NCBI GenBank assembly: GCA_009841255.1
Contig: VXMD01000080.1
Location: 1-52,281 of the forward strand
DNA from: Candidatus Poribacteria bacterium
GTDB taxonomy: Bacteria > Poribacteria > WGA-4E > WGA-3G
DNA length: 52,281 nt
Reading direction: 5' to 3'
Made by a program: the position numbers and the translations under genes. The notes under the pieces were generated by a model. It did not search any database. It saw only the letters and a program-made list of their open reading frames with translations, and had not been told where the DNA came from. This document shows, piece after piece, positions 1 through 52,281 of this stretch (positions within the stretch are counted from its first letter, which is position 1; the number at the start of each line of letters is the position of its first letter).

Positions 1-1
1 G

Positions 2-148
2 AAACGCGTCCGTCAAACCACGAGATCCGTTGAAGATCAAGGTCCCTGGGTCAATTCCATAGATGGTATCAGCGACATTATCTGTGGCACGGACTCAGTA
101 AGTTTCGAGAACAGGTTGGATAGTAGAAATTGGAAACCAGTGTTTTAA
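2..148 (+). CDS. Hypothetical protein, 5'-truncated by the window edge
   Basis: An open frame enters the window and runs 48 codons to a TAA at 146-148. The composition looks like protein (the end reads SVSFENRLDSRNWKPVF) and the frame overlaps the next gene by 19 nt, the arrangement of a translationally coupled operon. I do not recognise the family; only the C-terminal end is present. It would be the first of three tightly overlapping small genes. The alternative is chance open frame, since 48 codons is short. The overlap with the TTG start of the next gene is the main support. Confidence 0.45.
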   Translation, partial: KRVRQTTRSVEDQGPWVNSIDGISDIICGTDSVSFENRLDSRNWKPVF

Positions 149-474
149 GAATCCCGGACAATGCACTCGTTATTCGGGGCGGTAAAAACCAAGCGATGGA
201 CATTCAACGAGGAACTGGTACACATCCAGATGGCATCACCGGTGTATCGGTAGAAAGTGCCGAAGGTGTTCCCATTGCGGAATTAGCAAAAACCATTCCG
301 CATACGCAAATTGGTATCACAACCGTTGCAGAGGTCCGAAAAGCAGGTGGTGATGTGGTACGAACCTCTGGACGGAGTTCTTATCATGCAACATTGACAG
401 GACTTACGCCCGAACAAGTTAGCAAACTGCTTACACCGACAGTTTCAAATCCTGGAAGGGAAAGAAGAAAATGA
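130..474 (+). CDS. Small uncharacterised protein (VIRGG / IPH / ITTV pattern)
   Basis: This 114-aa protein has no recognised function. A stop at 124-126 lies just upstream in frame, so the start must be the TTG at 130; no ATG or GTG lies near. Visible pattern: LVIRGG near the N-terminus, a central IPHTQIGITTVAEVRKAGG block and a final HATLTGLTPEQVSKLL block. From memory this layout resembles a group of small proteins found in two-gene operons with an equally small partner, but I cannot name a domain. The gene overlaps its upstream neighbour by 19 nt and its downstream neighbour by 4 nt (ATGA), so the three are probably co-translated. A toxin-antitoxin-like or immunity role is possible but only inferred from size and layout. 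Confidence 0.7.
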   Translation: METSVLRIPDNALVIRGGKNQAMDIQRGTGTHPDGITGVSVESAEGVPIAELAKTIPHTQIGITTVAEVRKAGGDVVRTSGRSSYHATLTGLTPEQVSKLLTPTVSNPGRERRK

Positions 475-752
475 ATAAACTCAGAGTTTTCGCAGACTTC
501 CACAACGCAGATGGAAAAGGCAGGGTACGGTTGAATTGCGCTGGTACAATAGCAGATCTCGCACGTCAGGGAATTGCGCTGCGAGATGGACTATCCCTTA
601 CCATCTATAGCGAAGAGTTAGAGGTTGAAGGTGTTGCTCACTACTCAGAAAAAGAAAAGTTGTGGACAGCGGTGATTGATTGGAACGCTATTCAAGATGT
701 AGATTCCGTTGTATCTCAAATAACGCCACAAGTCCGTGATACAGCAAGTTAA
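471..752 (+). CDS. Small uncharacterised partner protein
   Basis: This 93-aa acidic protein starts in an ATGA overlap with the preceding gene, which indicates translational coupling. It begins MNKLRVFADFHNADGKGRVR and ends with a short acidic region. No signal peptide or membrane segment is visible. The family is not recognised. Its fixed pairing with the VIRGG protein suggests that the two products work together or form a complex. It is the last gene of the operon; the following 570 nt hold only repeats and relics. Confidence 0.7.
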   Translation: MNKLRVFADFHNADGKGRVRLNCAGTIADLARQGIALRDGLSLTIYSEELEVEGVAHYSEKEKLWTAVIDWNAIQDVDSVVSQITPQVRDTAS

Positions 753-854
753 GCTGCTGTGCCTACAGCCAGAGTCATTCAGTTCTCCCAACGCCCGTCG
801 CTTCACAATGCCTCGTTCATTGTAGATTTTACGATGATTGAATTCCGCACATAC

Positions 855-921
855 CGCTCCGCTGGAGCGGGAGACTCCAAATAATACCATATACTATAGA
901 CATATCGCTCCGCTGGAGCGA
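855..921. repeat. Two short palindromes with CTCCGCTGGAG core
   Basis: Two hairpins have 7-nt arms and a GCT loop: CCGCTCC-GCT-GGAGCGG at 855-871 and TCGCTCC-GCT-GGAGCGA at 905-921. The second is preceded by TATAGACATA. Related palindromes with the same core and the same TATAGACATA flank occur at 23360-23534. This is a REP-like interspersed family. The arms differ between copies while pairing is kept. Confidence 0.75.
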
Positions 922-1004
922 AAGAGTGAACAGTTACCAGCGGTTTAGGGCAACCAAGAATTTGAAACAAGGCGAAAAAGCATCAATTGCTGGGTTTTAC
1001 AGCA

Positions 1005-1098
1005 CTTTCGGAAACACTGCAAACTTTGAACAGATAAAGGACATTCAATAATCAGCAGACATCGTTGCATTGCCAACACCTCCGGAGGCATAGCAGCG
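1005..1098 (+). pseudogene. Degenerate TPR-protein tail (FEQK...ADIVAL)
   Basis: Read in one frame, this gives FGNTANFEQIKDIQ, a stop, then SADIVALPTPPEA and a stop. It aligns with the C-terminal tail of the TPR proteins ending at 3584 and 6539 (FEQKTDIQLPEDIAALLTPP). An internal TAA and several substitutions show that it is dead. No TPR repeats remain upstream. Confidence 0.55.
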
Positions 1099-1111
1099 AA
1101 ACAAAACCGTT

Positions 1112-1190
1112 CTCTTAGCGGATTACCTGATGTTACAAGAGGGTCAATCCGCGTAATCCGTATAATCCGCGATAATCCGTGATTCTGACA
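1112..1190. repeat. AATCCGCG intergenic repeat, copy 1
   Basis: This begins CTCTTAGCGGATTACCTGAT and ends in stacked AATCCGYG units. Copies 2 and 3 lie at 3680-3762 and 4589-4660. All three keep the same order of blocks, which points to a dispersed repeat rather than simple-sequence expansion. Confidence 0.7.
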
Positions 1191-1263
1191 AGAGAGACAT
1201 CCAGTATCTTTACAAAAACACGCATCTCAAACCCTGCCAATCAGAAAAACCTATTCAAAACTC

Positions 1264-1292
1264 TTGATAATCAACGCAAGTTATGGTATACT
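1264..1292 (+). promoter_or_regulatory. Sigma70-type promoter for the AbrB/PIN operon
   Basis: TTGATA (1264-1269) and TATACT (1287-1292) are separated by 17 nt. Transcription would start near 1299. This rules out the upstream in-frame start at 1283 and supports the ATG at 1325 for the antitoxin. Confidence 0.7.
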
Positions 1293-1324
1293 TTCTTAAA
1301 TATTTGCAGGAAGAGGTGAACACC

Positions 1325-1552
1325 ATGAAAACACTCGCGTTAGAGACTGATTATAAGATCAAACTGCCCCTTGACTGGGTGAAAGAATTGGGGTTGGAAT
1401 CGGGTGTCATGCTTGAAAAGACAGATGATGGCATCCTAATCCGTCCCTACACTGCTCAGACGTGGGATGAGGTTTATGCCGAGAAACTCAAAATGGGGGA
1501 TCCTTCAGCATTGGACTTGTCCGAGGTGAGCGGTGATGACCTTATCTTCTGA
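1325..1552 (+). CDS. AbrB/MazE-type antitoxin
   Basis: The 75-aa protein is the predicted DNA-binding antitoxin of a PIN-type toxin-antitoxin pair. The N-terminal half (MKTLALETDYKIKLPLDWVK, then ELGLESG and ILIRPY) fits the swapped-hairpin AbrB fold: a basic strand, a short helix, then strands. The C-terminal half is acidic and is the likely toxin-binding arm. The start at 1325 is preceded by a GAGGTG Shine-Dalgarno and lies downstream of the promoter at 1264-1292; an upstream in-frame start at 1283 would lie before the transcription start. It overlaps the toxin gene by 17 nt, typical of TA operons, and probably autoregulates the operon with its partner. Confidence 0.85.
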   Translation: MKTLALETDYKIKLPLDWVKELGLESGVMLEKTDDGILIRPYTAQTWDEVYAEKLKMGDPSALDLSEVSGDDLIF

Positions 1553-2126
1553 TCAATTCGCGTCGCGCGGGTTAGACGCGATGCTTATTGTCTACTCCTT
1601 GCTTGACGACCATCCCGCATCCGCCGCGTGCGAGTCGTTCATCCGAGACCACACTCATTGGTTCACGACCACGCTTACACTACTCGAAGCAAAGGTGATT
1701 CTCACAAAGGTTTATGCGGTAGATGTTAACCTTGCCTCACAACAACTTTCCCAATTTTCCGCAGGACCTATAGAAATTGTTGAAGTAGACTTACCCATTA
1801 CCCTCGCGGCGATGCAGAGTGCCGATATTTTAGAAATTGACATCACTGATGCAGTTCTGGTGCAAGTAACGCGCGCCCGTAGTGCTAACATCCTCGCGAC
1901 GGACGATCGTAAACTGATGCAAGCCTGCCATCAAGTAGATATTGCAGTTGAAAACCCGATTGATATTTCGCTACGGAGGCAAATGGCAAGTTGGGAAGTA
2001 GCAAACTTGCCGCAAAAAGGATTACCTCGAATTCTAAGGCGGATTCATCAGTGGCTGCATCAAAACCATCAACAGGTTGCCGAAGACTTCTGGTCCCAAA
2101 CCGGTGGTGGAAGTCATCTCCCCTAA
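1536..2126 (+). CDS. PIN-domain toxin (VapC-like ribonuclease)
   Basis: The 196-aa predicted Mg2+-dependent ribonuclease has acidic residues in the PIN arrangement: D14 (RGLDAML), E51 (LLEAKVIL), D105 (DITDAVL) and D123-D124 (ILATDDRKL). The first 140 residues are the PIN domain; about 50 basic residues follow (RRQMASWEV, then RILRRIHQWLHQ), longer than a minimal VapC. The ATG at 1536 has GAGGTGAG 5 nt upstream; a GTG at 1533 is an alternative. It overlaps the AbrB antitoxin gene, so the pair is a type II toxin-antitoxin module. A relic of a TPR-protein tail begins only a few bases after the stop codon. Confidence 0.88.
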   Translation: MTLSSDQFASRGLDAMLIVYSLLDDHPASAACESFIRDHTHWFTTTLTLLEAKVILTKVYAVDVNLASQQLSQFSAGPIEIVEVDLPITLAAMQSADILEIDITDAVLVQVTRARSANILATDDRKLMQACHQVDIAVENPIDISLRRQMASWEVANLPQKGLPRILRRIHQWLHQNHQQVAEDFWSQTGGGSHLP

Positions 2127-2236
2127 CAGAACAGAATCCGTTCATCCGCATCACATATTCAAGCATTGCCGGTTTTGAGCAAAAAACCGGTATTCAGTTG
2201 CCAGAAGACATTGCCGCACTGCTAACTCCCCCATAG
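2127..2236 (+). pseudogene. Orphan C-terminal tail of a TPR protein
   Basis: One frame gives SSIAGFEQKTGIQLPEDIAA followed by LLTPP and a TAG at 2234-2236. This is near-identical to the tail of the TPR protein ending at 3584, but there are no TPR repeats before it: the PIN toxin gene ends immediately upstream. It is a tail fragment left by loss or recombination of a TPR gene. There is no start codon of its own. Confidence 0.7.
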
Positions 2237-2264
2237 GCATCGCAGAACTATGGAGAGACCCGTG

Positions 2265-3584
2265 ATGAAGAACACACCAGCCAATCCAGACAAAATCCAC
2301 CACAATTATTTTCAACGCGGTAATTTTCGATTGGCCTCTAATAAGTGCGATGAAGCCATTGAAGACTACAACGAAGCAATTAAGCTAAATCCTCACCATG
2401 CCAGATCTTACAAAAATCGAGGGCTCGCTTACTTTACCAAAGGCAATGTTGACCTTGCCATCAAAGACTATACCACAGCGATACAACTGGCCCCAGATAA
2501 TGCCCATGCTTACAACAATCGCGGGATTGCTTATAGCGAAAAAGGCGAATTTCATAGCGCCATCATAGACTTCAACAAAGCGATACAACTCAAACCGGAT
2601 CTCGCCGAGGCATACAATGGACGCGGCTTGACATACTGTAACAAAGGTGAGATTGACCGCGCTATCAAAGACTATACGACTGCAATAAAACTGAGGTATG
2701 ATTATGCGAGAGCCTATAACAACCGGGGTAATGCTTACTGCGATAAGGGCGACTTTGAACAAGCAATTGAAGATATTAGCACAGCAATAAATCATGACCC
2801 AACCTTTGCTGAAGCCTACTCCAATCGCGGCAATGCTTATGTGAAAAAAGATTTAACAAACCTCGCCCTGAAAGACTACAATGAGGCAATACGTTTGAAT
2901 CCGAACCTCGCCGAAGCTTATTGCAATCGGGATGTAACTTATGAAAACAAAGGTGAACTTGATCATGCCATCAGAGACTATACCACAGCGATAGAGCTCA
3001 AACCAGATTACGCCGAAGCTTATAACAATCGCGGCAATACTTACAATAAAAAAGGCGAGTTTAATCATGCTATCAAAGACTGCAACGCAGCTATAGAGCT
3101 CAAACCGGATATTGCCGAAGCCTATAACAACCGCGGTATCACTTTCGACAGAAAAGGTGAGTTTGATCGTGCTATCAGGGACTTTGACAAGGCGATACAA
3201 CTTAAGCCAGACTTGGCAGGGGCATATAGTAATCGCGGCTTAGCGTACCATCTCAAAGGCGAAACTGAATGTGCCATTGAAAATTGGGCCAAAGCAATAG
3301 CACTCAAATCAGATCTTGCTGATGCTTATTATTATCGTGGTGTGGTTTGGGCATACCAGCAACAGTGGGAAAAAGCAAGAGTCGATCTGACCGTTGCCAA
3401 AATTATCGGAGAAGATAGCATCCCATCTTTTCAACGCGATAACAGAAGTATTGTAGACTTTGAGCAGAAAACGGATATCCAGTTGCCAGAAGACATCGCT
3501 GCACTGCTAACTCCCCCCAGGCATAGCATTATAGTAAAACCCGTAATTAATTATACACCCGTCCTCGCACAAAGCAGCTCGTAG
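2265..3584 (+). CDS. TPR repeat protein, 11 repeats, with LPED tail
   Basis: The 439-aa protein is almost entirely 34-residue TPR units of the form AEAYNNRGxxYxxKGExDxA followed by IxDYxxAIxLxPD; I count 11 from about residue 10 to 390. TPR arrays form superhelical protein-binding scaffolds, so the role is probably as an adaptor. No signal peptide is visible, so it is probably cytoplasmic. The repeats end in a tail, FEQKTDIQLPEDIAALL, that recurs in the TPR protein at 5742-6539 and in two orphan fragments. ATG 2265 has GGAGAG 7 nt upstream; the ATG at 2250 lacks a ribosome binding site. The nearly identical repeats will promote recombination, which may explain the relics nearby. The partner is unknown. 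Confidence 0.85.
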   Translation: MKNTPANPDKIHHNYFQRGNFRLASNKCDEAIEDYNEAIKLNPHHARSYKNRGLAYFTKGNVDLAIKDYTTAIQLAPDNAHAYNNRGIAYSEKGEFHSAIIDFNKAIQLKPDLAEAYNGRGLTYCNKGEIDRAIKDYTTAIKLRYDYARAYNNRGNAYCDKGDFEQAIEDISTAINHDPTFAEAYSNRGNAYVKKDLTNLALKDYNEAIRLNPNLAEAYCNRDVTYENKGELDHAIRDYTTAIELKPDYAEAYNNRGNTYNKKGEFNHAIKDCNAAIELKPDIAEAYNNRGITFDRKGEFDRAIRDFDKAIQLKPDLAGAYSNRGLAYHLKGETECAIENWAKAIALKSDLADAYYYRGVVWAYQQQWEKARVDLTVAKIIGEDSIPSFQRDNRSIVDFEQKTDIQLPEDIAALLTPPRHSIIVKPVINYTPVLAQSSS

Positions 3585-3585
3585 G

Positions 3586-3762
3586 GGGTTTTTGCTTGGG
3601 TGTTTCTTCGTAGGTCCCCTCGCCCGTTGAAACAAAAGTGTGCAAATATTTTCGGAATCTACTATAAAATAAAATCTGTCCTCTCAGCGGATTGCTTGAT
3701 GGCACAGAGTGTCAATCAGCGAAATCCGCGTCCCCTGTGCCTTCCGCGATTCTGACAAGAAT
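3586..3762. repeat. TTTGCTTGGGT repeat and AATCCGCG repeat copy 2
   Basis: Immediately after the TPR stop codon is TTTTTGCTTGGGTGTTTCTT, related to segments at 35919-35950 and 48148-48175. At 3680-3762 follows copy 2 of the AATCCGCG repeat (CTCTCAGCGGATTGCTTGAT, then AATCCGCG units). No gene was found between 3585 and the end of the lipoprotein gene at 3860. Confidence 0.6.
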
Positions 3763-3859
3763 AAACAAAAGAAAAAGGGAGCAATGGGTGTATTGCTCCC
3801 TTGAAAGAATCTGCTAACAGAATCCTTTCCGAAATTGAATCAGTGTGGAAGTGTCTGGC

Positions 3860-4399
3860 TTAATTACCGCCGCCTTCAGGGACTTCACCGCCACCACCTT
3901 GACCGTGTTCACCGCCGCCTTCACCGCCACCGGCTTCGGCACCACCCTCACCACCGCTCCCAGTGCTGGGACCGACTTCCGGGTGTGCTGTCCACCTGTC
4001 AAACGGAGGTCCCATGGCTTGCAGTACGATGGGTCGCGTTTCACCGGGCATAAGGTCAATTGACGGGGTCGGACCGAGTTCCACGCCGTTTGATAAGTGA
4101 ATTTCGACACGAACCTGCGGTAAAATCGAACCGGTTGCATTTGTAACAGTGCCTTTAAAAGAATTGCTGGCTGCATCATACGCCATAATCAGATGTGCCC
4201 CGTTTCGGATATTATCATAAGTATCAGTAAGGGCGAGTTGGACCGTCGATTCTTCGTCACTGGCGCTAGCGGCACTTGGATTCATTGTAATCAGATCTGC
4301 TCTTGGACTCTCGGACACTTCATCGGTCTCTGAACATCCTATGATACCGGCCATCAATACGGAAGCGATTGCTATGAGGATTCCAAAATTGCGTTTCAT
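3860..4399 (-). CDS. Predicted lipoprotein with FxLYD-like domain and Gly-rich tail
   Basis: The 179-aa precursor has a signal sequence ending in a lipobox, GIIGC, with the lipidated cysteine at residue 22, so it is anchored to a membrane. The middle (about 85-140) reads FKGTVTNATGSILPQVRVEI, then LSNGVELGP and LMPGETR. That is the pattern of the FxLYD family: a small immunoglobulin-like fold often found in surface lipoproteins. The last 40 residues are almost only Gly, Glu, Ala and His, a low-complexity tail that may be flexible or metal-binding. The start at 4399 has AGGAG 8 nt upstream; an in-frame start 10 codons earlier lacks one. It is a single gene on the minus strand. Function unknown. 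Confidence 0.78.
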   Translation of the reverse strand: MKRNFGILIAIASVLMAGIIGCSETDEVSESPRADLITMNPSAASASDEESTVQLALTDTYDNIRNGAHLIMAYDAASNSFKGTVTNATGSILPQVRVEIHLSNGVELGPTPSIDLMPGETRPIVLQAMGPPFDRWTAHPEVGPSTGSGGEGGAEAGGGEGGGEHGQGGGGEVPEGGGN

Positions 4400-4958
4400 C
4401 GGTGTGCTCCTGCTAATATATGCGTACACATTAATTCGTTAAGAATTCGATTAATTTTCCATGTATGTCGACGAGGTTTCAAACCTTGCCAATTTGTTCA
4501 TTGATGTGTATAACGATGACCTCCTATATTTTGTTTACATTGCCGCTTGGAAAAAATTCGCAACTACACCAGCAATAGAGCAAGCTGTCCTCTTAGCGGA
4601 TTACCTAATGTTACAGAGTATCAATCCGCGCAATCCGTGTAATCCGCGATTTCGACAACAGCACAGGGCATTATGATAGATTTTGGAATTACTTTGACAC
4701 TCTAAAGAGACGAGGTTAGAAACCTCGCCTACCGCGATAGGGGTGTATTTAGGGTTGGGGGACCCAACCCCTACGAAAACTGTTCATATATTTTTAGGAT
4801 TTACCATAGTTTTACATATTTCCTTTATCTATGTGAATACTCCTCCACTGTAGGAGCGAGCTGTGCTCGCGATCTTGCGTCCAAACGTTAACATCTGTCA
4901 ACGAAAACCGAGATCGGAACCAAAAACTAAATAGTCCTGGACAACAGCAAAATTGAAA
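4400..4958. other. Repeat-filled intergenic stretch
   Basis: No convincing gene was found. Contents: a short ORF at 4461-4676 that is largely AATCCGCG repeat copy 3 (4589-4660) and so probably not a gene; two palindromes, CGAGGTT-AGA-AACCTCG at 4711-4727 and GGGTTGGG-GGA-CCCAACCC at 4752-4770; and a GAGCGAGCTGTGCTCGC hairpin near 4853-4870. These belong to dispersed families seen elsewhere in the window. Confidence 0.6.
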
Positions 4959-4987
4959 TTGACAAATAACCGCATACATGTTATGAT
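4959..4987 (+). promoter_or_regulatory. Consensus sigma70 promoter for FRG/TPR operon
   Basis: TTGACA (4959-4964), a 17-nt spacer, and TATGAT (4982-4987) make a near-perfect promoter. The transcription start would be about 4994, which coincides with an in-frame ATG at 4993 and so makes translation from that ATG unlikely unless the message is leaderless. Confidence 0.8.
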
Positions 4988-5025
4988 TTAATATGAGAGG
5001 GAATTCGTATCATGGAGTACAGCGT

Positions 5026-5736
5026 TTGAACACACAAGCAACCGAATTGAACAGGATTTTAGAGATAATCGGTAGGATCGCAGAAACAACCGCCGATGGA
5101 GACTACATTTATCGTGGCGAACCTCAACACTATGAGAAGGTATCCTCAAGCCTGTGGCGTGAATGCCAGAAAGAAATTGGAACAGAGGAATTTGATACAG
5201 AAGTTATCCAAGAACGAATGCTGGAAATGGCTAAAGACTATACCCATCAAAAAGATGACTTTGAAATCTTGACGGAACTTCAACACTATGGGGGTCATAC
5301 TAATCTTATAGACTTTACAACCGATAGCCACATTGCCCTTTTCTTCGCGTGTGATGGCTCTCATGACAAAGATGGTCGAGTCATATTGTTGGGAAAAACA
5401 GAGGAGATGAAAGATCAGATTGAACCGCCTCAGAATCCACAAAACCGTATCATAGCGCAGAAAAGCATATTTGTGCGGCCACCTAAAGGTTTCCTTGGAC
5501 CCGGACAGTACGATGTGATTGGCATTCCCAAATCCCTCAAAGGACAGATGTTGGATTACCTGCAAAAGCAGCATGGCATCTCAACACAAAGTATCTACAA
5601 CGACCTCCATGGCTTCATTAGAAACCAACATATCCATCAGGAAACATACATGGAGGCTTACAAAGGTGGAACACAGCCGAGAGAGGATGTCTTACAGATT
5701 GATTCGTCTCAACCCGATAAGAAAAAGGAGACGTAA
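5026..5736 (+). CDS. FRG-domain protein
   Basis: The protein (236 aa from the TTG at 5026) carries an FRG domain: the hallmark YRGEPQHYEKVSSSLWR near the start and LTELQHYGGHTNLIDFTTDS followed by HIALFFAC. FRG domains are named after their Phe-Arg-Gly (here Tyr-Arg-Gly) motif, occur widely in bacterial accessory regions and are often linked to phage defence, though their chemistry is not established. The start is uncertain: an ATG at 4993 gives 11 more residues but sits at the predicted transcription start, while TTG 5026 has GGAG 8 nt upstream. The gene ends 5 nt before a TPR gene whose ribosome binding site lies inside its last codons, so the two form an operon. No membrane segment is seen. 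Confidence 0.85.
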   Translation: MNTQATELNRILEIIGRIAETTADGDYIYRGEPQHYEKVSSSLWRECQKEIGTEEFDTEVIQERMLEMAKDYTHQKDDFEILTELQHYGGHTNLIDFTTDSHIALFFACDGSHDKDGRVILLGKTEEMKDQIEPPQNPQNRIIAQKSIFVRPPKGFLGPGQYDVIGIPKSLKGQMLDYLQKQHGISTQSIYNDLHGFIRNQHIHQETYMEAYKGGTQPREDVLQIDSSQPDKKKET

Positions 5737-5741
5737 AAAAC

Positions 5742-6539
5742 ATGCAGACACAAACAGGACAAGCCCCTTACGATATCGCTATTCAGCACTATAACAAAGC
5801 AATTGCTTTGAAACCGAATTTTGCCCACGCCTATAACTATCGCGGTATTGCCTATAGTGATAAAGGCGAGTTTGACCGCGCTATTGAGGATTTCAATAGG
5901 GCTATACAACTCAAAGGAGACTATGCTGAAGCCTACAGCAACCGCGGAGGTGCCTATCGCATCAAAGGAGATTATGATCATGCCATCAAAGATTGTAACA
6001 CCGCCATAAGACTTGACCCGGATTTGCCAGAGGCATATAATAACCGCGGGATCGTTTATAAATTTAAAGGCGAGATTGATCGAGCCATTGAAAACTATAA
6101 CACAGCAATAGAACTTGATCCCAGTTTTACTTATGCTTACTACAATCGTGGTATCGTTTACTATGAAAGAGAAGAGTTTGATCTCGCAATGATAGATTAT
6201 ACCAAAGCAATAGAACTGAGACCAGACCTTGTCCATCCCTATAACAATCGTGGTAACGCCTACTCTCAAAAAGGCGAGTATCAACGAGCAATTGAAGACT
6301 ATAACGAGGCAATACAACTTAAACCCGATTTAGTTGAGGCATATTACAATCGCGGTATGGCATTTTTACATTTGCAAAAATGGGAAACAGCCGAATCTGA
6401 TCTGATAACTGCTACAGAACTGGAAAAAAATATCGTTATTGAGACCTTTAGTAAAGACTACGATAGCGTCGCCGACTTTGAGCAGAAATATGGCGTCAAA
6501 CTACCAGAAGACATCGCAGCACTGTTAACTTCCGCGTAA
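5742..6539 (+). CDS. TPR repeat protein, about 7 repeats, with LPED tail
   Basis: The 265-aa TPR protein has about seven 34-residue repeats (AHAYNYRGIAYSDKGEFDRA and variants) covering residues 10-240. A tail follows, FEQKYGVKLPEDIAALL, homologous to that of the TPR protein at 2265-3584. The start has GGAGA about 10 nt upstream, inside the end of the FRG gene, so the two proteins are made from one message. By analogy with other sensor/adaptor pairs the TPR array may hold or regulate the FRG protein; this is inference. No signal peptide. A TPR paralogue with a different repeat number sits only 2 kb away, consistent with repeat expansion and contraction. Confidence 0.85.
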   Translation: MQTQTGQAPYDIAIQHYNKAIALKPNFAHAYNYRGIAYSDKGEFDRAIEDFNRAIQLKGDYAEAYSNRGGAYRIKGDYDHAIKDCNTAIRLDPDLPEAYNNRGIVYKFKGEIDRAIENYNTAIELDPSFTYAYYNRGIVYYEREEFDLAMIDYTKAIELRPDLVHPYNNRGNAYSQKGEYQRAIEDYNEAIQLKPDLVEAYYNRGMAFLHLQKWETAESDLITATELEKNIVIETFSKDYDSVADFEQKYGVKLPEDIAALLTSA

Positions 6540-6572
6540 GAATAGCAGTAAAGTGATGTATCGCCGGTCTGA

Positions 6573-6706
6573 AAAATGTTACACTTTCCGCCAAATTATT
6601 TTTTCGAGAAACAAAAACCAAAAAATAAACGTCTATGAACCCTTACCACCACTGGGTTTGTCGACAATACCTTTTGTACACCAAATGTTACACTGGTGTA
6701 ACATTT
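6573..6706. promoter_or_regulatory. Perfect inverted repeat AAATGTTACAC with extra half-site
   Basis: AAATGTTACAC (6683-6693), a TG spacer, and its exact reverse complement GTGTAACATTT (6696-6706) make a 24-nt perfect inverted repeat. A further half-site AATGTTACAC lies about 110 nt upstream, near 6576. The geometry suits a homodimeric repressor operator. No A/T tract follows, so a terminator is less likely. AAGGAG follows at about 6708 but no start codon is in range. Confidence 0.45.
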
Positions 6707-6744
6707 TAAGGAGTTTCCAATAACATTTAGTTTAGAACAATTTT

Positions 6745-6966
6745 CTAATCTGTTAAAAAAATAACACCTTTTACCTTCTGATTTTTCTCACACAAATCGA
6801 TTTTCCCATCGCGACACAAATCCAAAACCACATACCTCTGTCGATTATGATGAATTATATAAATATGTGGACCTCTCGTAGGCGCCCCCTCGTGGGTGCC
6901 CGCAAACTCATCGTTTACTCTGAATAACCCGTTCTCATTAACGAAAACCGGTTCGTAGTAGGGCAA
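6745..6966 (-). CDS. Possible small gene or gene remnant
   Basis: The frame encodes about 73 aa from a TTG at 6966 (PYYEPVFVNENGLFRVNDEF, then GPHIYIIHHNRQRYVVLDL). The composition is protein-like, with alternating charged and hydrophobic residues. The open frame continues upstream to a TGA without an ATG. In the neighbouring frame there is another plausible segment (PLWGIQFSGLKDFETQMKA), so this may be the 3' part of a frameshifted gene. The family is not recognised. Confidence is low. Confidence 0.3.
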   Translation of the reverse strand: MPYYEPVFVNENGLFRVNDEFAGTHEGAPTRGPHIYIIHHNRQRYVVLDLCRDGKIDLCEKNQKVKGVIFLTD

Positions 6967-7055
6967 TTCATTGCGTCTCTTACATTCGCCTTCATCTGGG
7001 TTTCAAAATCTTTTAAACCGGAAAACTGGATCCCCCATAACGGAAACAAAAAATC

Positions 7056-7084
7056 TTGAAAAAAACGCTCAAATATGGGATAAT
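7056..7084 (+). promoter_or_regulatory. Sigma70-type promoter upstream of Gfo/Idh gene
   Basis: TTGAAA (7056-7061), a 17-nt spacer, and GATAAT (7079-7084). Expected transcription start is about 7091, which supports the ATG at 7165 (ribosome binding site AAGGAG at 7147-7152) over an in-frame start at 7090. Confidence 0.65.
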
Positions 7085-7164
7085 GTATATTGGAATTAAA
7101 ATACCTTATAGGGCGAAACTTACAGGTTTCCCATTTTACACAAGTAAAGGAGAAAACACGCAAG

Positions 7165-8337
7165 ATGCCACTGAACAGGAAAGTCCGTTACGGAATGGTA
7201 GGCGGTGGACCGGATGCCTTCATCGGTGCCGTCCATCGGAAAGCCGCTGCACTTGACGGAGAAATTGATCTCGTTGCTGGCGCGTTCTCATCATCACCCG
7301 AAAAATCCAGTCAACAAGGCGCTGAGCTCTTCCTTGATGCGAGTCGGGTCTACGGGTCTTACAAGGAGATGGCAGAGAAAGAGAGTCAACTTCCCGAAGG
7401 TGAACGCATTGATTTCGTCTCAATCGTGACACCGAACCACATCCATTTCGATGTCGCCAAAACCTTTATTGAAGCCGGGTTCCACGTCGTCTGTGATAAG
7501 CCGATGACAACAACGGTCGCCGATGCTGAGACGCTATGCGCCCTCGTTAAAGAACACGATGTCGTTTTCGCACTCACGCACAACTACACCGGCTACCCGA
7601 TGGTAAAGCAGGCACGTGAACTCGTGAAAGCGGGGAAACTCGGAACGCTCCGCAAAATCGTCGTCGAATATCCGCAAGGCTGGCTCGCCACATTCTTAGA
7701 AGACGAAGGTGCCAAACAAGCCGTCTGGCGCACCGATCCGAATCAAGCGGGTGCCTCCTCATGTATCGGAGACATCGGTTCCCATGCAGAGAACTTGGCA
7801 CACTATATCACAGGACTCGATATCGAAGAAATTTGTGCGGATATGACTACTTTTGTAGAGGGACGCTTGTTAGAAGACGATGGAAATCTACTCGTGCATT
7901 ATGAGAACGGTGTTCGCGGCGTGCTTTATGCATCACAAATCTCGGTAGGCGAAGAAAACAATTTGCGTATCCGTGTTTACGGCACCGATGCATCGCTGGA
8001 GTGGCAGCAGGAGAATCCGAACTATCTCTACGTTCGCTTTCCCGATGGTCCCGAACAGGTTTACAAACGCGGCAATGACTATCTATCTGAGGTCGTCCAA
8101 CACAACTCACGGATACCTTTCGGACACCCCGAAGCGTTCATTGAGGCATTCGCAAATATTTATGTAAACGCGGCACGGACAATGGCAGCGAAAATCGCAG
8201 GCGAAGCACCTGCTGAATTCGACACCGATTTCCCGACCGTTCAAGACGGGGCGCGCGGGGTGCATTTCATCAACGCCGCTGTAGACAGTGGGAAACAACG
8301 CGCTTGGATCGATGCGCGGTATACGCCGCCGGCATAA
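7165..8337 (+). CDS. Gfo/Idh/MocA family oxidoreductase
   Basis: The 390-aa predicted NAD(P)-dependent sugar or sugar-acid dehydrogenase has an N-terminal Rossmann fold with the dinucleotide-binding loop [12 protein letters not shown] (about residues 10-21). The [11 protein letters not shown] strand-helix and the CDKPM motif follow, the last carrying the lysine that marks this family. The C-terminal half is the alpha/beta substrate-binding domain, with [13 protein letters not shown] as the likely catalytic His segment. Glycine-rich GGGPDAFIG replaces the usual GxGxxG. It leads a plus-strand run of sugar-catabolic genes and has its own promoter. The substrate cannot be read from the sequence; an inositol- or uronate-type polyol is typical for the family. 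Confidence 0.88.
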
Positions 8338-8407
8338 CCTTTTCGTAAGGCAACGTAGAACAAAATGCTCGTGTATTCAGGCATCTCAGGAAATGGGAGG
8401 GATACTG

Positions 8408-9154
8408 ATGGACACCTATAAAAACAGGAACCATATCCCCTACGCTCCTACAGAGGACGATGAACTTTATCCCGACTCGGATGGGAAACCTATGGCGGTT
8501 AGCGACCTTCACAGACGTATCCTTACACGAACTTTACAAGTCCTTGACGCACATTTTGAAGAAAGACCGGAAGTTTATGTTTCTGGCGATATACTCATGT
8601 ATTACGTGGAAGGAGACCCACGTCAATCGGTGTCGCCTGATGTCCTAGTCGCTTTTGGCTTAGGTAAGAAACTCCGGAGAAGCTACCTCGTCTGGAAGGA
8701 GGGGAAGGTCCCGGATTTCGCAATGGAGTTTTCCAGCAAAGGCACCTATCGCAACGACTTAGGTCGTAAGATGGAACTCTACGCTTCATTGGGAATCCAA
8801 GACTATTTCTTGTATGATGCGGAGGGTCTATATTTACCGTCGCCGATAATGGGTTTCACCTTGGTTGATGGTGCGTATGTCCCGATTTCGGCAGGTCCAG
8901 ACGGGGGTCTGCACTCCACTGCTCTCGGTTTAGATTTCTATGCCGGTGATGTGGGTTTAGGCATCTATGATCCGGGGGCAGGTGCGTGGGTGCAAACGCC
9001 TGCAGAATCAGCAGTCCGGCGCGCTGAACTGGCTGAAACACGCGCAGAACAAGAAACCTTACGTGCTGACTTCGAAGCCCTCGCACGCCAGAAAGCAGAA
9101 GCGGAAGTCGCAGAACTCCGAGAAGAAATCGAACGTTTGAAAGCACGTACCTAA
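8408..9154 (+). CDS. Uma2-family (DUF820) PD-(D/E)XK protein with C-terminal coiled coil
   Basis: The 248-aa Uma2/DUF820 protein belongs to a family with a restriction-endonuclease-like fold, often present in many copies per genome and of uncertain biological role. Candidate active-site residues are D78 (SPDVLVAFG), E107 (FAMEFSSKG) and K121 ([11 protein letters not shown]). Residues 200-248 are Ala, Glu and Arg rich ([20 protein letters not shown], then [10 protein letters not shown]) and predicted to form a coiled coil, probably for oligomerisation. The ATG at 8408 has GGGAGG 7 nt upstream. It lies between two sugar-catabolic genes with 70 nt before it and 16 nt after, so it may be cotranscribed, but no functional link is apparent. 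Confidence 0.85.
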
Positions 9155-9170
9155 TATAAGGAGACTAACT

Positions 9171-10169
9171 ATGGCAAGACCTGTAACACTCTTTACAGGC
9201 CAATGGGCAGACTTAACATTAGAGGAATTAGCAGAAAAAGCGAGTGGATGGGGCTATGATGGCTTAGAACTCGCCTGTTGGGGCGACCATTTTGAAGTTG
9301 ACAAGGCACTCGCGGACAATAGCTACTGCCAAGGCAGACACGATCTGCTCGCGAAATACGGACTCAAAGTTTGGTCAATCAGCAATCACCTTGTCGGACA
9401 GGCAGTCTGCGATAACATTGACAGCCGACATCAAGGCATCGTGTCGGAGGCGATCTGGGGCGACGGAGATCCCGCAGGTGTTCAGGAACGCGCCGCCGAA
9501 GAGATGAAAAACACAGCACGTGCCGCCGCAAAGCTTGGCGTCAGCGTCGTCAACGGTTTCACGGGTAGCTCGATATGGCATCTCCTCTACTCTTTCCCCC
9601 CGAACGACCCAGCACAAATTGAGGCGGGTTTTGAAGATTTCGCCAATCGCTGGAACCCGATCTTCGATGTCTTCGATGAAGTCGGTGTCAAATTTGGACT
9701 TGAAGTGCATCCCACAGAAATTGCATTTGACATCGTCACCGCAGAACGCGCAATCGAGGCGGTCAACGGCAGAGAAGCGTTCGGATTTAATTATGACCCC
9801 AGCCACCTCGGCTATCAAGGTGTTGACTATGTGGCGTTCCTGGAACGCTTGAGCCATCGGATCTATCACGTCCACATGAAAGATGTCTGGTGGGCGGACA
9901 CACCCCGTTTATCGGGTGTCTTTGGCGGACATCTGAACTTCGGAGATGCTCGAAGAAATTGGGATTTCCGTTCTATCGGTCGCGGTAACGTTAACTTCGA
10001 AGAAATTATCCGCGCCCTCAACACCATGGAATACGACGGTCCGCTCTCCATCGAGTGGGAAGATAGCGGTATGGACAGAGAACACGGCGCACGCGAATCG
10101 TGTGCCGCCGTCAAGGGTTATGATTTTGAACCCTCTGCTGTTGCCTTCGATGCCGCATTCGAGGAATAA
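9171..10169 (+). CDS. Sugar phosphate isomerase/epimerase-type TIM barrel
   Basis: The 332-aa xylose-isomerase-like TIM barrel (AP-endonuclease family 2 superfamily) probably isomerises or epimerises a sugar using a divalent metal. Metal-ligand segments in order are [12 protein letters not shown] (Glu and His), [13 protein letters not shown] (Asp and His), [10 protein letters not shown] (His and Lys) and LSIEWEDSG (Glu). Strand 1 is [14 protein letters not shown]. The start is preceded by AAGGAG. It follows the Uma2 gene by 16 nt and lies near two Gfo/Idh genes, a common partnership: the dehydrogenase oxidises a sugar and the isomerase processes the product. A REP-like palindrome follows the stop codon at 10181-10199. 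The substrate is not determinable. Confidence 0.87.
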
Positions 10170-10180
10170 ATTGGTAGTAG

Positions 10181-10199
10181 GGGCTGGGTTACCCAGCCC
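10181..10199. repeat. Palindrome GGGCTGGG-TTA-CCCAGCCC
   Basis: It has 8-nt perfect arms and a 3-nt loop, with GTAG on the left and TTAC on the right. It belongs to the GTAGGGGTTGGGTAACCC family (see 4752-4770, 11545-11571 and 21060-21076). It lies 11 nt after a stop codon and may also serve as a transcription terminator hairpin. Confidence 0.7.
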
Positions 10200-10311
10200 T
10201 TACAGAGGCACATTTACGAATCAGGTGTCTCTTCAACCGATAACTATGGTAGCTCCAAAGATATGTAGACATATTGCTGAAGGTTTTAATTTCGTAAATT
10301 AGCACCAACAC

Positions 10312-10400
10312 TTAGCCTGAAACGAAGTGGAAGGCGGATCTACGATAAGGAACGTGATACCCGCAAGCACGCTAACCGAACCGCAAGGAAACTTAAAAAA
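10312..10400 (+). repeat. Conserved leader element, copy A (abuts start codon 10401)
   Basis: The element has a hairpin GCCT (10315-10318), a 13-nt loop GAAACGAAGTGGA, then AGGC (10332-10335). Next come GGATCTACG, a 32-nt variable part, and CGAACCGCAAGGAAACTTAA directly before the ATG at 10401. The AAGGAAAC near the end can act as the Shine-Dalgarno. Homologous copies are B (14181-14294), C (15384-15471), D (minus, 35815-35898) and E (minus, 14069-14155). Confidence 0.75.
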
Positions 10401-11504
10401 ATGGCGAAAGGAACCGTTCATCCTCCCGAATCTCGATCCTTCATCGATCAACGCACCGGCACACAGATACGGCAGGTGACGACAGCGTCCGCGTTGCACC
10501 ACCATCCATTCTTCATTATACCCGCGTATGACGACGCCATGCAAAGACTCATATTTGTCTCATACCGAACGGGAACACCCCAGATATTCGCCGAAGAACG
10601 GAGCACGGGGGAACTTCGCCAATTAACAGATAGACCTGACCTCTCGGAGTGGTCGGTGCACCCCTCGCGCGATGGAAAAGCAGTTTACTTCACAGCCGGC
10701 ACAAGCGGATGGAAGGTAGATGTGGAGACGCTTGAGGAGCGTGAATTCGTCAATTTCGCCGCAACGACGATGCAGGACGAAGGTATGGTCGCTGCCGCGA
10801 TGGGCACAACCGCCTTGAGCCGCGATAGTCGATGGTGGGCTGTCAGATTCCAGATCGGGAAAGAATCCGCACTCGCCATTATAGACACAGACACCGGCGA
10901 ACACGATATAATCCTGCGGCGGGACAGCATCGGACATCTTCAGTTCTGTCCCGATGACGCCAACTTGCTTTACTATGCGGGTCCCCTGACCGATCGAGTA
11001 TGGGTAATTCACCGCGATGGCAGCGGCAATCGTCGCCTCTATGACCAGAACATCGAAAAAAACGAATGGATCACACATGAGACGTGGATTCCAGGGACGC
11101 GTGAACTCGCCTTCGTCGATTGGCCCCGCGGCGTGAGATGTGTCAACGCTGACACTGGAATCATTCGACAGGTAACAACATTCAACGCATGGCACGCCAT
11201 TAGCAATCCTGCTGGAACGCTTATGGTAGCAGATACGAACTTCCCAGATATCGGTATCCAAATTTTTGATTCACGTGACGGCATCGGTGAACCGCAGACG
11301 TTATGTTATCCCAACGCCTCATCTATTGGTGAGCATTGGAATGGACCGTTCCCGTATGCTGCGGGTCCAATTCACGTTTACGCACCACAACATACACACC
11401 CACACCCGTCCTTTAGCCCGGATGGCAAGCACGTTGTATTCACATCCGATCGGAGTGGATATGCCCAAATCTATGAGGCAACTCTCAAAAGCGTTAACAG
11501 TTAA
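10401..11504 (+). CDS. Oligogalacturonate-lyase-like beta-propeller
   Basis: The 367-aa protein resembles oligogalacturonide lyases (pectate lyase family 22), cytoplasmic seven-bladed propellers that split small unsaturated galacturonate oligomers. TolB-like blades recur (SFSPDGKHVVFTSDRSGYAQ). The C-terminal APQHTHPHPSFSPDG matches the Gln/His/His metal-binding cluster of the family, and a central EWITHETW His is a candidate catalytic residue. No signal peptide, consistent with an intracellular enzyme. The start directly follows leader element copy A. With the mannonate-dehydratase-like gene downstream this supports uronate catabolism. A generic TolB-like propeller with another function is the alternative. 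Confidence 0.75.
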   Translation: MAKGTVHPPESRSFIDQRTGTQIRQVTTASALHHHPFFIIPAYDDAMQRLIFVSYRTGTPQIFAEERSTGELRQLTDRPDLSEWSVHPSRDGKAVYFTAGTSGWKVDVETLEEREFVNFAATTMQDEGMVAAAMGTTALSRDSRWWAVRFQIGKESALAIIDTDTGEHDIILRRDSIGHLQFCPDDANLLYYAGPLTDRVWVIHRDGSGNRRLYDQNIEKNEWITHETWIPGTRELAFVDWPRGVRCVNADTGIIRQVTTFNAWHAISNPAGTLMVADTNFPDIGIQIFDSRDGIGEPQTLCYPNASSIGEHWNGPFPYAAGPIHVYAPQHTHPHPSFSPDGKHVVFTSDRSGYAQIYEATLKSVNS

Positions 11505-11544
11505 CAGTGATCAGTCACAAAAGGCAATTCCTTAACGAAACCTC

Positions 11545-11571
11545 GTAGGGGTTGGGTAACCCAACCCCTAC
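11545..11571. repeat. Perfect palindrome GTAGGGGTTGGG-TAA-CCCAACCCCTAC
   Basis: 12-nt perfect arms around a 3-nt loop make this the best-preserved copy of the palindrome family in the window. Flanking AACAGTTAACAGTGATCAGT and GAAAACCGGTAACTGATAAC segments are also dispersed repeats (similar text near 31850, 34880 and 34980). Confidence 0.75.
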
Positions 11572-11615
11572 AACTGAAAACCGGTAACTGATAACCCCTA
11601 AAAAAGGAGAAAGAA

Positions 11616-13010
11616 ATGCCAGTCGTCATACCGCGCCTCGTTGTTGAGGTGTTCCAACATACAAACTTCCGGGGCAGGATGGGATATGTTGTAGAGCCTG
11701 TTTCCTTTACACGAGATATTGGATTCCAAGACAACATTTCTTCGGTTCGTGTTTATAAGGGGCCGAGCTTCTCATCGAATCCGAACTACAAAGTTATCCT
11801 TTACCAGCATCGTAACTTTCGTGGGCAAAAGTTGGCACTCGGTCCTGGATTTTACCCCAATCTGCACGACACCGCCTACAACTTCGCCGACAGAATCTCA
11901 TCGATTAACTTCGGTTCCACCCTGGAAGTCGTTGGACCGGAGTGGGGCACTATCCCGTTGATCGTGGATTGCTACGAGCACGTTGAATTCCGAGGCAGAA
12001 AAATCACCATTCTCCGCGATATCGCTAACCTACGGGATGCACAAGGTAGAACTTGGTTTGAAGACCGAATATCGTCAATCCGTATCTTCAAGGGACCCGA
12101 TTTCCCACCCCACGGCGCCGAGGTCGTCTTTTACGAACACCCCGATTTTGAAGGGGCTCCCCTACCCATCCGTATGGAACCCTCGGAATACAAAAAGGAG
12201 TTGCCGAACCTTCATCTGCTACCGCAAAACTTTGGGGATTCTATCTCCGCTGTAAAGATTGAAGGCTGGGCATCTTCTGGCGAGTTCACAGAGATGGTAT
12301 TTGAAGATGAGTTCATTGGAAACCGTATGCGTCCAGAATGGCGATGGGAGGATCCGAGAGGCGGCGGCTCCTGGGCGGAACGCCAAGGCTACTTAGAAAT
12401 GCGGACTGAACCCGGACAAGACCTCTGGCACGGTCCAGATGGCAGAAGCGGCGATTTGAGCGCACCCCGGCTCCTCATGGAAGTCCCTGGAGACTTCGCC
12501 ATTGAAACCCGCATGCGCATCTCGCCACAACTCAAAGAACACGGTGGTTTAATAGTATGGAAAAATCCCAACCGATTCCTTCGGCTTGAGAAAACCTCCG
12601 GACCACACGCCTTCAGAGGCGATGTCCGATTTGAACGCCACGTCGGACGCTCATTTAACCTACGCGGACGTAGCAGTGGACTCAGAGATGTCCGTGAACT
12701 CTTCTTACGCATAGAACGCAGAGGAAACCAATTCTCCGCTTTCGCCAGTAATGACAGTATCCAATGGAAAAGTTGCGGACAAACGAACGTTGGCATGGGA
12801 AATTCGGTACAGGTCGGGGTACACGCCCTCTGCCCAGGGAATATACCACCAACCTTAACCCGTTTCGATTTCTTCCGAGTGTTCAAACGGAGGAGCGAGG
12901 TCGCCGAATATCGTCCCATCATCGCTGAACAACACGGTCAGATATCTGACGAGGAACGTGAACGTCGAATCGCCGATCGGCGTGAACGTGCTATGCGTGA
13001 TATGTTCTAA
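11616..13010 (+). CDS. Beta/gamma-crystallin repeats fused to a DUF1349-like lectin domain
   Basis: The 464-aa protein has four crystallin-type motifs in its first 230 residues: VEVFQHTNFRGRMGYV, VILYQHRNFRGQKLALGPG, VDCYEHVEFRGRKITI and VVFYEHPDFEGAPLPI. Each is followed by an ISSxxxxKGP or ISAVKIEG strand. These Greek-key modules often bind calcium. Residues about 235-440 look like the concanavalin-type DUF1349 domain (FEDEFIGNRMRPEWRWEDP, then GGLIVWKNPNRFLRLEK and LRIERRGNQFSAFAS), typical of carbohydrate-active proteins. The C-terminus is strongly charged (RERRIADRRERAM). There is no clear signal peptide, so the location is uncertain. AAGGAG precedes the start. A carbohydrate-binding role fits the surrounding catabolic genes. 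Confidence 0.8.
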   Translation: MPVVIPRLVVEVFQHTNFRGRMGYVVEPVSFTRDIGFQDNISSVRVYKGPSFSSNPNYKVILYQHRNFRGQKLALGPGFYPNLHDTAYNFADRISSINFGSTLEVVGPEWGTIPLIVDCYEHVEFRGRKITILRDIANLRDAQGRTWFEDRISSIRIFKGPDFPPHGAEVVFYEHPDFEGAPLPIRMEPSEYKKELPNLHLLPQNFGDSISAVKIEGWASSGEFTEMVFEDEFIGNRMRPEWRWEDPRGGGSWAERQGYLEMRTEPGQDLWHGPDGRSGDLSAPRLLMEVPGDFAIETRMRISPQLKEHGGLIVWKNPNRFLRLEKTSGPHAFRGDVRFERHVGRSFNLRGRSSGLRDVRELFLRIERRGNQFSAFASNDSIQWKSCGQTNVGMGNSVQVGVHALCPGNIPPTLTRFDFFRVFKRRSEVAEYRPIIAEQHGQISDEERERRIADRRERAMRDMF

Positions 13011-13119
13011 ATAACCGTCAGCAATCGGCTTTCAGAGATATTTGTGGCAAGTGAAAACGAGAGCAACCACCACAACGATCCACCGACTACCAATAACCAA
13101 TATAAGGAGAGAATGAATC

Positions 13120-14019
13120 ATGCATCCAAAAAACGGCACCTGCTCTCAGAGCAGACATTTTGTGGAAAATTCACGGTTCTTTACAGTCTTTGTGAATGCC
13201 AAACGCGCATTCGCCCTTCTCCTTCTCGTGTTCCTCACCTGGAACGCACAACCCGCCGACGCAATCATCGGTGCGGTTGAAGACGGTTTAGTCGCTTATT
13301 GGTCCTTCGACAAAGACACAGTAAAAATTAAGAAAGAGGCAGTAGATATCTTATCAGGACTCGCTGCCGCTGTCCACGGGGATCCAGAACTTGCACCCGC
13401 CTCCGATTGCAAAGTCGGGGAGTGCGTCCTTTTTGATGGCAGTGTCGACCGCTTCCTCGTCGAAGATTCAACTCCACCGAAAATCGATCGCGATTGGGAT
13501 GAGATTACGCTGGAATGCTGGGTCTATATCAACGCTTTGGATGACAGTTGGAATCGGATTATCTCACTCGACGATATGCCAGCAAACACCGCAGTCGCCA
13601 GCCTTTATTATGACGATGACGACAACCAACACGGCTTTTTCGTCAGAGCCGGTGGCAAATCAACAGTAGCTGCACAAGATAACGTCTTGGAAGACATCCC
13701 ACTTGAAGAGTGGCTGCACCTTGCCGGCACCTACGACGGTGAAACGGTTCACTATTATGTGAACGGAAAACAGGAGAAAAAGTACGCCATGAAGGGTGGT
13801 AAACTTTCGAAAGGCGGGCTTCTTCTCGGTATTGGTGACCGTTCAGATGGATGCGATTGCGATACAATCCAAGGATATATTGACGAATTCCGAATTTACG
13901 ATCGCGTCTTGAGTGCCGCAGAAGTCGAGAACAACATGAAAGCCACCGGACTCGATGTCAGTCCTTCGGCAAGCAAACTGAGCGTTACGTGGGGCCATAT
14001 CAAAGCAAGACGAAGATAG
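13120..14019 (+). CDS. Exported LamG-domain protein with C-terminal KLSVTW motif
   Basis: The 299-aa protein has a long N-terminal signal sequence whose hydrophobic core AFALLLLVFLTW (about residues 30-42) is followed by an AxA-type site (QPADA). Residues 55-275 form a LamG/concanavalin-like beta sandwich: DGLVAYWSFDKD, CVLFDGSVDRFLV, ITLECWVYIN, WLHLAGTYDGETVHYYVNG and GYIDEFRIYDRVLSAAEVEN. Such domains bind glycans or proteins outside the cell. The end, SASKLSVTWGHIKARR, matches the ends of the LamG proteins at 26400 and 50763 and may be a sorting or anchoring signal. AAGGAGAG precedes the start. It sits between two catabolic genes. Confidence 0.85.
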   Translation: MHPKNGTCSQSRHFVENSRFFTVFVNAKRAFALLLLVFLTWNAQPADAIIGAVEDGLVAYWSFDKDTVKIKKEAVDILSGLAAAVHGDPELAPASDCKVGECVLFDGSVDRFLVEDSTPPKIDRDWDEITLECWVYINALDDSWNRIISLDDMPANTAVASLYYDDDDNQHGFFVRAGGKSTVAAQDNVLEDIPLEEWLHLAGTYDGETVHYYVNGKQEKKYAMKGGKLSKGGLLLGIGDRSDGCDCDTIQGYIDEFRIYDRVLSAAEVENNMKATGLDVSPSASKLSVTWGHIKARRR

Positions 14020-14068
14020 ATAACCAAAGCTTGTAAGCCCAAGCAACGCACCGGACTGGATATACGGA

Positions 14069-14155
14069 TTTTTAAACGTACCTTGCGGAGGAACAATGGG
14101 GTTGGTATTTTAGGGGTTTCTTCTCAAATCCGCGCTCCATTCCATTACGCGCTAC
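14069..14155 (-). repeat. Conserved leader element, copy E (minus strand)
   Basis: On the minus strand: GCGC (14149-14152), a 13-nt loop GTAATGGAATGGA, then GCGC (14132-14135), GGATTTGAG and, further on, TCCGCAAGGTACGTTTAAAA ending near 14069. The loop matches copy C at 11 of 13 positions while the stem bases differ but still pair. It is followed by no gene on its own strand; it points into the 3' end of the LamG gene. Confidence 0.6.
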
Positions 14156-14180
14156 GAGATTCAGGGTATGAAGAAAAGTA

Positions 14181-14294
14181 GTAGCCTGTAACGAAGTGGA
14201 AGGCGGATCTACGGAAAGACCCCTTATGCATCAATCCCCTTCACCGAACCGCAAGGAAACATTAAAAAAACGAACCGCAAGGAAACTTAAAAAG
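14181..14294 (+). repeat. Conserved leader element, copy B (abuts start codon 14295)
   Basis: Hairpin GCCT (14184-14187), loop GTAACGAAGTGGA, AGGC (14201-14204), then GGATCTACGG, a 31-nt variable part, and the 3' block CGAACCGCAAGGAAAC present twice in tandem (about 14243-14266 and 14270-14294). The second copy runs straight into the ATG at 14295 and supplies its Shine-Dalgarno (AAGGAAAC). Confidence 0.75.
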
Positions 14295-15302
14295 ATGGAA
14301 ACGATTGGAGTTGGCGTTATCGGATGCGGTGGCATGGGCAGAAGTCTTGCTACCAGCGCAGACGCTGTTGAAGGAATAGAGGTCATTTCCGTCAGTGATG
14401 TGCAAGAAGCACTGGCTGAAAAACTTGCCACAGACCTTGGAACCTCCTACACACTGGATTACCATGAATTACTCGGTGATGATCGGATTCGTGCGGTGCT
14501 CATCGCGTCGCCGCCGTTTATGCATTCACCGATGGCAGTCGATGCCGCGAACGCAGGCAAACACGTCTTTTCCGAAAAACCGATGGCACCGACATTGGAG
14601 GCTTGCGACGCCATGATCGCCGCCGCTGAGGAAAATGGGGTCAAACTGACGATCGGTTTGGTCTGTCGCTATCATGGGACGCATTCTGTCGTTCGAGACA
14701 TTGTGCAGAGCGGCGAACTCGGGGCACCCGCCTGTATGATGGTGCATCGTATCGGGGGACCGTGGCGTAGCGGATACAGTCATACACCATGGCGACTGGA
14801 GCGGGCGAAGTCTGGTGGGACCCTTATGGAGATCAATGCCCACGAAATCGACTTTATGCGCTGGACGTGTGGGGACGTCACCGCTGTCTATGCTGCCGGC
14901 GGACAATACGGACCGGATGGGAGTGACTATCCCGATGTTGTGCTTGCTTCCTTGCAGTTTGCGAACGGAGCAGTCGGTTTGCTCCACTCCAGTCATGTTT
15001 CTGCTGTCGGCGGTTATGGCGGACGCGTCGATTGTGAAGGCGGTTCCATCTATTTTCCACAGATCTGGGGCGGCGATGCAGCCATCCAGATTAAACCCTT
15101 TGAAGGGGAAGGACGACAGATTAAAGTGGCAGATATCGAGGTGCCACCACCCGTTCAAGAAGAGATTCGCGTTTTCGTAGACGCAATCCATAACGACACA
15201 TCTCCGCCCATTACAGGATTAGACGGTCGCGCCGCCGCCGAAATCGCATTAGCCGCATACCAATCTGTTGAGAGCGGGCAACCCGTTCCGTTACCCCTGT
15301 AA
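14295..15302 (+). CDS. Gfo/Idh/MocA family oxidoreductase
   Basis: The 335-aa NAD(P)-dependent oxidoreductase starts IGVGVIGCGGMGRSLA, the Rossmann GxGxxG region (residues 4-16). SEKPMAPTLEACDAMI carries the family's Lys-Pro motif, and LMEINAHEIDFMRW is the likely substrate and catalytic His segment. The length is typical. The open frame extends 33 codons upstream through leader element B, but those codons are the repeat itself and lack an initiation site, so ATG 14295 is preferred. It lies between the LamG gene and the mannonate-dehydratase-like gene, both also near copies of the leader element. The role is probably oxidation of a sugar or sugar acid; the substrate is unknown. Confidence 0.88.
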   Translation: METIGVGVIGCGGMGRSLATSADAVEGIEVISVSDVQEALAEKLATDLGTSYTLDYHELLGDDRIRAVLIASPPFMHSPMAVDAANAGKHVFSEKPMAPTLEACDAMIAAAEENGVKLTIGLVCRYHGTHSVVRDIVQSGELGAPACMMVHRIGGPWRSGYSHTPWRLERAKSGGTLMEINAHEIDFMRWTCGDVTAVYAAGGQYGPDGSDYPDVVLASLQFANGAVGLLHSSHVSAVGGYGGRVDCEGGSIYFPQIWGGDAAIQIKPFEGEGRQIKVADIEVPPPVQEEIRVFVDAIHNDTSPPITGLDGRAAAEIALAAYQSVESGQPVPLPL

Positions 15303-15383
15303 TTGTGGGAGCGACTTCCCAAAAGCAGAGAAGCTTCATAGCACCAATAGTTTTCTTTTTTCTTGTCGTAAACATTAAATCGC

Positions 15384-15471
15384 AAGCCCGTAATGTAATG
15401 GAGGGCGACTCTACGGAAAGCGATGTCAATTTCCTAAGCACGCCCATCGAACCGCAAGGAAAGTTAAAAAT
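15384..15471 (+). repeat. Conserved leader element, copy C (abuts start codon 15472)
   Basis: Hairpin GCCC (15386-15389), loop GTAATGTAATGGA, GGGC (15403-15406), then GACTCTACGG, a 32-nt variable part and CGAACCGCAAGGAAAGTTAA ending at the ATG at 15472. Relative to copies A and B the stem has a U-to-C and A-to-G double change that keeps pairing. Read as protein, the frame ends in EPQGKLKI and a TGA that overlaps the start codon as ATGA. Confidence 0.75.
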
Positions 15472-16410
15472 ATGAAAATTTCAGTCTGGGATGGTGGACT
15501 TTCAGATAGCTACCTCAAACAGGTTACACAACTCGGCGCAGATTGTATCGACTTTGGAGGCGGTAACGCCTTCCCCGGCGTCGAAGAACAGGGTTACCCC
15601 GACTTGGACGAGGTTCTGAAAATCAAGAAACGGATCCGTTCCTGGGGACTCGACATCAACCGTGTGACGCTCCCGAACATTACAGAAAAGTTTATGCAGG
15701 GTCAACCCGATGGCGAAAAGGAATTAGAGAACACGTGTAATGCCCTCCGAGTCTTCGCCGAAGCGGGTGTCCCTATTGCCCGTCAACGGTTCTGGGGAGA
15801 TACCTTCGACTATCTCATGACGCGTTATTCATCCGTTCATCGAGGCGGTTACACCTCCCGTGGCGAAAGCCGTGCCGCGACCAAAAATCCGCCAGACACA
15901 CCCACAATGGAGGCTCTCGACGAATGGTGGAAACGTTTTATTGAGATTTACGGTGCCCTCGTCCCGATCGCCGATGAATACGACATTAAGCTCGCCATCC
16001 ATCCGTCAGATGTCCCAAATCCGGACACACCGCTCGGCAGTCTCGGTTTCCACCGCGTCACCGATACCTTCCCCAGCAGGAATGTCGGTTATCTTTACTG
16101 TTGTGGCACGCGGGCAGAAGCCGGTGGTAGCGCGATTGTCCTCGACGAAATCAACAATTACGGACGTAAAGGGCGTATCTTCATGGTTCACCTACGGAAC
16201 GTCCGTGGTAGCCTCGCAACAGCCGGAGCGTTTGAGGAGGTCCTGCTTGATGATGGGGATATGAACGCCTTCAAGATCGTCCGTGAACTCCAAAAAGTCG
16301 GATTTGACGGATGCATCAACGCCGATCACATCCCGAAATTAGAGGGCGATGTTGGGTTAGCTTACTCCGTCGGCTATATCAAGGCACTGTTCGCGGGACT
16401 GGCGGCATAA
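15472..16410 (+). CDS. uxuA: Mannonate dehydratase-like TIM barrel
   Basis: The 312-aa protein resembles mannonate dehydratase (UxuA), which dehydrates D-mannonate to 2-keto-3-deoxygluconate in glucuronate catabolism. Matching segments are IHPSDVPNPDTPLG (family HPDDPP region), LYCCGTR (metal-ligand Cys and downstream Arg), FMVHLRNVRGS, a conserved acidic LLDDGDMNAFKIV, and NADHIPKLEGD (Asp-His). It is shorter than the enterobacterial enzyme (about 390 residues), as in other compact family members, so the substrate may differ. The start is given by leader element C, with an ATGA overlap to the peptide frame of that element. Neighbouring Gfo/Idh and lyase-like genes support a uronate pathway. 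The gene symbol marks similarity, not proof. Confidence 0.72.
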   Translation: MKISVWDGGLSDSYLKQVTQLGADCIDFGGGNAFPGVEEQGYPDLDEVLKIKKRIRSWGLDINRVTLPNITEKFMQGQPDGEKELENTCNALRVFAEAGVPIARQRFWGDTFDYLMTRYSSVHRGGYTSRGESRAATKNPPDTPTMEALDEWWKRFIEIYGALVPIADEYDIKLAIHPSDVPNPDTPLGSLGFHRVTDTFPSRNVGYLYCCGTRAEAGGSAIVLDEINNYGRKGRIFMVHLRNVRGSLATAGAFEEVLLDDGDMNAFKIVRELQKVGFDGCINADHIPKLEGDVGLAYSVGYIKALFAGLAA

Positions 16411-16417
16411 TTCTGAT

Positions 16418-17455
16418 GTGCATGTGTACACCTTAGCCCCCTTGACCCCTCAAAATCAGGATAAGTGGGATGCCACGCTTCGGCAATGTCCAGAGACAAC
16501 AGCCTTCCAAAGCCTGGTATGGCGCGATGCATTAGCAGGCGCGTTCAGTCAACTCACCCCAGCCTACCTACTCATCAATCAAGATGATTCGGTGATAGGT
16601 GGGCTACCTGCTTTCGTGTTTCAACCCATACCGGGCATCCGTCTATGGCATTCAATGCCGTGGAATCTGTTTGGCGGTGCCCACCTTATTGAATCAGTAA
16701 AAATAAATCCTGAAACACTGCTAAAGTCCATTGAAACCGCAGCAGTGGCAAAGGGGTGGTGTGAAATTCGTTGGACGCTGACTCCCAAGTGCACCGCAAC
16801 CTATGGCGATCTTTTCACTGAACTGGGGTACGAGCGGACAAACCAATTCACACATCTATTGAAAACGAATGGAGATATTGAACCCCTCTGGCACGCCTAT
16901 AACAAACGGGTACGGGGCGCCGTCCGAAAGGCAGAGAAATCGGGTGTGACAGTTACGGACACAGATAGCGAAGAGGCTTTATCCACCTTTTACGACATGT
17001 ATCTCATGACGGTCAAACGGTTGGGTGGCACTCCAAAACCGTATGCGCTTATGCAGACACTCCTGCAGCGGAAAATCGCCAAACTTGCCATTGCTACATA
17101 TCGCGGCACGATTATCGCAGGATTGCTCTATCTACGCTTCAATAAGACTGTAACGTTATGGTGTGAAGCCTCTGTGCCAGCGTTCCTGAAATATCGTCCT
17201 AACAACGCAATTTTCCACCATATTATCACACGGGCGTGTCGTGAACAATATAAATGGGTGGATTTCGGGGCATCACCACCAGAGAACACAGGGTTAATTG
17301 CGCATAAGGAACAGTATCGCGCCAGACGGACAGACTTCGCTAGTTACACAAAGGTGGTCTCGCCACTGAAAAGGGCGTTGTGGACAAAGAGTGAGGGCGC
17401 ACTTCGCCAAATTTATACATGGATGCAGAGGAGTGGTTATGGAAACGACTCGTAA
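16418..17455 (+). CDS. FemAB/GNAT-type acyltransferase
   Basis: The 345-aa protein resembles the GNAT-superfamily FemAB or BioF2-like acyltransferases that add amino acids or acyl groups to cell-wall or surface molecules. Visible segments are TTAFQSLVWRDALAGAF at the N-terminus, KRVRGAVRKAEKSGVTV (the basic helix typical of the family) and GTIIAGLLYLRF. A later block is WVDFGASPPENTGLIAHKEQ, where the family has its substrate- or CoA-binding turn. The start is a GTG at 16418, 7 nt after the previous stop. It overlaps the sulfatase gene by 17 nt, so the two are translationally coupled. The acceptor is unknown; modification of an exopolysaccharide or peptidoglycan is possible. Confidence 0.75.
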   Translation: MHVYTLAPLTPQNQDKWDATLRQCPETTAFQSLVWRDALAGAFSQLTPAYLLINQDDSVIGGLPAFVFQPIPGIRLWHSMPWNLFGGAHLIESVKINPETLLKSIETAAVAKGWCEIRWTLTPKCTATYGDLFTELGYERTNQFTHLLKTNGDIEPLWHAYNKRVRGAVRKAEKSGVTVTDTDSEEALSTFYDMYLMTVKRLGGTPKPYALMQTLLQRKIAKLAIATYRGTIIAGLLYLRFNKTVTLWCEASVPAFLKYRPNNAIFHHIITRACREQYKWVDFGASPPENTGLIAHKEQYRARRTDFASYTKVVSPLKRALWTKSEGALRQIYTWMQRSGYGNDS

Positions 17456-18797
17456 ACCCAATTTAATTTTTATTTTCGGTGACCAGCATCGTCAATGTGA
17501 TGTCGGATGCGCAGGCAACCCTCAAGTGCAGACTCCTGTGATGGATCAACTCGCACAGGAAGGGATGTTCTTTCCCAATACCTTCACCAACGTCCCGATA
17601 TGCGTGCCAGCGCGCGGGTGCCTGATGACGGGAAAATATCCCTTAAATCATAAAGCCGTTTCTAACGATCTACCCCTTCCTTTGACGGAAACCGGCATCG
17701 CAGAGGTCTTCAAAGAAGCAGGCTATGCAACGGGTTACATCGGTAAATGGCATCTCGGCGGCATGCCCAGAGACAAATTTATCACACCTGAGATGCGGTT
17801 CGGTTTTGACCATTGGATCGGATGGAATTGTCACCACGATTATTTCAATGCCCCATATCACGACTCCGACGGCAATCGATTCCAGATTGACGGCTATGAA
17901 CCAGAGTTCCAGACCGATAAAGCGATTGAATACTGTCGCAATCATGCCAATGAACCCTTCTGTCTCTATATGAGCTGGGGACCGCCACATAACCCGTATG
18001 AACACGTCCCAGAACGCTACAAGGAGATGTACCCGCCGGATCAGATTCAGTTGCGTCCAAACGCCGTGGATACACCTGCAACACGGAAAGATCTCTCCGG
18101 CTACTACGCCCACATTACGGCTCTGGATGAAAATCTCGGACGTTTGATGACTGCGCTCAATGAAATCGGTATCGCTGACGATACTATCCTTGTCTACACC
18201 TCTGACCACGGTGATATGCTCGGTAGCCACGGACATGTCAGAAAAGAACGTCCATGGGAGGAATCTGCCCGGATTCCCTTTATGGTCCGATGGCCCCGCA
18301 GAATCCCAGCAGGTGTTACCCGCGACACCCTACTCAGTCTCGTCGATTTCATGCCGTCAATGCTGTCGCTGTGCAATTTACCGATTCCAGAGGGTGTAGA
18401 GGGTATCGACCTTTCGGAAGCGATGCTCGGTAACACAATTGACGAACCGCAGTCTGTCCTGCTTGAAGTCCCTTTGCACGGAAGTGAAGGTTTTAACTTC
18501 GGGATTCGCGAGTGGCGCGGTGTTCGCACGCATCGCTACACCTACGCCCGTCATTACGACGGAACAGGCTGGCTGCTTTACGATAACGACAACGATCCGT
18601 ATCAGTTGAACAATCTCATCGACGATGAAGACTCGCAAGATCTGCGCGCAGAACTCGAAGCGGAACTCCAACGATGGCTCACTCACATAAATGATCCATG
18701 CTTGTCCGGTCTGGAACACATTCGACAACTCGGCTTATCAGAATTGTGGAACATCAGTGAGCAGCGGTTCGGCGGCAGAAATCCACGCTGGGCATAA
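17439..18797 (+). CDS. Type I sulfatase
   Basis: The 452-aa alkaline-phosphatase-superfamily sulfatase has the formylglycine signature CVPAR at residues 55-59 (NVPICVPARGCLMTGKYP), where Cys55 would be oxidised by a maturase. N-terminal FIFGDQHR gives the metal site (one of the usual two Asp is Gln16), and SDHGDMLGSHG later supplies the Asp and His ligands. GYIGKWHLGG is the conserved KWHLG block. No signal peptide is evident, so a cytoplasmic enzyme acting on imported oligosaccharides is likely. It overlaps the acyltransferase gene by 17 nt. ATG 17439 has GAGGAG upstream. The presence of a sulfatase with uronate genes suggests a sulfated polysaccharide substrate. Confidence 0.92.
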   Translation: METTRKPNLIFIFGDQHRQCDVGCAGNPQVQTPVMDQLAQEGMFFPNTFTNVPICVPARGCLMTGKYPLNHKAVSNDLPLPLTETGIAEVFKEAGYATGYIGKWHLGGMPRDKFITPEMRFGFDHWIGWNCHHDYFNAPYHDSDGNRFQIDGYEPEFQTDKAIEYCRNHANEPFCLYMSWGPPHNPYEHVPERYKEMYPPDQIQLRPNAVDTPATRKDLSGYYAHITALDENLGRLMTALNEIGIADDTILVYTSDHGDMLGSHGHVRKERPWEESARIPFMVRWPRRIPAGVTRDTLLSLVDFMPSMLSLCNLPIPEGVEGIDLSEAMLGNTIDEPQSVLLEVPLHGSEGFNFGIREWRGVRTHRYTYARHYDGTGWLLYDNDNDPYQLNNLIDDEDSQDLRAELEAELQRWLTHINDPCLSGLEHIRQLGLSELWNISEQRFGGRNPRWA

Positions 18798-18845
18798 TTT
18801 TCTAATTATGCTTTACCACAAAGTTAACATAGGAGATATCAACCT

Positions 18846-19646
18846 ATGACCGATGAAGAAAAATTTCGATTTGACTTAACCGGATTCCTCGTTCGTCCTG
18901 CGATCCTTGAACGCGACGAAGTTGATGCAATCGTTGATCAGATCGACAGGATGCATCACAACAAAGAATCCTTACCACCGGAACACCGTGCCGTACCGGG
19001 CGGTCCCGCGAGCGTCCTGATCGATCACCCCAAAGTCTTGGAGGTCCTGCATGAAATTATCGGACCCGAGATCCGGTTAGAGCACAGCTACTCTGTCTGG
19101 CGCGAAAAAGGGCAGAGGCACGGTGAACTTCACGGTGGTGGACCACAACAGGCAGATCCAATCTTCGGGTATCGCGTCAACAACGGGCAGATCCACGCTG
19201 GGATGGTACGCGTCGTCTTTGAACTCACAGACATTTCTAAAAAGGATGGTGGGACGCACTTTATAGTGGGAAGTCACAAATCCAACTTTCCGATGCATCC
19301 TGACCACATGTCGTTAGAGGAAGGGGAGCGAAGCCCGTTTCTGATGACCTACGAATGCCCCGCTGGCAGTGCAATCTTCTTCACGGAAAACTTATGTCAC
19401 GCCGGGCCCGTGTGGCAACGGGAGACACCGCGTGTGGCAGTGCTAAACGCCTACGCGCATCTCGCCACACATTGGCACCGTTTACCGATTCCGCCTGAAG
19501 TTCTGTCCGCTTTACCGCGTGAAAAGCAAGCATACTTCCGTGAACCGTGGGTTGCGGATTTCCGGACGCGCCCAGCAACGAGAAACACGATTGAGCGGTT
19601 CCTTAGCAACGACGAACCACCTGTTAATACCGATCGCAAGCCGTGA
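18846..19646 (+). CDS. Phytanoyl-CoA dioxygenase (PhyH) family protein
   Basis: The 266-aa member of the Fe(II)/2-oxoglutarate dioxygenase superfamily has the double-stranded beta-helix fold. The distal iron ligand is H185 (FFTENLCHAGP), with R196 (TPRVAVLNAY) as the 2-oxoglutarate anchor. DGGTHFIVGSHKSNFP (about 134-149) is the typical core strand. The proximal HxD site is ambiguous: the region reads RHGELHGGGP (91-100), offering either H92-x-E94 or H96-x-G98. The second would lack the acidic ligand, as in Fe/2OG halogenases. AGGAGA lies 9 nt before the start. It follows the sulfatase by 48 nt and is probably in the same transcription unit. The substrate is unknown. Confidence 0.83.
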   Translation: MTDEEKFRFDLTGFLVRPAILERDEVDAIVDQIDRMHHNKESLPPEHRAVPGGPASVLIDHPKVLEVLHEIIGPEIRLEHSYSVWREKGQRHGELHGGGPQQADPIFGYRVNNGQIHAGMVRVVFELTDISKKDGGTHFIVGSHKSNFPMHPDHMSLEEGERSPFLMTYECPAGSAIFFTENLCHAGPVWQRETPRVAVLNAYAHLATHWHRLPIPPEVLSALPREKQAYFREPWVADFRTRPATRNTIERFLSNDEPPVNTDRKP

Positions 19647-19684
19647 TTTAAAATGAACAGTGACCAGATTTTATAGTTAAAAAT

Positions 19685-21058
19685 ATGAGAAAACGCGTCC
19701 TTATTATCGGTTGGGATTGCGCCGCGCCGGCACTTGTCTTTGAGGCATTCAAAGATGATATGCCCAACACACATCGCTTGATGGCAGAAGGTACGTACGG
19801 CGAACTGGAAAGCACGATCCCACCTATCACCGTCCCAGCGTGGATGTGCATGATGACCAGCCGCGATCCGGGTGAACTCGGCATCTACGGATTCCGCAAT
19901 CGTAAGGACTATTCCTACGACGCACTTACTATTGCCAACGCACACGCCGTTAAAGTGCCGACGCTCTGGGATCTGCTCGGACAGGCGCAAAAGAAATCGG
20001 CCGTCTTGGGAGTGCCACTCACCTACCCGGCGAGACCCTTTCCGGGATGGATGGTTACCAGTTTCCTCACGCCCAATCTCAATTCACAATGGACCTTCCC
20101 CCGGCGGCTGACACGGGAAATCGCACAAGTCGCAAGCGATTACATGATCGATATACCGAATTTTCGGACAGACCGGCGCGCCGAACTGGAACAACAACTC
20201 CTCAAAATGACAGCCGAACGTTTCAAACTCGCACGCCATCTACTTGAAACAAAGGATTGGGATTTCTTTACGATGGTTGAAATGGGGTCAGATCGACTCC
20301 ACCACGCTTTTTGGCGATTTTGGGATAAAACGCATCCGAAGTATGAACCGGACTCGCCGTTCTCAGATACGATGCGGAACTACTATCGTACCCTCGATGC
20401 CGAACTCGGAGAGACGTTAGCGTGTGTAGACGAAAACACTACAGTCATGGTCGTCTCTGATCACGGTGCAAAACGGATGGATGGCGGTATCTGCGTCAAC
20501 GAATGGCTCCGAAAGCACGGGTATCTGACGCTTAAAGCCGAACCGCAGGGAATTACACGATGGACACCGGATATGGTAGATTGGCAGCAGACAAAGGTAT
20601 GGGGAGAAGGTGGGTATTACGGGCGGATTTTCATAAACGTTGAAGGTCGAGAACCTCACGGAACTGTTAGTGCAGGAGAGTATGAAAGTGTTCGTGATGA
20701 ATTAAAGGCGCAACTCGAAGCAATCGTAGACGAGGCGGGACATAACATCGGCACCCGCGTTTTCAAACCTGAAGAGGTTTATCGAGAATGCCGAAACATC
20801 GCACCTGATCTCATCGTCTACTTCGGTAATCTCTTTTGGCGTTCGGTCGGAAGCGTCGGATACAACAGCATCCATACTTACGAGAACGATACCGGTCCCG
20901 ACGATTGCAACCACGCGGAGATGGGAGTGTTCATCATAAAAAATGGGGAACAAGCACAAGGACTTATTCCTCCCAAGAGTCTCTACGATATTGCCCCAAC
21001 GGTTCTGAACGAGCTTGACCTCGACATTCCAGAAGCGATGCAAGGGCAACCGATGTAG
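19685..21058 (+). CDS. Type I phosphodiesterase/nucleotide pyrophosphatase family protein
   Basis: The 457-aa alkaline-phosphatase-superfamily hydrolase has N-terminal IIGWDCAAPAL with metal ligand D11 and nucleophile T49 in PPITVPAWMCMMTSRDPGE. EMGSDRLHHAFW and MVVSDHGAKRMDGG provide the remaining Asp and His ligands. HTYENDTGPDDCNHAEMGVF near the end gives a further conserved His. The length fits the nucleotide pyrophosphatase/phosphodiesterase group. No signal peptide is seen. The gene follows the PhyH gene by 38 nt and ends 8 nt before a convergent gene, with a palindrome spanning both stops. Likely phosphodiester or sulfate-ester hydrolysis; the substrate is not visible. Confidence 0.85.
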   Translation: MRKRVLIIGWDCAAPALVFEAFKDDMPNTHRLMAEGTYGELESTIPPITVPAWMCMMTSRDPGELGIYGFRNRKDYSYDALTIANAHAVKVPTLWDLLGQAQKKSAVLGVPLTYPARPFPGWMVTSFLTPNLNSQWTFPRRLTREIAQVASDYMIDIPNFRTDRRAELEQQLLKMTAERFKLARHLLETKDWDFFTMVEMGSDRLHHAFWRFWDKTHPKYEPDSPFSDTMRNYYRTLDAELGETLACVDENTTVMVVSDHGAKRMDGGICVNEWLRKHGYLTLKAEPQGITRWTPDMVDWQQTKVWGEGGYYGRIFINVEGREPHGTVSAGEYESVRDELKAQLEAIVDEAGHNIGTRVFKPEEVYRECRNIAPDLIVYFGNLFWRSVGSVGYNSIHTYENDTGPDDCNHAEMGVFIIKNGEQAQGLIPPKSLYDIAPTVLNELDLDIPEAMQGQPM

Positions 21059-21059
21059 G

Positions 21060-21076
21060 GACGAGGTTACCTCGTC
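21060..21076. terminator. Palindrome between convergent genes
   Basis: GACGAGG-TTA-CCTCGTC (21060-21076) spans the 3' ends of the converging phosphodiesterase and P1-peptidase genes; the TTA is the stop codon of the minus-strand gene. It may stop transcription from both sides. It belongs to the GTAGGG-type palindrome family found in several other gaps. Confidence 0.5.
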
Positions 21077-21981
21077 CGCACGGCGTTAACAATCGCCGCC
21101 GCCACAACTTCCGCCGCAAGAATACCAACAGTATTTACGCCGTTCCCAGTATGCGATCCTGTGGCAAGCGCGAAAAGTGTATCTCCATCGAACATCGTAT
21201 GCGCCGGACGAACGGCACGCGCCATCCCGTCGTGCGCCATCTCTGCGACTCGGTGAACCTCTGCAGGAGTAAGCGTCGCATTTGTAGCCACAACACCGAT
21301 AGTCGTATTCGTTCCCTGAACCAAATCTGTGTCCAAGAGTCGTTCCGTGATGTCTACGAAATCAGCGTTTTCCCTTCCACCCATGAGAATCTCACCTGTC
21401 CTCGGATGCACAACATTCCCAAGCGCATTCACAACCACAATTGCCGCAACAATTAAGCCCGAATCGAGACGCATACACGCCGAACCGACACCGCCCGGAG
21501 AAGACGTAACACCCGGTGCTTTACCCACTGTTGCCCCCGTACCCGCTCCGATAGCTCCCATCACTACGGGTTCACTTGTGGCATTAACGCACGCCTGATA
21601 CCCCATTTCCCTATCAGGACGGACGTTCGCGTCGCCAACCCCCAGATCAAAGATAACCGCCGCGGGAACAATGGGTACACGAACGGGACCCGCGGGAAAA
21701 CCGACGTTCTGTTCCTCAAGATACTGGACAACACCCCCCGCAGCATCCAAGCCGAAGGCACTTCCACCCGTTAGGAGGACGGCGTGTGCTTTTTGGACCA
21801 AACGTCCCGGACGGAGGGCTTCCGTCTCCCGAGTACCGGGTGCCGCACCGCGGACATCAACGCCTGCCGTTGCCCCTGCTGGACAGAGGACAACCGTACA
21901 CCCCGTTCGAGCGGTTAAATGGGTGGCATGCCCTACCGTAATTCCGTCTATTGCCGTGAGTGTTCGATTTGTTGATGCCAT
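21067..21981 (-). CDS. P1 family peptidase (DmpA/L-aminopeptidase-like)
   Basis: The 304-aa member of the Ntn-hydrolase-like P1/S58 family is an autoprocessed aminopeptidase or amidase. Recognisable parts are GITVGHATHLTARTGCTVVL (N-terminus), GTRETEALRPG, LLTGGSAFGLDAAGGV, and GAIGAGTGATVGKAPG. The segment VQGTNTTIGVVATNATLTPAEV holds the expected cleavage point just before a Thr, giving the new N-terminal nucleophile. No signal peptide. It is transcribed against the phosphodiesterase gene. D-amino acid peptides, beta-peptides or cyclic amides are substrates in the family; the one here is unknown. Confidence 0.88.
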   Translation of the reverse strand: MASTNRTLTAIDGITVGHATHLTARTGCTVVLCPAGATAGVDVRGAAPGTRETEALRPGRLVQKAHAVLLTGGSAFGLDAAGGVVQYLEEQNVGFPAGPVRVPIVPAAVIFDLGVGDANVRPDREMGYQACVNATSEPVVMGAIGAGTGATVGKAPGVTSSPGGVGSACMRLDSGLIVAAIVVVNALGNVVHPRTGEILMGGRENADFVDITERLLDTDLVQGTNTTIGVVATNATLTPAEVHRVAEMAHDGMARAVRPAHTMFDGDTLFALATGSHTGNGVNTVGILAAEVVAAAIVNAVRTR

Positions 21982-22067
21982 GATTATATTGTAATACGCT
22001 CAAAATCCAGTGGACGGTGACTTCTGTAGCAATGTTTTCTTGATCTCTGCTATTATCCCAATTTCAA

Positions 22068-23189
22068 TTATACTTCATGGTGAGAAACACTTCTGTCTGT
22101 GAAGGGCATTTGGACCTTCGCAGATTCAAGCAGTTCTTTTAATCTGCAGTGAAGCCAGTACCAGTGTGTTGCCCAGGTAACATTATCACCGGCAGCTTTA
22201 CCAGAGAACGTCCTCTCTAACGCGAAAGTAATATCCCAATATCTGCCGGACTCCGACAGAAAAGTGACCTCATCAAAGAATTCATCGAGGGTCACACTTT
22301 TGCCTGAAAGTTGATTATACATTGCCAAGTAGTGAGTTCCCATTTTGGGGTAAGACACAACATCATCTGATAACTCGCCCATCATGAGATTACAGATATC
22401 GAGAAACCGTGGACCAACCTGATATTCGATCAAATCAAAGGCAACAATCTCTTTTCCATTTGTGGTAATTCGCCATCCAAAGTCATTAACACTCAAATCG
22501 CCGTTGATGAGCCCTTGGTGTTGAAAATTATTCCTTTGCTGAGTCAGATACCAAGCATAATCTGTAAGAATTTCACAGCCATCGGGATTTTCATGACATA
22601 GCAATTGAATCTCTACTCCAAGTTCGCCAGCTGGTGCTTTTTCCCAGATTTCTGCTAGTGTCTGAATCCATTGTGGATTGGGATCAGGTCGTTTATTCGG
22701 TTTCGACTCTGGTATCGAAAAGTGGCTAAAGGGAAGTGGGAGAGCGTTGATTTGCGCGACGAGTCTAACGCATTGAAGCACTTCAAACTCACTTTTCGCG
22801 TTGATACCGGTTTTCGGGAGCAATTCCAAGAAGAGAATCTCTTCCCCGTTTGGACCTAAGCGATGACCGTAGAATTTTGGAGTCGGTATACCGACTTCGT
22901 CAAATGCCCGGTAAGTATTAACTTCACTGCTATCTGTATGTAAAAAGTGTTTGACAAAGAGAGTTATCATTCCCATCGTCTTCGTTTCCGTTTGATAGTA
23001 AAAGGTTGCAATGACGTTCTTTGATTCTGTCCCTTTTATCCGAGTTTCATGTTCAATTTTTATCTCCAAATCAACAATCGGAGCGGATTGGCTTACGTTC
23101 TCAACAATCGGAATCAGATCAGATTTGGGGATGTCAAAAATGGTATCTACGATTTTTGGACTAATTCGTTTTGCAGATTGCTGAGACAT
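22068..23189 (-). CDS. APH-fold kinase-like protein
   Basis: The 373-aa protein is related to aminoglycoside phosphotransferases and choline kinases. The ATP-binding lysine is likely K80 (LFVKHF), with E93-region SSEVNTY. Catalytic-loop NGDLSVNDFGWR (residues 230-241) has D231 as catalytic base and N235, and FDLIEYQVGPRFLDI (251-265) carries metal-binding D252. The usual HGD is NGD here, so the His is replaced by Asn. No signal peptide. Isolated gene, 86 nt upstream of the P1 peptidase on the same strand. Substrates in the family are small alcohols, sugars or antibiotics; this one is unknown. Confidence 0.72.
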   Translation of the reverse strand: MSQQSAKRISPKIVDTIFDIPKSDLIPIVENVSQSAPIVDLEIKIEHETRIKGTESKNVIATFYYQTETKTMGMITLFVKHFLHTDSSEVNTYRAFDEVGIPTPKFYGHRLGPNGEEILFLELLPKTGINAKSEFEVLQCVRLVAQINALPLPFSHFSIPESKPNKRPDPNPQWIQTLAEIWEKAPAGELGVEIQLLCHENPDGCEILTDYAWYLTQQRNNFQHQGLINGDLSVNDFGWRITTNGKEIVAFDLIEYQVGPRFLDICNLMMGELSDDVVSYPKMGTHYLAMYNQLSGKSVTLDEFFDEVTFLSESGRYWDITFALERTFSGKAAGDNVTWATHWYWLHCRLKELLESAKVQMPFTDRSVSHHEV

Positions 23190-23605
23190 ACTGTTTACCC
23201 GCTACAGGATTCTCTAAAGAGACAAATCTGTGATATAGACAACAATTATGAGCCATCCTCAGTTATCATAGCAACTTAAGGCTAAATTCATCAAGAAGAA
23301 ACTCTCTACTCTCTGGGTATGTAAATATTTTGGCAGCGTTCCCGAGAGGTCGCCCTAAAACATAGCACTCCGCTGGAGTGCTGTGTTTTTCTCATTCCGA
23401 TGTCTATAGACATATCACGCCTCTAGCGTGAGGAGACCCCTGACCTGTCAAGAGGGTTCCTCTTTGCTCCAGCGGAGCAATATGTCTATAGAAAAAGGTG
23501 CGTCAAGCGACCGCACTCCAGCGGAGTGCTATGTAAAGGCACCGAACATCTCCCAAAAATCAATGCTTTGTCAAAAACTTTACACACCCCTACTCTCTTA
23601 TTGAG
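23190..23605. other. Repeat-filled intergenic stretch
   Basis: No gene was found between the kinase and aminotransferase starts. It contains four REP-like palindromes, described in the next entry, and AT-rich DNA with the promoter for the aminotransferase at its end. Confidence 0.6.
23360..23534. repeat. Cluster of four REP-like palindromes
   Basis: Palindromes: AGCACTCC-GCT-GGAGTGCT (23364-23382); TCACGC-CTCTA-GCGTGA (23415-23431), preceded by TATAGACATA; TTGCTCC-AGC-GGAGCAA (23464-23480), followed by TATGTCTATAG; and GCACTCC-AGC-GGAGTGC (23513-23529). The cores and the TATAGACATA flanks match the pair at 855-921. Third and fourth copies are in reverse orientation to the first two. Confidence 0.75.
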
Positions 23606-23634
23606 TTGACGTAAAAGAAAAAACCTGCTAAAAT
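23606..23634 (+). promoter_or_regulatory. Sigma70-type promoter for DegT aminotransferase
   Basis: TTGACG (23606-23611), a 17-nt spacer, and TAAAAT (23629-23634). The gene start at 23680 is about 40 nt downstream of the expected transcription start. Confidence 0.7.
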
Positions 23635-23679
23635 CAGAACCGGTCGTATACCGAAGTACATAACAAGGGGGACACGGAC

Positions 23680-24870
23680 ATGGCGAAGTTGGCACTTAAT
23701 GGCGGTGAACCGATCGTTAAAAGCAGTTTAGGAAAAAGTTGGCCCATCTATGATGAAACCGAAGAAAACGCACTTTTGGAGACCTTGCGGAGCGGTGCGT
23801 GGAACCGACGCGAGAAAGTCGATGAAGTCGGTGAAAAGTTTGCGGCATTCCAAGACGCAAAATACGGCATTCCACTCGCAAACGGTACAGTGGCGTTACA
23901 ATGCGCCCTAAAGGCGGCTGGCATCACCGCCGGTGATGAAGTTATCGTTCCCGCGCTGACATTCGTGGCGACGGGAACATCGGCTGTGTGCGTCAATGCG
24001 GTGCCCGTCATCGTCGACATTGATCCACTCACCTACAACATCGCACCCGATGCGATTGAAAAAGCCATTACACCCCGAACAAGAGCGATTATCCCAGTAC
24101 ATAACGGCGGCTATCCTGCGGATATGGATACCATCATGGAAATCGCTGGCACACACAATATCAAAGTGATTGAGGACTGTGCGCACGCACACGGTTCGCA
24201 GTGGCGTGGGAAAGGGTTAGGTTCAATCGGACACCTCGGCGCATTCAGTTTTCAGATGGGAAAGACCCTCACCTGCGGTGAAGGTGGGATGGTGCTGACA
24301 AACGATGAAACGCTCGCAGAAAAGGCAGGTCACTTCGCACAATTGAATATGCGGATGACTAACTTCCAAGCGACACTCTTACTGAATCAACTGGAACGGT
24401 TTGAAGAACAGGTAGAGACACGCGAACGGAACATCGCATACCTTTCCAAGGGCATGGAAGCGATAGACGGACTCCACCCGATCCCGCGCGATGCGCGCGT
24501 CACGCGATGGTGTTTCTACTATTGGGATTTCCGATTTGTATCTGCGGAGTTCGGCGGCGTTTCACGCGACCGGTTCTTAGAAGCACTCCGCGCAGAGGGT
24601 GTTCCATGCGGTGTCGGCGCGCACGGTGAACCCATTTACAACGAAGGCCCTTTCGGCAATCCTGAACTCTTCGATCAACTCGGATTGCCACGCACATACC
24701 TCGGGAATCGGGCGATCGATTATAGCACGCTCAACTGCCCAAATGCCGAACAGGTCTACAGAGAAGAGGTCTGTAGTTTCGGACACTCGATGTTTCTGGG
24801 GGATACAGACGATATGCAACAGATCTTAGACGCGTTCCAGAAGATTCGGGCGCATGCCGATGCATTGTAG
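23680..24870 (+). CDS. DegT/DnrJ/EryC1/StrS family aminotransferase
   Basis: The 396-aa PLP enzyme transfers an amino group to a keto-sugar or acts on a related substrate. PLP lysine K195 lies in FSFQMGKTLTCGEGGM (189-204), and D166 in VIEDCAHAHGSQ binds the pyridine nitrogen. N-terminal ANGTVALQCAL (67-77) and PALTFVATG are family blocks. The length is typical. It has its own promoter; no other amino-sugar genes are close, so a scyllo-inosamine- or sugar-degrading relative is as likely as a biosynthetic enzyme. GGGGGAC precedes the ATG. Confidence 0.92.
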   Translation: MAKLALNGGEPIVKSSLGKSWPIYDETEENALLETLRSGAWNRREKVDEVGEKFAAFQDAKYGIPLANGTVALQCALKAAGITAGDEVIVPALTFVATGTSAVCVNAVPVIVDIDPLTYNIAPDAIEKAITPRTRAIIPVHNGGYPADMDTIMEIAGTHNIKVIEDCAHAHGSQWRGKGLGSIGHLGAFSFQMGKTLTCGEGGMVLTNDETLAEKAGHFAQLNMRMTNFQATLLLNQLERFEEQVETRERNIAYLSKGMEAIDGLHPIPRDARVTRWCFYYWDFRFVSAEFGGVSRDRFLEALRAEGVPCGVGAHGEPIYNEGPFGNPELFDQLGLPRTYLGNRAIDYSTLNCPNAEQVYREEVCSFGHSMFLGDTDDMQQILDAFQKIRAHADAL

Positions 24871-24899
24871 GTACGAAAAGCACCATCGATAAACAAATA

Positions 24900-26300
24900 T
24901 TACCTACGCGCTGCTCCGATCCGGAAAGCATAGAGTTTTGCGTTATGCAGCTGAAATCTTAACCGAATTTGCTTGCCTTTCAAATTCGCTAAATCCTGAC
25001 TCGATTCCCATTTCACACGGGAGTCTGTAACAGTTGAATAAATCGGTTGACTACTGGTAAGTTGGCGCCCCATATTATCCAGAATCGCTACGCGCACAGA
25101 ACCACCATCGGATACGTCTGCCGTTATGCCGATTGATGTGCCATCAAAAATTAAGGGTTGGGTCGTTATGACAGCTGGCATGTCAGTTGCAATCGGTTCA
25201 TAGCCTGCCCATCCGTCCGGACGAAGCGTTGCGAGTGCGAGGTATCCGTTACGCCAGTTGAAAAAGTAGCCGTCCCCAGCACCGTAGTAGATACGAATCT
25301 CATCGTCAAAAAAAATCGGAGCAGAGGGAAAGATCGTTCCCCAGTCATAGGGTGTTTCCCCATAACGCTCCGTTTCCGATGGGGTATTCCCCATAAATGG
25401 AATCCCTTCCTGTATACGGTGCCAGTGAATCGTGTCTGGGCTCCACGCCAATTCAACATGTTGCTTGACATCAATGTCGGAGTCCTCTGGATACACCATC
25501 ATACCGAGCAGTCCGATATAGATTCCACACGTTGGAAATACGATCATATCATGTGCTTGTAGACGTGGATTGGGACCTTCAAGGATAGATGCGTCTGGTG
25601 TCCAGTGTACAAAATCAGGGGACTCGGCTCGCGTTACAAGACGAATATTACGCGCATGCTGACGCGTGATACCGACGTATTTGCCCAAAGTCTCTGCCCA
25701 AAACGCGTTCGGATGCGTGCCGTGTGCCTCAATTTGTGGAATTGGGAGAGGTTCCCTCCATCGCAATCCATCTGGAGAGAACGCGACCGTCATTTGTGGT
25801 TCTCCGCAGAAGAACATCTTATAACGTCTCGCCGGATTGATTTCGCGCCCATCCTTGAAAACACCCGCTCCATTTACGCGGCGCATCAGAATATTGTTCT
25901 GTTTGTTCCCACCAAATTCAACAAGCCCCAGTTCCGGTTTCTCCCAGTGGATACCGTCTGACGAGCAAGCATAGCAAAGTCCCATCTCCCGTTCACTTGG
26001 TTTCACATCCATATAACTACACCAATCGGGATGCCGTTTCTCAGGTGGCGTGTGCGTTACCCTCTCATCTATGATAAACGGATTGTACCAACATTTGTAG
26101 AGTTCGTCCTCCACATCATAGATGACGTTGGCGTAGACGTTATCGAAACGCGGTTCCCACGGTTTATCCTCACCAAAAAGGGGATTTTGGGGATGCTTGG
26201 TAATCTCGCCAAGGGTCAGTTTTGCTTCGACAACCTCTTCAATGATGCGATGATCCAAGACAAGGTATTGGGACGGATGAATAGAGTGAGGTCCAGACAT
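24900..26300 (-). CDS. Five-bladed propeller glycosidase-like protein
   Basis: The 466-aa protein has the features of GH32/43/130-type beta-propellers: MGLCYACSSDGIHWEKPELG, VAFSPDGLRWREPLPIP, VELAWSPDTIHWHRI and EIRIYYGAGDGYFFNWRNGY. Each of the SxDGxxW blocks is a blade signature. The C-terminal 90 residues form a separate beta-rich domain (GSVRVAILDNMGR, then IRLRFQLHNAKLYAFRI), a common accessory module. No signal peptide. ATG 26300 has GGAA 8 nt upstream; a TTG at 26321 adds seven residues. Downstream of the LamG gene on the same strand, separated by a strong hairpin. Enzymatic activity is assumed, not shown. Confidence 0.75.
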   Translation of the reverse strand: MSGPHSIHPSQYLVLDHRIIEEVVEAKLTLGEITKHPQNPLFGEDKPWEPRFDNVYANVIYDVEDELYKCWYNPFIIDERVTHTPPEKRHPDWCSYMDVKPSEREMGLCYACSSDGIHWEKPELGLVEFGGNKQNNILMRRVNGAGVFKDGREINPARRYKMFFCGEPQMTVAFSPDGLRWREPLPIPQIEAHGTHPNAFWAETLGKYVGITRQHARNIRLVTRAESPDFVHWTPDASILEGPNPRLQAHDMIVFPTCGIYIGLLGMMVYPEDSDIDVKQHVELAWSPDTIHWHRIQEGIPFMGNTPSETERYGETPYDWGTIFPSAPIFFDDEIRIYYGAGDGYFFNWRNGYLALATLRPDGWAGYEPIATDMPAVITTQPLIFDGTSIGITADVSDGGSVRVAILDNMGRQLTSSQPIYSTVTDSRVKWESSQDLANLKGKQIRLRFQLHNAKLYAFRIGAARR

Positions 26301-26337
26301 TTTTGTTTCCGTAAGCGTCAATCCTGAAAGGAAAAAG

Positions 26338-26381
26338 GGTCGCGACCCGAAAACTTTGTGGAGAGAAACGAGTCGCGACCC
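26338..26381 (-). terminator. Hairpin with self-palindromic arms
   Basis: GGGTCGCGAC (26338-26347) and GTCGCGACCC (26372-26381) pair across a 24-nt loop, and the left arm extended by CC is itself a 12-nt palindrome. It lies 19 nt after the LamG stop codon (minus strand) and before the propeller gene. Likely terminates or processes the LamG transcript; no clear T tract follows. Confidence 0.5.
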
Positions 26382-26399
26382 AGAGGTATATGCGCGCTA

Positions 26400-27230
26400 T
26401 TATTCATAGCCGCGTTTTACGTGTGCCCAAGTTGTTGAGAGTTTATCTGCTGGCTCTACAGCAAATGCGCCAGAGATATTTTGGTTAATCTCGGCTTCGG
26501 TCAGTGCTTTGTCGTATGCGCGGACGATCGCAAATGAACCATTAAATGTTCGACGGCGTTCATCGAAGGAATTCGCACCGATTGAGATGTCGTTTATCGG
26601 TAATTTTTTATCGAATTCAAAACCGGCTTGTTTGCTGACCTCTTTACCGTCTTGATACGCCACAATCGACTTGCCATTCGTGCCGACGACCGCTATCCAG
26701 GTCCAGACCCCTTCTTCAAGTTTCAGGTTAAGCGGTTGAACCGCTTGCTTACTCCCTTTAGCATGGATAGAAGTATCCAAATTCTGACCCCCGGTTATCC
26801 AAAGCCGAATCCCCTGCTGACCTTCCCGTGGACTATTCTGGAAACCGGCGAAATGGTGTTCTTCAACAAAAAAATCACCATTGCGTCTACAAAGGAATTC
26901 CAAGGTCCAGTCCTCGAAAAACAGGGGTGTGTTTTTTGCGGGTGGACCGCCAAAGGTTGAAAGGGACTCCGTGGTTGTGTAATACTTCGAATTCGGTTCA
27001 TTGACACCGAGTGCAGGAATTTTAATTTCGCCTTCTTCGAGTTTCATTGGTTTATCTGTGGCAAGCAATTCACCGCCTTCAGTGCCGAGATTTTCCCATG
27101 CATCCGGGTGGGCAGGGTTGTCAGCGGCATTAAGATAGAGTACAGGATCTTCAACAACGTTAGCAAATGCGATAATACACGTCATCGCGAAGAAAAATAT
27201 TGTTGTGTAGATCGAAATAACTGTTTTCAT
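26400..27230 (-). CDS. Exported LamG-domain protein with C-terminal KLSTTW motif
   Basis: The 276-aa protein has a signal peptide (ISIYTTIFFFAMTCIIAFA, cleavage near residue 23). The body is a LamG/concanavalin-type sandwich: DPVLYLNAADNPAHPDAWEN, WTLEFLCRRNGDF, WTWIAVVGTNGKSIVAYQDG and FNGSFAIVRAYDKALTEAEI. The end, PADKLSTTWAHVKRG, matches the motif at the end of the LamG proteins at 13120 and 50763. AGGAGACCC lies just upstream of the ATG. Likely secreted or surface-attached glycan or matrix binder. The motif may direct sorting; no LPXTG or PEP-type anchor is visible. Confidence 0.83.
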   Translation of the reverse strand: MKTVISIYTTIFFFAMTCIIAFANVVEDPVLYLNAADNPAHPDAWENLGTEGGELLATDKPMKLEEGEIKIPALGVNEPNSKYYTTTESLSTFGGPPAKNTPLFFEDWTLEFLCRRNGDFFVEEHHFAGFQNSPREGQQGIRLWITGGQNLDTSIHAKGSKQAVQPLNLKLEEGVWTWIAVVGTNGKSIVAYQDGKEVSKQAGFEFDKKLPINDISIGANSFDERRRTFNGSFAIVRAYDKALTEAEINQNISGAFAVEPADKLSTTWAHVKRGYE

Positions 27231-27346
27231 TTAAGGGTCTCCTAAGGTTAGGTCGCATTAGCGATTCGGATAGGGTTTGGAAAAAAGGTATTTATTTAAT
27301 TGTATCAGACAAGCGTCCGATTGTCAAAGAAATTGTGTGGTGAAAA

Positions 27347-29626
27347 CTATGGCAAGTCTAATGGAATGTCCAACGTCTGTGGTAATAAACACTCCGTTTC
27401 ACTACAAGGCTGGTATGTGAGTTTTAGAGTGACTCGGGCACTCTTCTTACGATTCGATTTCTGCTTTAACTTTAGTGGTATCGTCAGTTTTCCTTCATAA
27501 ACATTCACAGATTCGTCGCTAAACTCAAAACGCGCCGATCTTCCTGTCGGATACGCTATATCAAGAATTTCAAACGGGGCATCAGCATCCGCCGTAACAG
27601 TTGTTGGAATTAAATTGTCTTGACCTGCCGGATTCGCGTTAATGTGCCATCCTGAAGCGATGTTGAGTTGAAGTATCACATTCAACACGTTGTTACTTCG
27701 GGATTTAATTTCAGCAGTCGCACTTACGAGCGACGTTCCAGAACTGAGTTTTTCTCCTGCGTCTAAATAGCGGTTAAGCGAAAAATGCATATACATGAAA
27801 GACGAGGGACTTTGCGCCATAGACTTCGCGAAAGTCTGCAACGTCTCTTCAGCGTAATGCCGATAATCCGCCCCAAATGCCAGCAGATTCCCTACAGCAA
27901 CGGCATTTCCAGATGGAATTGCGGAGTCATAAGGTTTTTTGGTTCGCACAATCAGGTGTTTCGCATCCGCTTTCGTGTAATAGAATCCGCCGTTTTTGTC
28001 GTCCCAAAAAAGTTGAATCATCGCATCGGTAAGCGTTCTCGCTGAATTCAACCACTCTTCATCACCTGTCGCTCGATATAATCCAAGCAACCCCCGGACG
28101 AAAAAGGCGTAGTCATCGAGATACACATCCTGTTTCACAATACCCGCAGTATAGGTATGACACAATTCACCGTTCGGTTTTTTCAGGGTGTCAAGAATAA
28201 ACCGGGCGGCCTTCGATGCCGTGAGAAGATACCGCTCCTTTCCAAGCACCTCATATCCGTAAGCGAGCGCATCTATCATTAAGCCGTTCCAATTGACAAT
28301 AATCTTCGTGTCCAGTAACGGATATTCCCGTTCAAAGCGCGCTTCTAAGAGCCTTTCTCGCGCAGATTCGACCTCCTTCAGAGCCTCCTCTGCTACCGCG
28401 CCTTGCGGAACATAGAGAATATTTTTCCCTTCAAAATTAGGACCTTTATCGACACCGTAAACACCGGCGAAACGTGCCGCCCCCTTTTTACCGAGGATCT
28501 TCTGAATCTCATCGGCAGTCCAGACGTAATATTTTCCTTCTTCGGCATCCGTTTCGGCGTCCAATGCTGAATAGAATCCACCCTCTGGTGCCGTCATCTC
28601 TCGAGAAACGAAACTGAAGATCTCTTCAGCGATGCGTCGATAGCGAGGTTCCTGTGTTATTTGATGTGCTTGGAGATACACTCTTGCCAATTGTGCGTTG
28701 TCGTAAAGCATCTTCTCAAAATGCGGAACGAGCCATTTTGCGTCAACAGAATACCGGTGAAATCCGCCGCCGATCTGATCATACATCCCACCGTAAGCCA
28801 TCATATCGAGCGTATATGTCACCATCTTCAACAGTGATTCATCAGCGACGCGTTCGTACTCACTTAGCAAAAGCTCAAGATTCGCTGGACTTGGGAATTT
28901 CGGTGCGCCCCCAAATCCACCGTAGGTGTGATCATAAGTCGGACGGAGATAGTTCAACGCAGCAGTCGTGAGAGATCTATCCAGGGGTGTGGCAGTGAGT
29001 GCCGTGAATCCCCTACTCGTTGCCAATTCAATAGTGTCTGAAACTTGATTCGCTGATTCAATGACTTCCGCCTCGCGCGTCACCCATGCTTCATGCACGG
29101 CATCGAGGATCGTTGGAAACCCCGGTCTGCCGGGCATATCTGTAGGCGGGAAATAGGTGCCAGCATAAAACGGCTTTAAATCAGGCGTCAGGAAAACAGA
29201 GTTGGGCCATCCACCGCGCTGAATCAGGAGTTGCGTTGCTGTCATATAAATTTCATCGAGATCCGGACGTTCTTCTCTGTCAATCTTGATATTAATAAAA
29301 TCTCTGTTCATCACCGCGGCGATTTCTGGATTTGAGAAGACCTCCCGCTCCATGACGTGGCACCAGTAGCACGTGGAGTATCCAACAGAAAGAAAAATTA
29401 ACTTGTTTTCTTTCTTCGCACGCGCTAACGCTTCATCGTCCCAAGGATACCACTCTACGGGGTTATGGGCATGGAGGCGTAGATAAGGACTGGTTTCGTG
29501 GATGAGTCGATTCGTCCACTTCCATGAGCCGTCTGGGTTCTTAAGTGCGGCTTCATCGGCACTTGCGCCCCATACCATATTGAGAAAAAGCAAACAGATG
29601 AGCAACTTCCGTATTGTATTTTTCAT
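27347..29626 (-). CDS. YyaL/DUF255 thioredoxin-like protein fused to a DsbD-alpha domain
   Basis: This is a predicted exported protein of 759 aa. Signal peptide [17 protein letters not shown] at the N-terminus. Residues 40-180 are a thioredoxin-like domain with active-site CYWC (86-89), within the family block [17 protein letters not shown] long six-hairpin-type helical domain follows ([33 protein letters not shown]). The last 100 residues resemble the N-terminal domain of Dsb[12 protein letters not shown], then [12 protein letters not shown], with two Cys for electron transfer. Combining these in one chain suggests periplasmic thiol exchange. ATG 29626 is preferred over a TTG 9 codons earlier. 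The gene is in the opposite direction to nothing nearby; it follows troD by 91 nt on the same strand. Confidence 0.85.
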
Positions 29627-29717
29627 ACTGGCAACCCTTGTTGCAAAATGCAACGTGTGATGAATCGCATGACTACAAACCTATACAATTTTTTAAAGTC
29701 CAATTCGTACAGCATGA

Positions 29718-30827
29718 TTATTGTACAAGTGCCTGCTGTGCTACAGAACGTCCGCGTTCCGTCAGTGTCAACTGTGTCTCTTCTTGAGAGACGCAACGGT
29801 TATTCAGGGCGTATTTTACGACTTGGGTTGCAAATGTGGGATCCCAACGAAGATGCTCATGGAGGTGTGCGATCTCTGATTCTGCCTCAGCTTCCGGAAG
29901 CCCCTCGTGATTAAAGAGGTGAATCACTAACATCGTTTGGGCAAATTCCCATTTTTGGCGTGTTCGCCTACGCGCGATTGCAATAATCCCACGATTCGGA
30001 ACAACGAGAAAAATCACTCCGAACACAAGGAGTGTCATTGTCGCAATTGCGCCCGCAATAGATACATCGAAAAGATAGGCGAGCCAATAGCCACCTACCG
30101 CGTTCACACTCCCAATAATCGCGCTCAAGGTAAGCATCAGCGAAAGTCTATTTGTGATAAGGTACGCCGTAGCAGGTGGTCCAGCGATAAGCGCAACAAC
30201 CAATATCGAACCAACAGCATCAAATGCTCCGACCGTTGTAACGGACACAAGCGTCATCAGTCCATAGTGAATCAGGGTAGGCGCGAACCCCAATGTGGCA
30301 GCTAAACTTGCGTCGAAGGTCGCCAACTTCAACTCTTTGTAAAATAGGAGAATAAAGGCGAGGTTCAACAGCAGAATCGTTCCCATCACATATACAGATA
30401 CGGGACCCACATCGCGTCCGAAAACATTTAACCGATTAAGCGGCGCGTAGGCGAGTTCACCGAGGAGAACGGCATCCATATCCAAGTGAACGTTGCCAGC
30501 AAACCGAGAAATCAGGATCACCCCGATGCTGAAAAGGGCAGGGAACGTCAAGCCGATCGCGGCATCCTCTTTCACGAGTTTCGTTCGTTGCAGCAACTCA
30601 ACGAAAACAACGGTGAGCACCCCTGTCCCCGCAGCAGCAAGAATTAGGAGCGGCGAGGACAGACTTTCTGTCAAAAAAAAGGCGAGGACAATCCCGGGGA
30701 GAATCGCATGGCTAATTGCATCGCTCATCAAAGTCATCCGCCTCAGCACTAAGAACACACCCGGCAAGGCGCACGCCACCGCTGTGACAATCGCAATGAG
30801 TTGGATATCAAGATGCTCTTGTATCAC
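29718..30827 (-). CDS. troD: Metal ABC transporter permease with C-terminal winged-helix-like extension
   Basis: Second ABC-3 family permease of a Mn/Zn/Fe importer. Eight or nine membrane segments; hallmark LRRMTLMSDAISHAILPGIV. The last about 85 residues (VIHLFNHEGLPEAEAESEIA and HLRWDPTFATQVVKYALNN) are soluble and look like the winged-helix half of a DtxR-type regulator. This is an unusual tail for a permease. The start is uncertain: GTG 30827, 5 nt after the troC stop, gives a normal N-terminus (IQEHLDIQLIAIV), while ATG 30923 gives 32 extra residues and overlaps troC by 91 nt. Last gene of the metal locus. Confidence 0.85.
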   Translation of the reverse strand: MIQEHLDIQLIAIVTAVACALPGVFLVLRRMTLMSDAISHAILPGIVLAFFLTESLSSPLLILAAAGTGVLTVVFVELLQRTKLVKEDAAIGLTFPALFSIGVILISRFAGNVHLDMDAVLLGELAYAPLNRLNVFGRDVGPVSVYVMGTILLLNLAFILLFYKELKLATFDASLAATLGFAPTLIHYGLMTLVSVTTVGAFDAVGSILVVALIAGPPATAYLITNRLSLMLTLSAIIGSVNAVGGYWLAYLFDVSIAGAIATMTLLVFGVIFLVVPNRGIIAIARRRTRQKWEFAQTMLVIHLFNHEGLPEAEAESEIAHLHEHLRWDPTFATQVVKYALNNRCVSQEETQLTLTERGRSVAQQALVQ

Positions 30828-30832
30828 TTCTC

Positions 30833-31774
30833 CTAATCGCCCCCACGTTGCGGATGCTTTAACAACCGACTCGCTGTTATCTTCAGGTTGCGTTTGTTGC
30901 GTTGGTGCCGAAACCAGTCCCATAAAAGCCCGCGATTCGGGGCAAGAACGATCGAGAATCCCACCACAACTGTTGCACACAATACAATCGTTGGACCCGT
31001 CGGGATACGTGAAGCACTACTACTGATAATCGTTCCACCCACGCCCGCGAGTGCCCCAAAACCAGCAGCAAGAAACATCATCACGCTCAGCTTATTTGTC
31101 CATTGCCGTGCGGCGACCGCTGGCGCGACCAACATTGCACTCATCAGGACAGCACCAACCGCTTGTAGACCGAGAACGATTGCTATAACAAGCAGACTCG
31201 TCAGGAGAATGTCAAGGGCACGGATTGGAAACCCAAGCGATGCGGCAAAACCTTCATCGAAAACCAACAACTTCAACTCTTTCCAAAAAACGAGCATGAT
31301 GACGATTGCAATACCCCCGAGTATTCCTATGGTTAAAACATCGCTCTCCAGAATTGTAGCGGCTTGCCCGAAGAGGAACGTATCTAACCCGGCTTGATTC
31401 GCATTCCCGGTCCGCTGAATCAGCGTATGTAGCACTAAACCGAACCCGAAAAAAGTGGACAGTATGATCCCAAGGGCACTATCGTATTTGATACGCGTCA
31501 GCCTCACGATACTCAAAATGAGCAGCGTGCCGAGCCACCCCGCGATTGCTGCACCGAGAACCAGAATCAGAGGCGTTTTGCTTCCGGTCAGCAGAAATGC
31601 GATGGCAATACCGGGCAACGCGGCGTGTGAAATAGCATCGCCGAGAAGGCTCTGCCGGCGTAAAACAGCATAGGTGCCAAGCGTCCCGCTCACGGCACCG
31701 AGTAAGGCTGCACCGATAGCGACAATCATGAGTGTGTAATCAAACTGGATCAGGGTATTCAAATTTTTGACCAA
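30833..31774 (-). CDS. troC: Metal ABC transporter permease
   Basis: The 313-aa ABC-3 family inner-membrane permease has about nine hydrophobic segments and the family signature LRRQSLLGDAISHAALPGIA (residues 38-57). The end LLWDWFRHQRNKRN is basic and cytoplasmic. It pairs with troD to form the channel that troB energises. A 121-nt gap separates it from troB, containing a hairpin GCCTGCTG/CAGCAGGC (31860-31885), so expression of troCD may be attenuated relative to troAB. Confidence 0.9.
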   Translation of the reverse strand: MVKNLNTLIQFDYTLMIVAIGAALLGAVSGTLGTYAVLRRQSLLGDAISHAALPGIAIAFLLTGSKTPLILVLGAAIAGWLGTLLILSIVRLTRIKYDSALGIILSTFFGFGLVLHTLIQRTGNANQAGLDTFLFGQAATILESDVLTIGILGGIAIVIMLVFWKELKLLVFDEGFAASLGFPIRALDILLTSLLVIAIVLGLQAVGAVLMSAMLVAPAVAARQWTNKLSVMMFLAAGFGALAGVGGTIISSSASRIPTGPTIVLCATVVVGFSIVLAPNRGLLWDWFRHQRNKRNLKITASRLLKHPQRGGD

Positions 31775-31859
31775 AGTTATTATGATTTACCATGATGGTG
31801 AAATCTCCGATAATCAGGGTGAATCATAAAAATCATAGCTCAGACTTTAACTGAAAACC

Positions 31860-31885
31860 GCCTGCTGAAAGCCTACACAGCAGGC
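31860..31885 (-). terminator. Hairpin between troB and troC (attenuator or repeat)
   Basis: 8-nt arms GCCTGCTG (31860-31867) and CAGCAGGC (31878-31885) with a 10-nt loop, followed on the minus strand by GGTTTTCAGTT. It lies 11 nt after the troB stop. It could reduce read-through into troCD. The flanking TAACTGAAAACCG is part of a dispersed repeat. Confidence 0.45.
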
Positions 31886-31895
31886 GAACCGATAA

Positions 31896-32636
31896 CTATT
31901 TCGTTATAAACGCGACGCGTCCGCCATAAGTTGTCCGCAAATTTTCAGGTGTGAACGTTTCGTCAACAGGACCGCTTGCGATGCGCCGAATGTTCAAGAG
32001 CATTACCCAATCGAAATAGTCGGTTACCGTTTGTAAATCGTGATGCACCACGACAACTGTTTTTCCCTTTTCTCGGAGTTCTTGAAGTAGGGTTACGATT
32101 GCGCGTTCTGTGGTAGCATCAACGCCTTGAAAAGGTTCATCCATCAAGTATACTGTAGCGTCTTGAACAAGGGCACGTGCCAAGAAAACACGCTGTTGTT
32201 GTCCACCGGAGAGTTGACTGATTTGTCGGGTGGTATACGCCTCCATGCCGACCTTCTCCAGTGCCTGCATAGCAAGCTCCCGCTCCTGTTTTCCGGGTCT
32301 TCGTACCCATCCGAGCGCACCATAACGTCCCATCATGACCACATCCAGCACGTTTGTCGGAAAATCCCAGTCAACCGTCCCCCGTTGTGGGACATAACCG
32401 ACCATCCGACGTTGTGCTTCATAAGGTTTGTCGTAAATCAAGACGTTACCTGCCGCGGGGCGGACCAACCCCAAAATCGCCTTAATTAACGTCGTTTTGC
32501 CGGCACCATTGGGACCAACGATCGACAGGAGCACCCCTGGTGGTACATCCAAATCGACATCCCACAAGACGGGTTGATCTTGATAGGCAACCGTTAGATC
32601 GGTTACTTCAATGGCTTTCGTTCCGGACGCTTGCAT
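31896..32636 (-). CDS. troB: Metal ABC transporter ATP-binding protein
   Basis: The 246-aa ABC ATPase energises import of Mn, Zn or Fe. Walker [10 protein letters not shown] (41-49), ABC signature LSGGQQQR (142-149), Walker B with catalytic Glu YLMDEP (163-168), and [10 protein letters not shown] as the H-loop. The start is 2 nt after the troA stop, so translation is coupled. Confidence 0.93.
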
Positions 32637-32638
32637 AC

Positions 32639-33601
32639 TTAATTCCCAACCATAGAACTGGTGGATGTCCTTCCAATGAGCGCGGTCACAATTGTATCAA
32701 TGTTATGACGCACCATACCGATATAGGTGCCTTCAGGCGTTCCGTCATTTCCCATAGCATCGGAGAAAAGTTCTCCACCAATTTTCACATCAAACCCTTT
32801 TGACTTCACGGCGGCTTTCACTGCTTCAAGGCTCCTCGTAGAGACGGAGGATTCCACAAAAATTGCAGGAATGCGTCGCTCTGCGATAAAGGTCGCCAAT
32901 TCCTGAACATCGGCGATACCTGCTTCTGTTGCGGTGCTAATGCCTTGTAGTCCGCGCACCTCAAACCCATAAGCCTTCCCAAAGTAGTTAAAAGCGTCGT
33001 GCGCCGTTACGAGCACCCGTTGCTCAGACGGCACGCGTTCCGCCTGCGACTTCACATATTCGTGCAGTTCTGCAAGTTTCGCGAGATAGCGTTCAGCATT
33101 GGTCCAGTACATGAGTGTATTGTCCGAATCGAATTCACTCAGCGTATCACGAACTGTTCCCACCGCTTTCATCCAGAGCGGCACATCAAACCACAAGTGC
33201 GGATCGTATTGCCCTTCAAATTCGGGTGGTGTTAGTAGCAGACTCCGGTCAACTGCGTCTGTCACGGCAACAGTTTTGGTGTCTCCTGACATTTTGGCAA
33301 GGATGTCCCCCATTTTCGATTCGAGATGTAGTCCGTTATAGAAAATGAGCTGCGCTGAAGTTAACCGCTGTACATCCCCTGCACTCGCTTTATAAAGGTG
33401 TGGATCCACCCCAGGTCCCATTAACCCCGTGACCTCAACGCGGTCGCCCCCCACATTTTTAACAATATCGGTAACCATACCGATCGTCGTGACAATTCGA
33501 ACTTTCCCATCTATGGAGGCATCAGGTTGTCCTTTCGGATCACACCCAATGAACACAAAAATGGAAACCATCAAACATAACGAAATATAAGCTCTTTGCA
33601 T
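32639..33601 (-). CDS. troA: TroA-like metal-binding lipoprotein
   Basis: The 320-aa cluster A-I solute-binding protein has a signal sequence with lipobox FIGC and lipidated C20. Metal ligands by family alignment are H68 (DPHLY), H135 (DPHLWF), H201 (TAHDAF) and D281 (FSDAMG). The His3Asp set matches treponemal TroA, which binds Zn and Mn, rather than the His2GluAsp set of Psa[21 protein letters not shown] and [18 protein letters not shown] are strongly TroA-like by memory. It comes after the ferritin-VIT1 gene and directly before troB. Confidence 0.92.
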
Positions 33602-33730
33602 TTTTTAATCTATCGCTCCTTGGCACCGTTTCATTTCATCACGCTGCCTCTCCCCAGTAACGAGTGGGAATTCCGATTTTCGGTTATCCTATACAAGATA
33701 CTTAAAGGAGATCCGTTTATTTTCCAACAT

Positions 33731-34870
33731 TTAATTCCCAAAAAAGAAGCGTTCTAAAAGCTCACCGACGAGGTAACCAACACCTGCGACACCAAGCCCT
33801 ACAACGAACATGTCAATACCACTCCGAAACAAACCGCGCCCAGTGAAAAGACTTCGGGTAGCACCAACAACAAAGTGGGAGAACATCGCGAGTGTGAATG
33901 ATATCCAAATGGCAAGTATGCCTTCTGTGAAAAGGAAGGGTGCCACAGGAATGAAAGCCCCGATAGCCGTTGCAAGCCCTGTAATCCATCCTTCTTTGAA
34001 CGGCGTTGCATAGACTTCCCCGATTTTAAGTTCGGTTTGAATTTTCTCTCCCAATGCCCTCTCTGGGTCGCTCATCACTTCCTTGGCAAGTGCGCGAGCC
34101 TGTTCTTCCGGAACACCTCGTGCGGCATAAATAAGGGCGAGTTCCTCCTCCTCAATGTCAGGCATGAGACGAATTTCCTCTTTTTCAATCTCAATTTCGT
34201 GTTCATAAACCTCTTGCTCACTTTTCGCTGCCAGGTAACCCGAAGCCCCCATAGAAAGCGCATCGGCGACCGTGCCAACAATGCCCGTCACAAGAATCGT
34301 GGAAAGGTCCGATGTCGCAGCGATGACCCCTGCGACCAAACCGAAGTTCGCCGTTAATCCATCGTTAAACCCATAAACAATGTTGCCAACCATCCCACCA
34401 GATTCGGTTTTGTGCCACGGTTCGCCAACCGTGCCGGTGAGTTCCTGCAAAGTCTCCGTATGCATCGCGGATTCTTTGGCTAAAATGAGCGCTGTCTCCT
34501 TCGCGTCTGCCAATGTGCTGTTCCTATGGAGCGTTAGATAGTCCTTGACTTCACCAGCCTCCTCACCGAGCATCTGTGAGAGTGGAAACTCACTCCCAAA
34601 CCGGCGAGCATACCACGCCATTAACCGTGCTTTCAATGTTGGCTGCTGCCTTTTAACCTCTACATCGTAGGCAGCGAGCATCTCCCGCCAACGGATTACA
34701 TGTCGATTTTCCACCCCGGCGAGTCCACTTAATATCTCCTTTCGCCTCGGGTCGGACTCAAGACCGGCGAAAACACTATAAAGGAACCCCGCGTCAATCT
34801 CATCTTGTAAATGGTGTTTCCATACCTTGATTGTTTTACGATCTGGTCGAATCTGTTTTTGTTGTTCCAT
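33731..34870 (-). CDS. Ferritin-like/VIT1 fusion metal transporter (MbfA-type)
   Basis: This is a 379-aa fusion. Residues 1-150 form a rubrerythrin-like four-helix bundle with E24, E54 and H57 (DEIDAGF, GVENRH), then GEEAGEVKD and ESAMHTE as the rest of the di-iron site. Residues 155-379 are the VIT1/CCC1 transporter, GFNDGLTANFGLVAGVIAAT as the first membrane helix, with a cytoplasmic acidic stretch (VYEHEIEIEKEEIRLM) for metal binding. Fusions like this (MbfA) export Fe or Mn and protect from metal and oxidant stress. It lies between the DtxR regulator and the import genes: balancing import and export in one operon. Confidence 0.9.
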   Translation of the reverse strand: MEQQKQIRPDRKTIKVWKHHLQDEIDAGFLYSVFAGLESDPRRKEILSGLAGVENRHVIRWREMLAAYDVEVKRQQPTLKARLMAWYARRFGSEFPLSQMLGEEAGEVKDYLTLHRNSTLADAKETALILAKESAMHTETLQELTGTVGEPWHKTESGGMVGNIVYGFNDGLTANFGLVAGVIAATSDLSTILVTGIVGTVADALSMGASGYLAAKSEQEVYEHEIEIEKEEIRLMPDIEEEELALIYAARGVPEEQARALAKEVMSDPERALGEKIQTELKIGEVYATPFKEGWITGLATAIGAFIPVAPFLFTEGILAIWISFTLAMFSHFVVGATRSLFTGRGLFRSGIDMFVVGLGVAGVGYLVGELLERFFFGN

Positions 34871-35005
34871 TTTTTTGTAGTCGTCAGTTGTCAGTCGTCA
34901 GTTGTCGGTTAAAAGTTTCATGTAACAATTCACTATTTCCCAGAATATTCCAAGTTGGGAAAGATTATTACGGACAACTCTTAACCGATATCCGATAGCT
35001 AATAA

Positions 35006-35665
35006 CTATTCCTCCACATTATCGACAAAAATTTGTTTCGCAACCTCACGCCCAATGACCACCTGCTGCCCGGCAATGTCAATAGTAAAGGGACCTTCAA
35101 AGGGAGCAACCTCAATCACTCGGAATGCTGTGCCTGGGTAAAGATTGAAACTTCCTAAATGCCGAAGTAACGCCGAATCCGTGTCACTCACTTCAGCAAC
35201 AATACAAGATTGGCCCGCACACAATTCTGTCATCGGGATATGCGCCGTCTTCCTCACAACGCCGTTTTTATCGGGTATGGGTGCACCGTGTGGATCGGCG
35301 GTTGGATAGCCGAGAAACGCATCCATCCGTGCCTCCACATCTTCCGAAATGACATGCTCCAATTTCTCGGCTTCTTCGTGAACACCATCCCACGGAACAC
35401 CAAGTGCCTTGAAGAGATAAAGTTCCAACAAACGATGGTGCCGGATAATTTCAAGTGCGATTGCTTTCCCAGCATCCGTCAACGTAACCCCCTGATACCG
35501 CTCGTGTTTCACCAGTTGCATTGTCTTTAGTTTCTTAATCATCCCGGTGGCAGACGCAGGTTTCACATTGAGGTATTCCGCCAAAATGCCGGTCGAAACT
35601 TTACCGACTTTCTCTTGCAATTTATAGATCGACTTGAGGTAATCCTCAGCTGCATGTGTAAGCAT
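35006..35665 (-). CDS. DtxR/MntR/TroR-type metal-dependent repressor
   Basis: The 219-aa regulator has a winged helix at 10-65 (LKSIYKLQEKVGKVSTGILA, then VKPASATGMIKKLK as the recognition helix). A dimerisation and metal-binding domain follows with HHRLLELYL, EAEKLEHVISEDVEARMD (family E/H ligands) and a C-terminal SH3-like FeoA domain (SALLRHLGSFNLYPGTAFRV). ATG 35665 is preferred over a TTG at 35677. It is the first gene of the metal operon and its promoter carries a DtxR-type palindrome (35767-35788), so it probably represses itself and the transport genes when metal is plentiful. Confidence 0.93.
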   Translation of the reverse strand: MLTHAAEDYLKSIYKLQEKVGKVSTGILAEYLNVKPASATGMIKKLKTMQLVKHERYQGVTLTDAGKAIALEIIRHHRLLELYLFKALGVPWDGVHEEAEKLEHVISEDVEARMDAFLGYPTADPHGAPIPDKNGVVRKTAHIPMTELCAGQSCIVAEVSDTDSALLRHLGSFNLYPGTAFRVIEVAPFEGPFTIDIAGQQVVIGREVAKQIFVDNVEE

Positions 35666-35766
35666 TGTTCTGTCCAATCCGTTTTTTTAACATCGGCGAG
35701 AAACCCAATCATTAGAAAAACGGTTTTAGGCACTATGTGCCAAAATTGTTAGAAACGTTGAGAAAT

Positions 35767-35788
35767 TAATTTAGGTATACCTAAATTA
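35767..35788. promoter_or_regulatory. DtxR-type operator (22-nt perfect palindrome)
   Basis: A perfect palindrome with half-site TAATTTAGGTA, centred at 35777/35778. The TTTAGGTATACCTAAA core fits the DtxR/IdeR/MntR pattern. It overlaps the -10 hexamer and probable start site of the minus-strand promoter, as expected for steric repression. Confidence 0.85.
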
Positions 35789-35813
35789 TATATTATGCAA
35801 AACAAAATGTCAA
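35785..35813 (-). promoter_or_regulatory. Consensus sigma70 promoter of the metal operon
   Basis: On the minus strand TTGACA (35813-35808), a 17-nt spacer and TATAAT (35790-35785): both hexamers perfect. Transcription would start near 35778, inside the operator, leaving a leader of about 110 nt before ATG 35665. Confidence 0.85.
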
Positions 35814-35814
35814 A

Positions 35815-35898
35815 TTTTAATTTTACCTTGCGGTTCGATCAGGTGGATTTGGATGCTCACGTGCTTCTCCGTATATCCGCCTGCGTGTTTTGCGAACG
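35815..35898 (-). repeat. Conserved leader element, copy D (minus strand)
   Basis: On the minus strand: GCGTTCGCAAAACACGC, GGCGGATATACGG (35881-35869), 32 nt variable, CGAACCGCAAGG (35837-35826), then TAAAATTAAAA up to the -35 box of the metal-operon promoter. Spacing between the two conserved blocks is 32 nt as in copies A and C. Here the element lies upstream of a promoter rather than against a start codon. The stretch 35899-36004 beyond it contains a TTTGCTTGGGTATTTCTGCG repeat. Confidence 0.6.
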
Positions 35899-35918
35899 CT
35901 GAAATCCAATGCGAAGAA

Positions 35919-35950
35919 AGTCTTTGCTTGGGTATTTCTGCGTATTGTTG
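35919..35950. repeat. TTTGCTTGGGTATTTCTGCG repeat
   Basis: Third block of a short dispersed repeat also found at 3586-3620 (TTTGCTTGGGTGTTTCTTCG) and 48148-48175 (TTTACTTGGGTATTTCTGTG). The function is unknown. Confidence 0.5.
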
Positions 35951-36004
35951 CAGGCTACGGTTTCTCTTTAACAGAAGAAATAGAAGCACACGGATTTCTG
36001 ATTG

Positions 36005-37057
36005 CTAAAAGTCGTTGAATACCTTCACGGGCTGTCCCGTCTCAATAGACTCCCACGCCGCCACACCGACAGCAATAGACTTCGCACCGTCAATCACATT
36101 CGGCGAGGGTTCTACATCTTCTTCAAGACACTGCTGAAAATGGCGCATATATCGGATAACCGTTTGCCCATGTCCATAAACACTGGTATCTATTTCAGGC
36201 GGACAGGTCACTTCAAAGGGTTCTCTGGTGGCCATTTTATCGAGCATCAACTTGACGTGTCCCTCTTTATTGTCCGTAAAGTCCCCAATTACCGTCCCTT
36301 TACTTCCAAAAATAGAGATAGACTGCATCGGCATCGGGGGATGGACGACATCGTAAAGCCCCATCGCTCTCGCAATCTGTCCGCTCTTAAACTTCAGGTT
36401 AAGAAAAAAATTGTTCTTTATAGGGTATTCCGGTGTGAGCAAGCCTTTCGTTCCGTAGGCATGCACTTCATCTACATCACCGAGGAGACAACGCAATAGG
36501 TCAACAGGATGCACAATACCGCCGAACATCAAATCTTGCGGTTCATGGAGTCGCCACGGCGTGAAGTCGTAGACCTCGCGCATGTCGTGGACATAATAGG
36601 CATCCGCTAGCATAATGTCGCCTAAATCACCGTCGTCGAGAAACCCTTTCATTGTCAAAAATTGGAGGTCAAACCGCATCGACTGCCCCACAAGGAATTT
36701 GACTTTGTGCTCGCGCACCAGATCCACTAATTGTTGTGCATCATCTAACTTGGTCACCATCGGCTTTGTGCAAATGACGTGCTTACCCGCTTCTATCGCC
36801 GCGACGCAATGTTCAGCGTGCAAGTGGTCGGGGGAATAGATAGCGATAACAGAAATATCTTCGCGCTGCACTAATTCTCGATAATCTGTCGTCCAAAAGT
36901 CCACGCCAATTTGGTTGGCATAGTTTTCAAGTACATCTGCCCGTTTCGCGCAGATACCGCGAAGTTCATATTTCAGGTCCGGTACATCCTTTAACAGTGT
37001 CGCAGTTGACCCCATATTCGTGGGGTTCATCCCAATAACGCCCAATCCTATTGCCAT
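36005..37057 (-). CDS. Gfo/Idh/MocA family oxidoreductase
   Basis: The 350-aa NAD(P)-dependent oxidoreductase starts LGVIGMNPTNMGSTATLL, where the usual glycine-rich GxGxxG is replaced by GMNPTNMG. CTKPMVTKLDDAQQL carries the Lys-Pro motif, and MFGGIVHPVDLLRCLLGD is the catalytic His region. GGAGATATGAA precedes the ATG. Single gene; the nearest same-strand neighbour is the protease-TPR gene 73 nt upstream. The divergent glycine loop, shared in style with the 7165 protein, suggests a Gfo/Idh subgroup. Substrate unknown. Confidence 0.87.
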   Translation of the reverse strand: MAIGLGVIGMNPTNMGSTATLLKDVPDLKYELRGICAKRADVLENYANQIGVDFWTTDYRELVQREDISVIAIYSPDHLHAEHCVAAIEAGKHVICTKPMVTKLDDAQQLVDLVREHKVKFLVGQSMRFDLQFLTMKGFLDDGDLGDIMLADAYYVHDMREVYDFTPWRLHEPQDLMFGGIVHPVDLLRCLLGDVDEVHAYGTKGLLTPEYPIKNNFFLNLKFKSGQIARAMGLYDVVHPPMPMQSISIFGSKGTVIGDFTDNKEGHVKLMLDKMATREPFEVTCPPEIDTSVYGHGQTVIRYMRHFQQCLEEDVEPSPNVIDGAKSIAVGVAAWESIETGQPVKVFNDF

Positions 37058-37130
37058 TTCATATCTCCTCCCTGAGTCAGTTGACGTACCGCTATTCTAT
37101 CACAATTCACTTTTGCTGGCAAATAGGAGA

Positions 37131-38762
37131 TTATTTTTCGATATCTGCGTCAAGTTCCCTCGCCTTTTTGAAATCCGCCTTCGCTTCCTTTTTTTCTCCA
37201 AGCAACACTTTCACAAGTGCACGATTGTAGTAGGCTCTGGCAAAATCAGGTTTGAGATTGACGGTTTTGTCGAAATCCTCAAGTGCTCCACTATAGTCAT
37301 CAAGAATCGCTTTTGCAACACCGCGCGTGTGATAGCCGTAAGGATGCTCAGCGTCAAGTTTGATAGCCGAATCACAATCAGCTATCGCTGCTTCGTATAG
37401 GCTTCGGGCATTTTCCATATTTCCTTTATCAGATTCAAAATCTGCCAAGCAAATTTTTGTATACGCACGAATGATGTAGGCGTATGTATCATGCCGGTCG
37501 TAATAGATAGCCTTATCACAGTCTTCAATCGCGGCGTAATAGTACTGCTGTGCTTCCGTGGTATGCCCTTGGTTGGTCCCAGAGATGCCCAGAGCAACTT
37601 TCACCGCTCCACGCTCGGCGTATGCGGGAAACTCTGGGTAGATACCCATGGCTTTATCAAAGTCTTTAATCGCTGCACGATAGTACTGTTGTGCTATCTC
37701 TGTGTGCCCCTTGATAAATTCAGCGTGCCCAAGGAGAGTTCTCGTATATCCGCGCTTGAAATACGCGGGCGTGTTCTTGGGGGTAATGCTGATAGCTTTA
37801 TCAAGATCCTGAATCGCTGAATGATAATATTGCTGTGCTACCTCTGGCGCATTTTTGTCAAATTTAGAGCGACCAAGGTGGACTTTGGCATATCCACGAT
37901 TCTCATATCTCATGCTTATTCCTGTGAATGTAGGATTTATCGTAAAAAATTTATCAATTGCCTCTATCGCACCAGCGTAGTCATCCGTGTAGAATTTGCT
38001 GGATGCCTGATAGAGATAGAGATAGGCGCGTATTGAATCTCTCTTCTGCCATTTCGCCAAAGGTTCAGCTGTTCCCGACCGGTTGAGTAGCCCTTTGAGT
38101 ACGTTTGACCCAATGGCATAACCGATAGCACCGCTACCAGCAACAGTAATACCGACGACTTCGCCTTTGGTATTCAGCACAGGACCGCCGCTGTTCCCCC
38201 CCGGACTGTTGGGTGTTACACGAAGCCACACACCGTTAAGCTGCTCCGGAAGGATGGTGTTCTCCATGACATTAAACCTATCAGCAGGATAGCCTACATA
38301 GCCTACACCGAAAACAGTCTCACCACTGCTAACTGCGTCACTATTACCGAGGACAAGCGGTACGCCAGTGCCAGATATTTGTAGAATGACGAGATCATTT
38401 TGGGTATCAAATGCCGTAACACCTCGAATTGTATAGTTCGCGTTATCGGTCCTCACGTGTAATGACGCAAGATCAGCATCTGCAAGACCATGAATGTTAG
38501 TAACAATCTTGTCATTTGCTACGAAAAAGCCGCTACCGATCATCGTTGAATCTCCTGCTCCGTAAACCACAGCGACCGTAGATGCTTTTACTTCTTCCGT
38601 ATCTAAACCTTCAGCCACACCAAGAGGGAGTCCCGGTCCCATTGGAGTGCCGCGCGGCACAGCGTACACTGGGTGCAATTCAATACGCTGGGGTGTTCGA
38701 GCACATGAAAGAATGACTCCCAAAATGAGAATACCGAATGAAAATTTACCGATGCGTTTCAC
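37131..38762 (-). CDS. Trypsin-like serine protease/TPR lipoprotein
   Basis: The 543-aa predicted lipoprotein has signal FGILILGVILSC with lipidation at C20. Residues 60-220 are an HtrA-like trypsin fold with triad H91 (IVTNIHGL), D123 (NDLVILQI) and S191 (GGNSGGPV). Residues about 245-543 hold six or more TPR units with long inserts (EVAQQYYHSAIQDLDKAISI). There is no PDZ domain, which separates it from DegP/HtrA: the TPR array replaces it for substrate or partner binding. The start is GTG 38762 with AAAGGA upstream. It diverges from the TRAP permease gene. Role: envelope proteolysis, inferred. Confidence 0.87.
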   Translation of the reverse strand: MKRIGKFSFGILILGVILSCARTPQRIELHPVYAVPRGTPMGPGLPLGVAEGLDTEEVKASTVAVVYGAGDSTMIGSGFFVANDKIVTNIHGLADADLASLHVRTDNANYTIRGVTAFDTQNDLVILQISGTGVPLVLGNSDAVSSGETVFGVGYVGYPADRFNVMENTILPEQLNGVWLRVTPNSPGGNSGGPVLNTKGEVVGITVAGSGAIGYAIGSNVLKGLLNRSGTAEPLAKWQKRDSIRAYLYLYQASSKFYTDDYAGAIEAIDKFFTINPTFTGISMRYENRGYAKVHLGRSKFDKNAPEVAQQYYHSAIQDLDKAISITPKNTPAYFKRGYTRTLLGHAEFIKGHTEIAQQYYRAAIKDFDKAMGIYPEFPAYAERGAVKVALGISGTNQGHTTEAQQYYYAAIEDCDKAIYYDRHDTYAYIIRAYTKICLADFESDKGNMENARSLYEAAIADCDSAIKLDAEHPYGYHTRGVAKAILDDYSGALEDFDKTVNLKPDFARAYYNRALVKVLLGEKKEAKADFKKARELDADIEK

Positions 38763-38909
38763 AAATGTGTTCCTTTCCTCATTTAAGATTTCAGTTGAAA
38801 ATTTAGAGGTTGCCGATTGTTTTCTAATGTCATATTAGTTGCAAATCGCCCCAGTTTTCTTGACAAAATGCGAAAACGCCATTTGGAAGGTTATTTATCT
38901 GAAAACCAT

Positions 38910-38938
38910 TTGCTTTCTGTGTCGATTTGATGTAATAT
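38910..38938 (+). promoter_or_regulatory. Sigma70-type promoter for the TRAP permease
   Basis: TTGCTT (38910-38915), a 17-nt spacer, and TAATAT (38933-38938); start expected about 38945, with GGAG (38960-38963) then ATG 38970. Confidence 0.55.
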
Positions 38939-38969
38939 TGTTAACGCAAACCCCTATAACGGAGCAGCA

Positions 38970-40868
38970 ATGACACAAACCGAAACGCAAGACGCCGTTG
39001 GCTTTGAAACCCTGCAGCGGATTGAATTAGAAAAAGCATACACATGGATTTTTGAACTCGGGGCAGTCGCTCTCGTTCTTTATTATATCTATAGCGCAGG
39101 CTTCGGCAGTGCCAGTGAGCAATATCATCTTGGTCCTTACCTCCTACTAACCTTCGCACTTATCGGTATCGTTTACCGATGCCGGAAGGGTTCTCCAGCA
39201 TCTCGACCCTCTTTATTGGATTTCCTGCTCATCGTAGGTAGTATCTTTGCCATCGGCTATTGGATTGTGGAGTATCCGAACCTCGCAAATCGTGCCGGTA
39301 ATTATAGCCAGCTTGATATTTTCGTAGGCGCGGTTGCGATCGTGATTAGTTTTGAGGTAAGTCGTCGAACGGTCGGTTGGGCACTGCCCATCATCGCTAT
39401 AATCGGCATCCTATATGCGCTTTTCGGACGCTCTTTGCCGGATGCCATCGCGCATCGCGGGTTCCCACTCCGCCGGATTATCGAATACTGCTTTTTCAGC
39501 CAAGCCGGTGTCTTCGGTATCATGGCAAACGTGATGGCGACGTACGTGATTCTCTTTATTTTCTTCGGGGCATTTCTGGAGAAATCGGGGGTCGGGCAAT
39601 TCTTTATCAATCTACCGATGTCAATAGCCGGACGTTCAATAGGCGGAGCCGCAAAAGTTTCGGTCATGACGTCCGGTTTTTTTGGCTCCGTCGCGGGAAG
39701 TGCAATTGCGAACACGGTCGCTACCGGGACGTTCACGATACCGTTGATGAAACGGACCGGCTTCCGTCCGCACATCGCTGGAGCAGTCGAGGCTTCCGCC
39801 TCCGTCGGTGGGCAATTCCTACCTCCCGTGATGGGAGCAGGGGCGTTTTTGATGGCGGAACGGACAGGGCTCCCGTATAGTAAAATTGCCCTCCTCTCCA
39901 TCGTGCCAGCAGCTCTCTACTTCCTCTCCGTCTGGGTGATGGTACACTTTGAAGCGAAAAAGCAGGGACTCGAACGGATACCGGACGCAGAAATTCCGAA
40001 ACTTTTACCCCTTCTTAAAAGCGGTTGGTATTACTTACTACCGTTGCTGACGCTTGTGGGCATCTTAATCGCTGGCTATACCGCTTACAAGGCGGCATTC
40101 TTTGCGATTCTCGTCACGATTGCGGTGAGTTATTTCCGCCCAGAAACACGACTCACACCGAAACGTACCTGGGAAGCGATGGTAACAGGCGCGAAGAATT
40201 CACTCGCTATTGGCGGTGCGGTTGCTACTATCGGTATTATCGTTGCTGTCATAGATTTGACGGGTTTAGGAAGGATATTCCCGGATTTAGTGTTGTCGGT
40301 TGCCGGAACCAACAAAGCCATCGCGATTCTATTTCTCGCGGCGGCATCTTTAGTTCTGGGGATGGGGATTCCTGTGACCGCTGCCTACCTGATTACCTCT
40401 GAACTCGCTGTGCCGATCCTGACGACTCCTGAGATGGGCATACCCATTATTGCCGCGCACCTCATTATCTTCTGGCTGAGTCAAGATTCCAACATCACAC
40501 CCCCGGTCGCCTTGGGAGCCTACGCGGGTGCCGCGATCGCCCGTGCCGATCCGTGGCAGACGGGATGGGCATGCTTCAAGTTTTCCAAATTGCTCTATAT
40601 CATGCCGCTGCTGTTTGCGTATACGCACATCTTGTTCACAGGGGGGACACCGGTTGAATACACACTCTCCGTGGTATCGGCTGTGGTCGGCACAGTTATC
40701 TTCTCCATTGTAACGATGGGCTTTTTCCTCCGCAAGACGCATTGGTATGAGTGGATTTTGCTTGCACTCGCGGCGTTCCTCGCTTATGTCTATAACATCT
40801 GGACCTTCATTATCGCTATAGGCCTTGTTACGGTTGTGTACATCCTTCAGAAACGCTCAGAATCGTAG
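38970..40868 (+). CDS. TRAP transporter permease, fused DctQM type
   Basis: The 632-aa membrane protein has about 17 hydrophobic segments. The N-terminal part corresponds to the small DctQ-like subunit and the rest to the large DctM-like subunit, as in TAXI-type fused TRAP permeases. Conserved DctM blocks are SVMTSGFFGSVAGSAIANTV, GTFTIPLMKRTGFRPH, GGQFLPPVMGAGAFLMAE and LILGMGIPVTAAY-like VLGMGIPVTAAYLI. The partner substrate-binding protein is not in the window. TRAP systems use Na+ or H+ gradients to import carboxylates or sugar acids; the ligand is unknown. Confidence 0.92.
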   Translation: MTQTETQDAVGFETLQRIELEKAYTWIFELGAVALVLYYIYSAGFGSASEQYHLGPYLLLTFALIGIVYRCRKGSPASRPSLLDFLLIVGSIFAIGYWIVEYPNLANRAGNYSQLDIFVGAVAIVISFEVSRRTVGWALPIIAIIGILYALFGRSLPDAIAHRGFPLRRIIEYCFFSQAGVFGIMANVMATYVILFIFFGAFLEKSGVGQFFINLPMSIAGRSIGGAAKVSVMTSGFFGSVAGSAIANTVATGTFTIPLMKRTGFRPHIAGAVEASASVGGQFLPPVMGAGAFLMAERTGLPYSKIALLSIVPAALYFLSVWVMVHFEAKKQGLERIPDAEIPKLLPLLKSGWYYLLPLLTLVGILIAGYTAYKAAFFAILVTIAVSYFRPETRLTPKRTWEAMVTGAKNSLAIGGAVATIGIIVAVIDLTGLGRIFPDLVLSVAGTNKAIAILFLAAASLVLGMGIPVTAAYLITSELAVPILTTPEMGIPIIAAHLIIFWLSQDSNITPPVALGAYAGAAIARADPWQTGWACFKFSKLLYIMPLLFAYTHILFTGGTPVEYTLSVVSAVVGTVIFSIVTMGFFLRKTHWYEWILLALAAFLAYVYNIWTFIIAIGLVTVVYILQKRSES

Positions 40869-40877
40869 GTGCTACGT

Positions 40878-41735
40878 TCAAGGCATGCCAACAATTTCTT
40901 GGAGTCGCTGCAAGATGGCATCGGCGGTTTCGCGAGATTTCTGCTCGTTGAATCGCTCAGCGGCTTGCCCCGCACGAAAGGTGTTACCTCGGTAGTAACG
41001 CCAGAAGATGAACACCCCCCACAACGCCGCATCTACATAATATTCATCTAATATCATATCAACAGCGAGAAACCCGAGCACCCCATTCAGCAGCAGAGCG
41101 TTTAACCCACCGCTCCAATCGCCTGCATACACCTGTCCCGCACCGGGAAAGATTGTTGACAATACCCGTGCGACATTCGCAGATTTCAGGGGTATATCAG
41201 TAGCCTCCTCAAAGAGCATCTCCAGCCTTGCATCGGTTGTATAGTTTCGTAGTGATTCGCGGGCATCCTCCCATCGAAACTGATAGAGGGACGCAACGGC
41301 TTGCAAGAAAAGTGAGCGTCGGTATAACTGCGTGGGAAGGGTTCGCATCGTCACCTTAACCAACTCTAACCGAGCCAGATCGTAGTCCTGCGCCGCAATC
41401 AGCGTCACGGCGAGTTCCAGCTGGTATTCTGATTTCGCTTCGCTCTTTGTAGTGAGATATGTCGCCGTCCGCAAGGCAGTAACTGCCTCTGTCCACACTC
41501 CCTGCGCTCTATAGGCAAGTCCGATGTTGTAATACATCTCCGCAATACGTTCATCTTCTGGATGGAAGTAGAGAAAACGTTTATATTCGGTAATCGCGGC
41601 ATCGTAGTTGCCCTGCGCGAAGAGATGTTTGCCGAGGGATAAGGGAGGTTCCTCTGCGATTGCTGTGAAACCGCTGAAAAGTAAAGGAAGACTGATTAAG
41701 AAAAAAAATATAGATTTGTTTAAAACTTTGAACAC
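40878..41735 (-). CDS. Exported TPR protein with C-terminal membrane region
   Basis: The 285-aa protein has a signal peptide (IFFFLISLPLLFSGFTAIA), TPR-like helices at 33-190 (GKHLFAQGNYDAAITEYKRF, IGLAYRAQGVWTEAVTALRT) and a C-terminal region with VLSTIFPGAGQVYAGDWSGG followed by two hydrophobic helices. The PGxGQxYxG block is shared by small membrane proteins of several phyla, often encoded near yidD; yidD is not seen here. Convergent with the TRAP gene, 9 nt apart. Function unknown; a membrane-anchored scaffold is likely. Confidence 0.78.
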   Translation of the reverse strand: MFKVLNKSIFFFLISLPLLFSGFTAIAEEPPLSLGKHLFAQGNYDAAITEYKRFLYFHPEDERIAEMYYNIGLAYRAQGVWTEAVTALRTATYLTTKSEAKSEYQLELAVTLIAAQDYDLARLELVKVTMRTLPTQLYRRSLFLQAVASLYQFRWEDARESLRNYTTDARLEMLFEEATDIPLKSANVARVLSTIFPGAGQVYAGDWSGGLNALLLNGVLGFLAVDMILDEYYVDAALWGVFIFWRYYRGNTFRAGQAAERFNEQKSRETADAILQRLQEIVGMP

Positions 41736-41983
41736 TTAGAATGGAACTCCATAAGCGCGCGGTTAGGAATCTCGTTACCGAACGTAAACATCATCAGATG
41801 TCATAACGTTTACCTTATTGCGATGTTGTTTTGCCCATAGTATACGCTATTACGCTTGGGATGTCAAATATCTATTCACGAACTTTTTTTATTCTTATGT
41901 GTCTAAATTGAACAACAAACCTAAACATAGCATGTCACCTTTAGATGAACGTGCTTCCACCAGCAAGAAAGAGAACTCCCATT

Positions 41984-42586
41984 ATGAAAACAGACACAAC
42001 TGCGCAATTCGGGACCTTTGTTAACACCCGCATGAAAGCACTCTTTGTCGCACAAGACGATAAACCTGAAACGTTAAAAAGAATCAATCTCGCGCGACTG
42101 ACCCCCTTCCAACGCGGGTTGCTCGTCTCCGATGGGACGGTTACGCGGTTCATCGAAGCCTACACACTCATGCCGGTAGAGGTGGCACTCCTACAGCAAA
42201 CAAAACAAACACTATCCAGTGAAAATATATGGCTCCAACTGCCTGCCGGGGCAGAGGTCATCTCACGGCAAGCGGTCCTCCAAACCCATTCACAGGAAGA
42301 ATCATCACCGATAATTCATACTTACGCAGACTCACTCATTGTGCCACAACGTCTACCAGAATCCATTTTGAACGGGTTAGAATTCGATACACAAGGATTA
42401 GGCGGCCTGTTATGGCGTAGTGGTTTAGAGACACGGCGTGAACTGCTCTGGTGGGGTATAGAAACCTTAACCGACCTGCCGCCCGTTGTTGAACACCTTG
42501 AAGGTGAAAAGTTTATCAGTCGAACCTATCGAATGTTCGCGGATCAAGCTCCGATCATGCTGATTAATGAGAAGTTTCCCCTCTAA
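41984..42586 (+). CDS. Chorismate lyase-like (DUF98) protein
   Basis: The 200-aa protein resembles the chorismate pyruvate-lyase family that makes 4-hydroxybenzoate. Key blocks are LTPFQRGLLVSDGTVTRFIE, EAYTLMPVEVALLQQ and a late GLLWRSGLETRRELLWWGIE. The N-terminal segment precedes a mixed beta core. ATG 41984 has AAAGAGA upstream; an in-frame start at 41945 adds 13 residues. It stands alone, 74 nt before the selenoprotein gene. Quinone or phenolic product pathway genes are absent. Confidence 0.68.
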   Translation: MKTDTTAQFGTFVNTRMKALFVAQDDKPETLKRINLARLTPFQRGLLVSDGTVTRFIEAYTLMPVEVALLQQTKQTLSSENIWLQLPAGAEVISRQAVLQTHSQEESSPIIHTYADSLIVPQRLPESILNGLEFDTQGLGGLLWRSGLETRRELLWWGIETLTDLPPVVEHLEGEKFISRTYRMFADQAPIMLINEKFPL

Positions 42587-42659
42587 TTTTTAGTCATAGA
42601 ACTCACCCGCTGACTCTGAAAATCCTAACTGAGATAAAAAATGAAAGGAGAATATTCTG

Positions 42660-43991
42660 ATGAAATTTCGGATTCCGAGTATAATACTTGGAATACTCCT
42701 ATTAGGCACATCATTCTGCTTCGGGCATGGCGATGAAGAGGTCGCAGAAGATCAGGTAACCGTGAAGTCAACAGGATACTGGATCTATAACGACCTCGCG
42801 AAGGGGTTCGCCGAAGCAGAAAAGACAGGACAACCCCTGCTCGTTGTTTTCCGCTGAGTGCCGTGAGAGTCCTGCCAAGGCTTCGACGAACAAGTTGTTC
42901 GTCACGACAAACAAATCAAAAATCTGATGGAGCAATTTGTACGCGTCCGTATCGTGCAAGGCAACGGTATGGATCTATCGTTGTTCCAATTCGATTACGA
43001 TCTTACCTTTTCCGTGTTCTTCATGAACGCCGATAAAACCATCTATGGACGTTTCGGCACACGCACTGAATACGAAAATGCAGCAAAAGACATCTCAATC
43101 GAGGGTTTCAAAGCGGCACTTGAAGCCGCCCTTGCCCTACACGAGGAATACCCGAAAAATAAAGCAGTTTTAGCCGCGAAGACCGGACCTGAACCGATTA
43201 AGAAAACGCCAGAGGGATTTCCAGCGTTGTTGCGTTACGCTTCAACGTTAGATTTTAATAGTCGGATTAACCAACAATGTATCCACTGCCACCAGATTGG
43301 TGAAGCACAGCGAGAAATCCATTGGTATGACCGCAAGCCGGTACCAGACGAAGTTCTCTATCCTTTCCCAATGCCAGATGTTTTAGGACTGCACTTTTCA
43401 CCCAAGCATCGCGCAAAGATTAGCAAAATCGCGTCCGGCTCCTCCGCGGAGAAAGACGGTTTCCGTCGTGCAGACGAAATCTTAACGCTCGACGGACAGC
43501 CGATGATCTCAATTGCTGATGTGCAGTGGGTGTTACACAGCGCACCCGAAAACACAACAGTGCCGGCAACAGTAGATCGACACGGCAAACAAATTAACCT
43601 GACACTCACGCTGAACCCGGGGTGGCGGAAAGGGAGCGATATTTCTTGGCGCACGACCACAGGTGAATTACGCTTCGTTGCGCTCGGTGGGATGATGCTT
43701 CAAGACCTCTCTGATGCCGAACGCCAACGCAACAGCATTGGAGAAACAGAGATGGCATTGAACGTCGCGCGCCTCAGTCGCGGTGGACGGCGATCAAGCG
43801 GACAGACCAATGCGCAAAAGGCAGGCATCCGACGCGGCGATATCGTCATCGCTTACGGCGACCGTACCGACCGACTGACGGAAAGTGGTATTATCGGCTA
43901 CGTGCTACAGGATGCTCCTCAAGCCAAGACTTTACCCATAAAACTCCTGCGAAACGGAGAGCAGACCGCGGTAGAACTTTCACTCGAATAA
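42660..43991 (+). CDS. Predicted selenoprotein: thioredoxin-like UxxUxxC, cytochrome c-type CXXCH and two PDZ domains
   Basis: One frame of 444 codons runs from ATG 42660 to TAA 43991 if the TGA codons at 42855 and 42864 are read as selenocysteine. Signal peptide IILGILLLGTSFCFG. Residues 35-110 are thioredoxin-like; QPLLVVFR is followed by U66-V-P-U69-E-S-C72, placed where homologous redox proteins would carry Cys. A heme c motif CIHCH (207-211) follows, then two PDZ domains (about 240-320 and 365-443; SSAEKDGFRRADEILTLDG, then AGIRRGDIVIAYGDR). AAAGGAG (42645-42650) precedes the start. Reading both TGA as stops would leave a 65-residue fragment plus a headless ORF from 42927. The two TGA are in frame, two codons apart, both at the redox site, and a hairpin follows, so Sec is preferred over a pseudogene. 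Confidence 0.85.
42885..42903 (+). promoter_or_regulatory. Candidate bacterial SECIS hairpin
   Basis: GACGAACAA (42885-42893), G42894, TTGTTCGTC (42895-42903): 9-nt perfect arms. With a 5-nt loop (AAGUU) the apical loop contains GU, as in bacterial SECIS elements. G42894 lies 28 nt after the second TGA and 37 nt after the first, both near the distances reported for bacterial SECIS. Confidence 0.6.
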
Positions 43992-44011
43992 CAAAATTTC
44001 AAAGGATCTTC

Positions 44012-45244
44012 ATGTCACACAAAATTCTACTCACATTCATTGTGCTGAGCGCATCAATTGTAGTAGCACTCTCACTCAACATTCTTGAGCCCCCTATCGT
44101 CGAAGCAGAAAAAGCAGAAGAAATCGGTGAAATCTCTGCAAAACCGTCAATCGTGGCTTTAGCGACCGTTATGAAAAGTTTTCGCGCATCGCTAAGCAGT
44201 GAACTCCTTGACGCAGCATCTTACCCACTCGGACACAAAGAATCTTACTCATGGACGAATACCCCGCCAGGTATCGGCGGCGATCGCGGTGGTATCCGTT
44301 TTGACAGGTTATCCGCTGAACAATTGACACTTTTTTATGAAGTTCTGGACGCCTTTCTGAGTGACGATGGCTACACCAAAGTCTCTCTCATTACCAAAGA
44401 CGTTGAAACCCATCTCAGCAAAATCAGACCCGGCTTTTGGGATCCGAATCATTACCATATCGCCTTATTTGGAACCCCAGAGACAGATGGATCGTGGGGT
44501 TTCCAGTTGGATGGACATCATTTGGCACTCAACTTTTTGGTGCATGGCGATGAAGTCTCTATTGTCCCCGCCTTCATCGGATCCGAACCGGCAACCATTA
44601 ACGGCATTGAGGTGCTTGCGGATGAAAGAGGCAACGCTTTCGCCTTAATAAATAGTCTCGACGAGAACCAAAGAAAGAAAGCAATTCAAACAGGTCGTCG
44701 TAAACTCCAAGTCGGTCCCGGCAGATCTGTAGATCCGTTTCTGAATTACGATTACTCCGACTTTGTGGGTGTCGGCTTGAAAGCGTCAGAAATGAACACT
44801 GTCCAGAAAGAGAACCTCCGCAATTTGATTAAGACGTATGTTTACAATCTTGAAACCGAGTTCGCGGATGTCTGGATGGCGGATATCGATGCAGGCATTG
44901 ACGACACCTACTTCGTCTGGATCGGCGGTACTACTCCGGATGATCCAATCTATTACCGTGTGTTCAATCCCGCCGCTTGGATCGAATTCAACAATGAAGG
45001 GGGTGTGGGCACTGGGCGCGGTCGTGGTAGCAGAGGTGGAGGTAGAGCCCGTGGTGGTTTGAACCACATCCACTCGATTACCCGAGCACCGAATGGAAAA
45101 GATTACGGTATTTTCGCCCTGAATCACGGTCCCAAGACGCTTATGGAGCATTACGCTCTCGAAGATCACCACGGAATGATCAACCTGCTATTTGATTATA
45201 GCATTGCTGACCCACAAAACACAGAAAATACGGAGGCACCCTAA
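44012..45244 (+). CDS. DUF3500 family protein
   Basis: The 410-aa exported protein has an N-terminal hydrophobic segment (LLTFIVLSASIVVALSL). Residues about 50-340 match DUF3500: YSWTNTPPGIGGDRGGIRFD, FYEVLDAFLSDDGYTKVSLI, FQLDGHHLALNFLVHGDEVS and WIGGTTPDDPIYYRVFNPAAW. The family is uncharacterised; members are exported and have many conserved His and Asp. There is a low-complexity insert (GRGRGSRGGGRARGG) near residue 340. It starts 20 nt after the selenoprotein, with AAAGGAT upstream, and its stop overlaps the next start (TAATG). Probably acts with the selenoprotein. Confidence 0.85.
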   Translation: MSHKILLTFIVLSASIVVALSLNILEPPIVEAEKAEEIGEISAKPSIVALATVMKSFRASLSSELLDAASYPLGHKESYSWTNTPPGIGGDRGGIRFDRLSAEQLTLFYEVLDAFLSDDGYTKVSLITKDVETHLSKIRPGFWDPNHYHIALFGTPETDGSWGFQLDGHHLALNFLVHGDEVSIVPAFIGSEPATINGIEVLADERGNAFALINSLDENQRKKAIQTGRRKLQVGPGRSVDPFLNYDYSDFVGVGLKASEMNTVQKENLRNLIKTYVYNLETEFADVWMADIDAGIDDTYFVWIGGTTPDDPIYYRVFNPAAWIEFNNEGGVGTGRGRGSRGGGRARGGLNHIHSITRAPNGKDYGIFALNHGPKTLMEHYALEDHHGMINLLFDYSIADPQNTENTEAP

Positions 45245-45816
45245 TGTTAGATCGAGTCTTAGAAGAGGTCGAGGAACAGTGTCGTGAAGAACGGGTTCCG
45301 ATGCTGGGACCCGATAAGGCACAGCTGCTCGCGAGTTGTGTTGAAAAGGCGAAACCCTCTCTGATTGTGGAGTGCGGAACCGCAATCGGTTATTCCGGTC
45401 TGTGGATATTACGCGTGTTGAGAAATGTAGGGGTAGGTCGCTTAATAACGGTAGAGATAGAAGACGCTAACGCACAGCGAGCACGCGCAAATTTTCAAGC
45501 GGCAGGGGTGGCAGACCTTGTGGATTCCCGTATCGGTGATGCCGCAGAAGTCCTCAAAACTATCCAAGACCCCGTAGATTTTCTGTTTCTTGACAATAAC
45601 AAAGATGGCTACTATTCCTGTTTCCAAGCCATTGAATCGCGCCTAACGGATCCAGCGACGCTTGTCGCCGACAACGTCGGTCGAGCAGAACAGATGGCGG
45701 ATTATCTGGAACACGTCCGCTCGAACTACGACTCCGAGACACATTGGTTCGAAAGCCGGAGGCGACCCGGCAGGCGTGATGGTATGGAAGTCAGCATCTA
45801 TCGCCGTCGATATTAG
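45244..45816 (+). CDS. Class I SAM-dependent O-methyltransferase
   Basis: The 190-aa methyltransferase of the catechol-O-methyltransferase type has motif I VECGTAIGYSGLWIL (SAM-binding), VEIEDANAQRARANF (acidic loop binding ribose), RIGDAAEVL and LFLDNNKDGYYSCFQAIE (metal site). No signal peptide. It starts in a TAATG overlap with the DUF3500 stop, so the two genes are cotranslated. The substrate is unknown. Confidence 0.85.
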   Translation: MLDRVLEEVEEQCREERVPMLGPDKAQLLASCVEKAKPSLIVECGTAIGYSGLWILRVLRNVGVGRLITVEIEDANAQRARANFQAAGVADLVDSRIGDAAEVLKTIQDPVDFLFLDNNKDGYYSCFQAIESRLTDPATLVADNVGRAEQMADYLEHVRSNYDSETHWFESRRRPGRRDGMEVSIYRRRY

Positions 45817-45890
45817 CAGCGGCACTGAAAGATGAGGTCTATCCCTCGCCTTTCATATAGAAATTCCCAAAAAGGAGGCACTCACCTGGA

Positions 45891-48137
45891 ATGTCACACT
45901 TCACTATTAACTTTAAATTTGGACAATGTTGGCGAAGCGCAAAAATTTTGACGCTCCTGTGGATGTGCACGCTGTCTATTTCCCTCAGTGTCAATGCACA
46001 GACCGAACGGGAGTTACCACGTATGTCTGCCCACCGAACTTCCGAGGAAATCAAAGTCGATGGGGTGTTTGACGAACCGGTTTGGCAAACCGTGGAACCG
46101 ATCCGTCAGCTATATCAGATCCAACCCGACCAAGGCGAACCGGCGACAGAACAATCCGCAGTACGCATTCTTTACGATGACAAAAAATTGTACTTCGGTT
46201 TCATCTTTTTCGATGAGATGGACAAGATTGTCGCTAACGATATGCGTCGAGACTCTCCAGGTTTGCGTTCCAACGACTACGGCTTCCTCCTCTTAGATAC
46301 CTACAACGACCGGCGAAACGCCGTTTTCTTTCGCTTCACGCCGGTAGGGGGGATGGAAGATACTGCGGTCTCCAACAGCGGTGGAAGTCTTAATACAAGT
46401 TGGGATATCGTGTGGGAGTGCCGCTGTAGGATCAACGAAGACCATTGGACAGCAGAAATCGCAATCCCGTTCAGCCAACTCCGCTTTGAACAGAGCGAAG
46501 TGATGAATTGGGGGATAAACTTCGGTCGCGAAATCGCACGAAAACAGGAAATTGATGCCTGGAATGAAGCACCGAAGACGTACGGGGGCTTGGCGAAGTA
46601 CCGAACCGCCTATTTCGGCACACTCGAAGGGTTAGAAGGTATTACGCCCTCAAGGCATCTGGAATTGCTGCCGTATGTATTACCCGGTGCGAGCTATGGA
46701 TCATCAACAGAAGAAACGGAAGGTGTATTTGAAGCCGGTGCGGATCTCAAATACGGCGTAACCCCGAACCTGACTGCTGATTTGACCTTTAACACCGACT
46801 TTGCCCAAGTAGAGGCAGATCAGGAACAGGTGAATCTGACGCGATTCAGTCTCTTTTTCCCCGAACAGCGTCCGTTTTTCTTAGAAGGTGCCAGTATCTT
46901 TGATGTTGGCATTCCGCGTCCGAGTTTCCGAAGACCCCCGCCTTTACTGCTTTTTTATAGCCGTCGCATCGGGCTTGCGGGAGGACGTGCAATTCCGATT
47001 CTCGGCGGCGGCAAAATGACCGGAAAAATTGGACCTTACGGCATAGGGATTCTGAACGTATTCACGGACAAATATGAAGAGGACGTGCCCGGAGTCCATC
47101 CTGAGAACATATTCAGTGAGCCGCGCACAAATTATTCTGTAATGCGGGTGAACCGAGACCTCTTAGTGGGTTCAACTGTTGGAGGGATCCTTATTAATAA
47201 GCAAGATGCTGACGCATCTAATAGCACGGCAGGCCTTGATTTCTCCTATCGTCCGACGCGAGAAATCAATATCCAAGGGTTGTTTTCACGGACCCTTGAA
47301 GATTTTGAAGTAGATTTTTCTCAAAAGAGCAATGCCTTCTTTATTGGTGGCGATTGGCGCACGAATCTGTTTCGACTCGATGCTTCATACACAGACATCG
47401 GCGAGGATTTCAATCCAGAAGTCGGTTATATTCAACGCACAGGCGTTCGTCGCTTTCGCGGTGATGCCAGTTACACCCCATGGCCAGACAAATTTGGTAT
47501 CCGTGAGATTCAAATTGGACCGGAAATCGACATTGTTCTGACGCAAGAGAACGAATTGGAAACCCAAGAGATAACCTTTGATACGCAATTTGAGTTTAAA
47601 ACGGGGGACGACATTGGGTTCCAAGTCCAGAATACAATCGAGCATCTGGATATAGGGTTTAACCTTCAAGGCGAGGAAATCCCAACAGGTGATTACAATT
47701 TCACATCATTTCAGGTATCGGCTCGCACCAGCAGTGCTCGGATGATTGGTGCACGAATGCAAGTGGAGTTTGGTGAGTTTTATCATGGCACGAGACGTGG
47801 TTTCTCAATAGAGGCGACCGCCAGACCCTCTGCCCGACTGAGTATAGAGCCGTCTATCGAATTTAACCGCATTACACTACCGGGTGAAAAATTCGATGCC
47901 AATGCCTTCGGTGGACGTATCGGTTACTCCTTTTCAACGACACTTTTCGCGAAGTTGTTCTCACAATGGAGTACTGATAGAGATATCTTCTCCGCGAACT
48001 TTCTGATAAACTATATCTACCGTCCCGGCAGCGACATCTACCTCGTCTTCGACCAGAGTTACGACACGCGGGACGGCGGAGCCAAACTCCTCGGTTGGGC
48101 GGTTTTAGGAAAAATGACGTATTGGTGGAATCGGTAA
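45891..48137 (+). CDS. DUF5916/CBM9-type outer-membrane protein
   Basis: The 748-aa exported protein has a signal peptide (ILTLLWMCTLSISLSVNAQ). Residues 45-235 form a CBM9-like carbohydrate-binding domain (IKVDGVFDEPVWQTVEPI, LYFGFIFFDEMD, WTAEIAIPFSQLRF). From 235 on is the DUF5916 beta-barrel-like region, with alternating strands (FTSFQVSARTSSARMIGARM) and terminal aromatic TYWWNR that suit an outer-membrane barrel. AAGGAGG precedes the start. It ends 64 nt before a convergent gene. Likely a glycan-binding outer-membrane protein. Confidence 0.88.
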   Translation: MSHFTINFKFGQCWRSAKILTLLWMCTLSISLSVNAQTERELPRMSAHRTSEEIKVDGVFDEPVWQTVEPIRQLYQIQPDQGEPATEQSAVRILYDDKKLYFGFIFFDEMDKIVANDMRRDSPGLRSNDYGFLLLDTYNDRRNAVFFRFTPVGGMEDTAVSNSGGSLNTSWDIVWECRCRINEDHWTAEIAIPFSQLRFEQSEVMNWGINFGREIARKQEIDAWNEAPKTYGGLAKYRTAYFGTLEGLEGITPSRHLELLPYVLPGASYGSSTEETEGVFEAGADLKYGVTPNLTADLTFNTDFAQVEADQEQVNLTRFSLFFPEQRPFFLEGASIFDVGIPRPSFRRPPPLLLFYSRRIGLAGGRAIPILGGGKMTGKIGPYGIGILNVFTDKYEEDVPGVHPENIFSEPRTNYSVMRVNRDLLVGSTVGGILINKQDADASNSTAGLDFSYRPTREINIQGLFSRTLEDFEVDFSQKSNAFFIGGDWRTNLFRLDASYTDIGEDFNPEVGYIQRTGVRRFRGDASYTPWPDKFGIREIQIGPEIDIVLTQENELETQEITFDTQFEFKTGDDIGFQVQNTIEHLDIGFNLQGEEIPTGDYNFTSFQVSARTSSARMIGARMQVEFGEFYHGTRRGFSIEATARPSARLSIEPSIEFNRITLPGEKFDANAFGGRIGYSFSTTLFAKLFSQWSTDRDIFSANFLINYIYRPGSDIYLVFDQSYDTRDGGAKLLGWAVLGKMTYWWNR

Positions 48138-48147
48138 TGCGCGGTGC

Positions 48148-48175
48148 GGTGTTTACTTGGGTATTTCTGTGGATT
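48148..48175. repeat. TTTACTTGGGTATTTCTGTG repeat
   Basis: A copy of the short dispersed sequence at 3586-3620 and 35919-35950. It lies just after the DUF5916 stop. Confidence 0.5.
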
Positions 48176-48201
48176 TCCCCAACGAAACCGCACCTATTAT
48201 C

Positions 48202-50352
48202 TCACTGCGCCCACGGTCTCGCTTGCTTGATTGAAAGCTTGCCCTCGCTCGTAATCTTGAACTCAATTTCCATAGCGAAATCGTTCGTCCGTGAAGGGGA
48301 GGTGTAGAGATTCCTGAATTTATAATGTACCGTTCCAAGATAGAAACTGAGTTGGCGTAGGTATTCATCCTTTAAAATCCGTGCGCCATCCGTCGTCCGA
48401 TTGGATGTCGTTACGATCCTATAATTATTACTATCCCACCAATCCAATAAAATCTCCTCTGGAACAGACTGTGCTTCGGGATTCGTCACGAGATCTTCGC
48501 CGACTTGGGTGTTAAGGTAATAATTTCCCTCGGTCTGGTAGACGACATCGTCGCTTACAGCCACACCGTTCGCCAACTCGCTTTCAAAATTGGGATGGAC
48601 CAACACCCCCATAGCCGTAACAAAATGGTCAATACGATAGAAATCACGTGCCTCAAACGCCCGGAAATTCCAGAGACTCGCAAACACCTGCTTAATTGAT
48701 GTGGACAAATGCCCTTCGTCCGAGTGATGTGTGTAGGAGTCGTATAACCCCGCACCGCTGAAACCGGGGAGATCCTCGTTGTTCGTGCTGGAGCGGCACC
48801 GGAGGGATGTCCCCTCTGGAAATGAGTTTTGTAATTCCGAAAGCGCGGCCATCATCCATGTCGGCATCTTACCCTTTTTAATTTCTGCTCGAAAGCTTTT
48901 CAGTTCAGCTTCCTTTGTGTCGTGATCGCTTAAAAACGCCGTATCCTTGAGTAGCCCTTCAAGGTCATCATAGAAGCCGTTGTACTTCATGAATTCGTCG
49001 TAGAAATAGAACGGTATCCCGAACCCATCTGGCACAGTCCCATCAGGAAACCCAAACGTCCGAAGTGTTGCGAGATTCGCCGTCTTCACACCGAAGCGCG
49101 AGGCGTCCGAGAAACCGATCTCGTCGAGTGGTAAAACCTTCTTGACAGAGAGATCACGTTCAGGTCTCTGTGTCCGTGAAGGACGTAAATCAGCGAAGTG
49201 AGTCTCCACCTCTTTAAGTGTCGCTTCCCTAATTTCAAACCCGTCTGCGTTCACCGCATAGTAGACATATTTACCGATGAGCGGAGCAATAGAACTGCTC
49301 TCCCACGCTTTGGCGATGAAGGCATTCGGGATTTTGTCTTGAATAGCACGGAGGTTAACGTGCGAAAGCGGCGTTTGCCGAACACCGGTGATTACTCCAG
49401 CGACTCGCGGCATTTCATTCGGCAGAGTTTTGCAAATGACGATGTCCCGAACCGTAGGACGCTCGTCTAACTCCAATACACGAAGCCTACCAAATGACGC
49501 CGCCTGATTCAGTGGGAGGTAGCCGATGTTCGCGTAAAGGTCATCCTCAAAATAGACAGGGAATTCTGCTGTGTCATAGAGAGCTCTCTCCCGTTCATAA
49601 ATCCCGATTGCCCCCCATAATGGGCAATAACCGATCCGATTTTTCAGTATCGGCATCTTCGCCACAAGCAGATCGTGCGCAAGCTTGATTTCTTCAAATG
49701 GGAATGCGTCGTTCGGATTAAACTCAAAGGTATAAACACCGGGTTCACCACTCGGAGCTATAGAAAGTGGGCGATAACTCAGCACACCCCGCATCTGCCC
49801 TTGCCCACGTCCCAAGCCAACAGCACTCATAAAACTCCCATGCGACCGATGTGTTTCTGTATTCATAAAATAAAGTTGTGGATTTTGTGTATGTGTCCTC
49901 TCAATCTGAAATTTCACAAATTCAATTCCAGTGAGTTGGGTATCAATACGCACATCCATTCCCTGATATGAAAGTTCTTTAAAGGTCTCTCTGTCGGGAA
50001 TTGTGGCTGTGCCGTCCTCGAATTTGACCTGCTCTGGATCCAAGCGCGGTCCTGACGGTCCTCTGGAACCCCGTCGTCCGCCGAATCCACCTCTTCGGCG
50101 CGATCTATCCCGCTGCCCAGTGCGCATCTCGCGAATCTCGCTCTCGCTGAATGGGGTGCCTCTGGCATCTTCACGCCGCATCACCCTCACCATGAATTCC
50201 TTTTCAGATGTGCTGAGTTCACCATCTCGATCAAAGTCAAACCGCTTCTCTTCCTGTGAGAGCTTATCTTGCGTCCAAGTGTTTAGGACAATTGTCAATG
50301 AAAATATCAGTGTACACAGGAAAAGGGTTATAATAATATGTTTCCGCTTCAT
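48202..50352 (-). CDS. Exported PPDK-N-type protein with EF-hand and swapped phosphohistidine domain
   Basis: This is a 716-aa protein. Signal peptide IIITLFLCTLIFSLTIVL. EF-hand loop DFDRDGELSTSE (39-50) has all canonical Ca2+ ligands. An Arg/Gly-rich linker follows (80-105). A phosphohistidine-like domain carries H331 (GVRQTPLSHVNLRA). Residues 415-716 match the ATP-binding domain of pyruvate phosphate dikinase or PEP synthase (VKTANLATLRTFGFPDG; CRSSTNNEDLPGFSGAGLYD). The His domain precedes the ATP domain, as in water dikinases, and the PEP-binding barrel is absent. Export would be odd for an ATP enzyme. Start with AGGAAAAC upstream. Separate from its neighbours. Confidence 0.85.
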   Translation of the reverse strand: MKRKHIIITLFLCTLIFSLTIVLNTWTQDKLSQEEKRFDFDRDGELSTSEKEFMVRVMRREDARGTPFSESEIREMRTGQRDRSRRRGGFGGRRGSRGPSGPRLDPEQVKFEDGTATIPDRETFKELSYQGMDVRIDTQLTGIEFVKFQIERTHTQNPQLYFMNTETHRSHGSFMSAVGLGRGQGQMRGVLSYRPLSIAPSGEPGVYTFEFNPNDAFPFEEIKLAHDLLVAKMPILKNRIGYCPLWGAIGIYERERALYDTAEFPVYFEDDLYANIGYLPLNQAASFGRLRVLELDERPTVRDIVICKTLPNEMPRVAGVITGVRQTPLSHVNLRAIQDKIPNAFIAKAWESSSIAPLIGKYVYYAVNADGFEIREATLKEVETHFADLRPSRTQRPERDLSVKKVLPLDEIGFSDASRFGVKTANLATLRTFGFPDGTVPDGFGIPFYFYDEFMKYNGFYDDLEGLLKDTAFLSDHDTKEAELKSFRAEIKKGKMPTWMMAALSELQNSFPEGTSLRCRSSTNNEDLPGFSGAGLYDSYTHHSDEGHLSTSIKQVFASLWNFRAFEARDFYRIDHFVTAMGVLVHPNFESELANGVAVSDDVVYQTEGNYYLNTQVGEDLVTNPEAQSVPEEILLDWWDSNNYRIVTTSNRTTDGARILKDEYLRQLSFYLGTVHYKFRNLYTSPSRTNDFAMEIEFKITSEGKLSIKQARPWAQ

Positions 50353-50762
50353 ATGTTTTCCTCGCGAAGGGTTGAGATTTTTTTAGAATATACACCTCTC
50401 TGTTAAGTTAGGCAGATAAGTCATGAATTTGTTCAAAAAAGACAGAGTACCCTTCGCGGCACAGGTTTTCTATGAGGACAGATATCATGAAGTTTCTAAA
50501 TTTTATTTAACGTGAGTTGGATAATAAAAGCCGAAGTAGCCGTAGGTTGGGTTGAATGCGGAAAGACAAGGCACATCAGTATCCAAAATACCGGTATTTT
50601 TTCGATAGGCTGTCCGTGAGACTATGTAGTGAAACCCAACATTTTCACCAATCGGGATGCGATGAAACATTAGGTTTCACTCGGATGTCGAGAAGTCAAG
50701 CCCTTTGGAAGTCTGGGTTTCTGCACCAAATGGGCTTTCTTTTTCACGTTTCATTTAGCGGG
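50353..50762. other. Intergenic stretch with GTTGGGTT repeat and hairpin
   Basis: No gene was found. GTAGGTTGGGTT (about 50539-50550) and AACCCAAC (about 50634-50641) form a wide inverted pair of the GTTGGGTT type known as a dispersed repeat in several phyla. Near 50699-50745, AAGCCCTTTGG and CCAAATGGGCTT can pair and are followed on the plus strand by TTCTTTTT, a terminator-like arrangement; no plus-strand gene reads into it. Confidence 0.5.
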
Positions 50763-51530
50763 TTACCATTCCGTTTTCAATTCCGCCCAAGCCGTGGCCA
50801 GTTTCGCTTGCGGAGAAACCGCTGCAAAACCGAGTGCGATAGATAGTCCACTGTCTGCAATCGCTTTCACATCATCATCCGAGAGGGCAACATTGAAAAA
50901 TGCGATCTCATCAATGAGCCCTGTGAAAGCCTCCTGCTTGTCGTCCCTGGAGCCGATGTACTTCGGTCCCGTTTTAAATGGACCTGCGGCAGCATTGGAC
51001 GCTTCTAACTCACCATCGACATAGACCTTCACTTCTTTACCATCATAAGTACCCGCAATCTGATGCCACTTATCATCGTTCAACAAGGATTTAGACCACG
51101 TATTATGGGGAATCGGTTGGGCACACTGTCCAGCGAAATTTAATTTGTGGTCCCTTAATGTCAAGATAACATCTCCACAGGGACCTACAATGATGTCAGA
51201 CCATGCGGGGGCAGCAGATGTTTTAATAAAAGCAACAATAGACACTTCATCTTCATAGTCAGAAAAGTCGCCGACAGCAACATGCGCACCCCCTTCAAAC
51301 TTTAACGCACCTTCAAACTTGCCATCGACCCATTGGGCATCAACAATTTCTCCATCATTGCCATTTTCGGAAGAATCTTTCGCCGTCCCCCCTTTCCCCT
51401 CATCAAAGAACCATATTCCCAAAACTGCCTCCGGATCGAGCTTGGCAGAACTTAAATCCGGAGTCATGAAACTGATACAGATTAGCGTTCCGTATACCAA
51501 TATCGCTTTTACTGATTGGATAACTCGCAT
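50763..51530 (-). CDS. Exported LamG-domain protein with C-terminal KLATAW motif
   Basis: The 255-aa protein has a signal peptide (AILVYGTLICISFMTPDLSSA). LamG/concanavalin-type sandwich: VLGIWFFDEGKGGTAKDSS, ALKFEGGAHVAVGDF, WHQIAGTYDGKEVKVYVDGE, YIGSRDDKQEAFTGLIDEIA and FFNVALSDDDVKAIA. The end, PQAKLATAWAELKTEW, matches the ends of the LamG proteins at 13120 and 26400. Probably surface-exposed and glycan- or protein-binding. It follows the truncated glycosidase-like gene by 85 nt on the same strand. Confidence 0.85.
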   Translation of the reverse strand: MRVIQSVKAILVYGTLICISFMTPDLSSAKLDPEAVLGIWFFDEGKGGTAKDSSENGNDGEIVDAQWVDGKFEGALKFEGGAHVAVGDFSDYEDEVSIVAFIKTSAAPAWSDIIVGPCGDVILTLRDHKLNFAGQCAQPIPHNTWSKSLLNDDKWHQIAGTYDGKEVKVYVDGELEASNAAAGPFKTGPKYIGSRDDKQEAFTGLIDEIAFFNVALSDDDVKAIADSGLSIALGFAAVSPQAKLATAWAELKTEW

Positions 51531-51615
51531 CTTTTATCTCCATTTGTGAATGTAGGGGTTAATCGAGCGTAATTCCATCACGGACTACACTGTCTTTTGG
51601 TACAGACTCTTGAAT

Positions 51616-52281
51616 TCAATTAGGTTCAATCACGAGATACCTCACACTTTTCGCTTCCATCTCAATCGAAATTTCAACGTTGTAATTCCGGTCAATTTTG
51701 TACCCTTTGGGTTCTCCTTCTTCTTGACGAATCTTGGCAATCTCAGACAACCCAGTATAATAGAGCGGCAATTTCAAAGTAGTTTGTTGCACCGTCCGCG
51801 TCGGATTATAGAGCATTGCGAGTCCACAAGGGCTGATTTGCGCGTTGACGTGAAGCATACAATCAATAGAGCGACCATCTGGGCGCCGCACGTGAATCAG
51901 GTCAGACTCCAGTATTGGACGATATTTTTTGAAGAAGTCAACCCATTTCTTAACGACGGTTTTCGTCTCTTCAGTATCAAAGAGCCGGGGACCGCGATAG
52001 GTCGCATTCACGCCGCTACCGAAGTTCTGTGCAAGGTGCGATTCGTAGTCATCGAGGTGTTCACACAACGGCTCAAATGTTGCGGCTTGTCCACCGCCGT
52101 GATACTCCACCAAGGGAACGAACATCCAGCCCATACTCGGTGTCTTTTCATAAGTGCCGTCGTAGATGTTCTGCCGTGCGATTAGAATTTGCCGCTCGCG
52201 GGGCAAGCTGAAATTCGTTTCGCGATACCCCATACCGCATTTGTTTGAACCGTTGAGGTAATACTGATCTGGCGAATTGAT
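51616..52281 (-). CDS. C-terminal part of a glycosidase-like protein (5' end outside window)
   Basis: The open frame enters at the window end and gives 221 aa to the stop at 51616. Visible blocks are SMGWMFVPLVEYHGGGQAAT, YESHLAQNFGSGVNATYRGP, VKKWVDFFKKYRPILESDLI and CGLAMLYNPT. It resembles C-terminal regions of alpha-galactosidase-like or similar proteins of this kind of bacterium, but I do not recognise the family securely. The start lies outside the window. With the adjacent LamG gene it suggests an exported glycan-degrading function. Confidence 0.6.
   Translation of the reverse strand: MNSPDQYYLNGSNKCGMGYRETNFSLPRERQILIARQNIYDGTYEKTPSMGWMFVPLVEYHGGGQAATFEPLCEHLDDYESHLAQNFGSGVNATYRGPRLFDTEETKTVVKKWVDFFKKYRPILESDLIHVRRPDGRSIDCMLHVNAQISPCGLAMLYNPTRTVQQTTLKLPLYYTGLSEIAKIRQEEGEPKGYKIDRNYNVEISIEMEAKSVRYLVIEPN

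Follow-up and report, generated by a model that had tools for sequence, protein, structure and literature searches.

A candidate two-hairpin mRNA signal for neighbouring selenocysteine codons in a Trx7/PDZ protein of Candidatus Poribacteria

Bacterial genes with one in-frame UGA read as selenocysteine (Sec) depend on a SECIS hairpin behind that codon. The 52,281-nucleotide stretch of DNA analysed here (the window), from the sponge-associated bacterium Candidatus Poribacteria, contains a gene for a predicted exported redox protein whose frame runs through two UGA codons placed close together. This raises two questions: whether both codons specify Sec, and which signal in the mRNA would allow the ribosome to read them in succession.

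Gene layout, family and motif forms

Translation of the window gave a 443-residue frame with exactly two in-frame TGA codons, confirming the single open frame read in the first-pass annotation, which was made from the sequence alone. The redox motif reads R-U66-V-P-U69-E-S-C72 (UxxUxxC) and is followed downstream by CIHCH and two PDZ domains (Table 1). The thioredoxin-like region, the export and the paired PDZ domains proposed in that annotation were also supported, by a Pfam Thioredoxin_7 match above its cut-off, by a predicted hydrophobic export signal with counterparts in homologues, and by two PDZ_2 stretches together with a match to a tandem PDZ fold. For the 443-residue protein, the AlphaFold model had a pLDDT of 83 and a pTM of 0.83, and its C-terminal half resembled the tandem PDZ regions of DegQ, DegP and RseP (Foldseek E 6e-11). 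Searching the thioredoxin domain against PDB sequences returned weak matches only (AGR2, a disulphide isomerase, E 0.02). A standard gene caller reported only an ORF at 42927-43991, which starts downstream of the redox motif; gene callers thus truncate double-Sec proteins of this family.

Table 1. Features of the gene and its mRNA, in window coordinates
Feature	Coordinates	Strand	Basis
Predicted double-selenocysteine Trx7/heme-motif/PDZ protein, 443 aa, NCBIfam NF041199	42660..43991	+	frame, domain profiles, orthologues
Predicted N-terminal hydrophobic export signal, about residues 1-23	42660..42728	+	sequence; hydrophobic N-terminus also in homologues
Thioredoxin_7 domain, residues 41-124	42780..43031	+	Pfam PF13899, 57.8 bits, cut-off 27
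UGA1 (predicted Sec66), first position of UxxU	42855..42857	+	TGA in UxxU forms; TGC/TGT in CxxU and CxxC
UGA2 (predicted Sec69), second position of UxxU	42864..42866	+	TGA in UxxU and CxxU forms; Cys in CxxC
Proximal hairpin GAG.CCU-GCCA-AGGCUU, -3.9 kcal/mol, loop starting 16 nt after UGA1	42867..42883	+	UxxU-specific class at family level
Codon of C72, third residue of UxxUxxC, within apical part of proximal hairpin	42873..42875	+	Cys in 113/120 parsed genes
Predicted SECIS hairpin, 8 bp, apical loop AGU at 42893-42895	42885..42903	+	folding, covariation, SECIS rules
CIHCH, residues 207-211, likely heme c attachment	43278..43292	+	motif conservation; cytochrome c assembly genes in genome
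PDZ domain 1, residues 242-318	43383..43613	+	Pfam PDZ_2; tandem PDZ fold matches DegQ/DegP/RseP
PDZ domain 2, approximately residues 341-443	43680..43988	+	second PDZ_2 stretch (Pfam); AlphaFold model; Foldseek

The window protein scored 392 bits against the NCBIfam model NF041199, 'Trx7/PDZ domain-containing (seleno)protein' (cut-off 300), with residues 40-441 covering positions 1-389 of the 390 in the profile. The earlier statement that no described family has this combination was therefore not borne out, and a double-Sec protein is no oddity of one genome, the UxxU state being widespread in NF041199. Selenoproteome reviews list the family as CxxU with one Sec (PMC13188914, a 2026 review; PMC9312934). 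It is probably the same as the MucD-like protein with CxxC/U fused to PDZ that was found in a 2021 study of ocean metagenomes (PMC9402790). The one-Sec CxxU wording of the 2026 review, which characterises an example and forms no part of the model cut-off, does not describe the UxxU window protein. Members with Cys, with one Sec or with two Sec all qualify for the model by their score, so the membership stands and it is the motif description that needs widening. A literature search that was incomplete, with few subscription journals covered, yielded no description of a double-Sec form or a proximal hairpin in NF041199, and nothing relevant on Poribacteria selenoproteins or on a bacterial SECIS serving twin UGAs.

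We surveyed the family in 85 genomes of the Poribacteria phylum and extended the survey to Planctomycetota (124/392 genomes). The parsed set of 120 genes comprised 78 UxxU, 23 CxxU and 19 CxxC forms; with genes read later, the totals for Poribacteria and Planctomycetota came to about 95, 37 and 19, respectively. Whereas lists record a one-Sec CxxU protein, the majority of Sec-containing genes in the survey carry two Sec. No UxxC form was seen among about 150 relatives in these two groups, an absence that fits an order of change from CxxC through CxxU to UxxU. Three to five paralogues were present in some genomes (G089, G086, G008, G368), some of which mix UxxU, CxxU and CxxC, and tandem copies occurred in planctomycete genomes (L166, L168, L174).

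The genes beside the window gene, coding for chorismate-lyase-like, DUF3500 and O-methyltransferase proteins, were conserved only among close Poribacteria, and no recurrent neighbours were found near the planctomycete copies. With such limited conservation and no functional partner, gene neighbours were rejected as a guide to function. The gene has been lost in some Poribacteria and so appears dispensable there; in two cases (G055/G056, at L056 and L057) residues 1-31, the signal peptide, run directly into the DUF3500 protein of the next gene from residue 32. Only N- or C-terminal remnants are left in G083 (L029), G067 and G047, and the deletion loci include L058 and L030. One otherwise intact double-TGA copy (L003, in G061) has an in-frame TAA at about residue 152, either an error or early decay. 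In three relatives (L026, L027, L028) the contig breaks off within the gene; two of these breaks share one codon (about residue 55), which lies shortly before UGA1.

Two selenocysteines and the distal hairpin

Both TGAs were kept in every full-length orthologue (69-89% identity) in the 85 Poribacteria-phylum genomes, while fourfold-degenerate third positions were just 34-65% identical among the orthologue copies retaining both TGAs. With these sites so far drifted, retention of the TGAs is more than chance. Cys was found at both positions in the Cys-only (CxxC) relatives. The window genome contains selA (595.8 bits), selC for tRNA-Sec (78 bits) adjoining selB (353 bits), and selD (361 bits), whose product is itself a selenoprotein with TGA at the catalytic position (CAGUASKL). 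Two of the checks suggested by the first-pass annotation, Cys in homologues and Sec machinery in the genome, thus came out in favour of its proposal, and the pairing by which bacterial selenoproteins are recognised, UGAs aligned with Cys and all four sel genes in the same genome, is present. The gene for tRNA-Sec was found in 73 of the 85 genomes of the phylum. Among the TGA-interrupted frames of the window, no further convincing selenoprotein gene was found. Beside selB at one locus (L047, G000:C50:145000-164500) there is a partial tandem duplication, with lepB-like genes present twice and a chimeric ORF (12325-13701) joining the N-terminus of selB to the C-terminus of lepA; it is either a real duplication or an assembly artefact.

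The distal hairpin has the sequence GACGAACA-AGU-UGUUCGUC. It had been described as a perfect hairpin with 9-nt arms and GU in its loop; the hairpin and the GU stood, and the arms are strictly 8 bp around a 3-nt loop. Recoding the peptide with synonymous codons gave less stable folds (z -2.9, p 0.010). Bacterial SECIS elements have a loop of 3-9 nt, a stem of 4-16 bp, a minimum free energy of -7.5 kcal/mol or lower and a G within the first two loop positions (PMC13188914), and their published distance from the UGA is 16-37 nt (PMC13188914; PMC10778597). At -8.7 kcal/mol, and with its loop 26 nt from UGA2 and 35 nt from UGA1, the hairpin agrees with these rules for both UGAs. An Rfam scan of the window gave no match.

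Among the 101 Sec genes, GU in the loop was kept in all 101 and each of the first seven pairs was formed in 86-100%. The family consensus is GACGnnCA-GGU-UGnnCGUC, 18 nt after UGA2, and the AGU of the window gene is the sole departure from a GGU or GUU loop. Variable pairs use several pair types (GC, AU, CG, UA and GU at pair 5), and the arms of Sec forms have changed in a compensatory manner (for example GACGAACA/UGUUCGUC, GACGUGCA/UGCACGUC, GACGCGCA/UGCGCGUC, GAUGCACA/UGUGCAU). Pairing of own arms against swapped arms gave z values of 10.4 in UxxU, 7.5 in CxxU and 0.9 in CxxC genes; the CxxC genes have no such hairpin and the same columns are mostly unpaired. In L053/L054 the stem is kept by a pair of compensating substitutions in the protein, E to A and R to H. 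Judged by this covariation and by its spacings, the hairpin would be the SelB-recruiting SECIS for both UGAs, which would be read as Sec by the ordinary bacterial SelA/B/C/D machinery. The conserved TGA pair, the Cys homologues, the complete sel machinery and the covarying SECIS support the two selenocysteines first proposed for this gene, which is very probably a double-Sec (UxxUxxC) member of NF041199 with its SECIS in the distal hairpin.

The proximal hairpin and decoding of UGA1

Between UGA2 and the SECIS there is a second, weaker hairpin that was overlooked in the first-pass annotation. In the window gene it is bulged and not significant alone (z -0.71, p 0.22). Because it is weak there, a form shared by genus-mates, the case for it rests on the family. 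The 18 nt from UGA2 to the SECIS fold independently in UxxU genes, for example as AAGGACU-GCA-AGUCCUU or GCCU-GCNA-AGGC, and the median energy of this segment was -5.3 kcal/mol in UxxU, -1.4 in CxxU and -0.8 in CxxC genes. Compared with synonymous recodings, in which the amino acids and each gene's own codon usage were kept, the mean z was -1.78 in UxxU and -0.08 in both CxxU and CxxC. The difference of the UxxU form had a p of 2e-8 on unique sequences. Own arms against swapped arms gave z values of 7.4 for UxxU, -1.3 for CxxU and 0.1 for CxxC.

A tree built without the motif region, a quick one without a mixture model, contained 20 changes of form. From it we took 13 independent UxxU/CxxU pairs, in which the hairpin went with UGA1 in 8.0 and against it in 0.3, the rest showing no difference (median p 0.016 by the z criterion and 0.008 by the energy criterion). 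Since the test sets share descent, this is the safest figure for the proximal hairpin. The hairpin had first been noticed on the original gene set, and for this reason 27 genes unused before were tested as a held-out set. The 14 UxxU genes among them had a median energy of -7.05 kcal/mol and a z of -2.63, and the 13 CxxU genes had -0.4 kcal/mol and +0.22 (p 4.5e-5 and 2e-5 for the differences). Exceptions occur in both directions: a few UxxU genes have no proximal hairpin (L122, L100, L161), and one of moderate stability is found in a few genes of the CxxU form (L118, L177, L216). As a test of generality, another UxxU family, NF041115, gave sub-threshold matches only in 392 genomes. These comparisons suggest that the presence of the proximal hairpin follows UGA1 through evolution. 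We favour, with a probability of about 0.6, a two-hairpin mRNA signal for two UGAs nine nucleotides apart, in which the SECIS would serve both codons and the extra hairpin, apparently acquired and lost in step with the first Sec codon, would be needed for Sec at UGA1.

Several other readings have to be weighed. It is scarcely credible that the gene is a pseudogene or the product of sequencing error, or that TGA is an ordinary sense codon in this genome. Decayed copies do exist in relatives (the TAA in L003 and the remnants at L029, L030 and L056-L058), but dozens of genomes assembled independently of one another retain both TGAs, which align with Cys, the sel system is complete, and ordinary window genes still end in TGA, such as the PPDK_N gene at 48202-50352 on the minus strand. 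Decoding of UGA2 alone, with UGA1 mostly terminating or serving as a regulatory stop and little full-length double-Sec protein made, would suit the 35-nt distance between UGA1 and the SECIS loop, which is near the outer limit of 37 nt, and the 37 CxxU genes in which UGA2 stands by itself. We nevertheless consider it improbable: UGA1 has been maintained through saturating synonymous change, its position is occupied by Cys in CxxU and CxxC genes, and on the tree it was gained or lost many times, mostly together with the proximal hairpin.

Clade preferences in amino acids or G+C, having nothing to do with UGA1, might instead account for the difference in the proximal segment. The residues of the segment do differ somewhat between forms and the sequences share descent, but the synonymous null preserves amino acids and codon usage, the independent pairs control for descent, and genes that share the A-G-C peptide still differ according to form, GCUGGYUGCGCCAGC folding in UxxU genes and GCAGGCUGCGAGAGC not folding in CxxU genes. 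We consider this account about as improbable as the preceding one. The proximal hairpin could also be a second SECIS that binds SelB and serves UGA1 alone, each UGA then having an element of its own. Its loop starts just inside the 16-37 nt range (PMC13188914), and it is present with UGA1 and absent without it. However, this loop is not conserved (GCA, GCAA, GCGA, GCCA, GAAA) and is set largely by the Cys codon TGC, in contrast to the GU that the distal hairpin always keeps, and that single hairpin is already within range of both UGAs. The unconserved loop without GU makes a second SECIS the less likely explanation, an unlikely one that we still take seriously.

The proximal hairpin thus remains, in our preferred two-hairpin reading, an element distinct from the SECIS that probably helps to decode the first UGA. 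With UGA1 in the A site, its start would lie some 12 nt downstream, where the mRNA enters the ribosome, and it could form there. It might then shorten the path to the distant SECIS, pause the ribosome, or both, and so favour Sec over termination. With UGA2 in the A site, it would already be melted inside the ribosome and the SECIS would lie at its normal distance. The many independent switches between CxxU and UxxU make NF041199 a natural experiment in which an RNA structure appears with an extra UGA. They make it directly testable, through an 18-nt segment, how bacterial SelB handles neighbouring Sec codons and what sets the distance between UGA and SECIS.

Possible role and comparison with known systems

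CxxCH was found in 120 of 120 parsed genes, a figure that is partly by construction because parsing required a downstream CxxCH. In a 22-member alignment collected without this requirement, C207, H209, C210 and H211 were invariant. The window genome encodes three Cytochrom_C_asm proteins (cytochrome c assembly), and the two marks of a c-type cytochrome, CxxCH in an exported protein and cytochrome c assembly genes in the genome, are therefore both present. For the heme c site proposed earlier, the conserved CxHCH motif held, and attachment of heme c at CIHCH is likely, as judged by the motif. The export signal, the UxxUxxC Trx7 domain, the CxHCH motif with assembly genes and the tandem PDZ domains lead us to suggest, tentatively, a periplasmic oxidoreductase whose substrates are client proteins that it binds. 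As a thiol/diselenide oxidoreductase, it might hold client chains by its tandem PDZ domains while electrons pass between its one c-type heme and the Sec pair.

As published, NF041199 shares with the window protein the Trx7-CxHCH-PDZ-PDZ layout and Sec at the second motif position, but is CxxU with one Sec where the window protein is UxxU with two. SelL and Prx-like UxxU selenoproteins have a diselenide motif (Shchedrina 2007, cited in PMC2398784) and, like the window protein, combine a thioredoxin fold with a UxxU redox motif that holds two Sec. They are a different, peroxiredoxin-like family without heme motif or PDZ, and the likeness, by motif only, is an analogy of mechanism and not of membership. 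The tandem PDZ regions of DegP/DegQ and RseP have a fold like that of the C-terminal half; unlike these proteins, the window protein has no protease domain, and what its PDZ domains are joined to is a module with the redox and heme motifs.

At the RNA level, the distal hairpin fits the bacterial SECIS model of Zhang and Gladyshev (summarised in PMC13188914) in stem, loop, position of the G, spacing and energy. It departs from that model in two respects: one element would serve two UGAs, and a second hairpin, linked to UGA1, lies ahead of it. If true, the two-hairpin signal would amount to a bacterial recoding element of another kind than the classical SECIS. The selenocysteine redefinition element (SRE) of eukaryotic SELENON is a stem-loop close behind the Sec UGA that acts besides a separate SECIS. 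The proximal hairpin is like it in being a stem-loop near a Sec UGA in addition to a separate SECIS, and differs from it in being bacterial, in lying within a twin-UGA motif and in that its part in decoding is put forward here from comparison of genes.
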